Positions 1-64,000 of a stretch of DNA of 64,000 bases are shown piece after piece. The position numbers and the translations under genes were made by a program. The first letter of the stretch is position 1, and the number at the start of each line of letters is the position of its first letter. Under the pieces are notes generated by a model, which was given only the letters and a program-made list of their open reading frames with translations, had not been told where the DNA came from and searched no databases. This DNA comes from Rozella allomycis CSF55 (lineage: Eukaryota > Rozellomycota): NCBI GenBank assembly GCA_000442015.1, contig KE561096.1:1-64000 (forward strand), given 5' to 3'.

Positions 1-175
1 GATGCTTTGTGAAAAATCACGGACATATTTATTTTTTTAATGCGAGCGAAGCGAGTACAACCGCTAGTGACATTATAAACTATGACAAGTCTCGCAGTGC
101 TCGTTAAATCGGACGGGGAGTTAATTAAGAAATAAAAACAAATTTCTTCACAATACAACTATTGTTTATGCTTTT

Positions 176-478
176 ATGAGTAATNATTTTATATTAAACC
201 CGAAACTTTGTAGTGTTGTTTCGTGGTTCTTGTTGGGCCTTCCCAAAAGGTGGGGGTCCGGCATATTCCTTTCTGCCCACCCTTCAGCAATATATGTGAG
301 AACAAATATGATAAAATTTTTATTGAGATGTCCGTTAAATGTTAATAACTTGAAAATTCCAAAATGTATTAAAATAAGAGATGAAATATGTGATGTTTTG
401 AATTCGACCGTATGTTCATATTGTAAAGAGAAAGGTCATGTGTTGCAAGAATGTAAAAAAATTGGAGTACTGCAATGA
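176..478 (+). pseudogene. Gag-like zinc-knuckle fragment
   Basis: An open frame of about 100 codons ends in a CCHC zinc knuckle, C-x2-C-x4-H-x4-C (CSYCKEKGHVLQEC), the nucleic-acid-binding motif of retroelement Gag proteins and some cellular RNA-binding proteins. The frame contains an N at 185, so its 5' part is uncertain, and I see no protease, reverse transcriptase or LTR beside it. The best reading is a retroelement scrap; a short cellular zinc-knuckle protein is possible. From 479 to 593 I see only AT-rich sequence with another N at 518. Confidence 0.3.
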
Positions 479-627
479 TTGTAAACGCGTTTTTCGCAAA
501 ACAAAAAAACATGAATTNTATTAATATAAATTAATAAAACATTTAACTTGAACAACTATGAAATTTGATACATTTATTTGTAATCTACTAATCTGTTAGA
601 TAGTGGAGGTAGTTCTAACAAGTTCAA

Positions 628-3600
628 TCAAATTGTCATTCTTTTTGGGCAGACCACCGAGATAACCTTTGCTGAGAATGATTGAAAGAGGATACCCCAG
701 ATTTGTAGTTGTTTTCTGAACACTTCAAGAATAAAGTAGATTATTCCTATTCCAAAGGAGGCCAAGATGCAATAAATGCTTACATTGCCTGATCCTATTT
801 ATGTTTAGAGTTGTGAAGGAATACCTAGACCTTCTTGAACGCCGGGAGTCCAAATAATGAAGGAACCAATCAAAGCGCCTACTGGAATGAAATGATGATT
901 AAATACCTATAATGAGATGAAATGATTATTAAATACCTATAATGAGATGAAATGATGATTAAATACCTATTATCTCATAACAATTCTTTCTACTTACCTA
1001 TTATCTCACATTACTTGCTCAATTACCTATCTAAGTTTTATCTTTAATAGTTACCTATGTAAATCACCCATTAATAGTTACCTATGAGAATGCCGTATAG
1101 AGAATATTTATTTTTGAATATAGATTTGGTTAAAGGCAACTCGAATCTCTTTTTGCAGAGATAGAGAGTAAACCATTGCCCAATAATAATGGCAGCAAAG
1201 TAAGCCGCCTGACTTTTATTTAAAATTTGTTTTTGTTGGACTGCATTGAATGACTTTCCATTTGACGTTAGAACTGGAGAATCAGAGTTGAAGTATTTAG
1301 AGCCAAGACCAATGAGATTCCAAACATCTAAACCATCTAAATAGAGAGATAAAAGATAAGAAATGAAACAAGAAAGAGTGATGATTCCACCACCGAATAA
1401 ATAAGACCACAAAAGTAATTCATTGTCGACTAGAACTTCACCTGTTTCATTTCTTTTGAACATTTTGTGTAGAAATGATAATTTTTCAAAAGAAGAATTT
1501 GACATTTTCTCTGTGCATAAAACTTTTCTTGGTGGGAACAACATTAAATCTCCATCTGATGGTTCCCAAGCATAACTCAGTGCAGGCAGCAATTCAGTCC
1601 CTACTAAAGTAGGTATTATACTTGTTACCTAGATCTATAAATAATATTAAAACAGATGACAATGGCAAGGGTATTTGAAAGATAACAAAAAATAGAAAAG
1701 AAGCAGCTTCTGGGAATATATGAGTTAGAGTGTATTTGATAGATTTCTTTAGATTTGAAAATATTAATCTTCCTTGGGCAATGCCAACTACAATTGAAGG
1801 GAAATTATCATCTAACAGAATCATTGCTGCAGCTTCTTTAGAAACATCACTTCCTGTCATATTCATACTAATGCCTAAATCAGCCTTTTTCAACGCTGGG
1901 GCATCATTCACTCCATCTCCACTAACACCTACTATATGTCCTTTCAATACTTTTAAATTTATTTACCTTTTGCTTGACACTTCTCTACAATTAATAGTTT
2001 ATGATGTGGAGCTGTTCTTGCAAACACTATTTCCTTCTTTGATAGGATTATATCCCAATCATTGGCACTCAATGCATCTATTTTATCTCCATGAATCACA
2101 ACTGCATCATATTCACTTTCACTTATCAATTGAATTGGTTTCTTCAATCTATTAGCAGCCATTGCAGCTGTATCACCTTTACATTGCAACTAGTCAGAGT
2201 TTACCTTGTAAGAACTATTACTACTCTTTTACCTAGTAAGAGTTACTACTAATCTGTTACCTTGTAAGAGCCATTACTACTACTCTATTACCTTGTTATA
2301 CCCACTACAACTAGTTTANACCCACTACGACTAGTTTACCTTGTTATGCTCCTTAATATTCTTCTACCTTGTTATACCCACTACAACTAGTTTACCTTGT
2401 CAACGCCTTAATACGCTTATACCTGATAATAATCCAATCTTTCTTGCTATGGCTTCAGCTGTCAATGGATGATCACCTGTAACCATCACAACTTGAATCC
2501 CTCATCTCAAACAATCAAATAATCTACCCGCATTTCTACATGACGTAACTGCTTTTCTAACACCCTTCTTTGGTGGATCCATCAACGCTATCAATCCAAT
2601 AAACGTAAAATTATCAATTGGATAATTCGGTGGTTCATTCACAAACTTGAAATTAACTTCATTGTCTATCAAACATTCTGCAAACGCCAACACTCGTTGC
2701 CCTTGACTAGCAAATGTTTCATACGCTACATTAAACTGCTGTGTATGTTCATTGTTCCATTCTTCTATTTTATCATTTATTTTAATGTATTTGCATTTCT
2801 TTATTATTCTCTCGGGTGCTCCCTTTAAATAGACTGTCAGTTCTCCCTTGTCATGTTTTCTTTTGTGCACAGTCATATGCCATTTATTACTACTATTAAA
2901 CGGTATTTCAAACACCTTTATTATAGATAGTAGACTGCTTTACCTATATAGAGTCATTTAAACTTGTTTACCTATCTCAAGTTATTTAAACTTGTTTACC
3001 TTTATCAACACATTTAAACCTGTTTACCTTGGGGTGTTGACTTTGCAACTCTTCTACTTTCACATGACTCACTGCATATCTCATCAATCCAGTCTCCGTT
3101 GCATCTCCAATAATTCTTCTCTTTTCAATTGGACTAGAATCACTCTCATCAAACCTCGCTTTGGAACACAAACAACTAATTTCTGTCAACTCTTTCAAAT
3201 TGGGAACATTCAACTGAACACTCTTGCCATCCTCTTCATGATACTCCAACTCATTCACTTGATGCACACTCAAATTCAAATAACATCCAACAACACTCAT
3301 CTTATTCTGCGTCAACGTCCCTTTCTTTTCAAAATGATTTAAATTACCAGTCTTATCAGACGCCAACAATGTTATCCCTCCCAACGTCTCCACACCCTGC
3401 AAATCTTTAACAAGAACATTCATCTTGGACATCTTCTTGGCTGCTATAGTCAACAACAACGTAACTGTCGCCGGCAATCCCTGCGGCACAAACGCTACCA
3501 GAATGCCAATCGCAAACGCAAAGTTAGTTGAGATCGCTTTGGGATTAGTCGCCATCCCAATTATAAAGAATATTATCGCCAGTGTAATGGAAACACCAGC

Positions 3601-4585
3601 CATCTTCTTCACAAACAAATCAATTTCTCTAGACATCTGAGACGGCCTCTTCTCTTCCTTGCACGTCATTGACGCTATACTCCCCAACACAGTCGCATCT
3701 CCAGTTCTTATCACTACCCCATACCCCTCGCCATTCACAACCAACGTTCCAAAGAACATCAAGTTACTCGCTTCCAAATAATTGTTATTCCCCTTCAACA
3801 AACTTCTCTCTTGTGGCTCTGACTCTCCAGTCAGCGATGAATTATCAACCTTTCTTTCATTAAACATCATCTTACTTTAATCTCATTACACGATATCAAT
3901 CTAATATCAGCTGGCACCTTGTCTCCAATCTTAACAATCACTACATCCCCAGGCACCAGCGTCTCACTCGCAACCTCAACCATCTTCCCCTCCCTAATCA
4001 CCGTCGAATTACTAGGAATCATATTCTACATCAAACCCAACAAAAATCCCCACCAAAAATGACTCCAAAATACTCTGGCTCTTGTACTCTTGGAAAAACT
4101 CTATAAACGCATTCAACAAGGTCACAACAATCAACACAATCCCCAATATAATCTACCCACAACACAAAAATTTCTTACATTCTCCTGCCCTCCAACCAGA
4201 AAATACAACACAACACTCAATATCCCGGCCACCATCAGCAACACATTAAAAAGACCAGTCAGAAAATGCAGAAATCTCTTCAACAATGAATCCTTTTTAG
4301 GTGGCGTCAATGTGTTCCTGCCATACTGGACCAACAGCTCTTTCGCCTTGTCTTCAGTCAGCCCCTATCTCAATCGCAACACTTTTTTACCTAGATTACT
4401 GGCTAAATGATTAATTACTCTTGATCGAGTCACTGATTCTTCATCAACACTCGTTTGGAACCGATCAGCTACCTCTTTGATCGATAACATGTGTTCATCC
4501 TTTTATGCTTGTGTTGGTTAATTACTATGAAGGGCTTCTTGCTGGCACTCGTATCTGTGCGCTCTAATGGGATTGCTGGATCCAT
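628..4585 (-). CDS. Na,K-ATPase-type (P2C) P-type ATPase alpha subunit, about 1,030 aa after splicing
   Basis: A cation-pumping P-type ATPase of the plasma membrane. In order it shows the N-terminal [16 protein letters not shown] region, [12 protein letters not shown] of the actuator domain, the M4 motif [10 protein letters not shown], the phosphorylation motif DKTGT, KGAPERI of the nucleotide domain, [20 protein letters not shown], the M5/M6 segment with FPEAAS and IDLGTELLPA, and M7-M10. These match Na,K/H,K-ATPase alpha subunits better than fungal ENA or Ca pumps. The start is the ATG at 4585; a 26-nt intron follows codon 20. Ten or so single introns (26-30 nt) and four stacks of adjacent introns must be removed; the summed exons give about 1,034 codons, the usual family length. 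The C-terminal 25 residues are uncertain: a neighbouring frame would stop at 594. M4 has Q where animal pumps have E. A beta subunit is not visible nearby. Confidence 0.93.
882..1081 (-). repeat. Intron stack A: seven adjacent GT...AG units
   Basis: On the minus strand, reading from 1081 down to 882, seven consecutive segments each begin GTA and end AG: 27, 28, 29, 31, 30, 30 and 25 nt, with unit borders at 1081/1055, 1054/1027, 1026/998, 997/967, 966/937, 936/907 and 906/882. The 30-nt units at 966-937 and 936-907 differ by one base, and the 25-nt unit matches their first half, so they are recent duplicates. Deleting the whole block joins LYGILI to VGALIGSF of the ATPase in frame. No exon base lies between the units. 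Confidence 0.9.
2177..2422 (-). repeat. Intron stack C: eight, probably nine, adjacent GT...AG units
   Basis: Reading down from 2422, the units are 27, 28, 28, 48, 31, 28, 28 and 28 nt, each starting GTA and ending AG (mostly ACAAG). The 48-nt unit (2339-2292) carries an N at 2319. Its two halves both resemble the unit at 2395-2368, so the N probably hides a lost ATAACAAGG junction and the true count is nine. Removing 2177-2422 joins ARKIGLLS to [11 protein letters not shown], exactly as expected for the P2C family. The units share words such as TAGTAGTAA and GTAGTGGGT, which shows tandem duplication. Confidence 0.9.
2916..3027 (-). repeat. Intron stack B: four adjacent 28-nt GT...AG units
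   Basis: Exactly four 28-nt units (3027-3000, 2999-2972, 2971-2944, 2943-2916) each run from GTAAA to AAAG or ATAG. The first three share the word GTAAACA-GTTTAAAT. Removing all 112 nt joins SQHPK to [12 protein letters not shown], the conserved segment before the KGAPER loop. Each unit alone would be a normal intron for this genome. Confidence 0.93.
4365..4418 (-). repeat. Intron stack D: two adjacent GT...AG units
   Basis: A 28-nt unit (4418-4391) is directly followed by a 26-nt unit (4390-4365), both GTAA...TAG. Removing both joins VTRSR to GLTED, the conserved SRGLT motif of Na,K-ATPases. The two units are not obviously similar to each other, unlike those in the larger stacks. Confidence 0.88.
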
Positions 4586-4814
4586 TGTTAATGTATTGCT
4601 ATGACAGGGGTCGGAAATGGATGGATGGCCTTTTAATGGGTCACAATAAGAGATAAGAAATTAAAAGTGGAAATTAAAATTAAATTCTGTGTTGTAATTA
4701 TGAAAACTTGGAAGGAAGTAAACGGACGACGCTAGTCTTTCAGCCTTAGTAATGCACGTCATTTAGTAATACTATGAAAAGAATAATAAAAAATTAAAAT
4801 ATTAATAATTTGTG

Positions 4815-6351
4815 CTAATTTAATTTCTTCACAACTATTGAATCGCCATAGTTTAAAATGCACTGTTCAATTGAATTTACACATACGTCGACAATACCTA
4901 CACATTTATCGCGGAATAAGAATTCCAAATTGCGATCAAGTATCATTAAAGAATCCTGACAGCAAACATAAATGTTTTCATTCTGCAATACCAAACTTTT
5001 GAATTTGTGATCCAAAGAGAAGCTCTTGTATTCATTAGGCTACAAATAAAAGCTTTATATATTACATCCAGTACATTTTGCTTGATTATCTCATAGGGAG
5101 TAACTATAATCACATGCTTCGATGAAAGGTAATGAATCGATATCGCGATTTTAAACACCTTGGACAATTTCGACTCGATTTGCTCTTTTCTAAAGAATAA
5201 TACTTACTTTTTACCTTGCAATTCATAAGAGAATATATGGCCACCGTCAGTAAGCGTATGAATGATGCTATTCGTTTCATTGAACGAAACCGAAAAGACT
5301 ATTTCGGATCGCGGAATCCTTTACTTTCTAAGTTGAGATTCGTATCGTGATTCTTGTAACAATCTTTTAGTTTATATTGTTTCCTTTTATTAACACGAAA
5401 TAGACATACACCAATTTGACTTGGTTTTCAACCACTTGACACAAGCAAATTTTCCCGCCTCTACACGCACTCAAGATCTTGATGAAAATGCCAATTAAAT
5501 CTTACTTGCGCACCATTCTTTAACCATGCAATCTAATAAAGCATAGTAATTGTCACTTACTTTGATAATCGGCGACTCGTGAGGAAATTCAAGGAATTGT
5601 TTTGACCAATAGTTTGCATTTGGGGCATTTTCTTCAAAGTTGCATAACACAAGATCACCTTTCACTCCTATGCATGATTAATACCTTGCTTGGATCCAAC
5701 AGCAACCTGATGGTGGTTTGTAGGATTTACTGCCATATTTAGAGCATCAATTTGAATCACTAATTGGCTTTTCAAAACTATAGTGTCTCCTCGTATCACG
5801 AAATAAAGGACTAGTCTGTATTGTCCCAAAACTGTTACTTTTTGACATGTTTGAACTTGAAGATTGGTTTGAAATCGCATAGAATTGATAGTTTCCGCAC
5901 CAGCAAATGTAATTTATATAATCTTGAGATTTATAAACCAAATCTTGGTCTTTATCTTCCATTTCTACCTTTCTTTCAGGGAATATCGCGTTAAAGTAGT
6001 CTTTAAATATCGCTTGTCATAATTACTTGAAAAATTCTCTTGTGTCTTTATATTGTCCAGTAATGCATCTGAAAACTTTGACTCTATTTTATCCAGAAAC
6101 TCAATCAAGCTTGATTCATTGTATTCTGCAAATGACAAGGAATCGTTTTGGGAAAATTGGACAGGATCGACTTGTATCTGTAATTATTTGAAATATCAAA
6201 GTACACCAATTGCGCATGGTTGTTCGACTTGGGTAGAATTAGTCGATTGTTTTAGCTCTTCACACTGAATGTATTTTTCCTGCGCATTGATTATACTTTT
6301 GCCATTAGATTTGCGCAATATATGAAAATCCGTCGAGAAGTCTTGAAACAT
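4815..6351 (-). CDS. WD40 beta-propeller protein, possibly a dynein-2 intermediate chain (DYNC2I2/WDR34-like)
   Basis: Starts at ATG 6351 and ends at TAG 4815. The coding frame is cut by small introns (for example 26-29 nt ones that restore QPCAI/IQVDPV, ENFS/NYFNAIFP and NVLD/PNEYKS). The N-terminal 100 residues contain STQVEQ, which resembles LC8-binding motifs. The rest reads as beta-propeller blades, e.g. IDALNMAVNPTNHHQVAVGS followed by GDLVLCNFEEN and IIKIAWLKNG, an arrangement that recalls WDR34. Splicing around 5820-5900 and 5340-5420 is not resolved, and a frameshift there cannot be excluded. Identity as a WD-type propeller is fairly sure; the dynein-2 assignment is inference, weakly supported by the likely zoosporic lifestyle. 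It is transcribed away from WDR48. Confidence 0.5.
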
Positions 6352-6517
6352 TCCCTATTGGCCGAAGCCACCAATCTTCTATGTTCGCTATTATTCGATC
6401 AAGATAAAATGGGAAAAGTCATGCAAGAAATTAGTTTTATTTTGCCCTGATAAGAGCTTTCAGATCAGTGTGACTGCTCTTAATGTAGACATTGGTCAAA
6501 CCATTAACCAAGCCATC

Positions 6518-8632
6518 ATGAATGAAAAGGTTACTTTATCATATACTCTACCTCTACCAAATGAAACTTCATTTCCATGTCTATATAACAATGTTTTGAA
6601 AAAGGATCAGAGTGGAAATTTATGGTGTGGAAGTAGGGATGGAAATCTCTATAACTTGACACAGTAAACTTGCCGAATCTCCGTCATTAGAAATCACGTT
6701 TATTCAAAGCATTCAGAATGGATTAATGATTTTATATTCCTTGATGGGTCCAGTAAAATGGAATTATATTTCAAATTGAGATGTTATTTCATGTTCGTCT
6801 GATACAAGTGTTATAATTTGGAATATTGAAAACCAAACGCCATATGTGTTCTCCAAACATAAAGATTATGTGAAAACTCTGTGTGAATGGAATTCAAGTC
6901 AATTTGTATCCGGAGGATTGGACAAGTCTTGTATGTTGTGGGATGTGGAAACTGAAGATTCAATTATGGCTATTGTGGATACATGTATAACGACCAGTAG
7001 TGGGATATATGCCATGGCATCTTTACCTTTACAATCTTTGATAGCTGTTGGATGCAATACCGAAAATGTAAGCCGTGTATCTTTAACTAGTTGAGGTTAT
7101 TAAACTCTATGATGTCAGATCGGGAAAACATGAATCCAGTCTAAAGGGGCACTCGGATAATATAAAAGATATTTTGATAGTAGATGAATTGGTAAATTCC
7201 TTTGATGATCATTTAAAGATCTTTAGTGCCAGCGCAGATGGGACTATTAGGAAATGGTCTTTGAGTAATCATCGATGCATTGAAACATTTGATCATCACG
7301 AAGATTGTAGTGTTTGGAGATTGAAAGTAGATTCAAAAGGGAATATCTGGTCTAGTGATAGAAATGGTTCCATTTATAGTTTCAGCAGCGCCAATGATGC
7401 CAAACTTCGATTGGAATGTCCTGGAGGTGTTTTAGATGTAATTTTAATCTATTTAGAATAAAAGTTTCTCGTGGATGAAACCGATGGAAAACTTTTAGTT
7501 TCTTCAATGGATCCGGCTATTCGGGCTTACGTAAATTAAATAACAAATTCTTGAAAAGGATCTCGACACAAAAGAAAAGATTTTTGATTATCCAAGTACC
7601 AAAATTTACTATGAAAATAGAAAGGCACTCCAGGTATAACGAAATTCCGATTGCTGAACGATCGACAACACTTGGTGTCGCAAACTGTGGATAGAAAGAG
7701 TCAATACTGGGACATTTTAACAGGACAAGTTTTGCAAGTGAAAGAAAAAGACACAAATTTTGAAGAATATGTAGAGGAAAAACAGATGGACACTTGGTGC
7801 AATAATTGGTGTTCCATTGATATCCGTACAGGGGTAATTATATTGATCTATTATAATCTTTTAGAGATTAAGAATGAAATTAAAAGAAAATTTTTGTTTC
7901 TCATCAGATCTTTATCTTTCCGATGTGAAATATCCAAAGATGCCTGAAGACTCTGATTACCGTGGAAATATCGGTTTGATAATTATTCATTCGCTTCTTT
8001 CTAATTATGTTCAACCATTGAACGTAGAAAGCTCGCCTGCCACTCCTGGAAATTCCAACACTGATTATTTGAGCGACATTGATTATTCTTTTTTCAAACT
8101 ACCTTCATCAACCAAAGTTAGATTCGATTCTGAGCCCGATGGTTATTTAGCCACACATACCTTATATTCTTCTACGATATCCGAAATTTCAAATAGAAAA
8201 GATGATATTTCCCCGATCATGCCGCGATGGATTGAACACGCACTACTTTACGTAAGGGTCTTTATGGTATTTATTAGAATCAAATTCCAATCAAATCAAC
8301 TACCAAAATACCAGTTGAGTTGATCAACTTGACAAATAAAGCGGCAACTCCAGATTCCAATACCAATTTAACAATCCATCCCATGGTCCGTATTCGCAAA
8401 TTAGGAGAATTCTTAAAAAAGGAACTTTGCTTAAAGGAAAACGCAGATGTTAAGTTTTATTTAAATGACGTGGTAAGTTTTTTGATTTTTTTTCTAATAG
8501 CTATTAGATTCAAACATAAACATTGGCACACTGAAGATGATTAAATGGAAAAAGGGCGGAGATATCCCATTGGGATTTTATGTAACCGATCAAAAGAATG
8601 AAATTGATCAAGGGAATGATCACGAAAAATAA
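6518..8632 (+). CDS. WDR48: WDR48/UAF1-like activator of ubiquitin-specific proteases
   Basis: A WD40 propeller with a C-terminal ubiquitin-like tail; in other eukaryotes it binds and activates USP1/USP12/USP46-type deubiquitinases. Conserved pieces in order: KHSEWINDFIFLDGS, SCSSDTSVIIW, FSKHKDYVKTL, GGLDKSCMLWDV, SADGTIRKWSL, LLNDRQHLVSQ, NNWCSIDIRTG, NQIPIKS and the terminal TLKMIKWKKGGDIPLGFY, which matches the last strand of human WDR48. At least ten introns of 26-31 nt are needed. I chose the ATG at 6518; an upstream in-frame ATG at 6470 would add 16 residues. One junction near 7590-7640 is ambiguous. A further open stretch beginning at ATG 6322 lies in the divergent promoter and is unexplained. 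Confidence 0.85.
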
Positions 8633-8767
8633 ATTATTCACCTACATCTTTTTTATGGGTTTCTTCTTCAAAGTGACACATGTTAGACACCCCGCGAAAA
8701 ATGTCATTTTGTAAATTTCACGAGTCGATTGTTGTAAAGTTTATATTTCGACCCTGGTTCTCAAACA

Positions 8768-9779
8768 ATGCAAGCGGAAGCACCTTCAAGTATGGAGGTG
8801 TTGTACCAACAGGTTCGTGAACATGTCAAAGAAATGAATGGTATTTGGGGAAACGGATTCGACAAATCCTGGAAAGTGGTTTTACTTCCTGATCGGTCCG
8901 ACCCAAGAAAGGAGCCACATGTAACTCTTGTAAGATGGATTAATTTAGAATATGCCGCCAATATTGAATGTCATCGATCTTATGAGAATGGATGAAGAGG
9001 TTGTTGACAAGTATCTTTCCTTGTATAAAGCCAAAGTACCAGAGCACATTAGTAGACATCAAAAATTGATTTTGCTGGCTAATGAGATTGGAGCCTGTGG
9101 TGCATCCTTTCTTTCTGATGTTAACCCAGTGTATCGCTTGTTTGCAATATCCAAAGAACTCTGTCAAGAAATTGTTGCAGAGCAGATTGATTATTTGCCA
9201 TTCTTGAAGTTATTTGCTCCTGATCGTATAGTCGAAGCTGTTCAGAAAAGACACGATCAAAAAAAGGGTTTATCTTCTAAACCACCCTCCAAACCTCCTT
9301 CCAACTATGGCGGTGACAGCAACAAACAAAGTGAAAAGCCAAGGAGAAAGTTCTTGTTTGAAAACGATCAAGAAGAAAACAGATCGAGGAAATCTAGCCA
9401 GGGATCATATGGAAATAGAGGCCAGGAGTTCGGTCAAGGTGACAGTAACAATGAAGGAAGGAGCTATGGAGGTTATTCAAATGGGAATGATTCAAGATCA
9501 TCAAGAAGAGCTTACAGTGTAGGATCTAAAAATAATGAATCTGCTCAAGGAACGTCGTGGAATAATGAACCTTCTCAAGGAACGTCGTGGAACAATGAAC
9601 CTGCTCAAAGCTCTTCATGGAACAATGAACCTTCTCAAAGTAATTCATGGAACAACGAATCTGCTCAAAGTCAGCCCCAACAAAATCAATCTAATCAACA
9701 AGAAGAATCTAGCGGTTGGGGAAAAGAAGATACGTCTGGTTGGCGCGTGTCTAATGAAGCTGATGATTGGGGTTCCTAA
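8768..9779 (+). CDS. Unknown protein with helical N-terminus and Q/N/S-rich repeat tail
   Basis: Two exons are separated by a 19-nt intron at 8930-8948 (GTAAGA...TTTAG), joining PHVTL to NMPPILNV. The first 165 residues are predicted largely helical (leucine-rich, e.g. YLPFLKLFAPDRIVEAVQKR). After a KPPSKPP linker the protein becomes a disordered Ser/Gly/Asn/Gln-rich tail with five 10-residue repeats of the type NNEPSQGTSW, ending DDWGS. I do not recognise the family. The W-containing low-complexity tail resembles those of RNA-granule or Argonaute-hook proteins, but that is a loose analogy. Confidence 0.75.
9531..9680 (+). repeat. Five coding 30-bp tandem repeats (NNE-S/P-A/P-Q-xxSW)
   Basis: Five in-frame 30-bp units encode NNESAQGTSW, NNEPSQGTSW, NNEPAQSSSW, NNEPSQSNSW and NNESAQSQPQ. 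DNA similarity between units is high, showing recent tandem expansion inside the gene; the last unit is decaying. Each unit places a Trp in a Gly/Ser/Asn context. Confidence 0.9.
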
Positions 9780-9837
9780 ACAATTAAATAAAATACTGCA
9801 GTGATGAAACAATATTTATTTTGTCTACTTGATGTAT

Positions 9838-10474
9838 TTATTCAATAGACTTTCCTACTGATTCACTTTCTTGTGATATTCTCAAGTTCTCCATTAAATG
9901 TGATTCCAATGAAGCGTACAAGTGCGCTGGCGCTTTAAGTTTCTGCCACTCGGCCAGTTTCCCTCTACATTCTTCAAGTTCGATATCCTTCTTTTCTAGT
10001 TCCCCATCCTTCTTATCAACCCTTTCCTTTAATTCTTTAATCTCTTCCGTTTTCTTTTCCAACTCTTTACTAATCCTAGCAAGTTTTTCTTTCAATTCTT
10101 CAAGTTCACATTCCTTTTTATTCATCTCCCCCAATAGATTATGTTCATCAGATCTTTTGTTTTGCTCAGTTGACGTGGCAATTTTTCTTTCAGTGATTAA
10201 ATTTGAAATAGGTGATTCTCTTCTAGTCACCAAAACTAAGGGCATCGCTCCCCCATTTAGACGAGATAGTTGTTCTATTGTCGCATTTTTGGAATTTGGA
10301 TTAGGTACAATAGATACCTCATACTCGCTTGGACTCAGCTTGAATTTTCTTTGATAAATCTTGGAAAGAGATTTGACACAACATCTTGGACTTTTTCATT
10401 CTTTTTGATAATAAATTTGTGTGCAAGCGCTGGTTCTGAATAATAAAATACTATTCCAGTCTCCGTTTTAGTCA
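9838..10474 (-). CDS. Coiled-coil protein with small N-terminal domain
   Basis: Starts at ATG 10474 and contains a 20-nt intron at 10360-10379 (GTGTCA...CCAAG) that joins KVQDV to IYQRKFKLSP. The N-terminal 80 residues (IVFYYSEPALAHKFII...GAMPLVLVTRRE) look like a small beta-rich, perhaps ubiquitin-like, domain. From about residue 105 to 175 there is a strong Lys/Glu/Leu coiled coil (LEELKEKLARISKELEKK). The end is SVGKSIE. I do not recognise the family. It is convergent with the repeat-tail gene and divergent from ASH2. Confidence 0.7.
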
Positions 10475-10639
10475 TCGTAAAGGTAAATAAGGTACGAAAA
10501 AATTAAGGTGGCGGTGTAAATTCCAGTTACAATACTAACCGGCATATATCTCTCTGTCAAAATATATTATACTGAATATAGCAATATTTGATGATTTTAT
10601 GAAATGTACTTTTTAGCTTGGCCAAGCCATCATCAAATC

Positions 10640-12462
10640 ATGAAATGTCCAGTTTGTGACAAACCAAGGACTTTTGAAGCCTTACAATGCCAGCTTTGTA
10701 ACAAATGGTTTTGCTTTTCATGTTTGAATCTACGGAATCCAGTTGATAACCTCATACCATTTTTGTTAAATTATTCATACAGTTGTCATACCTGTCTAAA
10801 TTTGCCTAACAGTGTTTTTCAAACAATACCATCTACATGGAAATTGAAAATATCAGCTGCAGTAGCAAACATTGTGTATTCGAAGAAATCTCACTTTGTC
10901 ACACCACAAGAAATTATTGATTTTACAACATACAATTGGAATATTCTTAGTGGAGAAGACAAGAAACCTTTAAATTTGACAAACAAGATATCAGCTGCTG
11001 GTTTCAGATTGTACAATAGATTACAGGAAGGAAGATATTTCATCCCTGACATTGTATTTCATGAATTGCATCCCGAGTCAACAGAGTGTGCTTTTAGTGA
11101 CAAGGAAGACGAAGAAAACTTAAAATTCACTTATTTAGACTTTTTGCCAGAAACAAAAAAGAAACAGCCAATCGCTTATTCAGTTCCTGCAGACGAAGAG
11201 CTAGAAATTGAAATTGAAGTGGAAATGATAAAAGACCAAGAAGAAGACAATTTGAAACGTAGAAAGTCGACAAGAAAAAGAAAAACAAGGAGTGCAAAAG
11301 AGATTTTGGTGGATAATGAAAATGATGAAAATTCTCTCGCTAGAAAGAAAATTTATCAAAATGCGACGTTGGAAGACTATTTTACTAATCCATTTGCACT
11401 CTGTGTATCCAACGACCATCCCTTTGATAATGATTTATTCATTTACAAGCCTTGCGAAAAAGACCCAGTCCTTTCGTTCATTTATCGTCTAGCATATCCA
11501 GTTGAAGGCCCACACCTTTGCTCTGAACATTCAAGTCCGAATTTGTGCATCGATAAGTTCATTCGTTGTTATGCCCATTCCCCCAATTACAAATATCGTT
11601 CTGTAATGAGTAATTATGGCGTTTCTTCTGGATCATATTACTTTGAAGTTTGGTCTAACGGACTAGGAAATTTCAGATGTGGAGTGGGAAAATATTCAGG
11701 TAGTTTTAATACTTTGAACTCATTTAAGCTTGCTTACAGGCCCCAGTTGGATTTGATGATGTAAGTTACGGATTAAGAGACGTTGATGGCTCTAAGATTC
11801 ATCGATCTGTGAGAACATCATATTCTTCACCAATCAAGGCCAATGATGTAATTGGCATTTTAATGGAATTTGAACAAGGTAATTTTTGACTTAGGCACAT
11901 GATAGATGAACCCATCGATCAATATCGATCAGTTACACAATCAAGAATACCAATCAAGGTTAGGGGTCTTTTCTTTTTTGAAGAAAAAGTCGTGCCTCAA
12001 ACTAAATCAGAAAAAACAAAAAGTCTAAAAATAACATTTTTCTATAATGGGAGATCTGCAGGCGAAGCTTTTAAAGTCGAGGTAGATAAAAATGACGTTT
12101 ATCATGCAATGATATCTGCTTACGGTGGAGCTACCGTTGCCATTAATGCCGGACCTGTTTTTGTTTGCCCTCCTGAGAATGTTCTCTACAAACCATTAAG
12201 TGATGTGTCAACCGACATTCAAATTGATGAAACAATCAACGATATCATTTGCGAATTAGAACATTTAGACTTAATGGAAAAAGAACGCATAAGGAAGGAA
12301 AAAGAAGAAATGGAAGCAATTGAGCGTCAAAAGGCTTTGGAACGAGAAAGGCAACAAGTTCTTAATAATCAATTTTTATATTCCCAGAAATTCGTTTTTA
12401 CGGAACCTCAAAATGTACAACATGATCTAATCAATTTTTCATCTAATTTAATCTATAAATAA
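10640..12462 (+). CDS. ASH2: ASH2-like subunit of the COMPASS/SET1 H3K4 methyltransferase complex
   Basis: Begins MKCPVCDKP with an atypical PHD-like cysteine cluster (CPVC, CQLC, CFSC, CHTC), then a winged-helix region (VTPQEIIDFTTYNWN), an acidic/basic linker with KRRKSTRKRKTR, and a SPRY domain (SNYGVSSGSYYFEVW, LQAPVGFDDVSYGLRD, GLFFFEEKVV, FFYNGRSAGEAF). This is the domain order of ASH2L, which stimulates SET1/MLL enzymes and contacts DPY30. A 29-nt intron splits KYSA/CLQAPVG and a 27-nt one splits EFEQ/DEPIDQ. An upstream ATG at 10604 would add 12 residues. After the SPRY domain a Glu/Lys helix may serve as the DPY30-binding part. Confidence 0.88.
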
Positions 12463-12547
12463 ACTTTTCAGGTGGTATTTTTGTTTCTGAAAGCACATGG
12501 GACTGCGCCACGTCACTTTTTCTTTCAACCGTATTTAAATCTGATTT

Positions 12548-13249
12548 ATGAATAACCTTAATAGATCTCCGATGGATTCCTTATCTACAGCAGCTTTAAC
12601 CCTCAGATCTCAATCTCCAGTTACACAAACCCAAGATTCTGAAAAAGTTGTACTTTGCGCAAACTGTTTTACTGAAAGTACTCCTTTATGGCGGAGAGGG
12701 CTTATGGGCGAGCATTTATGTAAATATTATGCACATCATGTCATCTAGGTAATGCCTGCGGCCTATACGTTAGAAATCACAAGAAGCAGAGACCGATATC
12801 GAGAGCAGATTCGAAACAAAGAAATAGAACTAGAAAGTCTGAGGATGAAAAAATATTTTTAAGCACACCTGATCGTATTTCCCATCTACAGCATCCCCCA
12901 GTCCAGCACCAGCCTAGACCCATTTCCTTTACAAGAAATAGTTTCCAGGATATTTTAGAAGTTGGAGACTGTGTTGTTATAAAAGACTGGTTTGCCCCAG
13001 ATAAAACCTATTTCGTGATGATTAGAGAGGTTTTACCCCCGAATAAAAGTTGCGCAAAATTTACATGGATGCGTTTAAAGGAAACAAGTAAACATAAACC
13101 AGAATTACAGTTGAGGGACACTGACTTTATTTTTGGTATAAATTATTTATAGATTTCTAATAATAGGTCCTGATGACGAGTTATTTATCCCGCTCCATTT
13201 AGTGCTTCGGCTGTTACCTTTTAAAGGACCTATTTACAATTCCCAATAG
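12548..13249 (+). CDS. GATA zinc finger plus BAH-like domain protein (GATAD1-like)
   Basis: The GATA finger is C-x2-C-x17-C-x2-C: LCANCFTESTPLWRRG followed, after a 29-nt intron, by LCNACGLYVRNHKKQRP. The C-terminal half (VGDCVVIKDWFAPDKTYFV, IREVLPPNKS, FGPDDELFIPLH) resembles a BAH-like fold and aligns well with the C-terminus of animal GATAD1, a reader of H3K4me3. A second intron (about 31 nt) splits DFIFG/PDDEL. The start at 12548 is the first ATG after the ASH2 stop, 85 bp away. A chromatin or promoter-binding role is inferred from the family. Confidence 0.78.
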
Positions 13250-13309
13250 ATTTAGAAATATATAGACGAAACTAGAATAACCTTAAATAAAATTTATTCA
13301 CTTTTGTGT

Positions 13310-15563
13310 TTATTTATTTCGACGATCGAATTCTGCTGCTGCTTTGAGAGATCTTCCAATGTTATCCAATTCTTTAACCTTGAAAATACGAACAATGAGA
13401 TTCTTTGAAGAAAATACTTCTTCTAAAACTGACAAGGAAGGATCTTTGGAAGGTAATTTTTGATTGCGAACCCTATCAAATGCGTGACCTCTTTGAATTT
13501 CATTTAGTCGATAGTAAGACATTTTGTACATTAAAGATTCTTTCATCGTCTTTGAAGCAGAATCGCCAACGCTGTACTCACCAGCAGAGTTGTAGAAGTC
13601 TTTCTCTTTCACAAGATTTGGATAAATTCCTTGAGCGATTCTGACCATCCATAGAAATTTGTTAATGTCATCGCCAGAATAGCCAATGAGACCACCGTAG
13701 ATAATCAATACATAATTTACATCATGCTTTCTCATAACTTCGTACGCAGTTTCTTCGTTTGAAGCCAAAACTAAGCCAACAGTCGCAATGTGGGTATTGT
13801 TCCAGGTATTATTGTCAACTAGCGTCGTTCTATTAGAGAAACCAGCAATTTGATATCCATAATCCCACCAAGAAAGAATTCTTGAATCTGGTGGCGTGTT
13901 TTTTCTTAGCCAATAATAAGAATCTCTAAAGTCATCAATAATCACCTGGCGTCCAGATTGATCCCTTGACGCTAAGATTACAGACGGAGAAGAATAAGCA
14001 GAAGAAGTAATATACGTGCAATGTTGAATAAAGAACCATAGAAAATACAAACTAAGTAAATAAACAAGTACAGTGGAAACATAACTGTGGATAGCAGGTG
14101 CATTAGGGGATGTTTTGCTTTCAGAATTTCTGAATCGTTTCTTTTGAGGCTTTGGACTCTCTGCAGTTTCTCTAGAGAACTTTTCTAGAAGATTTGAAAT
14201 CGCTAATGCAGCAGCTACACAAACGACAGGGGTAAGGGTCAAAATCAATCTAACCATAACTCCAGCAAAGTATGACGCTGTAATGGAATACAAAATCACA
14301 AAAATGTGCTCATCTCTCCTTTTGGAGAAACAATAAAATACTCCAGCTGGGAATAAAGTCAATGCCAAATTCATGTCCATGAAAAAGGAACTCCATGTTG
14401 TTGGTTGATGTTCAGATACAGATGCAATGATTGGAATATATTTTTTCGCATAGCCAGTATCCCACAAGGAATAAAATCTTCCAGTAAAGGGCGCAATGAC
14501 CCCTGTCATAGTTAAGCCAATCAAAGTTGCAAACATCAATAAAACAACAGTTGCTACTCCGTAACGAATGAAGGATTTGAATTGATTATCTGTTGTATGA
14601 CTGCGAATAACATTAGCAAATGCAAAAAGTTGAATCAAACCAAACACACCTGTTCATGAATGAAGAATCTCATTACCCAGAGCAGCCATGTGTTCAGATG
14701 TTTTAGTTGGTTGAAAACCGACAAATGGAATTGTCATAGATGCTAATGTCCCCAACACATAAAAAGTAGAATAAGAAATATATATTCTCTCTGAAAACCT
14801 TCCCTGTTTTCAAACCTAAAAAACTTTGTACCATTAATATCAGAACGAATACATGTAAAGGAATCAAATTAGTGATAAAAACATAACCTCCCCATGCAGA
14901 CACCATGTAGTAATAAAACATTGCAGTCATCGCACCATAAAACGCTGAGCCAGTCTTAACAGCCTTTATCCACAAATAGAATGTAAACATTAATAAAAAT
15001 ATCGCAATCCCTTCATTATCGTAAGACCCCGCCACAGATCGAGATATATACCCTATCACAAACCACATTCATTTTATTACCAGGTGCAATACCGATAAAC
15101 AACGCGGCAAATAAACCAGATGTTACTCCTTTTAATTCTTTGGTAAACATAAAAGCAGCAAGAGCTGTAAAACCTGAAAACATCGGTGCGAGAAACACAC
15201 AAATATCTTTTATGTCAACAGGTATTCTAGCAATGTGATTTAGAACATAATAAATTGTTGCTGATGTGAACATAATACCAGGATAAACGCTATCTTAGTT
15301 TCTTTGATCCATGTTACGTTCCACCAACAACCCTTCCTAATGGGTACCATGAACTTTCGTCAAACCAATTCATAAACTCATAAAAGCCATTTTGAACCAA
15401 ATATTTTGTACTTCTAAAATTGAACCAAGGATCAAATTCATGAATAATCGATTCAAACCGAATAACAGAGAAAAGGCGCGTAAAAAATGAAATCAAATAA
15501 ATTAAAAGCAACACTACAACTGCTAGCCATGTTCGGGTTGATTCTTTGGAGAAACCAAACATG
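13310..15563 (-). CDS. STT3: STT3, catalytic subunit of oligosaccharyltransferase
   Basis: A multi-spanning ER membrane protein that transfers the lipid-linked glycan to Asn in N-x-S/T sequons. It shows the N-terminal loop [15 protein letters not shown] (catalytic DxD-type Asp region), [29 protein letters not shown]-like TSEHMAALG, and the catalytic/peptide-binding WWDYGYQI in the lumenal domain. Introns of 26-28 nt lie at GGT/VYPGIM, APG/YISRS, LILM/GRFSER and AALG/VFGLIQ. Start: ATG 15563 (MFGFSKES); upstream codons are open but lack ATG. It is about 715 residues, the normal length, and lies 44 bp downstream of the CDK10-like stop. Confidence 0.96.
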
Positions 15564-15607
15564 TTACCTAACAATCGATGACCAGGGTTCAACGTGCCAA
15601 CTGTGAT

Positions 15608-16791
15608 TTATTGTTTAAAATCAAATTCAGGAATCTTTAACGAGTGCCTATTGATAGGATATGGTTTTTCATTAAAAAATTCATGATCTAACGCATCAGC
15701 TGCTGTTATTCTTTTTTTGGGATTATAAGTCAAAAAGCTCATTAAAAGGTTAACTGTTTCTTCAGTGGCCTCAGGGAACCTAGCTTTAAGCATATTATAC
15801 CTATTTAAAAACAAGATTAATTTTTACGGTTGATCTTTAAATCTTACCAATCTAGAGTACGGCAAGTCAACAATTTCGGGCCAAATTTTCGGATTGGGAC
15901 AACCAAGAACATCAATGTACATGTCTAGTTGAGCTTGTTCAGTCTCTCCAGGAAAGAGTGGGGAGTGCTTCATCCATTCACCCATTACGCAACCTGTTGA
16001 CCTTGAATAACAATTGCATTATAAAGATACCAAAGATCTACAGCCGTAGTATAATCATCTTCACCTAGAATTAACTCTGGCGCTCTGTACCAAAGTGTCA
16101 CAACTTTCGGTGTCATTTTCAGTTTCACATCTGAATAGAGACGAGCAAGACCAAAATCGGCTAAATTATAAATTATGCCCATTTGGTACCGATTTTCAAA
16201 ACACCATCCGTTGTCAAAAGTAAGTTAGACAATTTGATGTCTCTGTGAATTACTTTTCTCTGGTGACAATAATCTAAACCCCTCAAGAGCTGTCTCAAAA
16301 GACATTTTATTTCTCTTAAATTCCATGGCTTTGTAGAGTTGTCCATGATGTATGCAAGGTCATACTCACAGTACTCTAGCACAAGATATATGCTATTCAA
16401 GGGATTTCCAACGACCACATCCTTCACAGAAACTATATTCTCGTGGTTAAGTGAACAAAGCAGCATTATTTCGCGCAAAGATGATAAAGGAACGCCGTCC
16501 GATTCATTGGTCAGTCTAACCATTTTCAATGCCACAAAATAGTCTGTTTCCTTGCCGTCATCATTTTCTGATACTTTTGATTTCTTTTTATCGCGTGCCT
16601 TGTCTTTTGTTAATAGAAATGAACAACTTACACACAATTCCGTATGTTCCTTCACCTATTCTATGGATTTTTTCGTACCTATCTACACTAGAGCAGGTTC
16701 CCATGAATGGCAATTTTATTTCAGTGGGATTTTTATCTAGGAATCCATACAGTTTCACGGGAGCAAGCTCTTCAGCTTCTGAAATTTCCAT
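15608..16791 (-). CDS. CDK10: CDK10-like cyclin-dependent kinase
   Basis: Protein kinase with glycine loop IGEGTYGIV, the PSTAIRE-equivalent helix [13 protein letters not shown] (close to the PISSLRE of CDK10), the distinctive [20 protein letters not shown], the catalytic HRDIKLSN, then [10 protein letters not shown] and [15 protein letters not shown]. It ends [14 protein letters not shown]...EFDFKQ. The loop between beta2 and beta3 carries an unusual Lys/Asp/Glu-rich insert ([18 protein letters not shown]). Introns lie after IGEGTYGIV, after DGVLKI, after AVDLW and near SRLDW/YNML (about 47 nt). In animals CDK10 pairs with cyclin M and acts on ETS2 and ciliogenesis; the partner here is unknown. 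Confidence 0.88.
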
Positions 16792-16883
16792 TTAGAAATA
16801 TGCGGGGAAGTTTAGCATTTAAATAAAATATATTAAATTATTGATAAACAATAATTATGTTAATCAATTTAAGATTTTTCTGA

Positions 16884-18499
16884 ATGTCGTCAGATACAGA
16901 GACTGAATCGATTGGGGCTCATTTAGTAGATTTTTCTCAATATGACTCTACTTTTTTCATTCAAAAAATGGATTCAGCCGACATTTTATATCTTCCCCAA
17001 CAAAAAGAAGCAAAAATGGTTGGCCAGTACCTTTTGGGGGATGCAATTGGTGAAGGTTCGTATGGAAAAGTGAAGGAAGGATTCGATTCAGACACATTAC
17101 AAAGAGTGGCAATTAAAATTATGAAGACGAAAAAACTGAGAAAAATTCCAGGGGGAGAGGAGAATGTAAAGAGGTATTGAATTGTTGGTGCATGAATTTT
17201 AGAGAAATATCTCTATTAAAGCGATTAAAGCACAATAATATTGTAAAACTTTTGGAAGTTTTGTATAATGATGAGAAACAGAAAATGTACGTTGTGCTGG
17301 AGTACTGTGCCGGTCAACTTCAAACAATAATTGACAAAGCGCCAGAAAAGAAGCTACCTTTAAGTCAAATACAACAGTAATTTAATTATTTACTTATTAT
17401 AGTTATTTAATACAATTAGTAGAAGGAGTTGGATATCTTCATTCAAAATCTGTCATTCACAGAGGTAACGCAATTGTCACGACTTTATATAGACATTAAA
17501 CCACAGAATTTGTTAATAGCAGTTGATGGCACATTAAAAATATCAGACTTTGGAGTCGCAGATGAATTAGATATGTTCTCCCCTTCTGATATTTGTGGAG
17601 CAAGTGCGGGTAATACATTTGGACCCACATAACAGGTACGCCGGCGTATCAACCACCTGAAATCGCAAGTGGAAAAGATGAATTTAGCGGAACAAAGGTA
17701 GATGTGTGGTCAATTGGAGTGACATTGTAATTTGGTAATTGAAAGCGTATATAGTTATCATATGCTCACAGGCAAGTATCCATTCGAGGGTGAAAATGTT
17801 TATACCTTGTATGAAAATATAGCCAATTCGCCATTAGTAATTCCCACAGAGTTTGATTCCTTAATTACTAGTCTACTGGCTGGGATGCTGAACAAAGATC
17901 CCGATAGTAGAATGAGCATTAACGATCTTGCAAACCATCCGTAAACAGATAAATACCCGCTAATTTTTCAGTTGGCTAAGAATAACAATACCAAAATCAT
18001 TAAACGAGATTCCTATTTACAACGCCTGTGTTTACAAATCATCAGACTTTTTAAACTCAGAATCCGTCATTTCAGATACAACGGTTATCCCATACTTACG
18101 GAAAATATTCCCTGACATGAAGAGTGCAGTTGAAAAACCAACTTTAGCTGTTATACCTGATATGAACGAAGACGATACAAATGGTGAATACACACTAACC
18201 ACTTCTGAATCAAAAGATGAAAGGCTGCATTCTGGAATACTATCCTATGAATCAATAGCTGTTTCAAAAAGAAGTAAAGTAACGTTAATATTACATAAAT
18301 TAAACAGTCAAATCATTCATTACGGAAGTTGCGATCCCTAGAAAAGCAACCGCCAGAAGATCATTTAAAACTTGACATATCAAAGAATAAAAGTAGGCCA
18401 TCTTCTGGATATTGGTCATTCACAGCTTCAAAGTCCCCATCAATTGCATCACCGGAATTCGAAAAGTCAAAAACAACTGATAAATGCAAAATACAATAA
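16884..18499 (+). CDS. STK11: LKB1/STK11-like master kinase
   Basis: Kinase domain beginning [20 protein letters not shown], with [60 protein letters not shown] and [19 protein letters not shown]. These match LKB1, which phosphorylates the AMPK activation loop with STRAD and MO25. Introns of 26-31 nt fall at KR/EISLLK, QQ/YLIQLV, HR/DIKPQ, SAG/TPAYQ, T/FYHMLTG and HP/WLRIT, plus one near the C-terminus. The tail is Ser/Lys-rich. The DFG and catalytic Asp are intact. Divergent from CDK10 with 92 bp between start codons; its 3' end is 41 bp from GSK3. Confidence 0.92.
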
Positions 18500-18540
18500 A
18501 TAATAATAGATTTAATTTTAATAAGATTTAGATGTTTTTA

Positions 18541-19943
18541 TTAGTCTCTTTTAGTATTATCAATTAATGCAGGTGTTATGAACTGCGACAGATCTATCCC
18601 TTTCTCGATTAATGCTGCTTCTGCGTGTGTTGGAATTATTTTTTTATTTAATGATGGCTTTAAAGCAAGTTCTTTGATATGAAAGTTGTAAGGTTACCCT
18701 GTGTTGTGAAGTCAAACAATGGCGGCAAATCTTTCCCGTTAGCTAGTTTTGTTTCTGGTAGGCGTAATGGGTCAAAAAATGGATGTGCCAAAGCTTCAAC
18801 TGGAGATATTCTGGCTGTAGGAATGTATTGTAATAATTGAGAAATCAAATCTAAACATTCTTCACTAACTGTTTTGTTTTGAAAGACTCTTGACCATGGA
18901 TTAGCCTTAATTTGAGGGAACTTGAATTCAGTGTAATGCTGATTCATTGCGTGAATCTGTTCTTTGGTTGGAGTGCCCAGCACTTTTATTATTTCTACAA
19001 GTTGATCAACGCCAGATTCACCGGGGAAAATAGGCCTGCCCAAAATTAATTCCGCCATGACGCATCCTGTTGACCATAAATCTTTTTCTTTAAGTATCTT
19101 AGATAGTACCTATTGATGTTGTATAATCGGTTGCCCCAAATATCAACTCTGGGGCTCTATAATAGCGGGAGCAAATATACGACACGTTTGGTTCGCCAGC
19201 GACCAATATCTTAGCACAATTGAAAAATAAAATCATCTTTTACCTTCCAAAATCGCATAATTTAAGGATTCCGGTAGTTGGATCTAGCAAAAGGTTTTGT
19301 GGTTTAATATCTACTTTTAATACGTTTCAATTAGTACCTCTATGACAAATTCCTAGCGAATGGATGTAAGCTAATGATCTAAACAATTGGTACATATAAA
19401 GCTATAAATACAATGCAGATTGCTATTCTACCTGTATTTGTAAGACTGGCATATTCTGTTTGCTCTTTGAATAGTGCCTGCTGGCTCTATAAACTGTTTC
19501 CGGCACAAATTCTAAAACTAAATTTAAATAAACATCTTCTGTCTGATTTAATTTATACTTTTCAATGATTACTTTTTCGTCGTTTGTATAAAAGAATTCC
19601 TTTAGCGACACAATATTCGGATGTGAAACTAATCGCATTATTTGAAGCTCTCGATTCAATGGTTACAACAAAATCTATTAATTACCTTGAATCTCTTGTC
19701 CTGTAAAACTTTTTTTACAGCAATAACTTCATTAGTGGGTACAACTTTGGCTTGAAATACGACACCAAAGGATCCATTGCCAATTATCTTGGCGTTTGTG
19801 TAGCTGAAATCATGCGCTTCACCGGTTTTGCCATTATTAGCTGTAACAGTCACAATTTTTGCTGGATCAAGTTCTATGAATTGAATATAATAGAATTATT
19901 TACCAAGTTTTATGCCATTTATCGTCGTTGGTTTTGAAGTCAT
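18541..19943 (-). CDS. GSK3: GSK3 family kinase (shaggy)
   Basis: Contains [92 protein letters not shown] with the activation-loop Tyr, [17 protein letters not shown] and KANPWSRVF. Introns of 24-30 nt interrupt it, including one just after the 5' [13 protein letters not shown] and one near FTTQ/ELALKPS. Start ATG 19943; no further ATG is visible upstream. The family phosphorylates primed substrates and acts in signalling and cell-cycle control. Convergent with LKB1. Confidence 0.93.
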
Positions 19944-20105
19944 AAGCGGGGTAGCTGGGCAAACTTCAGCAGGTAATTGTAAACAAAACAAATTGTAAAT
20001 TGGATCCACAACTAAGAAATTTTATAAAGGTCTAAAAGGCGCCAAAAGCAATAATATTTGTAAATAATGGGATAAATTTTAATAATAATTAATATCTGAC
20101 AGTTT

Positions 20106-20916
20106 TTATTGAAACCTTCTTGCCATACACTCTGAGCAATACCATGATCCCTTTGGAGGAGTGCTCAGACCAACGCACACATAATGAAACCAGTTATATT
20201 TGCACAACTAAATAATCGAGCCAATTTGATAATTACTTCACCGCCATCACACTCTACCATGTCACCAAAGCTTACTTGCCTACAGAAACAATAAAGAGTT
20301 TCATCGGTAGTAGTTTGATTAACACTAGCTTCCTGATTAGATTCATTAATATTTGAAACATTCTCTTTATTTTCTTCTGAAAATGTAAATCTATGTAAAC
20401 GACATCTTTGAATTACTTTCTTGGCTCAAAAATTTTCTCATGTTCATTTACTACAACTTCAAAATTTTCAATGTCGTGATCTAATTGTTGAGCATACTTT
20501 CTGATCTTTGTGAAATAATGGCATCTATTTTACTAAACTCTTTAATTTCTCCCCCAAAGTAATTTTTGTAGATATGCAATCATTAGCCTTAATAAAATCT
20601 TCCCTAATCCTGGAAAGTCTAGATTCGTTTTCTGCATCAACTTTGTCTCTGGGCATGTTTCTTATTAGAAAAAATTCATCGTCGTCAGAGTCCACGTCTA
20701 TTATGCTATAATCGGGGTTTAGGTGTTTCTGTTTCATTAAAGCTTTTTTGTTGGCAAAAATATCCAAGCGCAAGGACTGTAGCCGAAGTTCTTCTTCACG
20801 CATTTCTTGTAATAAGGTAACGAATTCTAAAGGCAGCGTTTCAATATCTAATAATATAATAATATGATATCTTTATTACTGTCAATGATATCTTCAAAAC
20901 ATAGGGAATTAGACAT
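20106..20916 (-). CDS. ING-family PHD protein (Yng/Pho23 type)
   Basis: N-terminal ING helix (FEDIIDNIETLPLEFVTLLQ, then a Leu/Arg/Glu coiled coil) and a C-terminal PHD finger: YCFCRQVSFGDMVECDGGE, a 29-nt intron, then LCKYNWFHYVCVGL and PPKGSWYCSEC. Cysteines and histidine of C4HC3 are all present. ING proteins read H3K4me3 and recruit HAT or HDAC complexes. Introns also lie after the first 13 codons (about 32 nt) and at KSL/IRKYA and PRK/FTFSE. Which ING subclass it belongs to is unclear. Confidence 0.9.
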
Positions 20917-21117
20917 GAAATAAATCTGTCAAAAAACAGGGGTCCGAAAGAAATCATCTAAAGAAAACAAAAACAAAAAAAACTAATGTGGTATATACAG
21001 GCTCAGATTAAAGATAAGTTTTATTAGCAAAAAGGATGCATCAATGATTCTGAGAAGACTGAAGAATGGCATAAATACTTAAATAAAATAAAAATTATCA
21101 AATGGCAATAAATTTAT

Positions 21118-21822
21118 TTAAAACTTCATCAAGTGTGGAGCTTGACCATTTGTCAAAGAAAATGAAGCATTGAGATATGCAGAGAGTCTTGGAACCTTCT
21201 TAACTGAAGCGATGATCTTGGCGTCAATTTCTTTTTGAGCGGCAATCTTGGCTGGGTTAATTTCTTTCTTGGTTTCTTTTTCACCGAGAAATTCTTTCTT
21301 CTTTTCTTCAGCTGAGCGTTTGAAAAGAGAGTCATCAATGTTTTCAACGTTAACACCAGCGATGTCAACCTTGGTAGATGTAGCAATGACGTATGATTGA
21401 TTAACACGCTTCAATGGAACACCGTTGATTTTGTATGGTCCAGTAACCAACAATAAACCTGAAGAAAGTTGCTTCAAGAAAACAACGCGCTTGCCACGGA
21501 AACGTCCAGCTAAAAGAATCAAAACAGTTCCTGGAACAATAGTTTGACGCAATTTGGTCATTCTAGCGGTCTTTCTAACTGGTAATGGCTTCTTAATATC
21601 ATAAGCTGGATAGTAGCGGGATTCTTTCTTGATAGAAACAACACGGGTCTTTCCGTTCTTTTCTCCACCGATAGGTTTTGTAACAGTGGTTGGTTCAGCA
21701 GAAGCAACCTTTGCTTGAGCATTTGCTCTAGTTCTCTTGAAACATCCCTTCATCTTGTACATCTTGCTGCGGGAATACAAAGTAACACCAGCAACGGTTT
21801 TATTACGACTTTCGGAAACCAT
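21118..21822 (-). CDS. RPL6: 60S ribosomal protein eL6
   Basis: An uninterrupted 234-codon frame with YYPAYDIKKPLPVRKTA, LRQTIVPGTVLILLAGRFRG, KRVVFLKQLSSGLLLVTGPY and NGVPLKRVNQSYVIATSTKV, the KOW-type eL6 core. The N-terminal extension is shorter than in animals. Codon use is richer in C/G-ending codons than in its neighbours, as expected for a highly expressed gene. Its coding exon has no intron, but an apparent 5'UTR intron lies upstream. Confidence 0.96.
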   Translation of the reverse strand: MVSESRNKTVAGVTLYSRSKMYKMKGCFKRTRANAQAKVASAEPTTVTKPIGGEKNGKTRVVSIKKESRYYPAYDIKKPLPVRKTARMTKLRQTIVPGTVLILLAGRFRGKRVVFLKQLSSGLLLVTGPYKINGVPLKRVNQSYVIATSTKVDIAGVNVENIDDSLFKRSAEEKKKEFLGEKETKKEINPAKIAAQKEIDAKIIASVKKVPRLSAYLNASFSLTNGQAPHLMKF

Positions 21823-21841
21823 TTGATCTTAAATTAATAAT

Positions 21842-21910
21842 CTGTAACAGTTAAATATTTGTAAAATGATATATTCAATACAAAACCAAACTAAATGGTG
21901 AAATACTTAC
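21842..21910 (-). other. Putative 5'UTR intron of eL6
   Basis: On the minus strand the sequence from 21910 starts GTAAGTATTT and ends TTAACTGTTACAG at 21842, 20 bp before the eL6 ATG. The 5' site is a full consensus and TTAAC is a good branch point. At 69 nt it is more than twice the usual intron length here. Introns in ribosomal protein 5'UTRs are common in fungi. Confidence 0.5.
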
Positions 21911-22102
21911 CGAATAGTGCAAGGGTCTAGAAAAAATTTGTTGGAAATTTCATAATTTTGTGAAACTATTTTATTTGGTAGTTCCTTTTGTTTCAAATAC
22001 GATAAAATACAATGACTTCAATGATTTGAACATTTGAGAGGTTTTTTATGATTATTCCATTTTATCCCAAGTAAGGTACCAAGCCACTCGAATATCATCG
22101 AA

Positions 22103-22680
22103 ATGACTGCAAGGTAAAGTCAATATTATAGCAATAGCAGTGAAACACTTTTACCTACAATTCTATGGGCGCAAAGAAAGAATATCGTATACGTGACAGT
22201 TGAAATCAGTGAGCCAGAAGCCCCAATAATTTCCCTTTCTGAGGAAGTTCTTTCTGTGAAAGCAAAGTCCTCTATGTCTGGTGCAAATTATGAGGTCGAC
22301 ATTAAGTTTTATGAACCTATTAAAAAAGAGGTATATTTATGTTTTCTAATACAACAGGATTCAAAATACCATATCAGCGATAGAAATATTCAATTCATCT
22401 TGAAAAAACAAAATGAAGGTCCTTATTGGCCTAGGCTATTAAATGACAAATCAAAGAAACATTACATAAAGACCGACTTTACCAGATGGGTTGATGAAGA
22501 CGAGGAGGACGAAAAGACTGCTCCACCCCAAGATTTTGATTTCTCTAACATGGACTTTTCACAATTCGCTCAACAAGCAGGTGTCGGCGATGAAGCTGAT
22601 AGTGACGATGAAGAAGGTAATTGAAACAGAGTGGATGTAAAATAGATTCACAAAAAGAAGTCGAGGCAATTTCCGCTTAA
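22103..22680 (+). CDS. SBA1: p23/SBA1 Hsp90 co-chaperone
   Basis: The CS-domain core reads ILWAQRKNIVYVTVEISE, IKFYEPIKKEDSKYHISD and PYWPRLLNDKSKKHYIKTDF, then WVDEDEEDE and an acidic tail with FDFSNMDFSQFAQQ. p23 stabilises ATP-bound Hsp90. Three introns: 27 nt after ATG ACT GCA AG, a stop-free 27-nt one at 22331-22357 that would add nine residues if retained, and a 29-nt one in the acidic tail, after which the protein ends SQKEVEAISA. The WPRL signature is intact. Confidence 0.92.
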
Positions 22681-22754
22681 TTATTTGAATAAATTTAAAT
22701 TGTCGCATTATGTTTTTTCACATTTTATTTCATGATTGACCGGGGTTAAACGTT

Positions 22755-23371
22755 ATGTTGAATGTGAAAATTGGAGATTCCTTCCTAGGAGGAAAACCAG
22801 TGCAAATATTTCGCAGTATGTACCATGTTTTCTTTAATTTTTAAAGTTCCATTTGTTCCTGACTCTGTTTCAACACACCTCGGTGAACTAGACAACAAAA
22901 GTGGGAACGTTACTATTAACTATCCAATTAAGGTATGTTATACTTTTAAATTTTACTTTTTTCTATAAAAAAACCTCTTAAAGTGAAGGTCTGTATTACG
23001 ATCCCTACTTTTGAAATTGAGGTACATTAAAAATTGTGAGCTCAGGTCTTTGTTAACAAGTATTTAAACGAAAGAAGTTATATCACAAACAATTTGATTA
23101 ACAATTTTTTTCTAGGCTATTTGAACATCTTTAATTCTAGGGAAACTCTGAAGAATCTCAAGAGTTTAAAGGGAATAGTATAGCCTTGAAAGATGATGAG
23201 TATTTGGTAATACAGGACCCTCAAACACAAGAACTTACAATTGAAAAAATAGGCGCTGTCTTTAATGTTAAGAATAAGGGCAGGGTAAAGAAGGTTGTAC
23301 AAATGGTGAATGCTAATGATGATAATAGATCGATTTGCTCAGATGATTTTAATATAACGGATTCTGAATGA
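22755..23371 (+). CDS. EAF (ELL-associated factor) domain protein
   Basis: Starts MLNVKIGDSFLGGKPVQ, continues IPFVPDSVSTHLGELDNKSG, NVTINYPIK, then FKGNSIALKDDEYLVIQD and LTIEKIGAVFNVKNKGRVK. This follows animal EAF1/EAF2 piece by piece, with the same spacing between TINYPIK and FKGN once the 208-nt interval 22933-23140 is removed. EAF partners ELL to stimulate RNA polymerase II elongation. The first intron is about 31 nt. The second is unusually long for this genome and is made of several abutting GT...AG segments. Tail is short and acidic. Confidence 0.85.
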
Positions 23372-23451
23372 AATAATAATTTATCATTTTTTAGGCAATG
23401 TCGATTTCTCCAACTTCTTAAACTCCCTCTAATAAAATAAATTTTTGCTAT

Positions 23452-23946
23452 TTACTCTAAAGCTTGAATTACGTTATCAGAGTCTGTTTCACATATTATT
23501 CCACCGCATATCATTTCATTAATGACCGACGAAACTTTTTCAAAGTTGAAAATTACGTCGAGCTCACTTACATTGCCAAAATGTTTGTCCAGAGTCTCAA
23601 CCAAAATTTGTATAAAATCAAGAATAGCCAAGTGATTCTCATTTCCATCAACAATGACCACAATGTAAAGCGTTGCAAAACTTCGATAAACTATTGTCGC
23701 ATGATCATCATTCAGAATGCTAATTCGTTGATAATCGATTAATTTACATGTTTCCATTTATAAAATTGCAACAAGTTTCTGATCTTTGAGATACTGCATT
23801 GTACACAGCTTGAAATACATTCTTTTCATCCCATTTTTTGTCTTTCTATACATCAATTTCAATTGTTAATTAAGTACAAACGCTTTAGAAAATAATGTAT
23901 ATCTTGGTTTTCCTGCATTATTAAAGATTAGGAGCGAATACAACAT
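23452..23946 (-). CDS. APS3: AP-3 adaptor complex sigma subunit
   Basis: Begins MLYSLLIFNNAGKPRYTLFS (longin fold) and contains TIVYRSFATLYIVVIVDG, LAILDFIQILVETLDKHFGN and VSELDVIFNFEKV, the signature of sigma chains; GGIICETDSDNVI fits AP-3 better than AP-1 or AP-2. AP-3 sorts cargo to vacuoles/lysosomes. Two introns (about 32 and 28 nt) lie after SKAF and NGN. Its start codon is only 24 bp from that of the divergent NNF1-like gene. Confidence 0.9.
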
Positions 23947-23970
23947 TTAGGAAATTTCGAGTTCCGAATA

Positions 23971-24701
23971 ATGACAAAAGATTCAGAAATCCCTCAGCTA
24001 AGCAGATTTCAAAAATCTGACGCAATGTTGAAGAAGGCGATCGATAGATACATATCAGTATGTGAGTAATAGACATTGATAGTTTTAAAGTAGCATCGAA
24101 AAGTTGTGCAAGATATTTCCTTCCGTTTCACCAAGCAAAATAGAAAAAGGACAGAAAGAGATGATAGATTATCTTTATAAAAGCATACATGTAACTGAAA
24201 CAAAATAAACAAACTCAAGGATGACGTTGAGAAAATTTATGAACGATACGATTTGAAAAACAAGCTAGATGAACTGGACAAAATGTGTCAATCAAAGTAA
24301 TAATAAATATCCAGTGTTAGAAGTGATAATTTTGTACCTCCGCCTACTCCAGATGATATTGAAGACAAGGTTATGCGTTGCGTATCATTTGAAGAATTTG
24401 ACCAATTGAAGGATAGTTTATATAAGGTATTTTTGTGATAAATTATTAATTAGCTCCGTCAAGACAAGAAAATTTTGGAATCAGAGATTTCTTCTCTTTC
24501 AATGTCGCTAAAGAAGGAATGCAACAAGGTCACCAACACTATTAAGAATCTAGAGAAAGTAATTCTATATGTCTTAGTTTAGACTAGCTAAACCAAGTTA
24601 CTACAGAAAATGCTATAGATAAAGAAAGGTTAAGGAAATTGACTAAAGAAATTGTTGAGCATCCCACGATACCTTTTTCACAATCGACTCCATTTTCCTA
24701 A
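23971..24701 (+). CDS. NNF1: NNF1/PMF1-like kinetochore (MIND/Mis12 complex) subunit
   Basis: Coiled-coil protein; the N-terminal part LSRFQKSDAMLKKAIDRYIS, EKLCKIFPSVSPSK and YERYDLKNKLDELDKM matches the helical pattern of Nnf1/PMF1, including the conserved LDELD. Later exons give VPPPTPDDIEDKVMR, LRQDKKILESEISSLS and a final TIPFSQSTPFS. Five introns, one only 18 nt (24297-24314, GTAATA...CCAG) and others 27-29 nt. Function in linking centromere chromatin to the KMN network is from the family; assignment by short motifs only. Confidence 0.65.
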
Positions 24702-25014
24702 TCTTTTGATCGATAAAACCGTTATAAAAAATAAAGCTTTTTTGGTTTCTTAATTGCTGATGTTTAAAAAATCATCATGTTAACGTTGAAATGACGATAA
24801 AAGCAAAAGGCATAAGAAAATTGGAAAAGACTGATGTTTATATTCATGGCATTGATATTTTACTATTTTTCATTTCACTAAATGTAACGCAAACCAAATT
24901 CCATTTTGGGCTGTTCATGTACCAGTTTTACATTAGTATTACATCGGTAAAAAGATTCGTTTTTTTTCAAACTTTAATACTATACATTAAAAAAATTAAA
25001 TGAATAGATTCAAT
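24702..25014. other. Convergent AT-rich interval, no gene seen
   Basis: About 313 bp between the NNF1-like stop and the stop of the 904-aa gene. A 70-codon open frame at 24791-25003 is rich in Phe, Ile and Lys from AT-rich DNA and shows no motif. It ends just before the neighbouring stop codon. I see nothing beyond presumptive 3'UTRs. Confidence 0.5.
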
Positions 25015-27729
25015 TTATTTATTTATTAATTGATTGATTTTACCAGTATTTTCGGGACGTAAATAGGTATTATACCGTGACATAATTTCAAAGAGAAGAT
25101 CATCTCGCAATTCTGAGTCGAGTGAATTAAAAAGATTATCAACCGCAGAGTTAATGATTATTCTAGGTTGTATACCAAAATCATTTAAGAATACAATAGC
25201 TTTAATGTTGTTAAAGGCAAGTGCAATGCAATCTATTTCAATGCAATGTGGATGTTCAATTTTGATTAGTTCTGGAAAGACTTGATTAAAGACAAATTGA
25301 ACATTCTGCTTGTTTAGTTTTGTTGTCAGTCCAGTTACAGCCGTTTCAATGACGAATTTGATATCGGAATAGAAAGTAGCTGCAGATAAAGATGTTAAAA
25401 ACTGGAATAAAGAATTAGTGTAGTTTTGATTATCGTTTAAATGATGGAGAAAGGTGTATGAAAGAACATGGTAATCCCTATTTTTCATCATTTCAATATA
25501 AGCTCCCGTCAATCCTTTTTCACTATCGACATTATTTGTTGTCTCAGACTTTATTGGGTCTGAATAACTTCTTTTGTGCCTTTGCACAGTAACTTTTTTA
25601 TTGATTGAATGATCATCAATGAGAGGAATGTTTAACGCCTTAACCCTGTCATTTTCTTCATCATCAGAAGCATTCGACCAATCAGTCAAGGAATAATCTG
25701 AAGCATCAATACCATTCACTTCGTCAAAAGGTAGCCATTCTCCAACATCATTTAATTTTTCACTCTCAGGACTTGTCCACACTTTAATAGTATCTGCAGT
25801 AATCATTCTACTTTTCAAAGGTAAAACTTTCTTTGGCTTCTTTTGCTTTAATGCTGATTTAGAAGAAGTTGAGGAAGAAGTCGATAATGATGAAGATGGT
25901 TGCGCTGTGTCCTTTTTCATTACAATTTCTTGTTCAATTTGCCCATTGGAATGGATATCTTCGATTGGCTCGCTATTGCTATGAAGTTTATCATCTAAAG
26001 GTTCACCTGGAAGAGGACTCTCACTGTTAGTTGCTTTATTTGCACGTTTCTTTTTCTTTTTCCTTTTTTGTTTTGGTGAAAGGGACTCTGATTCATTTTC
26101 AAATTCCTTTAAAATTTCATTCACGAGTTGCTTTTTGTAATCTTCAATCAAACTTTCAATCTGTGGCTTAGAAACCCTTAAGATGTCATAAGAAGATACA
26201 AAGTCCAAAACAGTTTCACCAAAGACATTTTCTTGTAAAATAGATTCAGGAATCAACTCATAAACATATTTAAAGAGGCGGTCATTTAAAGATAAAGAGT
26301 TACAGGCAACTAGAATAAGGGGACTATGTAGATACGGCCTTTTCATTTGCAAAGCAGATTTCAATTCGTTTCGATCAACAGAATAGATGATGTTTTCAAT
26401 GTTATATATTAACAAAAGATCGGCAACAGTGTATCCTTGTTTTACTCTGTAATTCAATGGAAACAAGCCTGAATTGATCAATGTTTTAACTATATCAGTA
26501 GAGCAATAAATTATAGAATATTCAATCAAGGAAACTTGAAATCGATTAAAAATTCTGGCAAATTCGTAATATTCTGGTTTTAAATGCTTGAAAATGATTT
26601 TAAGAAACTCAAAGTCATTTGAAAAGATTGCTGAAGATAACATGGTGTTGCCATCATCATCGTAATACATGAGCATATCAGGAAAATCAGTAAAAATCAA
26701 ATCCAACAGTTTATATTTGTTTTCATGATCCATTTTTGATACCAATCCAGACAATGAACAAACTATTGTTTGATTTTGGCCTTCTGGTATGTAAGTGAAA
26801 ATTAGATCTTTTGCTTCAAACTCATAAAGAGACTTTACAATAGAATACAAGTCAAATGCATTCTCTTCATCGTCAAACAAGATAAAGATTAAGTAATGCG
26901 CTGTATTTTTTCTTGATATTCCTTCGCTTATTCCCATCTGAAACATTTCACTAATATTCTCTTTATTAAATTGTTTAAACCCTTTTTTGAGATTGTCAAT
27001 CTTTTGCAATATTGTATTGTCATTAAAATCTAATTTAATCCCGTCAGATGGGAACAAATCTCTCATATAAAAATTGGTTTGTAATTCCAATTCCTTCCAT
27101 TCATTTGCGTATTTTGGTATTCCTAGAATAAATTTTGTCAATTTGGGAAAGAAATGATTTCGTTTCAGAATATTGCTATCAAGTAGTCCGTAATAGTAAA
27201 CTTGCCTTAAAGAAATCACATTTTTCCTTAAAAGATATGCAATAAAATGAAATCTTTCTCCAATAAAGCTATAATCAATAATATTATCAAAGGCAGGTCC
27301 GCTTGAAAGCAAGACCCAACGATCCTCCATTTTTATAGAATCAACAATGAATTTGAATCTCTTATAATTGCAAACCTTGTGAGTGCATGTAAAGGTTATG
27401 TATGAAAATCCTCCCGTAGAAGTTGAAAATACCCAATCGTAACCAAATTTGAATACCTTTTCCAAGAATGGATCAGTATTATCTTTCATGATCAATATGG
27501 CCAAAATATCTGGAACTATTTCATTTTGCGTTGGTTTTAATGAAATTCTGGCAAAACGATGCACGTCAATAGGATTTTTCTGCGAGGCCGATTCAATTTC
27601 TCGATATAGCAATGCAGAAAATGGACTTAATGATTCATAGCAGGTGGGATGAAGCAATTGAGGTATAAATGGATGACATTGAATGCAAACAAATATTAAA
27701 AAGGCAACCTTGATACGCGTAAACTTCAT
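25015..27729 (-). CDS. Large intronless protein with signal peptide and ankyrin-like region
   Basis: An uninterrupted 904-codon frame. Residues 1-19 (MKFTRIKVAFLIFVCIQC) form a good signal peptide. The first 500 residues are helical repeats reminiscent of degenerate ankyrin (e.g. DDDGNTMLSSAIFSNDFEFL, VSLIEYSIIYCSTDIVKTL). A polybasic stretch PKQKRKKKKKRANK, a Ser-rich tract (SSSLSTSSSTSSKS) and an acidic linker follow, then a helical C-terminus. I do not recognise the family. The lack of introns in so long a gene is unusual here and points to a rapidly evolving or retro-copied family. Confidence 0.8.
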   Translation of the reverse strand: MKFTRIKVAFLIFVCIQCHPFIPQLLHPTCYESLSPFSALLYREIESASQKNPIDVHRFARISLKPTQNEIVPDILAILIMKDNTDPFLEKVFKFGYDWVFSTSTGGFSYITFTCTHKVCNYKRFKFIVDSIKMEDRWVLLSSGPAFDNIIDYSFIGERFHFIAYLLRKNVISLRQVYYYGLLDSNILKRNHFFPKLTKFILGIPKYANEWKELELQTNFYMRDLFPSDGIKLDFNDNTILQKIDNLKKGFKQFNKENISEMFQMGISEGISRKNTAHYLIFILFDDEENAFDLYSIVKSLYEFEAKDLIFTYIPEGQNQTIVCSLSGLVSKMDHENKYKLLDLIFTDFPDMLMYYDDDGNTMLSSAIFSNDFEFLKIIFKHLKPEYYEFARIFNRFQVSLIEYSIIYCSTDIVKTLINSGLFPLNYRVKQGYTVADLLLIYNIENIIYSVDRNELKSALQMKRPYLHSPLILVACNSLSLNDRLFKYVYELIPESILQENVFGETVLDFVSSYDILRVSKPQIESLIEDYKKQLVNEILKEFENESESLSPKQKRKKKKKRANKATNSESPLPGEPLDDKLHSNSEPIEDIHSNGQIEQEIVMKKDTAQPSSSLSTSSSTSSKSALKQKKPKKVLPLKSRMITADTIKVWTSPESEKLNDVGEWLPFDEVNGIDASDYSLTDWSNASDDEENDRVKALNIPLIDDHSINKKVTVQRHKRSYSDPIKSETTNNVDSEKGLTGAYIEMMKNRDYHVLSYTFLHHLNDNQNYTNSLFQFLTSLSAATFYSDIKFVIETAVTGLTTKLNKQNVQFVFNQVFPELIKIEHPHCIEIDCIALAFNNIKAIVFLNDFGIQPRIIINSAVDNLFNSLDSELRDDLLFEIMSRYNTYLRPENTGKINQLINK

Positions 27730-27845
27730 TTACACACACGTGGAGGCTTTCTTGCCGTTGGATGAAATTGGAAAGTAATTTTAATTCAAAATTTTCGAAT
27801 ATTCTATATTTAGAATGTGATGGAATAAACTTTGAATATTTTTAT

Positions 27846-29322
27846 TTAAATATCCTTCAACTTTTCTTCTATAGCAGCAATGCTATGTGTGTCAACTCTG
27901 ATGATTTCCTTTCCAAAGAACTTTTGAATTTCAAGTAAATTTTCAAGAGATTTATGATCGTGAACAAAGTTGATAGCCACACCAGATCTTCCAAATCGTC
28001 CAGTTCTACCGATTCTATGAAGATAAGTTTCAGGGTCAGGTTGAAAGTTTGCATCCAAGGGAATATCAAAGTTTATCACAAGCGAAACCTGTTGAATATC
28101 AATACCTCTCGCTAACACATTTGTAGTAATTAAAACTTTGGTGACACCCTTGCGGAAATCGTTAATAATTTTGTCTCTTTCGCTGGGTTCCATCCCACCA
28201 TGAAGCAAACACGTTGAATGACCCTGGTTTCTCATGTAATCTTGCAATTCATCGGCAGTTTTCTTGGTATGAACAAAGATAATACTTTGCCCAATTGTCA
28301 ATAAACCATAAAGAGCAGAAAGTACTTCAAATTTGTGTCTAAAGTTTTTGCAGTCCATGTAGAGTTGTTTAATGGCATCAACGCTCAGCTCTTCACGCTT
28401 CAAAGTAATTTCATTTGCGTCTTGAGCGATTCTCTTGGCAAATTCTCTCACGTCGTCTCTAAAAGTAGCAGAAAACAAAACAACTTGGCATTCTTTTGGA
28501 CACAATCTATTTTAAGATCCAATAAAGTTTACTTTCGAACTCTAATTGATTGATCACCCATCCCTTGTTTATCCAACATCACATCAGCTTCATCAAGTAC
28601 GAATATCTTCACATTAGAAACATCCAAAAGTCTCTTTCTAACCATATCAATTATTGTCCCAGGGGTTCCTATCACAATATGCGCATTAACCGCTTCCCTA
28701 TTCACTCCAGTATCTTCTTTAACTGCAAATGCATAAGTGCATTGAGTAAATTGCCCCATTTGCTTAACAACATCCATAATTTGAAGAGCCAATTCTCTGG
28801 CTGGTGCTAAACAAATCGCTTGAGTTTGTGGTAATGAAGGATCCACTCGGCTAAGCATTGTAAGCGTAAATGCTGCAGTCTTCCCTGTTCCAGATTGCGA
28901 TTGAGCTACCATGTTTTGTGGCCTTTTACAAATTATGTTGTTTATTACGGATCCCTCAAAAGTAAAGGCAACGCCTTCTCTTGAACTTTGGATGGCTTGA
29001 CAAATTTCATAGAATATATTCCTTTCAGTAATTCTTCCGACAAACCTAAATCTTCAAATCGTTGCACTGAAAACAAGGGTGAACTTTCATTTGCTTGAAT
29101 TTGAGCCAGTTTCACTTCAACTGTATGCGCACTTTCGATAAGTCCTTTCACATTATCTATTTCAATAATAGGATCTATTAAAAATATTCTCAAGCTATTA
29201 CCATCTTCTTCTTCGGCTACCTGCTCACCTGAAACTCTGAGTATTTTTTAATAGTTACCTTTTTCGTTTAAAGCTTCCAAGGACTCAAAAGGCTCGTTTC
29301 CCCAATCACGAAGGTCAGACAT
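27846..29322 (-). CDS. DBP5: DEAD-box mRNA-export helicase DBP5/DDX19
   Basis: Motifs in order: Q-motif region KPSKVQEKALP, motif I AQSQSGTGKT, Ia PARELALQ, Ib TPGT, II VLDEADVML, III SAT, IV IIFVHTKK, V ARGIDI and VI HRIGRTGRFGR. The N-terminal SPLFSVQRFEDLGL and the phrase FAVKEDTGVNRE fit DBP5, which remodels mRNPs at the nuclear pore with Gle1 and IP6. Introns lie after LNEKV (about 24 nt), LLRDP/QNM and RVR/CPKECQ. Start ATG 29322 (MSDLRDWGNEPF). Confidence 0.94.
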
Positions 29323-29551
29323 TTTATTCACGAAATTTCCTAGTTCAATTGTCCCTCTTGTTGAAATTCTATTTATTAAGAACGTTAATGATATAGATTT
29401 AAAAAGCATATAATGCAACATTTGAACTTTTGAAGATAATAAAACTCATTTTTCTACAACTTTCAGATGTTCAATACCACATGTTGGAAGTACTTTAAGT
29501 CTTTATTATTTTATTTTATTTAATTTAATCGAGAAACATTCAAAGGTTAAG

Positions 29552-29934
29552 GTGTTCACAAAATTCCAACACCCAATTTCGTATTTTTTACGATATTTCG
29601 AAATTCACTTTCTTGTTTAGAAAATCTACAGACGTTTTACCAGAGAGCATATGTCTCATTATCCACTATTCTAGGATCATCATGGTCTTTATCAAGGATT
29701 GACAAGACAGATGCTCTCTGTGAAACATTTGTAGATTTTCTGGCTATCATCAATAACGTTCCTTCCCAAGGACATCTAATTAGACTTTGTCATAGAGTTG
29801 AGCCTGACTCTGAAGGTGACTTGAATAATCAAAGCATAAAAGGGGTTCATAATAAACTCAATTGGACTAGGCTAAATGCCACTAAAATTAGATTAAATAA
29901 TTTATTTAATGTTTTAAAAAAGTCAGCGACGTGA
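29552..29934 (+). CDS. Uncharacterised open frame, probably the last exon of a small gene
   Basis: A 127-codon frame without stop but also without any ATG, ending KKSAT at the TGA at 29932. Composition is protein-like (ENLQTFYQRAYVSLSTILGS, SQGHLIRLCHRVEPDSEGD) rather than AT-shadow. An upstream ATG at 29467 (MFNTTC) can be joined through a 70-nt GTTGG...TTAAG intron at 29482-29551, in frame. No family recognised. It lies on the plus strand between two minus-strand genes. Confidence 0.4.
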
Positions 29935-30010
29935 TTCAATTTCGCGCTGCCATTTTCTTCAACGGAATAAAAAAGATAATCTTTCCAGAGTCTTGAATAT
30001 CACTCACAAG

Positions 30011-31110
30011 TCACTTGATAGATTCCAAACCAGATTCTGTCATTTTGTAAATCTTTCCATTGTTTACATGGGGGTGATCTTCCAGAAACTTTTGATTTGT
30101 AACGAGTTTTGTCTTCTTGGTTCTTTTCTTACCTTTGGAAGATTTGATCTTATAGTAAGAACGTTGCATGTCATTTGTCAAAACCAGATGAATCTTTGAA
30201 TCTTTGGGAACGCGGAGGAGAATACTTTCTACCACTTCCTGACCTAAAGGGCCCTTGTAATCCTTGCATTCCCCCCCAGACATCAATGTCGATATTCCAT
30301 TGTTCGTCAACTTGTCAACGGCAAAATCAATCACATCGTTGTTTCTTGTTCTTCTTAAATTTGCTACATTAACATCATCGGAATCGAACCATGTAGGAAA
30401 GACTTGATTAGGAGGAGACAGAAATGGAATCGTGTAATTTGCAAACTCTTCTGGAAGGTTAATGTTGTCAATGCGCACTCCATTCAATTGATAAAAAATT
30501 CTTGTATAAAGTTAGCCAATCCAGTTCCTTTAAATCCATCAATGTGACTTGCTCCAGTCAAAGCAGCAGTACAACAGGCTTCAAGCTCCATGCCATTGTT
30601 GCTTCTTTGATTGATGTTGTCAAAGAGAATTGCTTGATGATCCCTGGCTTCTTCAAGAGCTTCATGGAATAACTTGCTTTCCCCGTGTATCCATTTCCCC
30701 TCATCAAAGCCATATAGAGAAGAAAATCATCTTTCATCGCCTTGAATGCAACGACGGTTTTCCAGTATCTAAGGTCCTGTTTCGAAAGTCCAGAGCTGGT
30801 CAATAGTTTCGCCCCTTGCCACGTATTTCTTGTACTCATCTCCTTTTTTGGTTCCAGGTTAACACCATCTATCGCTACTTTAATCAAATAGCTTGATTCT
30901 TACTTGCTAAATTAAGTTTGCTGTAGACGGCACGTCCCGCTTGGCGCTTCTCCAAGTTCTGCAATCCAATCTTCTTTGATGAAAGAAGAATAGTCCTCAA
31001 ACTCTAGGCCTTTTTCATCAAAGCTCGCTCTCTGTAATCATCTTTGTTTGCAACAAAAAATCACAGGTTCATGTTCACTTGTAAAAATTCATTGGGAATT
31101 TTTTAATATT
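30011..31110 (-). pseudogene. Decayed gene with nuclease-like ECK motif, possibly a Crinkler-type effector
   Basis: Coding-like stretches are scattered over frames on the minus strand: an N-terminal part near 31060-30930, a middle part 30860-30490 that is open except for in-frame TAG and TGA, and a clean C-terminal frame 30487-30011. The step between middle and end falls at a run of six Ts (about 30495) and looks like a 1-nt loss. The C-terminal part has SGGECKDYKG, an E-x-K arrangement as in PD-(D/E)xK nuclease domains found in Crinkler (CR) effectors. Pseudogene, sequencing error or unspotted introns are all possible; family assignment is weak. Confidence 0.45.
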
Positions 31111-31596
31111 TTCAAATGACAAAAGAAGACAAAAAATAAGAGGTTTGACAAAAGAAAAATTTTAGTCTAGTACTGGTTTTGCCGTTTTAGTGTCGTCTTA
31201 ATATCGATTCTTTGTCACGAGAGTTGTTGGGAAATGGGATAGTAGATACTGAGCTTCATACGTTTATATTGTCAAAGCTCAGTCGTTTTTTGATCAATAT
31301 ATTCTTTTTTTTGATACCTGCTTTGAATCCACAAAGTTTCTGGACTCTCTCGATTGTTTCCTTCTCCCTTTTGTTCAAATTCCATTTAAAACTTCAAAAA
31401 GAATCCAACGGGACATTCTAGATTCGACAAATTTCTTTGTTTCAAGATTAAGCTTTCAATAAAAACTCGAGTTTTTCATTATCACAATAATTATGCTGGA
31501 AGTTCTTGTTATGTTATTTAATCTATTTTATGTTTGATCAATATGCAAATGGGTAGATATATCCCCAAGGTTTCACAAAATTCTTGAAAATCCAAA
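31111..31596. other. AT-rich intergenic interval
   Basis: About 490 bp between the decayed nuclease-like gene and SPT3. It holds poly-T and poly-A runs and short open frames on both strands (for example 69 codons at 31212-31421, plus, and about 42 codons antisense to it) that show no motif. I see no RNA gene or repeat. Confidence 0.5.
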
Positions 31597-32575
31597 ATGC
31601 AACAAAGCGCGATCTCAGAGTCACGGGTTAGAATTCTCATCTGATTATATTCTAGTTTAAATATCAAAGTGAAATACAACAAATGATGTACACTTTTGGA
31701 GACGTTCGGCGTTGTTTGCCAGAGGTCAGCAAATTAGTAGAAGACATTGTTCGAGATCAGATAATTAATCTAGTAATAATGTCAAAAACAAATTCAAAGG
31801 CCATTCAGGCGGCAGCTTTAGCCCAAAAAAGGTCCAGTCGTTTTATTTCCTCTGATGATCTCATGTTTCTTGTCCGCTCAGATAAAAGCAAATTAAGCAG
31901 AATTAAGGAATACATTTTCTGGAAAGAGGTTCGAAAAAATATGAAAGGGACTGATGAAGTCGGCCTTGCTGAAGGTGCAGGTAAAATTTGTCGATCAATT
32001 TTGTAGCCCCAGAAAAGAAAAATAAAAGAAAACATATTACTGTAGGATGGAATTTCTTGGAATCGTTTCAGGAATTCGTTCAAGATGAATCTGACTTTCC
32101 AAAAGGGGCAAGTTTAGATGAATCTTTTAAGAAAAGACTGGAAGTAACCATAAATTAGTTTACATTAAAGGAAAACGACAAAGTTACACGTAATATGAGT
32201 AGAGAAGAATACATGGATTATGCTGACTGTCGGTCGGCATCATTCTATGCGAAAAAGTCAAAGAGGTTCAAAGAGTGGATAAATCTTGGGGCTTATATCG
32301 ATGTAAAAGCGAGCGAAGAAGTATTTGAACTATTGGGGTATCTCTGTTGGGAATCAGTAAAAACAATTACAGAAAATGCCTTGATTGTTAAATGGGATGA
32401 GCTCATGGCTGAGAGAAAAAACCAATTAAACAACGTTGATATTGGATTATTCGCTGCTCCATTAGAACAGAGACCTATTCAACCATCACACATCATGGAG
32501 GCGTATAGAAGACTTCAAAAATCCAAAGATGTGTCTGCGCCAAGAAAATGTTTGAAGAGAGTCAGACTCTTTTAA
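31597..32575 (+). CDS. SPT3: SPT3 subunit of SAGA (histone-fold)
   Basis: The histone-fold start FKYQSEIQQMMYTFGDVR, LVEDIVRDQIINLV, SSDDLMFLVRSDKSKLSRI and WKEVRKNMKG match yeast Spt3 closely. The C-terminal half, MSREEYMDYADCRSASF through QPSHIMEAYRRLQ, is also typical. Spt3 delivers TBP to promoters within SAGA. Start ATG 31597 (MQQSAISESR), followed by a 29-nt intron; later introns of about 26 and 27 nt are at EGA/APEKK and RLE/ENDKV. The protein ends CLKRVRLF. Confidence 0.94.
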
Positions 32576-32765
32576 ATCCAATTATAATAAAATATTTTTA
32601 ATAATAACATCAATGTTTAAAATTAGATGGCATTATGCACAACAGATGAAGTTGATATTCACTAACAGTCAACAGAAAAGACCCAATGTGAAACATTTCA
32701 TTTGTCTTTCATTGAAAAACCAAATAATTTGAGTTAAAAAATGACGTGGATATTTGTATATTTCG

Positions 32766-32797
32766 GTAAGCATTTTGGCACCCCTGTTAATTCCTAG
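32766..32797 (+). other. Putative 5'UTR intron of ARF1
   Basis: GTAAGCATTT...TTAATTCCTAG, 32 nt, ends six bases before the ARF ATG. Both borders and a TTAAT branch point fit the introns in this window. Confidence 0.55.
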
Positions 32798-33401
<604 letters not shown>

Positions 33402-33589
33402 ATAAATGGTTTCGAAAAATTATCTTTCATTGTAGCCTTTTTTTGATAAGTTACAAAAAATTAGACTTACGTCTTAATTTAATATATTTATTTGAGAATC
33501 TTATATACATAGACTGTCCTTGACTCCTTTGAATCATTTATTAAAACTAAGCATAATTATGTGCTTTCAAAAATCTTGCGTGGCTTGAA

Positions 33590-34697
33590 ATGGATTTTGA
33601 ATTAGAAAACCCTCCTTCAGACGGAATATCTAGCTTAAACTTTTCAAAATATTCAAATAATCTTCTTTTGGCAACCTCTTGGGACTCTGTAATGATTTTA
33701 TACTGATATTATAATCCAGAAGGCAAGAATTTATGATACAAACGCAAATCAATTGATAAAACTTTTTGAACATGAAAGCCCTTTGTTAGATGGGACTTTC
33801 GTATCTGAAAAAGAAATTTCTTTGGGAGGATTAGGGAAACAACTATACATGTATCATTTTTGACACAACGTTTACTTAGATGGAACATAGAACAAGAAGC
33901 AAGACAAATCGTTGCAACACATCATGAACCAATTAAATCAATAGAATACAATGAATTACACAGTAAATGTTGAGTTGCATGATAATAGAATTACTTGTGG
34001 CAGGAAGTTGGGATAGAACAGTGTCTTTGAACGATCAAAGGACCAAAAGTGACACTACATTTGTTAATGTGTCTGAAAGAGTCTATTCTTTAGATACAAT
34101 TGATAACATTCTTGTTGTTGCCTCAGCCAATAGGTTCGTTGATATATTCGATTTGAGAAATTGCCAAACGCCAATGCAAAGGAGAGAATCATCTTTGAAG
34201 CATCAAACCCGCTGTATAAAGCTGTTTCCTAACTCTGAAGGATATGTCATTAGCTCTATTGAAGGAAGGGTCGGTGTTGAGTTTATTGATGAGTCTTCCA
34301 TGAATAAAAAGTATGCTTTCAAATGCCACAGAGAAACTGTTGATGAAGTTGAAGTTGTTCATCCAGTTAACGCAATATGTTTTCATCCAGTGTAAAAAAC
34401 TACATTTTATTTGTAAAAGGTATGGAACGTTTGCCACTGGAGGTAGCGATGGCACAATCAGTGTGTGGGACAGATTGAACAAGAAGAGAATTAAAGCTTG
34501 GCCTAAATATCCTTCGTCCGTTGCGGCACTATCTATCAGTGCCGATGGCTGCATGATGGCCATAGCGTCTTCATACACTTTTGATGAAGGAGAAAAAGAG
34601 TAATCATTTTTCATTCACTTTTACCAGTCATCTGCCTGACAGCATTTTCATAAAGAAATTAACCGATAAAGACGTGATGCCGAAATCAATGCAATAA
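33590..34697 (+). CDS. BUB3: BUB3 spindle-checkpoint WD40 protein
   Basis: Begins [19 protein letters not shown] and continues WD blades [57 protein letters not shown] and [15 protein letters not shown], the characteristic BUB3/Rae1 layout including the CHR and VNAICFHP segment. BUB3 brings BUB1/BUBR1 to phosphorylated MELT repeats at kinetochores. Several introns of about 25-30 nt. The stop at 34697 is 7 bp from the stop of convergent MDM34. Confidence 0.92.
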
Positions 34698-34704
34698 AGT
34701 CGAC

Positions 34705-36004
34705 TTAAAATTTTAGTTTTATTTTAGTTCTTCCTTTAATCTGAATTGGCTTTCTTTTAACTTTGGTATCTTTAACTACAGGGTGCGATCTAAAAGCGGC
34801 GTGTTGTACAACGGGGGAAAACGTGGAAATGGTTTGATTCTTTTTGAATAGATTCATCATTCTTGAAGCCATTATATTTTTCTGTGGGTTTATTACAAAA
34901 TCTGTCGGATGTGTGGGATCGGTGGTCGTTTTTCCTGGAATATCAATGATGGAAATCGTTTCCTTTAAAACTGCCTTTTTTGAAGAAAAGAATAGGTTTT
35001 TTCGTATTTTTTCATTTGGAAATTTTTGAGACAGGGATAATAAGCCCGGGGCTTCGTCTCCTAAAACAATTACTTTTTCTTCTTCGTTAATCAAAATAGG
35101 TGTGTGTATATTCTTTCTATTTGTACCTTGGAAAATGTCTGAATGTATTTCATCGCTCATATCGACGCCAGTCCATCGAATGTATTGATGTCGCCTTTTC
35201 ATGTGCTTCCCAGGAGACAAGTAGATGCGATGAATAATACCGTCTCTTATGAAAAACCCCGATGAATCCTCCATAGAGTCTTTAATTTTCGCCATTGGAA
35301 TATCATCTGTTGAAACTGAGCCATTGTCTGAGCGTAAAGACTGTGCTGATGATTGCCGTCTAATCATCGAGGAGTTTAAATGATTCCTTTGTAAAGATAG
35401 TTCATGAATAATAAAAGGTAATTCTTCGTTGAACAATTGCCTCATTAGCGTTTCAATTTCATATTGCAACAGTCTTTTTATGGACGGAATAGTGTCAAAA
35501 GTTGATGAAACATTGATTTGATCAAGTGGATCATTTTTAAAACAAAAAGTTACTCCTTTTTGTTCACAAAATACAAGAGAAAATATTCCATTTAAACGCA
35601 AGTCACTTAGCCGTAATTCCATCGGTACTACTAACGGCTTATTAGCTGCTATGACGCCGTAATGTGGGTGGAGCCTAAATGATTTTTTCCTTTTACTACT
35701 GCAAACAGGATTCGCTTGCACCTTGGTTTGAAGGACTAGGTGTGCATTCCCATTGTATACCATGCGAAATATTCCTCTAAATTTATCTTTACAAAGTTCA
35801 CCGATTTCCATAATTTCTATTTCAGGGGGCTGCACTAACAGAGACATTTATTCTTACTTGCGTCCCAAGATCCAAAGACTTAACAAGGATGGCATCACAG
35901 ATGTTACCAGGTAATGGGCTCTTATTCAAACCTTTTTCTAAAGCGGCCGTCACTTTATTATAAAATAAACTATCAAAATTTGGCCAGTGAAAACGAAACG
36001 ACAT
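34705..36004 (-). CDS. MDM34: MDM34, ERMES mitochondrial outer-membrane subunit
   Basis: Starts MSFRFHWPNFDSLFYNKVTA, continues ICDAILVKSLDLGTQ and, after a 28-nt intron, PPEIEIMEIGELCKDKFRGI, LQTKVQANP, PLVVPMELRLSDLRLNGI and INVSSTFDTIPSIKRLLQ. This SMP (lipid-transfer) domain is diagnostic of Mdm34. ERMES tethers ER to mitochondria and moves phospholipids; MMM1, its ER partner, is encoded at 61.8-62.8 kb. The 200-residue tail is basic and Ser-rich and unlike that of yeast. Confidence 0.95.
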
Positions 36005-36050
36005 TCTGAAATCTCGGAATTGGTTTAAGAAATTTACAAAGTTTTATAAT

Positions 36051-37386
36051 TTAGTTATGGTCCTTATTGCGATGCTTTTTTGCATCAATCTCATGAAAAT
36101 CATCCAAAGAAGAAAGATCGGGTGCTCTTGGGCTCGGCTCTTGAGAAAAATATGGATGTGATAGAGCATCAAAGGCACTAATTCTCTTATTAGGGTTGAA
36201 ACATAGTAATTTGGATGCAAGATCAAATGCTGATTCGTTTAAAATTCTAATTTTAGAATCTTTGATTTGATTACCCAGCAAACCTAGTCTCAAATGTAGA
36301 CGGCCTCACCTCCCTGGGCGAAAGCATATTGTACCAGGGTAGGTTCTTAGCTTCTGGCCATTTATTTAATTCTTCGCTCCCAAAGAGTTCATAAATAGAG
36401 TCTAGTTGTGTAATTTCATCATTGGCGCTGAATAAATTCTTTCCTTCAAACATTTCCAACAAGATACACCTAATACCCAAATAGCATCATATGTACCCCG
36501 TGCTCCAAATATCCACTTCTGATCCATAGCTAGTACCGCCTAAGAGTAGTTCTGGTGAGCGATACCAAAGGGTAATAACTCTATTCGTATAAACTTTCTT
36601 ATTTTTCCACGTAGAAAGAAATCGCGAAAGTCCAAAATCAGCAAGTTTCAATCTTCCTGTTTTATCGATTAACACGTTTGAGCCTTTGATGTCACGATGA
36701 CATATCGAGCGCTCATGAAGAGCATGAAGACCCCGTAGCATTTGCTGGAGAAATGATTTTATATGAGATTCCTCCAATTTAAAATTTGGGTGAAGGATGA
36801 GACCTTTTTCACTTTTTAATGATTTCTACCTGTTAAATCGTAATCCATATAGTCGAAAACCATCGACAGACCCTCTTTTTCAATAAATACGTCAAGGAGC
36901 CGAATGACGTTTACATGTCTCACACTTTGTAAATGCTTAATTTCTCGAGCAGTAGTAACTGATATCTAAACTTCTAAATAGCGATCAATATATACCCCAT
37001 CCTTTTCCATATCTTTTCGTATCTTTTTCACGGCAACAAGAATATTTTGCTTCGGCTCTACTGCTTTATATACTATTCTAGTTGAAATGGCACGATAATA
37101 TATACCCGAATGTTCCCTCTCCAACTGAAGTAATAACCTTATAAGGGCCAATAAATTGATCATTATTTTGATCAGAACGTTTATGGTCATCTTTATTTCT
37201 ATTATAGTTGTTGTCGTATGGTTGGTGGTTCATCTTATTGTAAAACGATGGACGGCTTCCACTATAGGCAGTCATACTGTTAGGTTGACTTCTCTCTCTA
37301 CTAGACTCCCGACTATAGGGAAAAGACATTCGCGTCCTTTTTGTTTGAAAATATTTATCTCGTGGTGACTGAATCCTCTTTGACAT
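36051..37386 (-). CDS. CDK12/CTK1-like RNA polymerase II CTD kinase
   Basis: N-terminal 70 residues are Ser/Arg-rich (SRESSRERSQ), then IGPYKVITSVGEGTFG, VYKAVEPKQNILVAVKKI, TAREIKHLQSV, VFDYMDYDLTG (hallmark of the CDK9/12 group), CHRDIKGSNVL, KLADFGLSRFL and VITLWYRSPELLLGG. The RS-like N-terminus and the DYMDYDLTG phrase favour CDK12/Ctk1 over CDK9. At least five short introns interrupt the kinase domain. The family phosphorylates Ser2 of the CTD. Convergent partner of nothing; it follows MDM34 head-to-tail by 46 bp. Confidence 0.85.
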
Positions 37387-37550
37387 TTTCGTTTTCGAAA
37401 TTTACAAAAAGAAATACGCAAAATTCCCCATGAATTCTTTGAGTGACAAATTATAAAATAATGAAATTTTGTTGTAAAAGAATTTTGATCTTTTTGATTA
37501 AAATTACAACTGTAAACAAACGCCTTCAAACTCCGCTAATTTCAGTCAAG

Positions 37551-37979
37551 ATGAAAATCGCATTTTTCTTTATCATGATAACAATTATATATGCTATTGT
37601 ACCCGGCTCATTGAAAATTGATATTCTTAACCCACCTCGCGGATTTTATTGCTCAGGTGAAGTCATTTGCTATAAAATTGAAGCCATAGGCGTTCCTCCT
37701 AAAGACCCAGTCTTAGGGCAAACATTTATTGAAGTTGAAATTCGAGGAGGAAGACCTGGAAGTGGCCCTAGAGGATTTATTGACATTGCAAGGAAAGCTG
37801 AATTGTTTACAACATTTAAAACTCGTCAATGCGGCAAATCTGAATACAAAATACCAAATAATTTTGGAAACTTTACGTATTTTCTCAGACCAAACTTATT
37901 TTTTGAATCTGAAAATGGCGGATCTTCAAATTTTAGAAATTCCGCTGCTAGCAAACCTTTCTTGATCAAAAATTGCTAA
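37551..37979 (+). CDS. Small secreted protein, four cysteines
   Basis: A single-exon, 142-residue protein starting MKIAFFFIMITIIYAIVPG, a clear signal peptide. The mature part has four Cys (in YCSGEVICYK, RQCGK and the C-terminal KNC), giving two likely disulphides, and a Gly/Arg loop IRGGRPGSGPRG. No transmembrane segment or GPI tail. No family recognised. In a parasitic fungus such a protein could be an effector, but that is speculation. I chose the ATG at 37551 because the signal peptide begins there. Confidence 0.7.
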   Translation: MKIAFFFIMITIIYAIVPGSLKIDILNPPRGFYCSGEVICYKIEAIGVPPKDPVLGQTFIEVEIRGGRPGSGPRGFIDIARKAELFTTFKTRQCGKSEYKIPNNFGNFTYFLRPNLFFESENGGSSNFRNSAASKPFLIKNC

Positions 37980-38217
37980 TAAAGCCAACTTAAACTCTTT
38001 CGACTTTCATTGAGGATTGATTTGCATTTCAGAGTTTCTACGTTGGCAACTTGGCTTCAGCATAAGATAAAACGCACAATGATAGTTGATACATCATTAT
38101 CCTTCTTTTTCTGATTATTTTTATTTAATCTTTAATTAAATTCAAATTAAAAAATTAATCTACTTAAATTAGGTTCTGGAGATTTTATAAAAATCATCCT
38201 TTGCCCTATTTGTTACT

Positions 38218-41200
38218 ATGGCTATGACATTCTCAAACTACAGTTATCATAAACTTGAAACAAGTAGCGTTCCAGGTATGGTTTGAATAAGTGTTAGATA
38301 AGTAAATCAAAAACGGAAATGGACCATTGTTCTTCTATTCCTAGTAATTACATTCCTGACATGTGGTGTTTCTTACTGTAAAATACTGATTTATGTATTT
38401 AAAGGGTTTGTATGTTCTTCAAAATCACCATTTTCAAGGCATTCAGCTGAAAAGGTACGACTCCCAGAGAGCATCACTCCCATTCACTATGAACTGAAAT
38501 TGAATGTGAATATGCCTAAAGAATTTTCTTTTAGCGGATTAAATAAGATTTTGGTTAATGTACATACACGCAAATCGACATATAGGTTAATGAGCCGACA
38601 AGAGAAGTATTCTTTCACTCAGTTGACTTGAATATACACAAGGTTTACATTGAAAACACTGAAGGGGAAAAGTTTGAAGCAATTAAATTTGATCCTATTG
38701 ACACTGAAATGATCAAAGCTACATTTTCAAAAGAACTCGTTCCTCATTTAGTAAGTACAACAGTTCCATACGAAAGTACACTTTATTTATTGAATTTTCG
38801 GGCATCATTACGGATCAGCTACGAGGATTCTATAAAAGTTCTTATGAATTCAATGGAAAAACTTACTGGTTGGCTTCAACACATTTTGAGCCAATGGCTG
38901 CTAGAAGAGCTTTCCCTTGTTTCGATGAACCTTTATTTAAAGCAACCTTCCAATTGCAAATTACGTGCTCCAAAGAATTTGTGGCCTTGTCCAACACGCA
39001 GCCATTAGAAACCATTGAGGTAGATGAAGAGTTTAAAGTAAATACAAAAGTTTTCTACTAAAAGACTGTAAAGTATGAAATAACCCCTAAAATGTCCACT
39101 TATTTGGTAACCTATGTCATTGGACCTTTGGAATCTGTAACTGCAATGTCAGGATCTAGTAACATTGAAGAATTAAACCATTTTTAGAAAAAATAAGTGT
39201 TTGGACGCGAATCGGTGACTCTCATCGTGCCAACTATGCATTAAACTGTGCCAAGGGAATATTGAAATACTATGAAGAATTGTTTGGCATTGAATTCCCA
39301 CTTTCCAAAGTTGATCTTGTGGCCATTTCTAGTTTCGCTATGGGTGCTATGGAAAATTGGGGATTGATAACATTTAGAGATACCGCATTGTTGTATGATG
39401 AGAAGGAATCATCAGAAGCGAACAAACAAAGGGTAGCAGTTGTTGTAGCTCATGAATTGGCACACCAATGGTTTGGAAATTTAGTAAATCTATTTTATGG
39501 CTTTGAAAGGTGACTATGAAATGGTGGAACGACCTTTGGCTAAACGAAGGCTTTGCAAGTTTCATGGAGTATTTTGGAGTGAATTCAGTAGAACCTGATT
39601 GGCAAGTATTATTTATCTTAATAAACTTTACAAAGATGTTTGATCAAATGCTTGTTGATGCGGGGTATGGCGCGTTTAGTATTGATGCAAGTTCATATTC
39701 CCATCCAATAGCAGGAAACGTGACTCTTTTAGAAGAAATAGAAACATTGTTCGATTTGGTGTCTTATAACAAGGGGGCCATGATGATAAAAATGCTTCAG
39801 ACATGGGTCGACTCAATTTCACCTGGGTATTTCTTTAAGCGAATTAGATATCATTTGTCGAAATATAAATACTCAAACGCTGATACAAATGATTTGATGA
39901 ATTCTATTCAAACTGATTTGATAAATGTCGATATTGAATCCTTTATGGAAAGTTGGGATCGTTTAACTGGATATCCGATTGTTAAGATTAAAGAAGACGG
40001 GGGCAAAACTATTTTGTCGCAATCAAAATATTTGAATTTTCCTTTTAATAAAAATCTAAAGGAAAGATTAGCGAATGAACTAGGCATTGATCTTCCAGTA
40101 GCTAATAATGCAATATGGCCAATACCATTGACAGGGATCACAAAAGATGGCAAATTATTTACTTTATACTTTGATCAACAAGAAATGGTCTTTAATAATA
40201 CTATCGCTAAATTGAATGTTGGCCAAATGGGATTCTATCGTGTTCTATATCCAATGAAGACTTTGAAGGCTTTGAAGATAAATTTTCATCAATTAAGTAC
40301 AGGCGACAGGGCTGGAATCATTCACGATGTTTTAGCCTTTGCATTATCTGGCCAATTGCACTTTAAGACTGCGATGGATTTCCTCACAGTTTTAAAATAT
40401 GAAAGAGGTATGAAAATTATAAAGCATTTATAGAATATGTTGTCTGGAAATTAGCCCTTTCTAAATTAAGTGAATTCACTCAAATCTTGGATTCTACAGC
40501 ACACATTGAACGTTTCCGTGGATTTATAAAAGATTTAATGCAGCCTTCTATTAATGAGTATCTAACGCGTGTTCTTCAAGGAGATGATCGTTTCACTCAC
40601 TTGGAAGAATTATTCGTTTCTATGATGTTTGAATCTGGGGTCATTCATGGGAACCAAGTACGCCATTTTCATTGTAATAATATAGCCATTAGTGCCTCAC
40701 TTGCTTTCATTGTTTGAAAATTTAAGAGCTGGACGTGTTACAATTGATGAAATTCCTAATCATTCCAAAGGGGCAGTTTACATAACAGGCGCTTTATTCG
40801 GAGATGACCAATCCTACGACTACATTCTTGAAGAATATTTAAAGAGTAATTTCGCTGTACAGCAGCAAAGACTTTTAACTGCCTTATCGTACGCTCCCCA
40901 AGAATACAGAAAACTGCAAACACTTAAACTCAGCATATCAGACAAAGTGCGTACACAAGACTCTGAAATTTTAATGGCTCAAGTTGGTGCTCATTCGTTC
41001 ACTGGTCGTGTTCTAGCGTGGGAGCTTTTAGAGCAAAACCATGAATACATTTACAAAACTATTGCTTCTTCTGGCTTTGATAGATTCATTAAAAACGTTT
41101 GTGCTAAATTTGTGAGCAAGAAGCATCTAGATGAAATCTTTCTCTTTTTTAAACATCATCCTTTGCCTCCTTCAAACAGAGCGATTGCGCAGGCTGTTGA

Positions 41201-41270
41201 AAGTGTTGATGGCGCTGAAAAGTGGTTGAAAGAAAATGAAAAGATGCTAGAAAAGTTTAATTCTCAATAA
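38218..41270 (+). CDS. M1-family zinc aminopeptidase, type II membrane protein
   Basis: The first exon (MAMTFSNYSYHKLETSSVP) and second (KRKWTIVLLFLVITFLTCGV) give a short cytosolic tail and signal anchor. Then RLPESITPIHYELKL starts the M1 N-domain. The exopeptidase motif GAMENWGL and zinc site HELAHQWFGN plus WLNEGFASF (second Glu ligand) are intact, followed by the ERAP1-like C-terminal helical domain. Introns are 26-31 nt; one sits inside GNL/VTMKWW. About 930 residues, as for APN-type enzymes that trim N-terminal residues from extracellular peptides. Confidence 0.93.
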
Positions 41271-41336
41271 ATTTATTGCTTTAATTCATTAATGCTACGA
41301 ATTATTTTTGCTATCATTATTGCTAGCATTGTCGCT

Positions 41337-41993
41337 TTAAATTATTGATAAAATGTTTTCAAATTCTTCTTCCTCTTTATCAGCAAAAATATTTTCCATT
41401 GCGTTTAATGGAGATCCAGCAACGTCTGACGATACATGACTTTTCACAGTGTCGTAAGATGAACTCGAATCACAGTTTTCATCAAACAAATTTTCAAAGT
41501 TCTTTACTTTATCAACACAATTCCCATTCATTACTTTTTGGCAGTCCCATTCGATTAAAATATCCCACTTCTTCCAATGGCGGTACATACCCTTCCTTTA
41601 CAGCAAACAAAAAGCTATCAATATGGCAAGCCAGTAGATGTTTACACTACTTTACAAAAAAATACACTCATTACAAAAGGACTCTCAAATTTTATCATTG
41701 TATCATTCTTGAACGTTTCACAAGTGCAAAAATTAATGTTCGGAAACGTTAAAACATGTCCATCCGGATAAAAATAAATATCCTTGTATTTCCTGCATTC
41801 TGTATTTTCAATCAACCCTATAGCTTCCATCAAAACATCACGGCCAAAAATCTCGAGTCTATATTACTCAACCCATCCCTTTACATTAAAATTTTCTGAT
41901 AGACATCCAAAGTATTGTTATCTACACCATTTAACAATCATACTTACCAGCAAGATTGCGGAAAAAGCTGTCAAGAGCTGATACCGATGTCAT
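41337..41993 (-). CDS. SWS1: SWS1/ZSWIM7-like SWIM zinc-finger protein
   Basis: The SWIM signature C-x-C...C-x-H is present as NFCTCETF and, after a 28-nt intron, FCKHLLACH. Upstream parts (SVSALDSFFRNLA, ILEIFGRDVLMEAIGL, YFYPDGHVLTFP) follow the ZSWIM7/Sws1 layout; the family acts with RAD51 paralogues in recombination. The C-terminus is ambiguous: either the frame ends shortly after KEGYVPPLEEVGYF, or a very short intron leads into the acidic frame ending EEEEFENILSII at 41337. Start ATG 41993 is likely but not certain. Confidence 0.6.
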
Positions 41994-42148
41994 GAAATTT
42001 ACAAAGTCAGAGTAATTTGTGGATGATTCCGATAATCGCCGCGGACAAGGATATCGAATCGATTGAACAAGTCAGACTGCAGTTGAACAACCTGGTAACA
42101 ATAAGTTGTAGGATCTATTAGAATTTGGCAAACGCGACACGCCATGAC

Positions 42149-45100
42149 ATGCCCGCAGAGCAATGTCAAATCACGACTCGGCAATTCGAGCTAGTAACCA
42201 GTATTTATTAGAAAAACAAGCTTGACTGGCACGTAAAGAATGCGATTCAGTTTTCATTGATACCATTTTTGAAAAAGGATGACCCGTTTTCGCAATACTT
42301 TAATGACATTGACTGTGACAGACTGCAGATGCAGTTGTTTGATGACGAAATTTCTAGTTTGCTTGGAGCGTTTGTAGGAAATGTTCGGCTGACTAGTGTG
42401 ATTAATCAAGGCGATTTGAGTAAGCTGAGGACTAGGTTGAAAGTCAAGTTGTTGATGTCGCAAAAATTGAATTCGTTTAATCGAGAGTGTTTAGAGGTGT
42501 TTTGTGGGAGGTTAGAGTGTTTATTGAATAGGGAGCAGGGCTGGACGGTTGTTGATTTGGTGAAACTGTTTAATGGGGTTATAGAGGGGAAAGTGAAGAA
42601 TAATGCGTATGGAATGGATTTGCAGGCCAAGAGATGGATAGTTTCGTGGCTGATTTCGCAGATTGTCAAGTGTTTGCCCTATTTGCTAAAGGAGGATGAT
42701 GTTGGAGTGAATAGGGAGGCAAGGAAGAGGAAGCAGTCGTTGATTACTAAAGAGTCTATTTATACATGTTTTTTGGATTTGTTTAAAGAGTTTCTCAAGT
42801 CGGGGATGAATTCAGCTTTGATGAAGAGGGAAGATGTGGTGGAGTATTTGGAGTTTTTGTTACAGCAACTTGAACAGGAAGAAGAATCGATTTATTTTGC
42901 ACCGAGGGATGTTTCTGGGGCGGTGTGAGGTGAAGATTATGAATTTGAGATTGCGAGAAACCAAGAGATGGATGCATTGAATGATTTGATTAAAGGAATA
43001 AATCAGCTTCAGAGAATGCAAGTGATGTGGAGGCAGTGAAGCCAAAGAGAATGTCGTTTCTATCTAGAATAGAAGAGATAGACTATGGCAAGCAACTGGA
43101 GGATGTGTCATTTGTGTTAAGAATAAAAGAAGCGCGAAATTTGTACCCGAAAGATGAAAACATAACGAGCGATCCATACTGTACGATAGAGATTGGCGGC
43201 CAATTCTGGCACACGCGTGTAGTGTATAGCGAGTTGAATCCTCGCTGGAACGAAGAGATAGTATTTCCATTTGAGAATTTCACCAAGAATGTTGTGATTA
43301 ATGTGTGGGACAAGGATGATAAAAAGTTTGAGGCGAGTGATCTATTCAAGGCTCGGTATTGGCGGGATGAGAGGGATCAGTTTCTGGGGCGGTGTGAGGT
43401 GAAGATTATGAATTTGATACCCATGTTGATTAGAAGGGGTGAGAATGGGGGGATTGAATTTGCAGCTGTGGAGAGATGGGTGCCTTTGGAGAAGAGATCA
43501 AAGAGGAGCCGTGTTTCTGGGGAGATTAAGATTGAGATTTGTATTGTTTGTGATAAGCTTGTAAGAATGATTTTGTCAAAGAATAGAGTGTGATATTCGA
43601 AAGGGTTAAAATGGGGGTTAGAGTAGAAAGGGAGAGAAGTGATAAAGTTAGAGTTGAACATTTTGATAATCAATGCAATAAAATCTCCAATAAAATCTCA
43701 CATCAGACTTATGGTGAAGTAAACGTACTGCTGACTGTGTTGATTAATAAAATTTTAGAGAGAGAAGATAATTTGCTGGGGGTTGTAGAGATTAGATACA
43801 TTTTGATAGAATTATGTTTGAGATGGAGAATATCGTTTGGATCTTTTAAATTAAAGTAAAAATAAAAATAGATTGAAAAAAAGATTAATTTCAGAGATTG
43901 TGAAGAGAGAAAATTTCATGTTGAATCATGCGAGTCAAGTGTTGTATGAATTGACAACCCTTGAAAGATATTTAAAGAAAGATTCATTTAAAGTAGAGAA
44001 TTTAAACTATTATTTTTGATAGATGAGAAAATTTGAATTTAATTTGGAGATTCTTTGTGAGAATTATTTAAAGTTTGTAAAGAATTACAAGGATTGTTTT
44101 CCATTCAACACGCCAATTGGAGAATTAGACGCGAGTGTTTCTATTTTGCTTTTTATAGAGAAAATCAAAGGGAGGGTGATTAAAGAAGTTGAGGGTAAAA
44201 GGGTTAAAGGAGGGAGAGTGGGGAGAGTGGGGAAGCATCATAAAGAAAACTACATGAATGATACTAATCCTTTTCAAACAACTAATCCCTTTCAATCAAC
44301 TAACTCCTTTCAACCCCCTCAACTTCAACCCCCTCAACTTAAACCTATTCACCTTCCAATTCAAATTGCTTTAAAGGAAGGATTGTTGATGAGATCAATG
44401 AAGTTGAATGAACTTTGCCATCCATTAAAGAAAAATGATTTATTGAAATGTTTAATGTTGACTGAAATTTTGATTAAAGAATTAGATCAAGACATTAATC
44501 TATATTCAAGATCTTTCCCCTTGTAAATAAAATAATAAAATTTAATAAAAGAGAAATAAAAATGATTGAAATTGCAATTCAATCTTATTGGATGATTTTG
44601 TCTCTTGAATATGAAAATTTATTACATTCTTTGGATGAAAAATCTATTTCTCATCTAATCTTTAAAATATTTTTAAAAGCAAATGAATTTCTATCTAAAT
44701 CTAGTGAATTTTATTTGTAAATTATATTATTTGAATTTAAAGAATTTCATTCAATGTTGAAGAATGGTTTAATCCAATTCTAAACAAATGGTTGAATTAT
44801 CTCCAAAATGAATTAAACCGCTGGACCATCAACGCGTGTGAGGAGAGAAAGAAGGGTGAGACAGGGAAGGGAGAGACAGGGAAGGGTGAGAGTAGTAAGG
44901 GTGAGACAGGGAAGGGAGAGACAGGGAAGGGTAAGGGAGAGAGTAGTAAGGGAGAGAGGTGTAAGGGAGAGAGGTGTAAGGGAGAGAGGTGTAAGGGTGA
45001 AGGTATAAATAGAACTAGGTGTTAATTATAATACTGTTACTACCGCTACTCATACTGCTGCTGATACTAATCATACTAAATACTTTAATGAAATAGTTCC

Positions 45101-46495
45101 AGTTGAATCACTTCAATTGGTGGTGGATATGTTTGCTGCTTATAAACAAGTACATTCAATCTCTTTATAATAAAAAAGATGTTTGATTTGTTGAATGGCG
45201 TTTACATTAAATGGGAAAATAAATTGGATTTCTTTAACACAAAATTTACAAAATATTTGCAAGTAAATCTATTCAAATCTATTAAAAAAGATGGTTCATC
45301 AATCTTTAAATTTATTAATCAAAAATCAATTAAAAGAAATTGATGAAAGTTTAACAAGGGTTGACACCAATCTATTTACAAGGGTTGACACCAATCTATT
45401 TACAAGGGTTGATAATAAAGATCTAATCTACAAATCAAACAAAAATGTAAACATTTCATCTTTCAGTAAAAGTATTTAGATTCAATTATGCTCTTAAATG
45501 AAATTTATTCAAAATATCACGAATTTTACAATCTATTCCCTAAAGATCAATCTACACAAAATTCAATTTTTTTTTCTTTAAAGTTTTCAAATTTTAAAGA
45601 AATCAATCCCAGAAAATTTCCAATCTATTTAATCATTGAAACTGAAGGAGGGAAAGCAAAGAAAGAGTTAGAGAAAGAGAAAGAGAAATGTATTCCAAGT
45701 GAAAGTATTTATAGAACACACTGCTTAAATAATTCTTTAGATGAATTTAGTTTAATTGTTGATAAATCTCATTGTCAATCGTTAACTTTAAAACTCGTAG
45801 AAAAATGGAATTCAAAACCAATCGAAATTGGAAAACTCTTTTTAAATGAATTAAAACAAGGGAATTCAACTTTAACATTCAAAAATCATCTTTCTTTCAA
45901 TCTAAATGTTACACAACCACCTCTAATAAATCAATTGCAAGTTTTATCAAATTCTTTTCTTCACTCCCTAAATTCTAAAATTCTAGATCTATTCGATTCA
46001 ATAGATTACAAGGTTTGTTCATAACATTGAAATAATCTAGATCTCTGTTCCCATTTCATGGCTCATTGAAAAAAGTTTGGAAAATTCTCCCTTGATGGCA
46101 ATCAAATCTCTGTAATTCAATTCTATCCCTAACAAAGAATCAAAGGCAAAGAAAAAGCCAAAGGAAATGAAAGAGAAAGAGTTGTACATGACGATCGATT
46201 CGATTCACTGCTTTTATACTTGGACGCTCTCCTCACTGAATGGCGCTTCATCTTGTCACCTTCATTATTCAACAATTCACTCAAACGCCTGTGGTCACTT
46301 GTCTTGTCGTGCATTGAGCTGCATTGCACATCTACAAGCAAATTCAAATCTAAATCTGCAAACAATATTTCAAATCTACTCTCCTATCTCGTTCAATTCT
46401 TCAATGCTGGTGATGAAGGACTTTCACTCGATTATCTCTATTCTTCTCAGTATGAGCAAATAGTTGGCATCATTTCAATTTCTGACGTTAAATAA
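42149..46495 (+). CDS. Munc13-like protein (MUN domain with C2 domain)
   Basis: From ATG 42149, an 18-nt intron (42194-42211) joins TTRQFEL to KNKLDWHVKNAIQFSLIPF. A C2 domain follows at about 43090-43590 (FVLRIKEARNLYPKDE, DPYCTIEIGG, LNPRWNEEIVFPF). The MUN-type helical region has ALKEGLLMRSMKLNEL and SYWMILSLEYENLLHSL, and the protein ends with FNAGDEGLSLDYLYSS, typical of fungal Munc13 homologues that prime SNARE-dependent exocytosis. The gene is interrupted by many introns and carries NPF motifs (TNPFQTTNPFQ), a KGE repeat and a TRVDTNLF repeat. Reading frame around 42911-43030 is disturbed; a partial pseudogene cannot be excluded. Confidence 0.68.
42911..42948 (+). repeat. 38-bp copy of C2-domain sequence (copy 1)
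   Basis: These 38 bases, beginning GTTTCTGGGGCGG, are identical to 43380-43417. Here they bring an in-frame TGA into the Munc13-like gene unless spliced out as a 27-nt GTGTGA...TTGAG segment. Confidence 0.85.
43380..43417 (+). repeat. 38-bp C2-domain segment (copy 2, coding FLGRCEVKIMNL)
   Basis: The matching copy lies inside the C2 domain, where it encodes FLGRCEVKIMNL in the proper frame. It is therefore probably the source of the copy at 42911. Confidence 0.85.
44851..45004 (+). repeat. Purine-only minisatellite coding KGE-rich repeats
   Basis: About ten 15-bp units of the form AAGGGAGAGACAGGG encode GETGK, GESSK and GERCK blocks within the Munc13-like gene. The coding strand is almost purely A/G. 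Neighbouring units with the same variant (three RCK in a row) show stepwise slippage. Such tracts can form triplex structures. Confidence 0.9.
45354..45413 (+). repeat. 24-bp coding tandem repeat (TRVDTNLF)
   Basis: Two perfect 24-bp units, ACAAGGGTTGACACCAATCT followed by ATTT, and a partial third encode TRVDTNLF-TRVDTNLF-TRVDN. Perfect identity indicates very recent duplication. Confidence 0.9.
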
Positions 46496-46625
46496 ACCAG
46501 AAATTGAAATTAATTGAAATTGATATTAGATTGAGAAATTGATTAAATTGAAATTATTAATCTTTATCTTTCGACTTTAATAGCTTTATTAATTTCATGC
46601 ATGTCAATCTTGTACAATTGCTTTG

Positions 46626-48317
46626 ATGCCTCATATCCCCCTAATAATGCTCATCATCTGGTATCTCCTTTCACTCACCCTAGCATACAAATACATCACC
46701 TACGATCCAGCCTCCGACTCATACCTTCTCACGCCATTCCACTGGGGCCGCCTGAAATTCAGATACCCAATGCCGCTCTGTCCCAACATGCGCATCCTCT
46801 ATCCATTCACGCACACAACACACACAGTATCCAGCACCGGCATTACAATCCCATTCATCACAGGAAACGTCCACTATCCAGCCACCGATCCATGCTTCAA
46901 ACTCGTTTGCGATTTCGCTGATTCTCAATCTATAATGATCCGCATCATCTTTAAAAAAACAACGCAGCTGGGAACGCCAGAGTTTCCAATCTTTGTCAGG
47001 GAAGGTAATTCACGCAATTTCACGCTGGTGTCGGATGGAATGCTGTGTGGTGATAATGAAATGCTGTTTCATGTTAAGACTAGAAGCGATGTGGTTGCTG
47101 TTTATGATTGGAGTAAGTCTTCTTATGTGCATTTAAACAAAACTGGATGCAATTCGAATTTTATATTTTATTCTGTTGGCAGGGATTCGGAAGTTTTTGA
47201 TGGAGTCAAGGGAATAGATCGTCGTGGAATAGAACATCGGGATGTGGGAGAAAGGAAATCAAGCAAGAATAATTTAAAAAAGAGAATTAAAGAAGAAAAA
47301 TTGCCTGTACGTGAAGAAGTGAGTGAAAGCAAGTCAGATTGGAAGGCCGATAATTTTATCAATGTGAAAGATTCTCTTGAAAATATCCGTTTCAAAGATA
47401 CATCAAATCAAGTTCATTTTCAAGATTCATTAAAAAATGCTGATTTAAAACATCCACATTCATTTGATGTGAAACAATCTTCAGAAGAGTTTGATATTCG
47501 ATCGGTACTTGCTTCAGAAACTAATTCAAGAGACAACAAAATCTTTGAGTGGCCGCCCACAACAAACAAAATTGTAATAAAACCAACAACAGAACATGAA
47601 ATGGACAATGAGAGCGAAATATTGCATAAAGGTCAAAACTTTAGAACGTCACTGTGGAAAGGCGAGAGTATCAAGGAGATTGAAGATCACGAAACTACTG
47701 AAATTGCCGTGGATGATCATGGAGACGATGGATTTGACTGGCCTCCCGTTAATGATACCATGTCAAGGAAATTGAAATCCAAGGCCGTTAAAGTATCTGA
47801 AGAAATTCATGTGATTAGTTTAAATGTTTCCGCCTCTGACTCACCAATTTTTCCTATTGATTGGCCTCCAGAGTTGATTAAAGAAGAAGAAATTAGTGAT
47901 GTTGTGGAAAATGAAAAACATAGTCACGAGTTCCATGAAAATGACGGCCATGATAATCAGGGACAACAAGTAGTCTCCGAAACACTTTCTAGAGATACTC
48001 CTACATCAACAGATAAAAGCTCTTTCAGAGAAAAAGTATCAGACTCTGTAATAAACACCATTGGGGTTGAAGCACACAATCTACGAAACAAGAGCAAAAT
48101 GAGCGATTCCTTATCTGCACCAAAGATTGTTGACAGCCAAAGTAATGATTGGGCCATTATTGTTTGCGCCTTGTTTCTCCTGATATTGTTTACCCTCACA
48201 CTTTCAAGTATTCGCTATTTCAAAAGGGGAAAAGCTAATTTGACTCCAAAGCAATCCTTTGTAATTATGAACAATGAAACCGATGAAAGCCCTGTTTTGT
48301 ACCAAATACAAGAATAA
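46626..48317 (+). CDS. Type I membrane protein, paralogue 1 of a tandem pair
   Basis: Intronless, 563 residues. Signal peptide MPHIPLIMLIIWYLLSLTLA, a lumenal/extracellular domain of about 170 residues with Cys (PLCPNM, DPCFKLVC, MLCGD, TGCNSN), a long charged disordered region with three WPP motifs (EWPPTTN, DWPPVND, DWPPELI), a transmembrane helix AIIVCALFLLILFTLTLSSI and a short tail ending SPVLYQIQE. The next gene shares this layout and the YDWS-type end of the domain. The DNA encoding the signal peptide is C-rich, unlike the rest of the window. Family unknown. Confidence 0.78.
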   Translation: MPHIPLIMLIIWYLLSLTLAYKYITYDPASDSYLLTPFHWGRLKFRYPMPLCPNMRILYPFTHTTHTVSSTGITIPFITGNVHYPATDPCFKLVCDFADSQSIMIRIIFKKTTQLGTPEFPIFVREGNSRNFTLVSDGMLCGDNEMLFHVKTRSDVVAVYDWSKSSYVHLNKTGCNSNFIFYSVGRDSEVFDGVKGIDRRGIEHRDVGERKSSKNNLKKRIKEEKLPVREEVSESKSDWKADNFINVKDSLENIRFKDTSNQVHFQDSLKNADLKHPHSFDVKQSSEEFDIRSVLASETNSRDNKIFEWPPTTNKIVIKPTTEHEMDNESEILHKGQNFRTSLWKGESIKEIEDHETTEIAVDDHGDDGFDWPPVNDTMSRKLKSKAVKVSEEIHVISLNVSASDSPIFPIDWPPELIKEEEISDVVENEKHSHEFHENDGHDNQGQQVVSETLSRDTPTSTDKSSFREKVSDSVINTIGVEAHNLRNKSKMSDSLSAPKIVDSQSNDWAIIVCALFLLILFTLTLSSIRYFKRGKANLTPKQSFVIMNNETDESPVLYQIQE

Positions 48318-48404
48318 GAATAAAAGTACTATTTATTTATTTTTTTCGAAATTAAATTGGCGGAGTTTGACGGAGTTTCAGGCAATTACAAAAGGACACA
48401 TCCC

Positions 48405-49526
48405 ATGCTATATGCATACATGTCTGTTTACAATACCCTACTATTAATCTTGCATTTCAGTATCATAGCCTTTGCAAACAACATTTCCCCATTCTTCCAT
48501 GCAGTCACTGATGAAAGAGGCGGGATTTTAGAGTATTCATTGAAAATCACCCCAAAGCGTACCAACCCATTTCCAATATATCCGAATCTGCTAATACGAT
48601 TACCAATTCATCATCTGGTTTCAAATAAGAAAAAAGAAATTCGCATACAGTCTGGATCAGGTTTCGTGAGACTTGGAAACAGAGTTTTTGTTGTAAATCC
48701 AAATCCACCTTTTTCTTTCAAATGTCAAAAGTTTTCAAAACACGATGATAATTTATTTGTTGAATTGGATGTGCTGATTGTCAATGCACACATAGACACA
48801 CCCTTCCCTTTGTTTGTGCACGCTTCATCAAAAACATTTGTGGCGATAGTTGAAAGATCAAAGTTAAATTTAAAGGTGCAAAGTAATACGTTTTATGTGT
48901 TCGATTGGTCTAACAGATACAAATATACAATTGATTTAGAGCGACTTTGTTCCACAAAAATGAACAAGCTAGATAATGAAACAGATAAAATTGATGTCTC
49001 GGATCATAAAAATGAAAACACTGCATTGATACCAGAGCTTGTAATCTCCTCTCCATCAAATTCCACGAATGACATTTTGGATCTCATTAACACTACCACA
49101 AACGGAAATTTAAGTGGGGTTATAATTACTGCACCAGAAGCAATTAACGAAGCGACAAAACTTAGTGGTATTAATATTCAAGAGAAAATTAACAGCTTGC
49201 CGCCATTAAATCTTGCAGAAAAGAAAAACGAAAAGCCTCAAAAGCCAAAACCTCAACAAGAAAAGCCCGCGGACTTACCTAACATCTCAAAATCCACGGG
49301 TAAAGTGCAAAATACATCTTCTAATCTGGGTTTGGACCCCAAACAAAACATCGGATTTATTTTGGTTTCAATTTTAGCAATAACGTCAATTTTAGGCGCA
49401 TGTCTTGCACTTTTATTTAAGTACAACAAGAATGAAGGCATTAAACTACGAAGATGGACAAAAAGAAACAGACTGCCTGAATCGATGGACACATCACAAG
49501 CTGTGTTGTACCAAGAAAATGAATAA
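48405..49526 (+). CDS. Type I membrane protein, paralogue 2 of a tandem pair
   Basis: Intronless; I start at ATG 48405 because MLYAYMSVYNTLLLILHFSI is a signal peptide (codons further upstream lack ATG). The domain ends YVFDWSNRYKYTIDLERLC, matching VYDWSKSSYVHLNKTGC of the preceding gene. A disordered linker, a transmembrane helix GFILVSILAITSILGACLAL and a tail ending AVLYQENE follow; both paralogues end VLYQ-x-x-E or VLYQENE. A shared sorting or binding signal at the C-terminus is likely. Family unknown. Confidence 0.78.
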   Translation: MLYAYMSVYNTLLLILHFSIIAFANNISPFFHAVTDERGGILEYSLKITPKRTNPFPIYPNLLIRLPIHHLVSNKKKEIRIQSGSGFVRLGNRVFVVNPNPPFSFKCQKFSKHDDNLFVELDVLIVNAHIDTPFPLFVHASSKTFVAIVERSKLNLKVQSNTFYVFDWSNRYKYTIDLERLCSTKMNKLDNETDKIDVSDHKNENTALIPELVISSPSNSTNDILDLINTTTNGNLSGVIITAPEAINEATKLSGINIQEKINSLPPLNLAEKKNEKPQKPKPQQEKPADLPNISKSTGKVQNTSSNLGLDPKQNIGFILVSILAITSILGACLALLFKYNKNEGIKLRRWTKRNRLPESMDTSQAVLYQENE

Positions 49527-49544
49527 AACTATATTTATTACTTA

Positions 49545-50318
49545 TTATAATGTTCTGTATTGTAAAGATGGAAATATTTTAGCAAGAGCATCTGATTTTT
49601 CTAAATATGCAGATTTAACGGAATGATCCAAACTCTGCAATAAATTTTTGCATTCATTGATTGGCATATCATAAACCCAAGTCATTTTAAAGTCTTTGTA
49701 CAATAAAGGAGCACAACCAAAACGTTTCATGAATTCATAACTTCTACGGGCTTTAATCTTTGTAAATTGAGTGTTTGGAAGCACGCTTTTGAAAGCATCA
49801 GGGGCGCTGTTGTAAAGGCCATTCTCTGAGAAGAATTTGTTCTTGTGTAACTTTGCTAATATAATAATATGGCAAAGAGCATCACTTTGTTAAAGTTTGA
49901 ATAATAAAATACTTTTTCAGGGCGTCAATGTAAATAGAGGCCAGTTCGGAAGAAGATTCTGTAATTTTCGAAAGTATCGGTGCATATTCATCGATATTAA
50001 ACGATTCATTCAGATGATCGTAAAACCAACCTTTTATTTTGTCCATTTTATTAGAGTTGGAACTTTCATGAAAATGATCTTTATTTCCTACCTTGAAGCA
50101 GAAAGTTGCACAGATTTTTCAATCACTTCAGGGACTGGAACAACTTTAGGTTGGCTAGAAGAAACACTGACTTTCCTTAAAACTTCGTTTTCATTGTTAA
50201 CTATAAAGACTTCTGTATTAGACGTGATCTTTATTTTAATCAAATTGTTTTCATCGCGCACAATAACAAATGTTTCTTCGCTTTCGTTGAGGCTGTAATT
50301 ATTTAAAAGAAAAAACAT
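49545..50318 (-). CDS. Unknown protein; start overlaps the stop of the upstream gene (TAATG)
   Basis: From ATG 50318 the frame reads MFFLLNNYSLNESEETFVIV, then a roughly 29-nt intron leads to NSNKMDKIKGWFYDHLNESF and a 28-nt intron leads to NDALCHIIILAKLHKNKFF and the C-terminal FMKRFGCAPLLYKDFKMTWV, ending LQYRTL. The reading frame is continuous after removing both. No family recognised. Its ATG shares one base with the TAA of the preceding gene on the same strand. If the true start is the internal Met at KMDKIKG, the overlap would be fortuitous. Confidence 0.62.
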
Positions 50319-51160
50319 TACGCTTCAGTTTCAGCAGTAGATACCCTGGTCTTTTTCCTAACCGCTTCAGCTTTCGTATCAAGACTTTCTCTACTTCTTT
50401 TATTTAAGAGCTTTTGGTTATCATCTTCAGGCGAATCGGGAAGCAATTTATCTTCGACTTCATCTTCAAGACCCGCGTTTTCTTCTTCCAGGGATGATTT
50501 ACTTTCAGTAGCCGGGGAAAGTTTCTTCTCTTCAATCTCTGAATCCACTAAATTTATAACCTTTGCTTCTATTTTATTGGGTGTGTTGTTTATTAAATTC
50601 ATCAAATTCACATTCTTGGGACCGTTCATTTGTGGTGTACTCTCAGTTGGGGGTTTGTAGACAATAGGACTTTCTTTAGTCTTCTCGACATTTGTTTCAA
50701 CGTAGCTTAGCTTCGAAGGAGTATTCTTGGCAACGGTATTTCCATTCGCTCGAGGTGTAACTGGTGTCGGTTTGACTACAGAAGGGTAAACTTCACTAGT
50801 CCTTGGCGACTCTGGCTTTTTTGCTTTTGGCATCGGTATTATTTTTATTCCTTCCACTTTATCGCCACCAACGTGATTATTCATCTTTTTACACCGAATC
50901 CATAACGCAGACGCTATTGTACGAACACTGTCTAATAATTCTTCGTCTTCTAGATCAATCCACTGGTCATTATTAGCAGAAAAACATATTTTGTCAATAT
51001 AGTATACTCCCTCTAAATCCAATCTCGTTATTAAAACTTTCTTCAGTTCTTTGACGATTTTCACATTTGGACTGATGCGAATTTTAATTCTTTTTGCTTC
51101 AGGATTATCTTCAAACATGATTGTGCATCGTATAAAATGCTCCTGTGCGTTTGTTGTCAT
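50318..51160 (-). CDS. Unknown protein: small folded N-terminus plus disordered tail
   Basis: A single exon. I use ATG 51160 (MTTNAQEHFIR); the frame is open for 11 further codons but without ATG. Residues 1-95 look like a beta-rich domain (IRCTIMFEDNPEAKRIKIRI, VLITRLDLEGVYYIDKI); the remaining 185 are Pro/Ser/Glu-rich and disordered, ending with a possible nuclear signal NKRSRES...RKKTRVS. No family recognised; a nuclear role is a guess. Confidence 0.65.
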   Translation of the reverse strand: MTTNAQEHFIRCTIMFEDNPEAKRIKIRISPNVKIVKELKKVLITRLDLEGVYYIDKICFSANNDQWIDLEDEELLDSVRTIASALWIRCKKMNNHVGGDKVEGIKIIPMPKAKKPESPRTSEVYPSVVKPTPVTPRANGNTVAKNTPSKLSYVETNVEKTKESPIVYKPPTESTPQMNGPKNVNLMNLINNTPNKIEAKVINLVDSEIEEKKLSPATESKSSLEEENAGLEDEVEDKLLPDSPEDDNQKLLNKRSRESLDTKAEAVRKKTRVSTAETEA

Positions 51161-51247
51161 AAAAACACAAAAGTGGCTAAGTCCTTTAGGCACAAAACTA
51201 TGTGAGAAATCATGACTACAAGCAAAAGATAAACATATACTGTTTAT

Positions 51248-51949
51248 TTAACTGGCGATTTCGGCGCTATCTAAAGAATCTTTTTCAATATTTCTAAGTG
51301 GCAGCAGTGCCTTGTCTGATTTTCGGTAGATGAACTTCAATAGTAACTGTACACTTGCAGATAAGCATCCTACAAAATTTGGGCCATAAACAAATGCGTC
51401 TTGAATTGCAATGCCATAAACAGTCCAGAGCAACCCATTAACCAAAGAGGCAACCGACAATCCAAAATGAATTGACACTGCTGATTTTTCCTTTACACAA
51501 TTTGCGAGAGTTGACAATGGAGAAATATAGAAGAATAAAAGCATGATAATACACATGTAACCCGCCATGGTTTGTGCTGCTGCTACATCTAACAACTGAG
51601 GAGCGATAGCAGAGTCAACAAGTAATATCAGAAATATGCCCAGAACAAGAATCGCATCGTAGTATTTTCTTTGTGGATTGTTTGCCACTCCATGGTGGTA
51701 AACATTGACAGTATACCACACACTTAATGTTAGGCCAGGTACGTTTGGAGTAATAATGTATATGTCTTTCACAAAAATGCCATAGAATATCCATGACAAG
51801 CAATTAAGAATCATGGTAATAGCAGCCAATGGATTAAAGTCATATTTGGTTGAGTGCACCATAAACGCTTTCATAGGGCTTAGAAATAAAAATATGCTAA
51901 TACACGCTCCTAGTGCAGGAACTATTTGACCTAAGAGAAAATCCGCCAT
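51248..51949 (-). CDS. SWEET-family sugar transporter
   Basis: An intronless 233-residue protein with seven hydrophobic segments in the 3+1+3 MtN3 pattern. Diagnostic pieces are LSPMKAF, NPLAAITMILNCLSWIFYGI, YISPLSTLANCVKEKSAVSI and SLVNGLLWTVYGIAIQDAFV, including the conserved Pro/Trp/Asn of each half. SWEETs move sugars by facilitated diffusion. Such transporters are rare in fungi and were reported mainly from early-diverging lineages, which fits the rest of the window. Confidence 0.93.
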   Translation of the reverse strand: MADFLLGQIVPALGACISIFLFLSPMKAFMVHSTKYDFNPLAAITMILNCLSWIFYGIFVKDIYIITPNVPGLTLSVWYTVNVYHHGVANNPQRKYYDAILVLGIFLILLVDSAIAPQLLDVAAAQTMAGYMCIIMLLFFYISPLSTLANCVKEKSAVSIHFGLSVASLVNGLLWTVYGIAIQDAFVYGPNFVGCLSASVQLLLKFIYRKSDKALLPLRNIEKDSLDSAEIAS

Positions 51950-54900
51950 GAGACAAAGAAAGCAATTTACGAATTCGAAATTTTTTTGATCTTCAAATAA
52001 AGAATACTTAAAATTTACAATTTATTTTTAATGTTCAGTTGTTCATGTTAATTAATAATTGATCTCTGTTAATGACTTAATGTTTGAAATCCTACGTATA
52101 ACGTACCTACGTATTAAATAGATTAATAGAATAGAAATAATTGCTGCTTGCTGCCTTCATTGAATATACCTTGAAAAAGTTCGAATCAAATACATGTTCA
52201 CGAGATCAAATATTGCTCTCCTTGGCCCAAAGGGGTTTGGCTTCATCTTATCTACTATATCGAGTGGCTTGGTCGGACCATGACATATAGAAAGTATAGG
52301 TAATCAGTGAAAGGTTCCAAATATATTCTTAAAACATTAATAATCCATATTCAAAATAGCGTTTTCAAGATAATTAAAGAGCAGTGATACGAACTCTTTA
52401 ATTCAGGAATTTTATATGTCTTTTCATTTAAAAGGTTCTCTTTATATCCTCTAAAGCTGTCAAAGAGAGGGTTCGAACCATGTCATTAGCGGGATTTTAC
52501 ATAATCTGACAATAATTCAATAAGTAAATCAAAGAACGAATTTGATTAATTTATCAACTAACTCAAAAACGTTTCTTAATCGAATGATGAATCATGGTTA
52601 TTAGGGCTTCACATAAATTAATAATTTCTATCACGTATTACGAAAGTATACCTTTAAGCTAATGAGTAACCTAAGCATCCTCTGGGCAACAAGCGCACAT
52701 TTAAGTTGCTAATTGGGTTCGTTCCAGTGCATCCAATATAAAGATAAATACCTGTCGAATGTCACTGCCGAATGTCAAGTTTGTGATGCACGTTAAAGAT
52801 CGCAACACATTTTTGCGTGAGTGGTATGACTTTCGTATCTACGTATGGCCTTTCGTCGAAATAAATTCGTATGTTGCTAACAATAACCGTGCCGCAATAC
52901 TTTAGAATTTTATGCCTAATTTGTAGGACCATTCGTTTATTGGCTACGCCATATAATCGACTACAACCGCGCATTTTTATTGTTATCATTAAATGGTGTT
53001 TTAGTCCATATTGTCTGTACTGTACTATAATAAGGACATTGGCATCACATGAATGTATCTAAATCAATACCTGCACGAATAGCCACAACAACAATCAGAT
53101 ACGAAATATCATTATGTTTATATTTCCTTTAGATATGGCGTTGTGCCAATTATTATAAAAGATTATTTAAATATCATGCCTAACGTCGAGACCTTAAAAA
53201 TATTGGACAAAATTACCGTTGGTTATGTCGACGCGGCGTGCCGTCGCCTGTCTCAGCTCATGAAAGCTATAAATAGCGGTTTTGCAATGCGTAGAATTAA
53301 CTAACGTGTTGTCTCCGGGACCGGACATTGTGATGACATTTTGTACCGGATACAAACAGACCCATTCTCCCGTGATTAAAAGTCTTACATGTTTTTTGTT
53401 TGAATGACAATGACCCAAACAAGTTGGCAGCCTGTTTGTATTCACGCGATATAATTTCACATGTTCATACATTTATATGGCAATGTAAGGAAGCGAACGT
53501 CGCGCCGGCGACAGCACTTCACAATTTGTTTTAGTTTCGCCGACTTCGGGCCTCCGCAAACAACTTAAATCCAAATAATAGATACACTCTATGCAGGACA
53601 TTTGGCACAACCTTTGTCTCCACTTTCTTGTATATCCCATATTAACATGGCAATTAATTTTGTATGCTCGAAGTTAACGACATATTTTTCTTAAGCCCGA
53701 ACATAAGTACTGCTAAAACCATAATTCATGTGAACCAACTAACATAATTCATATGATGCCAACGAAGGACTTGTTGGCATAGACACACGAACCATTGAAG
53801 GCCTCGTATGCATCCATACGACCGCGTGTATAGCAAAGCAAAACTAAAGGGGTATATGGACTGCCCACGTGTGCACGACTACCATACATGGCCCACAATC
53901 TAACAAAAAAACAATGCCAACCACCCACATGAGTTATGTCAGGGACCGGTCTAGTTATGTATATAAATATGTTGGCCATAGCCGCCCGAGGCTTTATATA
54001 CGTCTTAAATGCATACAGACTGCAAAAAGCACCATATGCATGCCCCGTCATCATTTCGACGACAACGCACGATAACGGTTCGGTATGTAATGTCCTCATG
54101 CGGGCGAAAACAAATGGTTATTTGTCGCCGCATCTATATGGCGGCGTAAACGCAAGAAATGTTAGAATAATTATGCCGCTTTGAACAACTTTATTCAGTT
54201 GTATTCTGGGAACACTATTAGAATGGAAATAGAATCTTTTTTAAACTACAGTCACCACAAACTTTGCCGGGACATTCCAAACGACATATTTAGTGTTCAA
54301 TATTACTTGAATGCATGTGTGCTTTTTAATTTTAATCCTTGCACATAGTCAAGTATTGCCAGTCTCAAGGCTACAATCCGCAGACAAACCTCAATTTCAA
54401 CGGTCGTGTATCGGTCATTAGTAATGTGTTGGTTTAATGTACGGCCGAATACAATAAATATTCAATATAGCAATCACTCGTTGGCTCACCAACAGCCCGA
54501 CATGCGACATGGACATTTGTGAAGCTATGGAAACTGATGATATGATGCTTTGATGTTCGGCATAACTTGTTTCCATATTTCATGTATACATTCATTTGTG
54601 TTGCGTATATCCATAATATCCACGTGCCAGTGAAATTTGCGTCCACACATGATGACGCCTTTGAACAATCAATCACGCAGTTTAAGATTTGGAGTCGTTT
54701 CCCGTTGCAAGTCAATAACAAAAAGTCTACACGCATCTACACATAGTTAATCACTCACAATTGGATTTATAGAACGTATTCTCAAGCATGATTTTGCTGA
54801 ATTAAAGTCACACTTAAAACTGCGTTCATCGGCAACTAAGTTTATTAGTTAGTCTTTGTCTCGTTATGCAAATTCTAGTTAGGATTAGATATTTAGTGTT

Positions 54901-54975
54901 TTTGTATTTAGCCGTAAGCAAAATGGAAATTTCTTATAAGAAAACGCCGCCTCAGCCCTTGTAATAGGCACCGGC
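51950..54975. other. 3-kb gene-poor tract of atypical composition
   Basis: No recognisable coding sequence on either strand. From about 52.0 to 53.1 kb it is ordinary AT-rich DNA. From about 53.2 to 54.75 kb the sequence has visibly more CpG and G+C, fewer A/T homopolymers, and many short palindromic words (CATATG, GCATGC, TATATA). Open frames on both strands (53194-53472, 53749-54099, 54434-54736, all minus) are Cys/Tyr/His-rich and match nothing I know; several overlap plus-strand frames. The perfect palindrome GGTTCGAACC lies at 52470-52479. Confidence 0.5.
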
Positions 54976-56055
54976 ATGAACAGAAATACGGAAATGTTAA
55001 TCAAGTGTAATGTAGGGAGAACCAAAAATGAACAAATTTACAATTTTGAAAATTCGACTCAACAAAAACCAGGATCGAGAAGTGATAAGGAAAGAGTATT
55101 TGATAGTGAGGATGAAAACTCTGGACGAAATTCTACTGAAACGGATCCTTCATGTGATAGTGAATTCGATGATGATAGTTATAGCGGTCGTTCAACGAGT
55201 GAAAAGGTAAATGTACCTGCAGTTTACTCTTCTTTAAATAACGAAAGGCTGTTACCAGATACTCTGTGCCTAGATATACCGGCCGTACCCGTACCCGTGA
55301 TCAATAGTAATTTACCTGACAAAACTAAGCGCCGCTTATCTAAAGATGAATTTAATTGTTATGTATACTCTAGAGATGGAAAAAATAAATTTTGTTTCAA
55401 CAAGCTCCGATATGAAGGTGAAATCTACGGCGTTGATGATATTGTTTTCCTCCAACCTCCAGAAGGGGAACCTGCATACATTGCGAAAATTAAAAGGATA
55501 TATGTGAATGATCTTGATCAACTTGAGCCTGATGGAAAAGGTTTTCTTGTGTCTTCAAAATCATTGATGATAGAAAACCATTGGTATTTCAGGCCTTCGG
55601 ATTTACCCAAAGAAATTGATCAAAAGAAATATCATGTGAATCAAGTAATAGACTTTAAATTCCTATTATAGTTTGAAATATTTGAAAACTTGGAAGTTTC
55701 GAGTAACTCAGTGGAATGTATTATTTGCCGCGCTAATGTTTGGTCCCTTGATAAATTTTGTAGATACCAATCATATTTAGCCAAAAGAAAATATTTTAAT
55801 GAATTGAGGCAAATTCCACCTTCATTCACGACAATCCCTCCTAGAATAGAGAGTTATCACTCAGACGAATTCAACGAAAACAGTCTTAAAATTACCGTAG
55901 ATCCCGAGTATCTGGATGTTCTGAATGGAGATCACGAGAAGATATTCTTCTGTCAGAGAGGATATGATACTAAGAAGCATTTGATAGTGAACTTGGATTC
56001 AGTTAGATCCCAATTTGCCAAGCGAAGGCAATGGATTTCATTGTTAACTTACTAA
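54976..56055 (+). CDS. BAH-domain chromatin protein
   Basis: An acidic Ser-rich N-terminus is followed by a BAH domain: GEIYGVDDIVFLQPPEGEPA, YIAKIKRIYVNDLD, KSLMIENHWYFRPSDLPK and, after a 27-nt intron (starting GTAATAGACT), FEIFENLEVSSNSVECIICR. The C-terminal FFCQRGYDTKKHLIV is the usual end of BAH domains. BAH modules bind nucleosomes or histone tails, as in RSC and ORC. No PHD or bromodomain is seen, so the exact family is open. Confidence 0.8.
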
Positions 56056-56747
56056 ATAAATTAATTAACTTTTTGACTAAGAATTCTTATTAAATGAAGT
56101 CGAAGATCTTTTTTATTAAATCTGTCTTCGTTGTAATCAATTATTTCTCAAAGAAGTAAAATATTTTATTTAATTCATTAAAATATTTATTAAGACCTCA
56201 AGCGCGTAGGAATTTGTCATCAGGATGTCTATTTCTAAAAGCCCTTGGGCCTTGGTTCAAGTGTCAGTAAATTTAACAAATGTTGATAAACTCGATTCTT
56301 TCATAATGAGGCTCACCATTACGGCTTTATAATTCTAAATAAGTGAACTAGAAAGACGCTTGGTTAAGAATGAAACACACAACAGTCCGACAGTCAGTCA
56401 CTTACACAACTACTCCCTCCACAGCTACTCAACTCATCAAAACGACGGGACAAAGCATTTCATAAAACTCCATGTGATGTGTTCATAAAGAAAGTAATGC
56501 AGGAAAAGATCTACTCTCTTCCGCGGTATTCCTTTCCTCAGTCTCCGCCTGAGGTTTTACCGGTGCCGCCTATGATCCGTCACTCTGACGGAATCAGTCT
56601 ATAGGTGATTTGCCCATGTACATGGCAATCGCGATCTGGAAGATCCATCTTTGAATGGTTAACTGGATTAGGTGTGACAGTTCTCCTCAGAACTCAGTCA
56701 CGTCCAGACATGGTTGCATTTTATGGTTATGCTGTTTTGATACCCAT
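56056..56747. other. Intergenic sequence upstream of the hAT remnant
   Basis: About 690 bp with no supported gene. The part from about 56380 to 56640 is C-rich and reads GTCCGACAGTCAGTCACTTA, different from its AT-rich surroundings; it could be transposon debris. A 64-codon frame at 56605-56799 runs into the transposon end and is not convincing. Confidence 0.4.
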
Positions 56748-58684
56748 CCATAATGACCATTATGGATCCATAATTATAATTCTAAAACTAATCCTTTAAT
56801 GCAAAACCAGATTTTATTTGTCGTTTTTCTTGTGGCGTACGATCTGACTGACTTCTTTAAAATTCCACATTGACCGATTTAGTTTCAAAAACATGAGCAT
56901 TTCCAAATTACGTGGAGTCATTGCATTACCCAAATTCAACTTGCATTGGCTGAATAATCGTTCACATTGATTGGATGTTGGAGGAATAAATGTCAAAATC
57001 TTCATATTCGCTCTCATCGCGTTTCCGTTTTTTGCTTGCTGAAGTTTTGCGGCGGCAAACCCCAACTGCTTTTCCTCTTCAGGAGTGAGTTGAATTAAAG
57101 CACGACTAAATGGTACCAAAGTCTCTTTTTCTTCCATCGTGAGCATCTCTTCCTTTTTCCAATCACTTTCACTAGGGCATTCTCAAATGCAACATTGTGA
57201 ACAATCTCCGCGTCAGTAGCCAAATAACCCCGCGTAGAAGGAAATTCTTCAATGACACTGTCAAAGAGAATTCTCACTTCTTCCATTGTCACATCACCTT
57301 GTAACGCGTTGGTGACAGAGTCCAATTTTGCCATTACTTCTTTCATTTCTTGAATAACAATTTGCTTTTTTGGAGAAGGCAAACAATCAAAAAGATCTCG
57401 ATCCATTTCATCAATAAATTCTTTTAGCTGAATATATACCCTGGCCATTGTATATTTTTCATTCCATCTTGTATCATTGTCAATAACAGGACTTAGGTTT
57501 GTCTTGTGTCTCAATTTTCCCCAATGCTTCAAACGTTTCAGTCTTTTCTCAAGTAATTTAGAAGAAAAACTAATAAATAAACTCCTAAGAGCAGTGAAAA
57601 ACTTTTTTATTTTATTCAAGGGTCGCATTTATACCCCGACCCTGGCATCTCACTTCTTTCCCCAAATTTCCTTCACCTTTTGCGGCTGTGTTATACCAAT
57701 AACATCGATATTTTTGCTAGATCTCTTGACTACCTCACTAAATAATAGGCCGGAAGTGAGAGCAGCCGGATTGCTAACTCTTCCACTTCCAACATTATTA
57801 ACTCCTTTAACTTAACCATAATTCCAGAATATCTTTGGTCCAGCAGTTGTTGGACTGCAAGGTTGAAGCGGTGGGAGACACACCCCAATGAAGGTACGTT
57901 GAAGGCGTTGGCTATTGATTTCATGAGATCACAATTTACCCCAACGTCACAATTTACCCCAACGATAAATTGCACAAAGTCACGCCCTTTCCCATAGATT
58001 TCAAGAGTGGCCTCCAAAAATGCAAAATGACTTTCCGTATCCAACGCTTCTTCATTCAGTAAGGGAGCCAAGGCCAAAAGCGTCAATGGTAAACGCGGTG
58101 TCACGGAAAAAGACCCACATAGTGATTTCCCGAATCTGTCCACTGATCGAACATTAATCCTCCTTTGTCAGGCAATTCTTTACTAATTTTTTCTTCCACA
58201 GACGCTACCAATAAATGTGCATATTGCACTTTTGATCTTTTCTTCCACAGACGCTACCAATAAATGTGCATATTGCAGAAAAGTATCAGAGTCCATTTTC
58301 TTCAATCGTGAATACTGTAGGAACAAAGGGTCTTCGCAAGAGGTATATGGTAGCGTACTTTTTCCAGTCAAAAGATCCAACCATCCAAACACATTTCTTT
58401 CTTTTTCAGTCGAAGATGGTATTTTTATTTCTTCTTTCCAATTCGGATGTTCTTTTTCAATGTGCTGCACAAGATTGGCGTACCTCTTGTTCTTCACTTG
58501 TTTTCGCTCAGATAAACAAAATCTACACTTCCATCGGTCTTCACCCATTGATTCAAAGTAAAACTTCGCTTTTTCACTGTTTGAGTAAGAGAGATTCATT
58601 GACAACAGTTTTTTTCACACCCAACCCTTGTATTATGTAACCGTCATGGGTTGGTCCCAGTCCATTATGGTATGGCCATAATGG
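56748..58684 (-). mobile_element. Degenerate hAT-type DNA transposon
   Basis: Minus-strand remnants of a transposase lie between two clusters of palindromic words: CCATAATGACCATTATGG at 56748-56765 and CCATTATGGTATGGCCATAATGG split over 58662-58684. These look like the (sub)terminal inverted repeats of the element. Exact ends and target-site duplication were not established. Confidence 0.6.
56814..58599 (-). pseudogene. Broken hAT transposase with BED zinc finger
   Basis: From the 5' end: a BED finger (WKCRFCLSERKQ...HIEKEHPNW), a region with SLGCVSHRFNLAVQQLL, a segment with DNDTRWNEKYTMARVY typical of hAT catalytic cores, and the dimerisation domain PPTSNQCERLFSQCKLNLG. The pieces sit in different frames separated by stops, so no single intact protein is encoded. 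Two small tandem duplications (58202-58278 and 57937-57972) disturb it further. Confidence 0.85.
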
Positions 58685-58793
58685 AATCATTATTTTTTTC
58701 GGAACTTCATACGTCGATTATTTGATTTTTGAAAGACAAGAAGCTTAAAAATTACACTTTGCATTTTTATTTTTTTAATAATTGCTCAAGGGG

Positions 58794-59945
58794 TTAACAA
58801 TCACCAAATAATTCGTCTACGTACCAAAGCAAAGGATCGTCAGCGAGAATAGGATACAGAAACTCTGAAGATACAAAATTATCTTTTTCCAGCAGAAAAA
58901 TGTGATTTGTGTTACAATAATGGTCCTTTAGAGTATCTGAATTTTTAAACTTTGTATTGCAAGTAATGCACGATAATTCACTAGTTTTCCTTCTGATATA
59001 ATTGATTAGCTTTATGCGTTCATAAACATCCAAACCTAGTCTGTAAATTTAAGTTTTAATACCTTTTGCAATCACAAATTCTTTAATGTCAAATTTAAAT
59101 TCATCTTTCACTTCCATGATTGCATCAAATGGAGTGTCAAAGTATCTTTGTCCAAAAAGACTCAAAGTTTGAGCTTCCTTTGAATTATCCCACCAATCTT
59201 CCCAAGTTTCCTTTTCACTTAAAATCTCTTGTTCATCATTCAAGTTAATCTCTTTTTTAAGCTCTACATAGTTTCTAAAATAGAATTTATCATAAATTAA
59301 ATTCTTGCTTGAAATTTTAAAATGTTTTTTCTTTCTCAGGTGATTTCTAAGAACAGTAAAACTTGGAAAGGTTTTCTCACAGTAAATACACTTCAAACTA
59401 ATCTCAATTTCATGTCACAATATTTACTCGTCTAACTTCTTTTTTAGAAGACTCATAAAGTCATCAAAGAGAACTATATTGTCAGGAGCACCGATGTTGA
59501 AGGAGTGTTCAATATACATATGCCTCACATATGATCTTTTATTAGTAAACACCTTCTTACAAAAAAGACATTGTCGGGCTTTAGTTTCAATACGTTCTTC
59601 TTCTTGTCTGTGTAGCAGTTTATCTAGTTTCTCTTTGTGTAGTTCATTTCTCAAAATTAAATCATTGCCAGCAGGCCCAGCACCTAGAATTGTGATTTCT
59701 CCTTCAAAACTATCGATTCCTTTGCACTTGTAATAATCTATATATTCTTGAAGAAAAGGTAAAACATCTTCTACATTGTTCACCGCTATTCTATGAATAT
59801 CAAAAAGATGTTTTAGAAAGCCCCAACTTGAATCAAAGCTTGTGTTGTTTTGACAAATTTCAAAGGTACAAATATATTTATCAGAGAAACTTGTCATTGA
59901 AGAGGGTGCCAAATCATAATAAAATGCGGCATTCTCTGAACTCAT
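58794..59945 (-). CDS. ZNF277: ZNF277-like C2H2 zinc-finger protein
   Basis: Fingers and signature phrases follow ZNF277: CLFCKKVFTNKRSYVRHMYI, HSFNIGAPDNIVLFDDFM, KCIYCEKTFPSFTVLRNHLR, KKHFKISSKNLIYDKFYFRN, ETWEDWWDN, KLINYIRRKTSELSCITCN and the closing HIFLLEKDNF...LADDPLLWY. Two introns (30 and about 27 nt) lie at LDD/LKCIYC and AKG/LDVYER. In animals ZNF277 binds ribosomal protein uS5 and Polycomb factors; its role in fungi is unknown. Confidence 0.88.
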
Positions 59946-60188
59946 AAACTATATTTTGATCCTCATGCGCCACTTCAAATCAAGCGTAAATTTCGAGTTC
60001 ACAACGTTTAAATTCTTCTTGGTGTCTATATTACTATCATGATTTGAACTTTGATACTTAGTCCGTTTAATTAAATTGAACATTATCGTAATATCAGGCT
60101 TTGGTGTTGATGAATGGATTGTATAAATATAAAAATATGATAAAATTAAAGCATATATTTACCATCATTTGTTAATTTTGTTTTATTA

Positions 60189-60509
60189 TTAGAGATCAAG
60201 GTCACCAAACTTTTCCTTAAAGGACTTGATATTTTCTGATTCTCCGGGTCCATTTGTCTTATTATCTTTAGTGTTCCAAGTTGGATGATTAAATGAGTCT
60301 TGTGTCAAAATAACATAAGGTTTTAAACTCGAAAGTGATAAAATTTCCATTGTTGCTCCATTTGTCAAAGTAATTTTTTGCTTGAAATGATTGGGGTACC
60401 TGACCTCCACGCCTCTGATTACTTTTAAATACTGACTACCAATACGATTCTGAATAGACATTCGAAAATTCCGTTTTAGAAATGTCACATTATCGGTGTT
60501 TTTCATCAT
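60189..60509 (-). CDS. Mitochondrial ribosomal protein bL31m
   Basis: A 106-residue basic protein with RYPNHFKQKITLTNGATMEI and YVILTQDSFNHPTWNT, the bL31 signature seen in fungal mitochondrial L31 (MRPL36). The N-terminal MMKNTDNVTFLKRNFR would serve as a targeting sequence; if so, its start codon lies inside the start of the divergent RRG7-like gene. Starting at the internal Met 60461 would avoid this overlap. Confidence 0.8.
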   Translation of the reverse strand: MMKNTDNVTFLKRNFRMSIQNRIGSQYLKVIRGVEVRYPNHFKQKITLTNGATMEILSLSSLKPYVILTQDSFNHPTWNTKDNKTNGPGESENIKSFKEKFGDLDL

Positions 60510-61081
60510 TTAAAGTAAGGGGATCTTGTTACGAAAATGTTGTTGCTTCAAAACTAAAAGATCTTAGTTTCGAATTAACGGTTACCGGAAAGTCTGGTGA
60601 CAAGGGAATAGACCTGAAAGGGTTCTGGGCTCTGCAAAGTGAAAAAATCCCAATAGCCGTTCAATGCAAATGCACCTCAAAGCCTATATCTGTTAGTGTT
60701 CTTCGCGAATTTGAAGGGGCTCTTTGTACATACCAAGTTATTAATCCGATAGGTATAATTGCAGTGACTACCAGACCGACGAAAAGTGCCATCGAATATA
60801 TGATGTCTTCCAGGCTCTCATTGATGTATTTATGTATTGATTACTACGGAAATTTCTTTTCTTGTTTAATGAATCCAAAGTTCTGTCAAGCACTTCCTGA
60901 ACTTACAGTTCTACAACCAATCGCCTTTGATTCGAAAGGATCAGAGCCAAAATTCATGTACCGCAATACACTTTTAAATAAATTATCAATACACTGCATT
61001 TATTTCATGCGTAGTATTTTTGTTTACCAACCCCTGTTGTCATTGCAAAATGAGTTCCCCAAGAAGGCGACTAGAGACTGA
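60482..61081 (+). CDS. RRG7: RRG7-like mitochondrial restriction-endonuclease-fold protein
   Basis: A 199-residue frame starting MSHYRCFSSFKVRGSCYEN with a basic N-terminus suited to mitochondrial import. The core GKSGDKGIDLKGFW, IAVQCKCT and SVLREFEGAL matches the PD-(D/E)xK-like fold of yeast Rrg7 (D...QxK). RRG7 is needed for respiratory growth in yeast. The last 11 codons overlap the first exon of UBE2H in another frame on the same strand. Confidence 0.78.
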   Translation: MSHYRCFSSFKVRGSCYENVVASKLKDLSFELTVTGKSGDKGIDLKGFWALQSEKIPIAVQCKCTSKPISVSVLREFEGALCTYQVINPIGIIAVTTRPTKSAIEYMMSSRLSLMYLCIDYYGNFFSCLMNPKFCQALPELTVLQPIAFDSKGSEPKFMYRNTLLNKLSIHCIYFMRSIFVYQPLLSLQNEFPKKATRD

Positions 61082-61742
61082 TATGATGAAACTGTAAACT
61101 GATAGAAATTAATTAAATTAGACTTATGAGTGATTACGAAGTATCACTAGTAAACGACAATATGCAAGAATTTTATATCAAGTTTCATGGGCCTGAAGGA
61201 AGTAAATCATGCAGATAATATAAAAGGCAGCCCCTTACTCTGAAGGAGTGTGGAAAATACATGTAGAAATACCAGACCAATATCCATATAAGTCTCCCTC
61301 AATAGGATTCGTTAACAAAATCTTTCATCCAAATGTAGATGAAATGTAAATGATAAAGAGTTTTATAATTATAGGAGTGGATCTGTTTGCTTAGATGTAA
61401 TTAATCAAACCTGGAGCCCTATGTTTGGTAACCATTCATTAAATAACAGTAGATTAGATATGATAAACATTTTTGAAGTATTTTTGCCTCAACTGCTTAG
61501 ATATCCTAACCCAACTGATCCTCTAGTACGTTTTATATTGTTGGTGTAGTTAGAATGGAGAAGCTGCCGCTCTGTTATTGAGGGAACCAAGCTCTTATGA
61601 AACCAAAGTTAAAGAGTATATTAAAAGATTTGCAACAAAAGAAGCAATTGAAGCTGCTGAAAATCAAGCCGAAGAAGGCGGAGACGATGATCTAGAAGAA
61701 GACTCATTTTCGGACGATGATGCTCCAGGAATGGAATTGTAA
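61050..61742 (+). CDS. UBE2H: UBE2H/UBC8 E2 ubiquitin-conjugating enzyme
   Basis: Starts [15 protein letters not shown], like the MSSPSPGKRRMDTDVVKL of animals, and continues [18 protein letters not shown]-like [32 protein letters not shown], the active-site [35 protein letters not shown] and an acidic tail ending GMEL as in UBE2H. Five introns of 25-30 nt. This E2 works with the CTLH/GID ligase in gluconeogenic enzyme turnover. Its first exon overlaps the end of RRG7 by 32 bp. Confidence 0.93.
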
Positions 61743-61798
61743 TATAAATTTAAAATCAGTTTTTATTGAATGCGTTGCTTTTCTTCGATGCTTTATAT

Positions 61799-62793
61799 TT
61801 AAATGTCTTCTTCTGTCAAGTCCTTTCTTAAACGTAAGTCTCCTGAACTATTTAAGACATCGATGGGTACTAGAGCGGATTTAATTTCGCCATCATCTGA
61901 GTAGTCTAAATCTGAAAGAACATTTATTTGATAACGAAACACATTCGGCCTCGTTAATTTTTGTTTAATGACATTCCTCAATTTAATTCGAATTAACCTA
62001 GACAACTTGGCGACATCTTTTAATTTTGTTTTATTTCCTATTAGAGATCCTATCCCTATGTCTATAAACGGTTCTTCTGAAAAACAAAATTCAAAAAAGG
62101 TCTGTGACCCAACATTTGCAAAATTTATGATTGCCTGTATGAAATTAAGAATAATTATACCTTCCCCTTAACTTCATTTAGTTTAAAGAATAAAGATATT
62201 GGTAATGTTGCGGAAGAAGCTTGTGGCCAATTCAATATCAATTCTGTTTCTATACCAATATTGGCACAATCTTTTACAGAAAACAAAATTTCGTAGTCCT
62301 ATCCTAAAAACAATCAAGCTCATACAACATTCTTTGTTTCCTTTAGCGTACCAATTTTATCTGGCACTCGAGAACACTCAGATATTTTTTCAATTCTTGG
62401 CGGGCTTTTACCAAATTCCAAATTTGTGATAACAAACCTTCCCAGATAGGATAGTCTTTCATTGTTAAGAATTTCATCCATTTTTTCAATTAGTAGATTT
62501 TGCAACTTGGAAGAAGTTTTGAATCGAAATAAAATTGATCTGACCAAACTATTAAGCCATTCAATGGTATCTGGATTTTCAGTATCATCTTCATTATACA
62601 TGCTGGAATCAATGACATCTGAAACCTGGTTAATCATTCTGAACAAATATACCAAATTACAATCGCGAACTGTTAACCTTTGAGGCCTCTCACGATCAGA
62701 TGGACTAAGGAAAAGATAATGAAAAATTCCTCCTAGTATCATAAATATAAACAGACTCCCAAATATGAAGCCCAGATAAAATTCACTTGTCAT
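61799..62793 (-). CDS. MMM1: MMM1, ER-anchored ERMES subunit
   Basis: N-terminal single transmembrane segment (FYLGFIFGSLFIFMILGGIF) and an SMP domain: DTIEWLNSLVRSILFRF, LSYLGRFVITNLEFGKSPP, DYEILFSVKDCANIGIETEL, ILNWPQASSATLPISLFFKL, INFANVGSQTFFEFCFSEEP and FIDIGIGSLIGNKTKLKDV. This is the Mmm1 layout; the SMP domain carries lipids between ER and mitochondria. Introns of 27 and 26 nt lie at KNV/DYEIL and KGK/AIINF. The SMP partner MDM34 is encoded 26 kb away. Confidence 0.94.

Positions 62794-64000
<1,207 letters not shown>

Follow-up and report, generated by a model that had tools for sequence, protein, structure and literature searches.

The DNA analyzed here, a window of 64,000 nucleotides at the start of contig KE561096.1 of the parasitic fungus Rozella allomycis, carries on its minus strand a gene encoding a Na,K-ATPase-type P-type ATPase (Table 1). 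Nine of its intron positions hold a single intron of 26-30 nt, while the other four are occupied by stacks of 2, 4, 8-9 and 7 GT...AG units which directly abut one another, as announced by the original prediction and as direct reading and a script parse agree in finding. The number of units in the 8/9 stack is uncertain because the N which it contains looks like a contig join; an identical 30-nt stretch flanks this N on both sides. Beyond the window, single intron positions in conserved genes of this fungus hold up to 12 such tiny, apparently complete introns placed end to end.

Table 1. Features of the ATPase gene (window positions) and Pfam domains which continue across stacks (domain positions).
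Feature	Position	Strand	Details	Basis
Na,K-ATPase-type P-type ATPase gene	628..4585	-	ATG to stop, 13 intron positions	direct reading and script parse
Single intron	4500..4525	-	26 nt	script parse
Stack, 2 introns	4365..4418	-	4418-4391, 4390-4365; 28 and 26 nt	script parse; P0001 skips whole
Single intron	4153..4178	-	26 nt	script parse
Single intron	4026..4053	-	28 nt	script parse
Single intron	3850..3875	-	26 nt	script parse
Single intron	3321..3347	-	27 nt; interrupts DKTG/TLT phosphorylation motif; kept in P0001 model	script parse
Stack, 4 introns	2916..3027	-	3027-3000, 2999-2972, 2971-2944, 2943-2916; 28 nt each	script parse; P0001 skips whole
Single intron	2501..2527	-	27 nt	script parse
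Stack, 8 or 9 introns	2177..2422	-	27, 28, 28, 48 (with N), 31, 28, 28, 28 nt	script parse
Single N within 8/9 stack	2319..2319	no strand		probable contig join
Single intron	1941..1966	-	26 nt	script parse
Single intron	1601..1628	-	28 nt	script parse
Stack, 7 introns	882..1081	-	27, 28, 29, 31, 30, 30, 25 nt; last 28 nt if end at 879	script parse
Single intron	795..824	-	30 nt	script parse
DNA_pol_B	119-366, 368-453		5 units between	Pfam scan of flanking exons
Rpb1_3	1-28, 29-157		5 units between	Pfam scan of flanking exons
RNA_pol	25-107, 110-141		4 units between	Pfam scan of flanking exons
Dynein_C	2-171, 174-270		3 units between	Pfam scan of flanking exons
Clathrin/VPS	1-34 (below curated cut-off), 38-129		3 units between	Pfam scan of flanking exons
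AAA_7	3-44, 54-169		4 units between	Pfam scan of flanking exons

Removal of the whole stacks leads to a complete ATPase protein of 1,033 aa (1,032 aa with the alternative last acceptor of the 7-unit stack), which contains five P-type ATPase Pfam domains and whose residues 20-1007 match solved Na,K-ATPase alpha subunits with 713.6 bits in a protein search. The expected restoration of the conserved ATPase was therefore obtained. According to a reading by eye, retention of the 2-unit stack would bring in an in-frame stop. A homologue search, which took in the ATPase protein alone, returned P0001, an annotated and separately deposited R. allomycis entry with 99% identity over 57% of the query. This match led to the rejection of a dicyemid origin, which introns of 26-28 nt had first suggested. 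Its model joins the ATPase exons over the 2-unit and the 4-unit stacks, yet retains one of the single introns.

A chance origin of the stacks has been ruled out by simulated sequences and by a genome-wide count against a reversed pattern. Among 50 simulated sequences as long as the window (first-order Markov), one strand of each being searched for chains of GTA...AG units of 20-34 nt, a single 3-unit chain and none longer was found. The minus strand of the window contains chains of 7, 5, 4 and 4 units; the first unit of the 5-unit chain is false, being derived from an exon, and the 8/9 stack counts as two chains, split at the N. On the plus strand, the gene model did not recognize a 3-unit chain (34392-34473) as a stack. 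A gene model without any stack rule, which had used its own calls, stack units among them, to retrain its splice-site tables, placed 16 pairs of abutting introns in the ATPase gene and none in the 25 further genes predicted for the window. The genome search for at least three contiguous units, which had been proposed as a check, returned 182 triple-AGGTA matches in 9.97 Mb, while control patterns, the reversed pattern among them, gave 12 and 62 matches, 55 of these 62 coming from a single sub-pattern. In the examined sequence, 180 of 181 triple-AGGTA matches fall within a predicted gene on the same strand and 173 lie wholly inside a parsed stack.

Parsed stacks occupy about 48 regions genome-wide, with up to 12 units, and were absent from 51 other sampled gene predictions. 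The genes concerned are few in number and clustered, and they include domains of topoisomerase II, RNA polymerase III, DNA polymerase B and Mtr4. When the flanking exons of 10 stacks were scanned separately, one Pfam domain was found to continue across 6 of them (Table 1). Genes for U1 and U2 RNA, whose pairing regions are conventional, are also present in the genome. That conserved domains continue across stacks, that units are mostly diverged rather than identical copies and that a separately deposited model joins the ATPase exons across two stacks make it very improbable that the stacks are assembly artefacts or belong to decaying pseudogenes. Such a reading could invoke the state of the assembly: at 22 of 29 single-N joins in the examined sequence, the two sides of the N match each other, and of 35 stack regions on contigs of at least 40 kb, 18 are no more than 10 kb away from a contig end (8.1 expected).

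As had been anticipated, stack units have the size of single introns: units up to 36 nt measure 28.8 ± 1.5 nt, compared with 27.65 ± 1.5 nt for the single introns of the window, and fit the normal intron length range of the species. Only 4 of 364 units exceed 36 nt; three of them span an N, and the fourth starts as a 31-nt unit and continues into exon-like sequence next to a contig join. All parsed units start with GT and end with AG by construction, and 97-99% start with GTA. A sharp branch-point motif was looked for in the units and not found; the branch-point candidate TTRA occurs in 60% of units versus 36% in shuffles (single introns, 40% versus 30%).

Alternatively, each stack could be one ordinary long intron containing a minisatellite of intron-like period, with splicing confined to the first GT and the last AG and all inner AG|GT sites silent. 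Whole-stack removal restores the protein either way, the P0001 model skips two whole stacks, and the gene model reports 23 introns longer than 36 nt outside stacks (14 and 9 in two scans). If some of these were real, long introns would be spliceable in Rozella. Two of them were inspected by eye, one of which fuses two genes and the other cuts out a coding stretch, and the remaining ones are mostly taken as model errors. Against this alternative, which we regard as unlikely, inner GT and AG dinucleotides and unit length are intact though other unit positions match the neighboring unit at only about 48-64%. In addition, everything scanned contains five non-stack introns of 40-70 nt (47, 65, 56, 53 and 55 nt, two with an N) versus 26 two-unit stacks, indicating that decayed doubles are rare.

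The likeness of units within a stack, another element of the original prediction, proved strong in roughly one pair out of three and only partial overall, many pairs sharing one half. Adjacent units are 66% identical on average, compared with 54% for units of different genes, and 35% of adjacent pairs exceed 70% identity; many are too diverged for proof of common descent. Similarity is confined to one half in 34% of 250 adjacent pairs versus 2.4% of 4,846 between-gene pairs. This suggests that unequal exchange has occurred repeatedly, with putative breakpoints inside units, and not only clean whole-intron copying. Last units differ from the others: TAG is found in 38% of 71 last units versus 79% of 263 other units, and the last pair of a stack is less alike (0.61 versus 0.71), a feature which is not predicted by simple symmetric slippage. 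The upstream exon ends with AG at 32 of 36 stacks of at least 4 units (39 of 47 if those followed by GTA are included), compared with 26 of 137 single introns in the window and 50 of 159 in stack loci. As an upstream AG is also needed for a stronger donor, this bias is no proof of a duplication mechanism.

These flanking AG|G(T) sites, the odd last unit and the many neighboring units without detectable likeness would also suit insertion of units from elsewhere, as reverse-spliced introns or introner-like elements, each insertion at AG|GT recreating the site so that units pile up. This explanation appears even less probable than a long intron. Between genes, the fraction of pairs above 90% identity was 0.000 of 4,909 sampled in the examined regions, and no pair exceeded 0.86 among those listed at 80% or more. 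Near-identical runs and ABAB order occur within single stacks, and the top similarities between stacks of one gene adjoin N joins with overlapping ends. Introner-like transposition was thus rejected, no near-identical units being shared between genes in the examined regions.

The idea that units move from one stack of a gene to another was likewise considered for five loci (C101, C65, C87, C27 and C134) and rejected, as N joins with matching ends adjoin the similar stacks. These similarities are probably two versions of one locus, that of C87 amounting to 81.8% over 192 columns. In the overlap of C65, differences affect 3 of 323 exon positions, 0 of 27 in a single intron and 21 of 110 in the stack, where unit types have been replaced. 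In C101, the corresponding values are 1 of 219, 1 of 29 and 19 of 141, some of these 19 lying at a misaligned end, together with a 28-nt gap equal to one unit; a third overlap, also in C101, shows little stack change. The first two overlaps therefore combine 99% identical exons with stacks of clearly different make-up, and these versions would be alleles. The 28-nt gap and the unit replacements agree with the definition of a minisatellite, a tandem repeat whose copy number differs from one version of a locus to another.

The arrays, their exon context, the retention of signals and length, the half-alike neighbors and the change of stacks beside 99% identical exons are read directly from the DNA. 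From these features, we consider it probable (roughly 0.72) that each unit is a complete intron and that stacks would gain and lose units as minisatellites do, in register with the splice borders, the same mRNA being produced regardless of removal order. The original proposal, in which complete introns are duplicated in tandem at the splice borders with zero-length exons between them, is thereby supported, likewise in about 48 regions. A stack would be a tandem array of functional U2-type introns of about 28 nt, and such arrays would arise and change via slippage or unequal exchange. This process would be easiest where an exon ends with AG and the next one starts with G or GT, since AG|G(T) then stands at both intron ends and leads to exact duplication of one intron length, with hardly any effect on the protein. 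Whether a single unit were spliced out or several at once, from a GT to some later AG, the remainder would be an intact stack of fewer units, so that any removal order would give the same mRNA. Splicing may proceed unit by unit or from the first GT to the last AG; we infer recursive removal by the ordinary spliceosome, as well as the duplication mechanism and a selection which would weed out units lacking GT, AG or the right length. The fuller proposal, that introns are here the repeat unit of a hypervariable minisatellite, duplicated exactly at AG|G(T) junctions into arrays of up to 12, with a turnover much more rapid than that of the surrounding exons, and tolerated as the mRNA is the same in any order of removal, is held with somewhat less confidence, on balance in its favor.

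If this is true, introns would be gained by a new route which is still active, and the stacks would be a natural system for testing the removal of introns in steps. The stacks make two questions directly testable, namely how introns multiply and how the spliceosome picks among equal neighboring sites: a single genome offers many replicate loci, apparently in variant versions, within genes in which mistakes should come at a high price. Failures of gene models and assemblies at such sites may also be due to the stacks.

Known systems are compared here as described in excerpts of the papers cited. No description of arrays of abutting introns was found in the literature searched, whose coverage is incomplete and has the Rozella genome paper (James et al. 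2013) outside it; searches within PMC5701793 and PMC10716661 (introns and splicing) and PMC9860276 (Rozella, tandem, stwintron) yielded nothing on stacks. Introns of similar size, about 25-28 nt, are known from dicyemids, whose excerpts describe no stacks (PMC2222250, PMC6543705, PMC6736024), and Paramecium is also named for tiny introns (PMC2222250). In recursive splicing, ratchet points of long Drosophila introns likewise juxtapose AG|GT around a zero-length exon, which allows stepwise removal with the donor being rebuilt (PMC8605326), and such juxtaposed sites within an intron are found in the stacks. However, ratchet points divide very long introns and depend on a cryptic downstream exon (PMC8605326), whereas Rozella units of about 28 nt, up to 12 in number, look like tandem copies; the ATPase stacks span 54-246 nt, and their abutting units leave no room for an RS exon. 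Dual-specific AGGT splice sites have been reported in the UBC tandem array, where each site can in principle act as donor or acceptor and where repeat expansion has been proposed as origin (the DSS expansion model; PMC10809524). While UBC units are coding monomers with variable products (PMC10809524), Rozella units are all non-coding and their product should be constant. Stwintrons, or spliceosomal twin introns, also place two or more U2 introns at the same site and are removed by consecutive reactions (PMC12403724), but they are nested, one intron splitting a splice signal of the other, whereas stack units stand side by side with whole signals. Near-identical copies in many genes, as introners form, were absent from the examined regions. 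Finally, intron gain by repeat expansion has been described in Cryptococcus, with DNA duplication by slippage, unequal crossing over or gene conversion as the suggested source of extra introns (PMC2395259). While the introns gained in Cryptococcus sit in a repetitive region of the gene (PMC2395259), in Rozella the repeat is the intron itself, with no exon in between.

The Na,K-ATPase-type pump gene is interrupted at 13 intron positions, nine of which hold single introns of 26-30 nt and four of which hold stacks, that is, several apparently complete GT...AG introns (hereafter units) abutting at one position with zero-length exons between them. Parsing of the stacks gave 2, 4, 8 or 9, and 7 units, the very counts of the original prediction; the number in the third stack is uncertain because it is broken at 2319 by one N, which probably marks a contig join. 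Removal of the stacks had been said to restore a normal pump, and indeed the resulting 1,033-aa product resembles Na,K-ATPase alpha subunits of known structure along almost its full length (protein search) and carries five P-type ATPase domains (Pfam). Read from the sequence, retention of the 2-unit stack leads to a stop, and a unit of 28 nt alters the reading frame. Our gene finder, self-written and trained on the window without any stack rule, its splice-site tables being retrained on its own calls, predicted 169 introns in 26 genes and 16 abutting pairs, all 16 in the ATPase gene, which is fused to a neighbouring gene in the model behind this count. Were the four stacks distributed at random over the window's 153 intron positions, the chance of finding them all among the 13 ATPase positions would be 3 in 100,000.

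The best protein match is ROZALSC1DRAFT_16731 from Rozella allomycis CSF55 (608 aa, 99% identity, 57% of the query). It overturns an origin from a dicyemid, which the intron size had initially suggested. The Rozella model, which is an annotation and not RNA evidence, leaves out precisely the 2- and 4-unit stacks, reads through one 27-nt single intron whose frame is open by chance, and continues into the first unit of the stack after the 4-unit one. The window belongs to contig C152 of the 9.97-Mb, 213-contig assembly (other contigs are likewise given C numbers here) and starts at the contig end.

A genome-wide search for at least three contiguous units, suggested along with the original prediction, was performed with the pattern AGGTA(17-27)AGGTA(17-27)AGGTA. 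It returned 182 matches versus 12 and 62 for the backwards pattern; four sub-patterns give all 182 (45+59+34+44), and 55 of the 62 control matches come from a single one. When all matches except C139:30765 are considered, window included, 180 of 181 are inside a same-strand predicted gene (C158:77177 being the sole exception) and 173 are wholly within a parsed stack; these 181 matches were grouped into 48 regions. In the loci fetched around matches, 96 of 245 intron positions are stacks, distributed over 47 gene pieces, 21 of which contain at least two. As a control, ten 5-kb stretches (534 N bases) were taken at round coordinates from six large contigs that each have a stack region in some other place; their 26 gene pieces, with 93 introns, contained no abutting pair, and with the 25 other window genes the count is 0 of 51. 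The median distance of stack regions to a contig end is 7.4 kb; of the 35 regions whose contig is 40 kb or longer, 18 are less than 10 kb from the end versus 8.1 expected. Variable stacks may simply have caused these assembly breaks.

Since the gene model is biased towards coding sequence next to GT...AG, exons flanking stacks were scanned separately by Pfam (both flanking exons of 10 stacks, drawn from those with at least three units, plus one lone exon; 20 exons in all). For six of the 10 stacks, both exons belong to one domain. The gap across the stack is at most three profile positions in DNA polymerase B, the RNA polymerase III largest subunit (Rpb1_3), a mitochondrial-type RNA polymerase, a dynein C-terminal region and a clathrin/VPS repeat, the first part of which scores under its curated cut-off, and nine positions in a dynein AAA_7 domain. 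Two stacks sit between consecutive domains (Mtr4 barrel to DSHCT; Rpb1_3 to Rpb1_4), and for two others one flanking exon had no Pfam match (L037:3350-3499 and L032:789-1172, both loci from the pattern search).

Overall, 101 stacks of 2 to 12 units (364 units) and 296 single introns were parsed in the window and loci, a set in which some stacks are undercounted and a few are doubles or composites created at N joins, where two versions of one stretch follow each other (C65, C101, C87, C134, C27). Units of up to 36 nt measure 28.8 +- 1.5 nt, versus 27.65 +- 1.5 nt for single introns of the window. With end signals trimmed, mean identity is 66% for adjacent units, 57% for other same-stack pairs, 54% for sampled between-gene unit pairs and 50% for single introns. 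The likeness claimed for units within a stack is partial: only 35% of adjacent pairs exceed 70% identity. Both halves are alike in 13.6% of 250 adjacent pairs, the 5' half only in 16.4% and the 3' half only in 17.6%, the corresponding figures for 4,846 between-gene pairs being 0, 0.9% and 1.5%. Some stacks, for instance on C118, have an ABAB unit order.

Matching sequence was found on both sides of 22 of the 29 single-N joins in the window and fetched stretches. Of the nine matches longer than 90 nt, seven leave no more than 6 bases to the N on either side, the arrangement expected of overlapping contig ends; the other two, both in C101, do not. We interpret the two versions as alleles or variants between strains, although they might also be tandem duplicates. 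In the C65 overlap, the versions differ at 3 of 323 exon positions, 0 of 27 in a single intron and 21 of 110 in the stack, where two middle units are of different type. For the C101 topoisomerase II gene (N at 153719), the versions show 1 difference in 219 exon positions and 1 in the 29 positions of a single intron; their stacks are set apart by a 28-nt gap, one unit length, plus 19 substitutions, part of them where an end is misaligned, over 141 aligned columns. The C134 and C27 overlaps follow the same trend by eye, with masks mixing exon and stack; in the other aligned C101 overlap (N at 151139), exons are identical and the stack part has small gaps only.

Stacks of at least four units can be found through their inner junctions alone, so their flanks were not selected by the search. 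The upstream exon ends with AG in 39 of 47 such stacks. Once 11 stacks followed by GTA, possibly unread units, were dropped, AG was upstream of 32 of 36 stacks versus 26 of 137 window and 50 of 159 loci single introns, and the downstream exon began with GT in 14 of 36 versus 19 of 137 window single introns (Fisher against window singles, p = 8e-15 and p = 0.0015, respectively). Stacks lacking the search pattern are concordant (AG upstream in 12 of 16), and single introns of the control stretches have AG in 20 of 84 cases. Because the U1 RNA (69 bits, just under the gathering score of 69.5) has the usual donor-pairing end, AG at the exon end is also a stronger donor; the flanks are consistent both with exact duplication via AG/G(T) repeats and with a strong-donor requirement. 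A TAG ending is found in 79% of 263 non-last units, 38% of 71 last units (30 stacks followed by GTA being left out) and 48-50% of single introns. In stacks of at least four units, the last adjacent pair is less alike than the others (0.61, n=34, versus 0.71, n=97; p = 0.001), while the first pair does not differ significantly from the rest (0.72 versus 0.67, p = 0.07). Stacks may have grown on the 5' side of an original intron that is now the 3'-most unit.

GT and AG are present in all units by construction, and the informative measure is the number of units fused through a decayed junction. As only four of 364 units are longer than 36 nt (an N is present in three, and the fourth, of 80 nt on C87, consists on visual inspection of a 31-nt unit plus adjoining exon-like sequence close to an N join) and only five introns of 40-70 nt were not parsed as stacks, two of them with an N, decayed double introns are rare. 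Neighbouring units match at ~48-64% position by position outside the end signals. This pattern is consistent with selection on each unit, a reading dependent on our own gene model. The latter holds 23 introns longer than 36 nt outside stacks (14 + 9 from two scans); of two inspected, one links the ATPase with the following gene and the other removes part of an open C2-domain frame, and we suspect that the others are mostly gene-model errors.

Coordinates of the pump gene, spliceosomal RNAs and side observations (window positions unless a contig is named)
Feature	Position	Strand	Remark
Na,K-ATPase-type pump gene	628-4585	-	
U1 RNA match	C5:99865-100023		
U2 RNA match	C48:25402-25592		
(Near-)identical neighbouring units	C134:41635-41723; C158:169196-169344; C195:4768-4855		very recent duplications
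C-x2-C-x4-H-x4-C zinc knuckle fragment	125-475	+	by eye; near contig end, beside single Ns; no Pfam match; possibly retroelement debris
Tandem repeats within predicted genes	9534-9670; 44851-45008		30-bp units; 15-bp units
SWEET-type sugar efflux transporter	51251-52021	-	PF03083; in an intracellular parasite
Stretch without predicted gene	51950-54865		~2.9 kb
hAT-type transposase-like open frames	56814-59945	-	by eye; two pieces tested, no Pfam match; gene model with several doubtful long introns
RRG7/Mrr-type restriction endonuclease-like domain	60458-61078	+	PF10356, PF04471

Since every unit starts with GT, ends with AG and abuts the next, excision between any GT and any AG downstream of it would leave a valid shorter stack. 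It follows from the sequence that every removal route, whichever is used, would yield an identical mRNA; whole-intron duplication should therefore be close to neutral. Introns with juxtaposed AG/GT sites that are removed in steps have been described, the sites being called ratchet points (PMC8605326). AGGT arrays and repeat-driven creation of introns have been described for human genes, UBC among them (PMC10809524), and fungi are known to have nested twin introns. The literature matches listed, which cover few subscription journals, contain no case of complete introns arrayed at a single position. In its topology, a stack is the same as an intron with several ratchet points.
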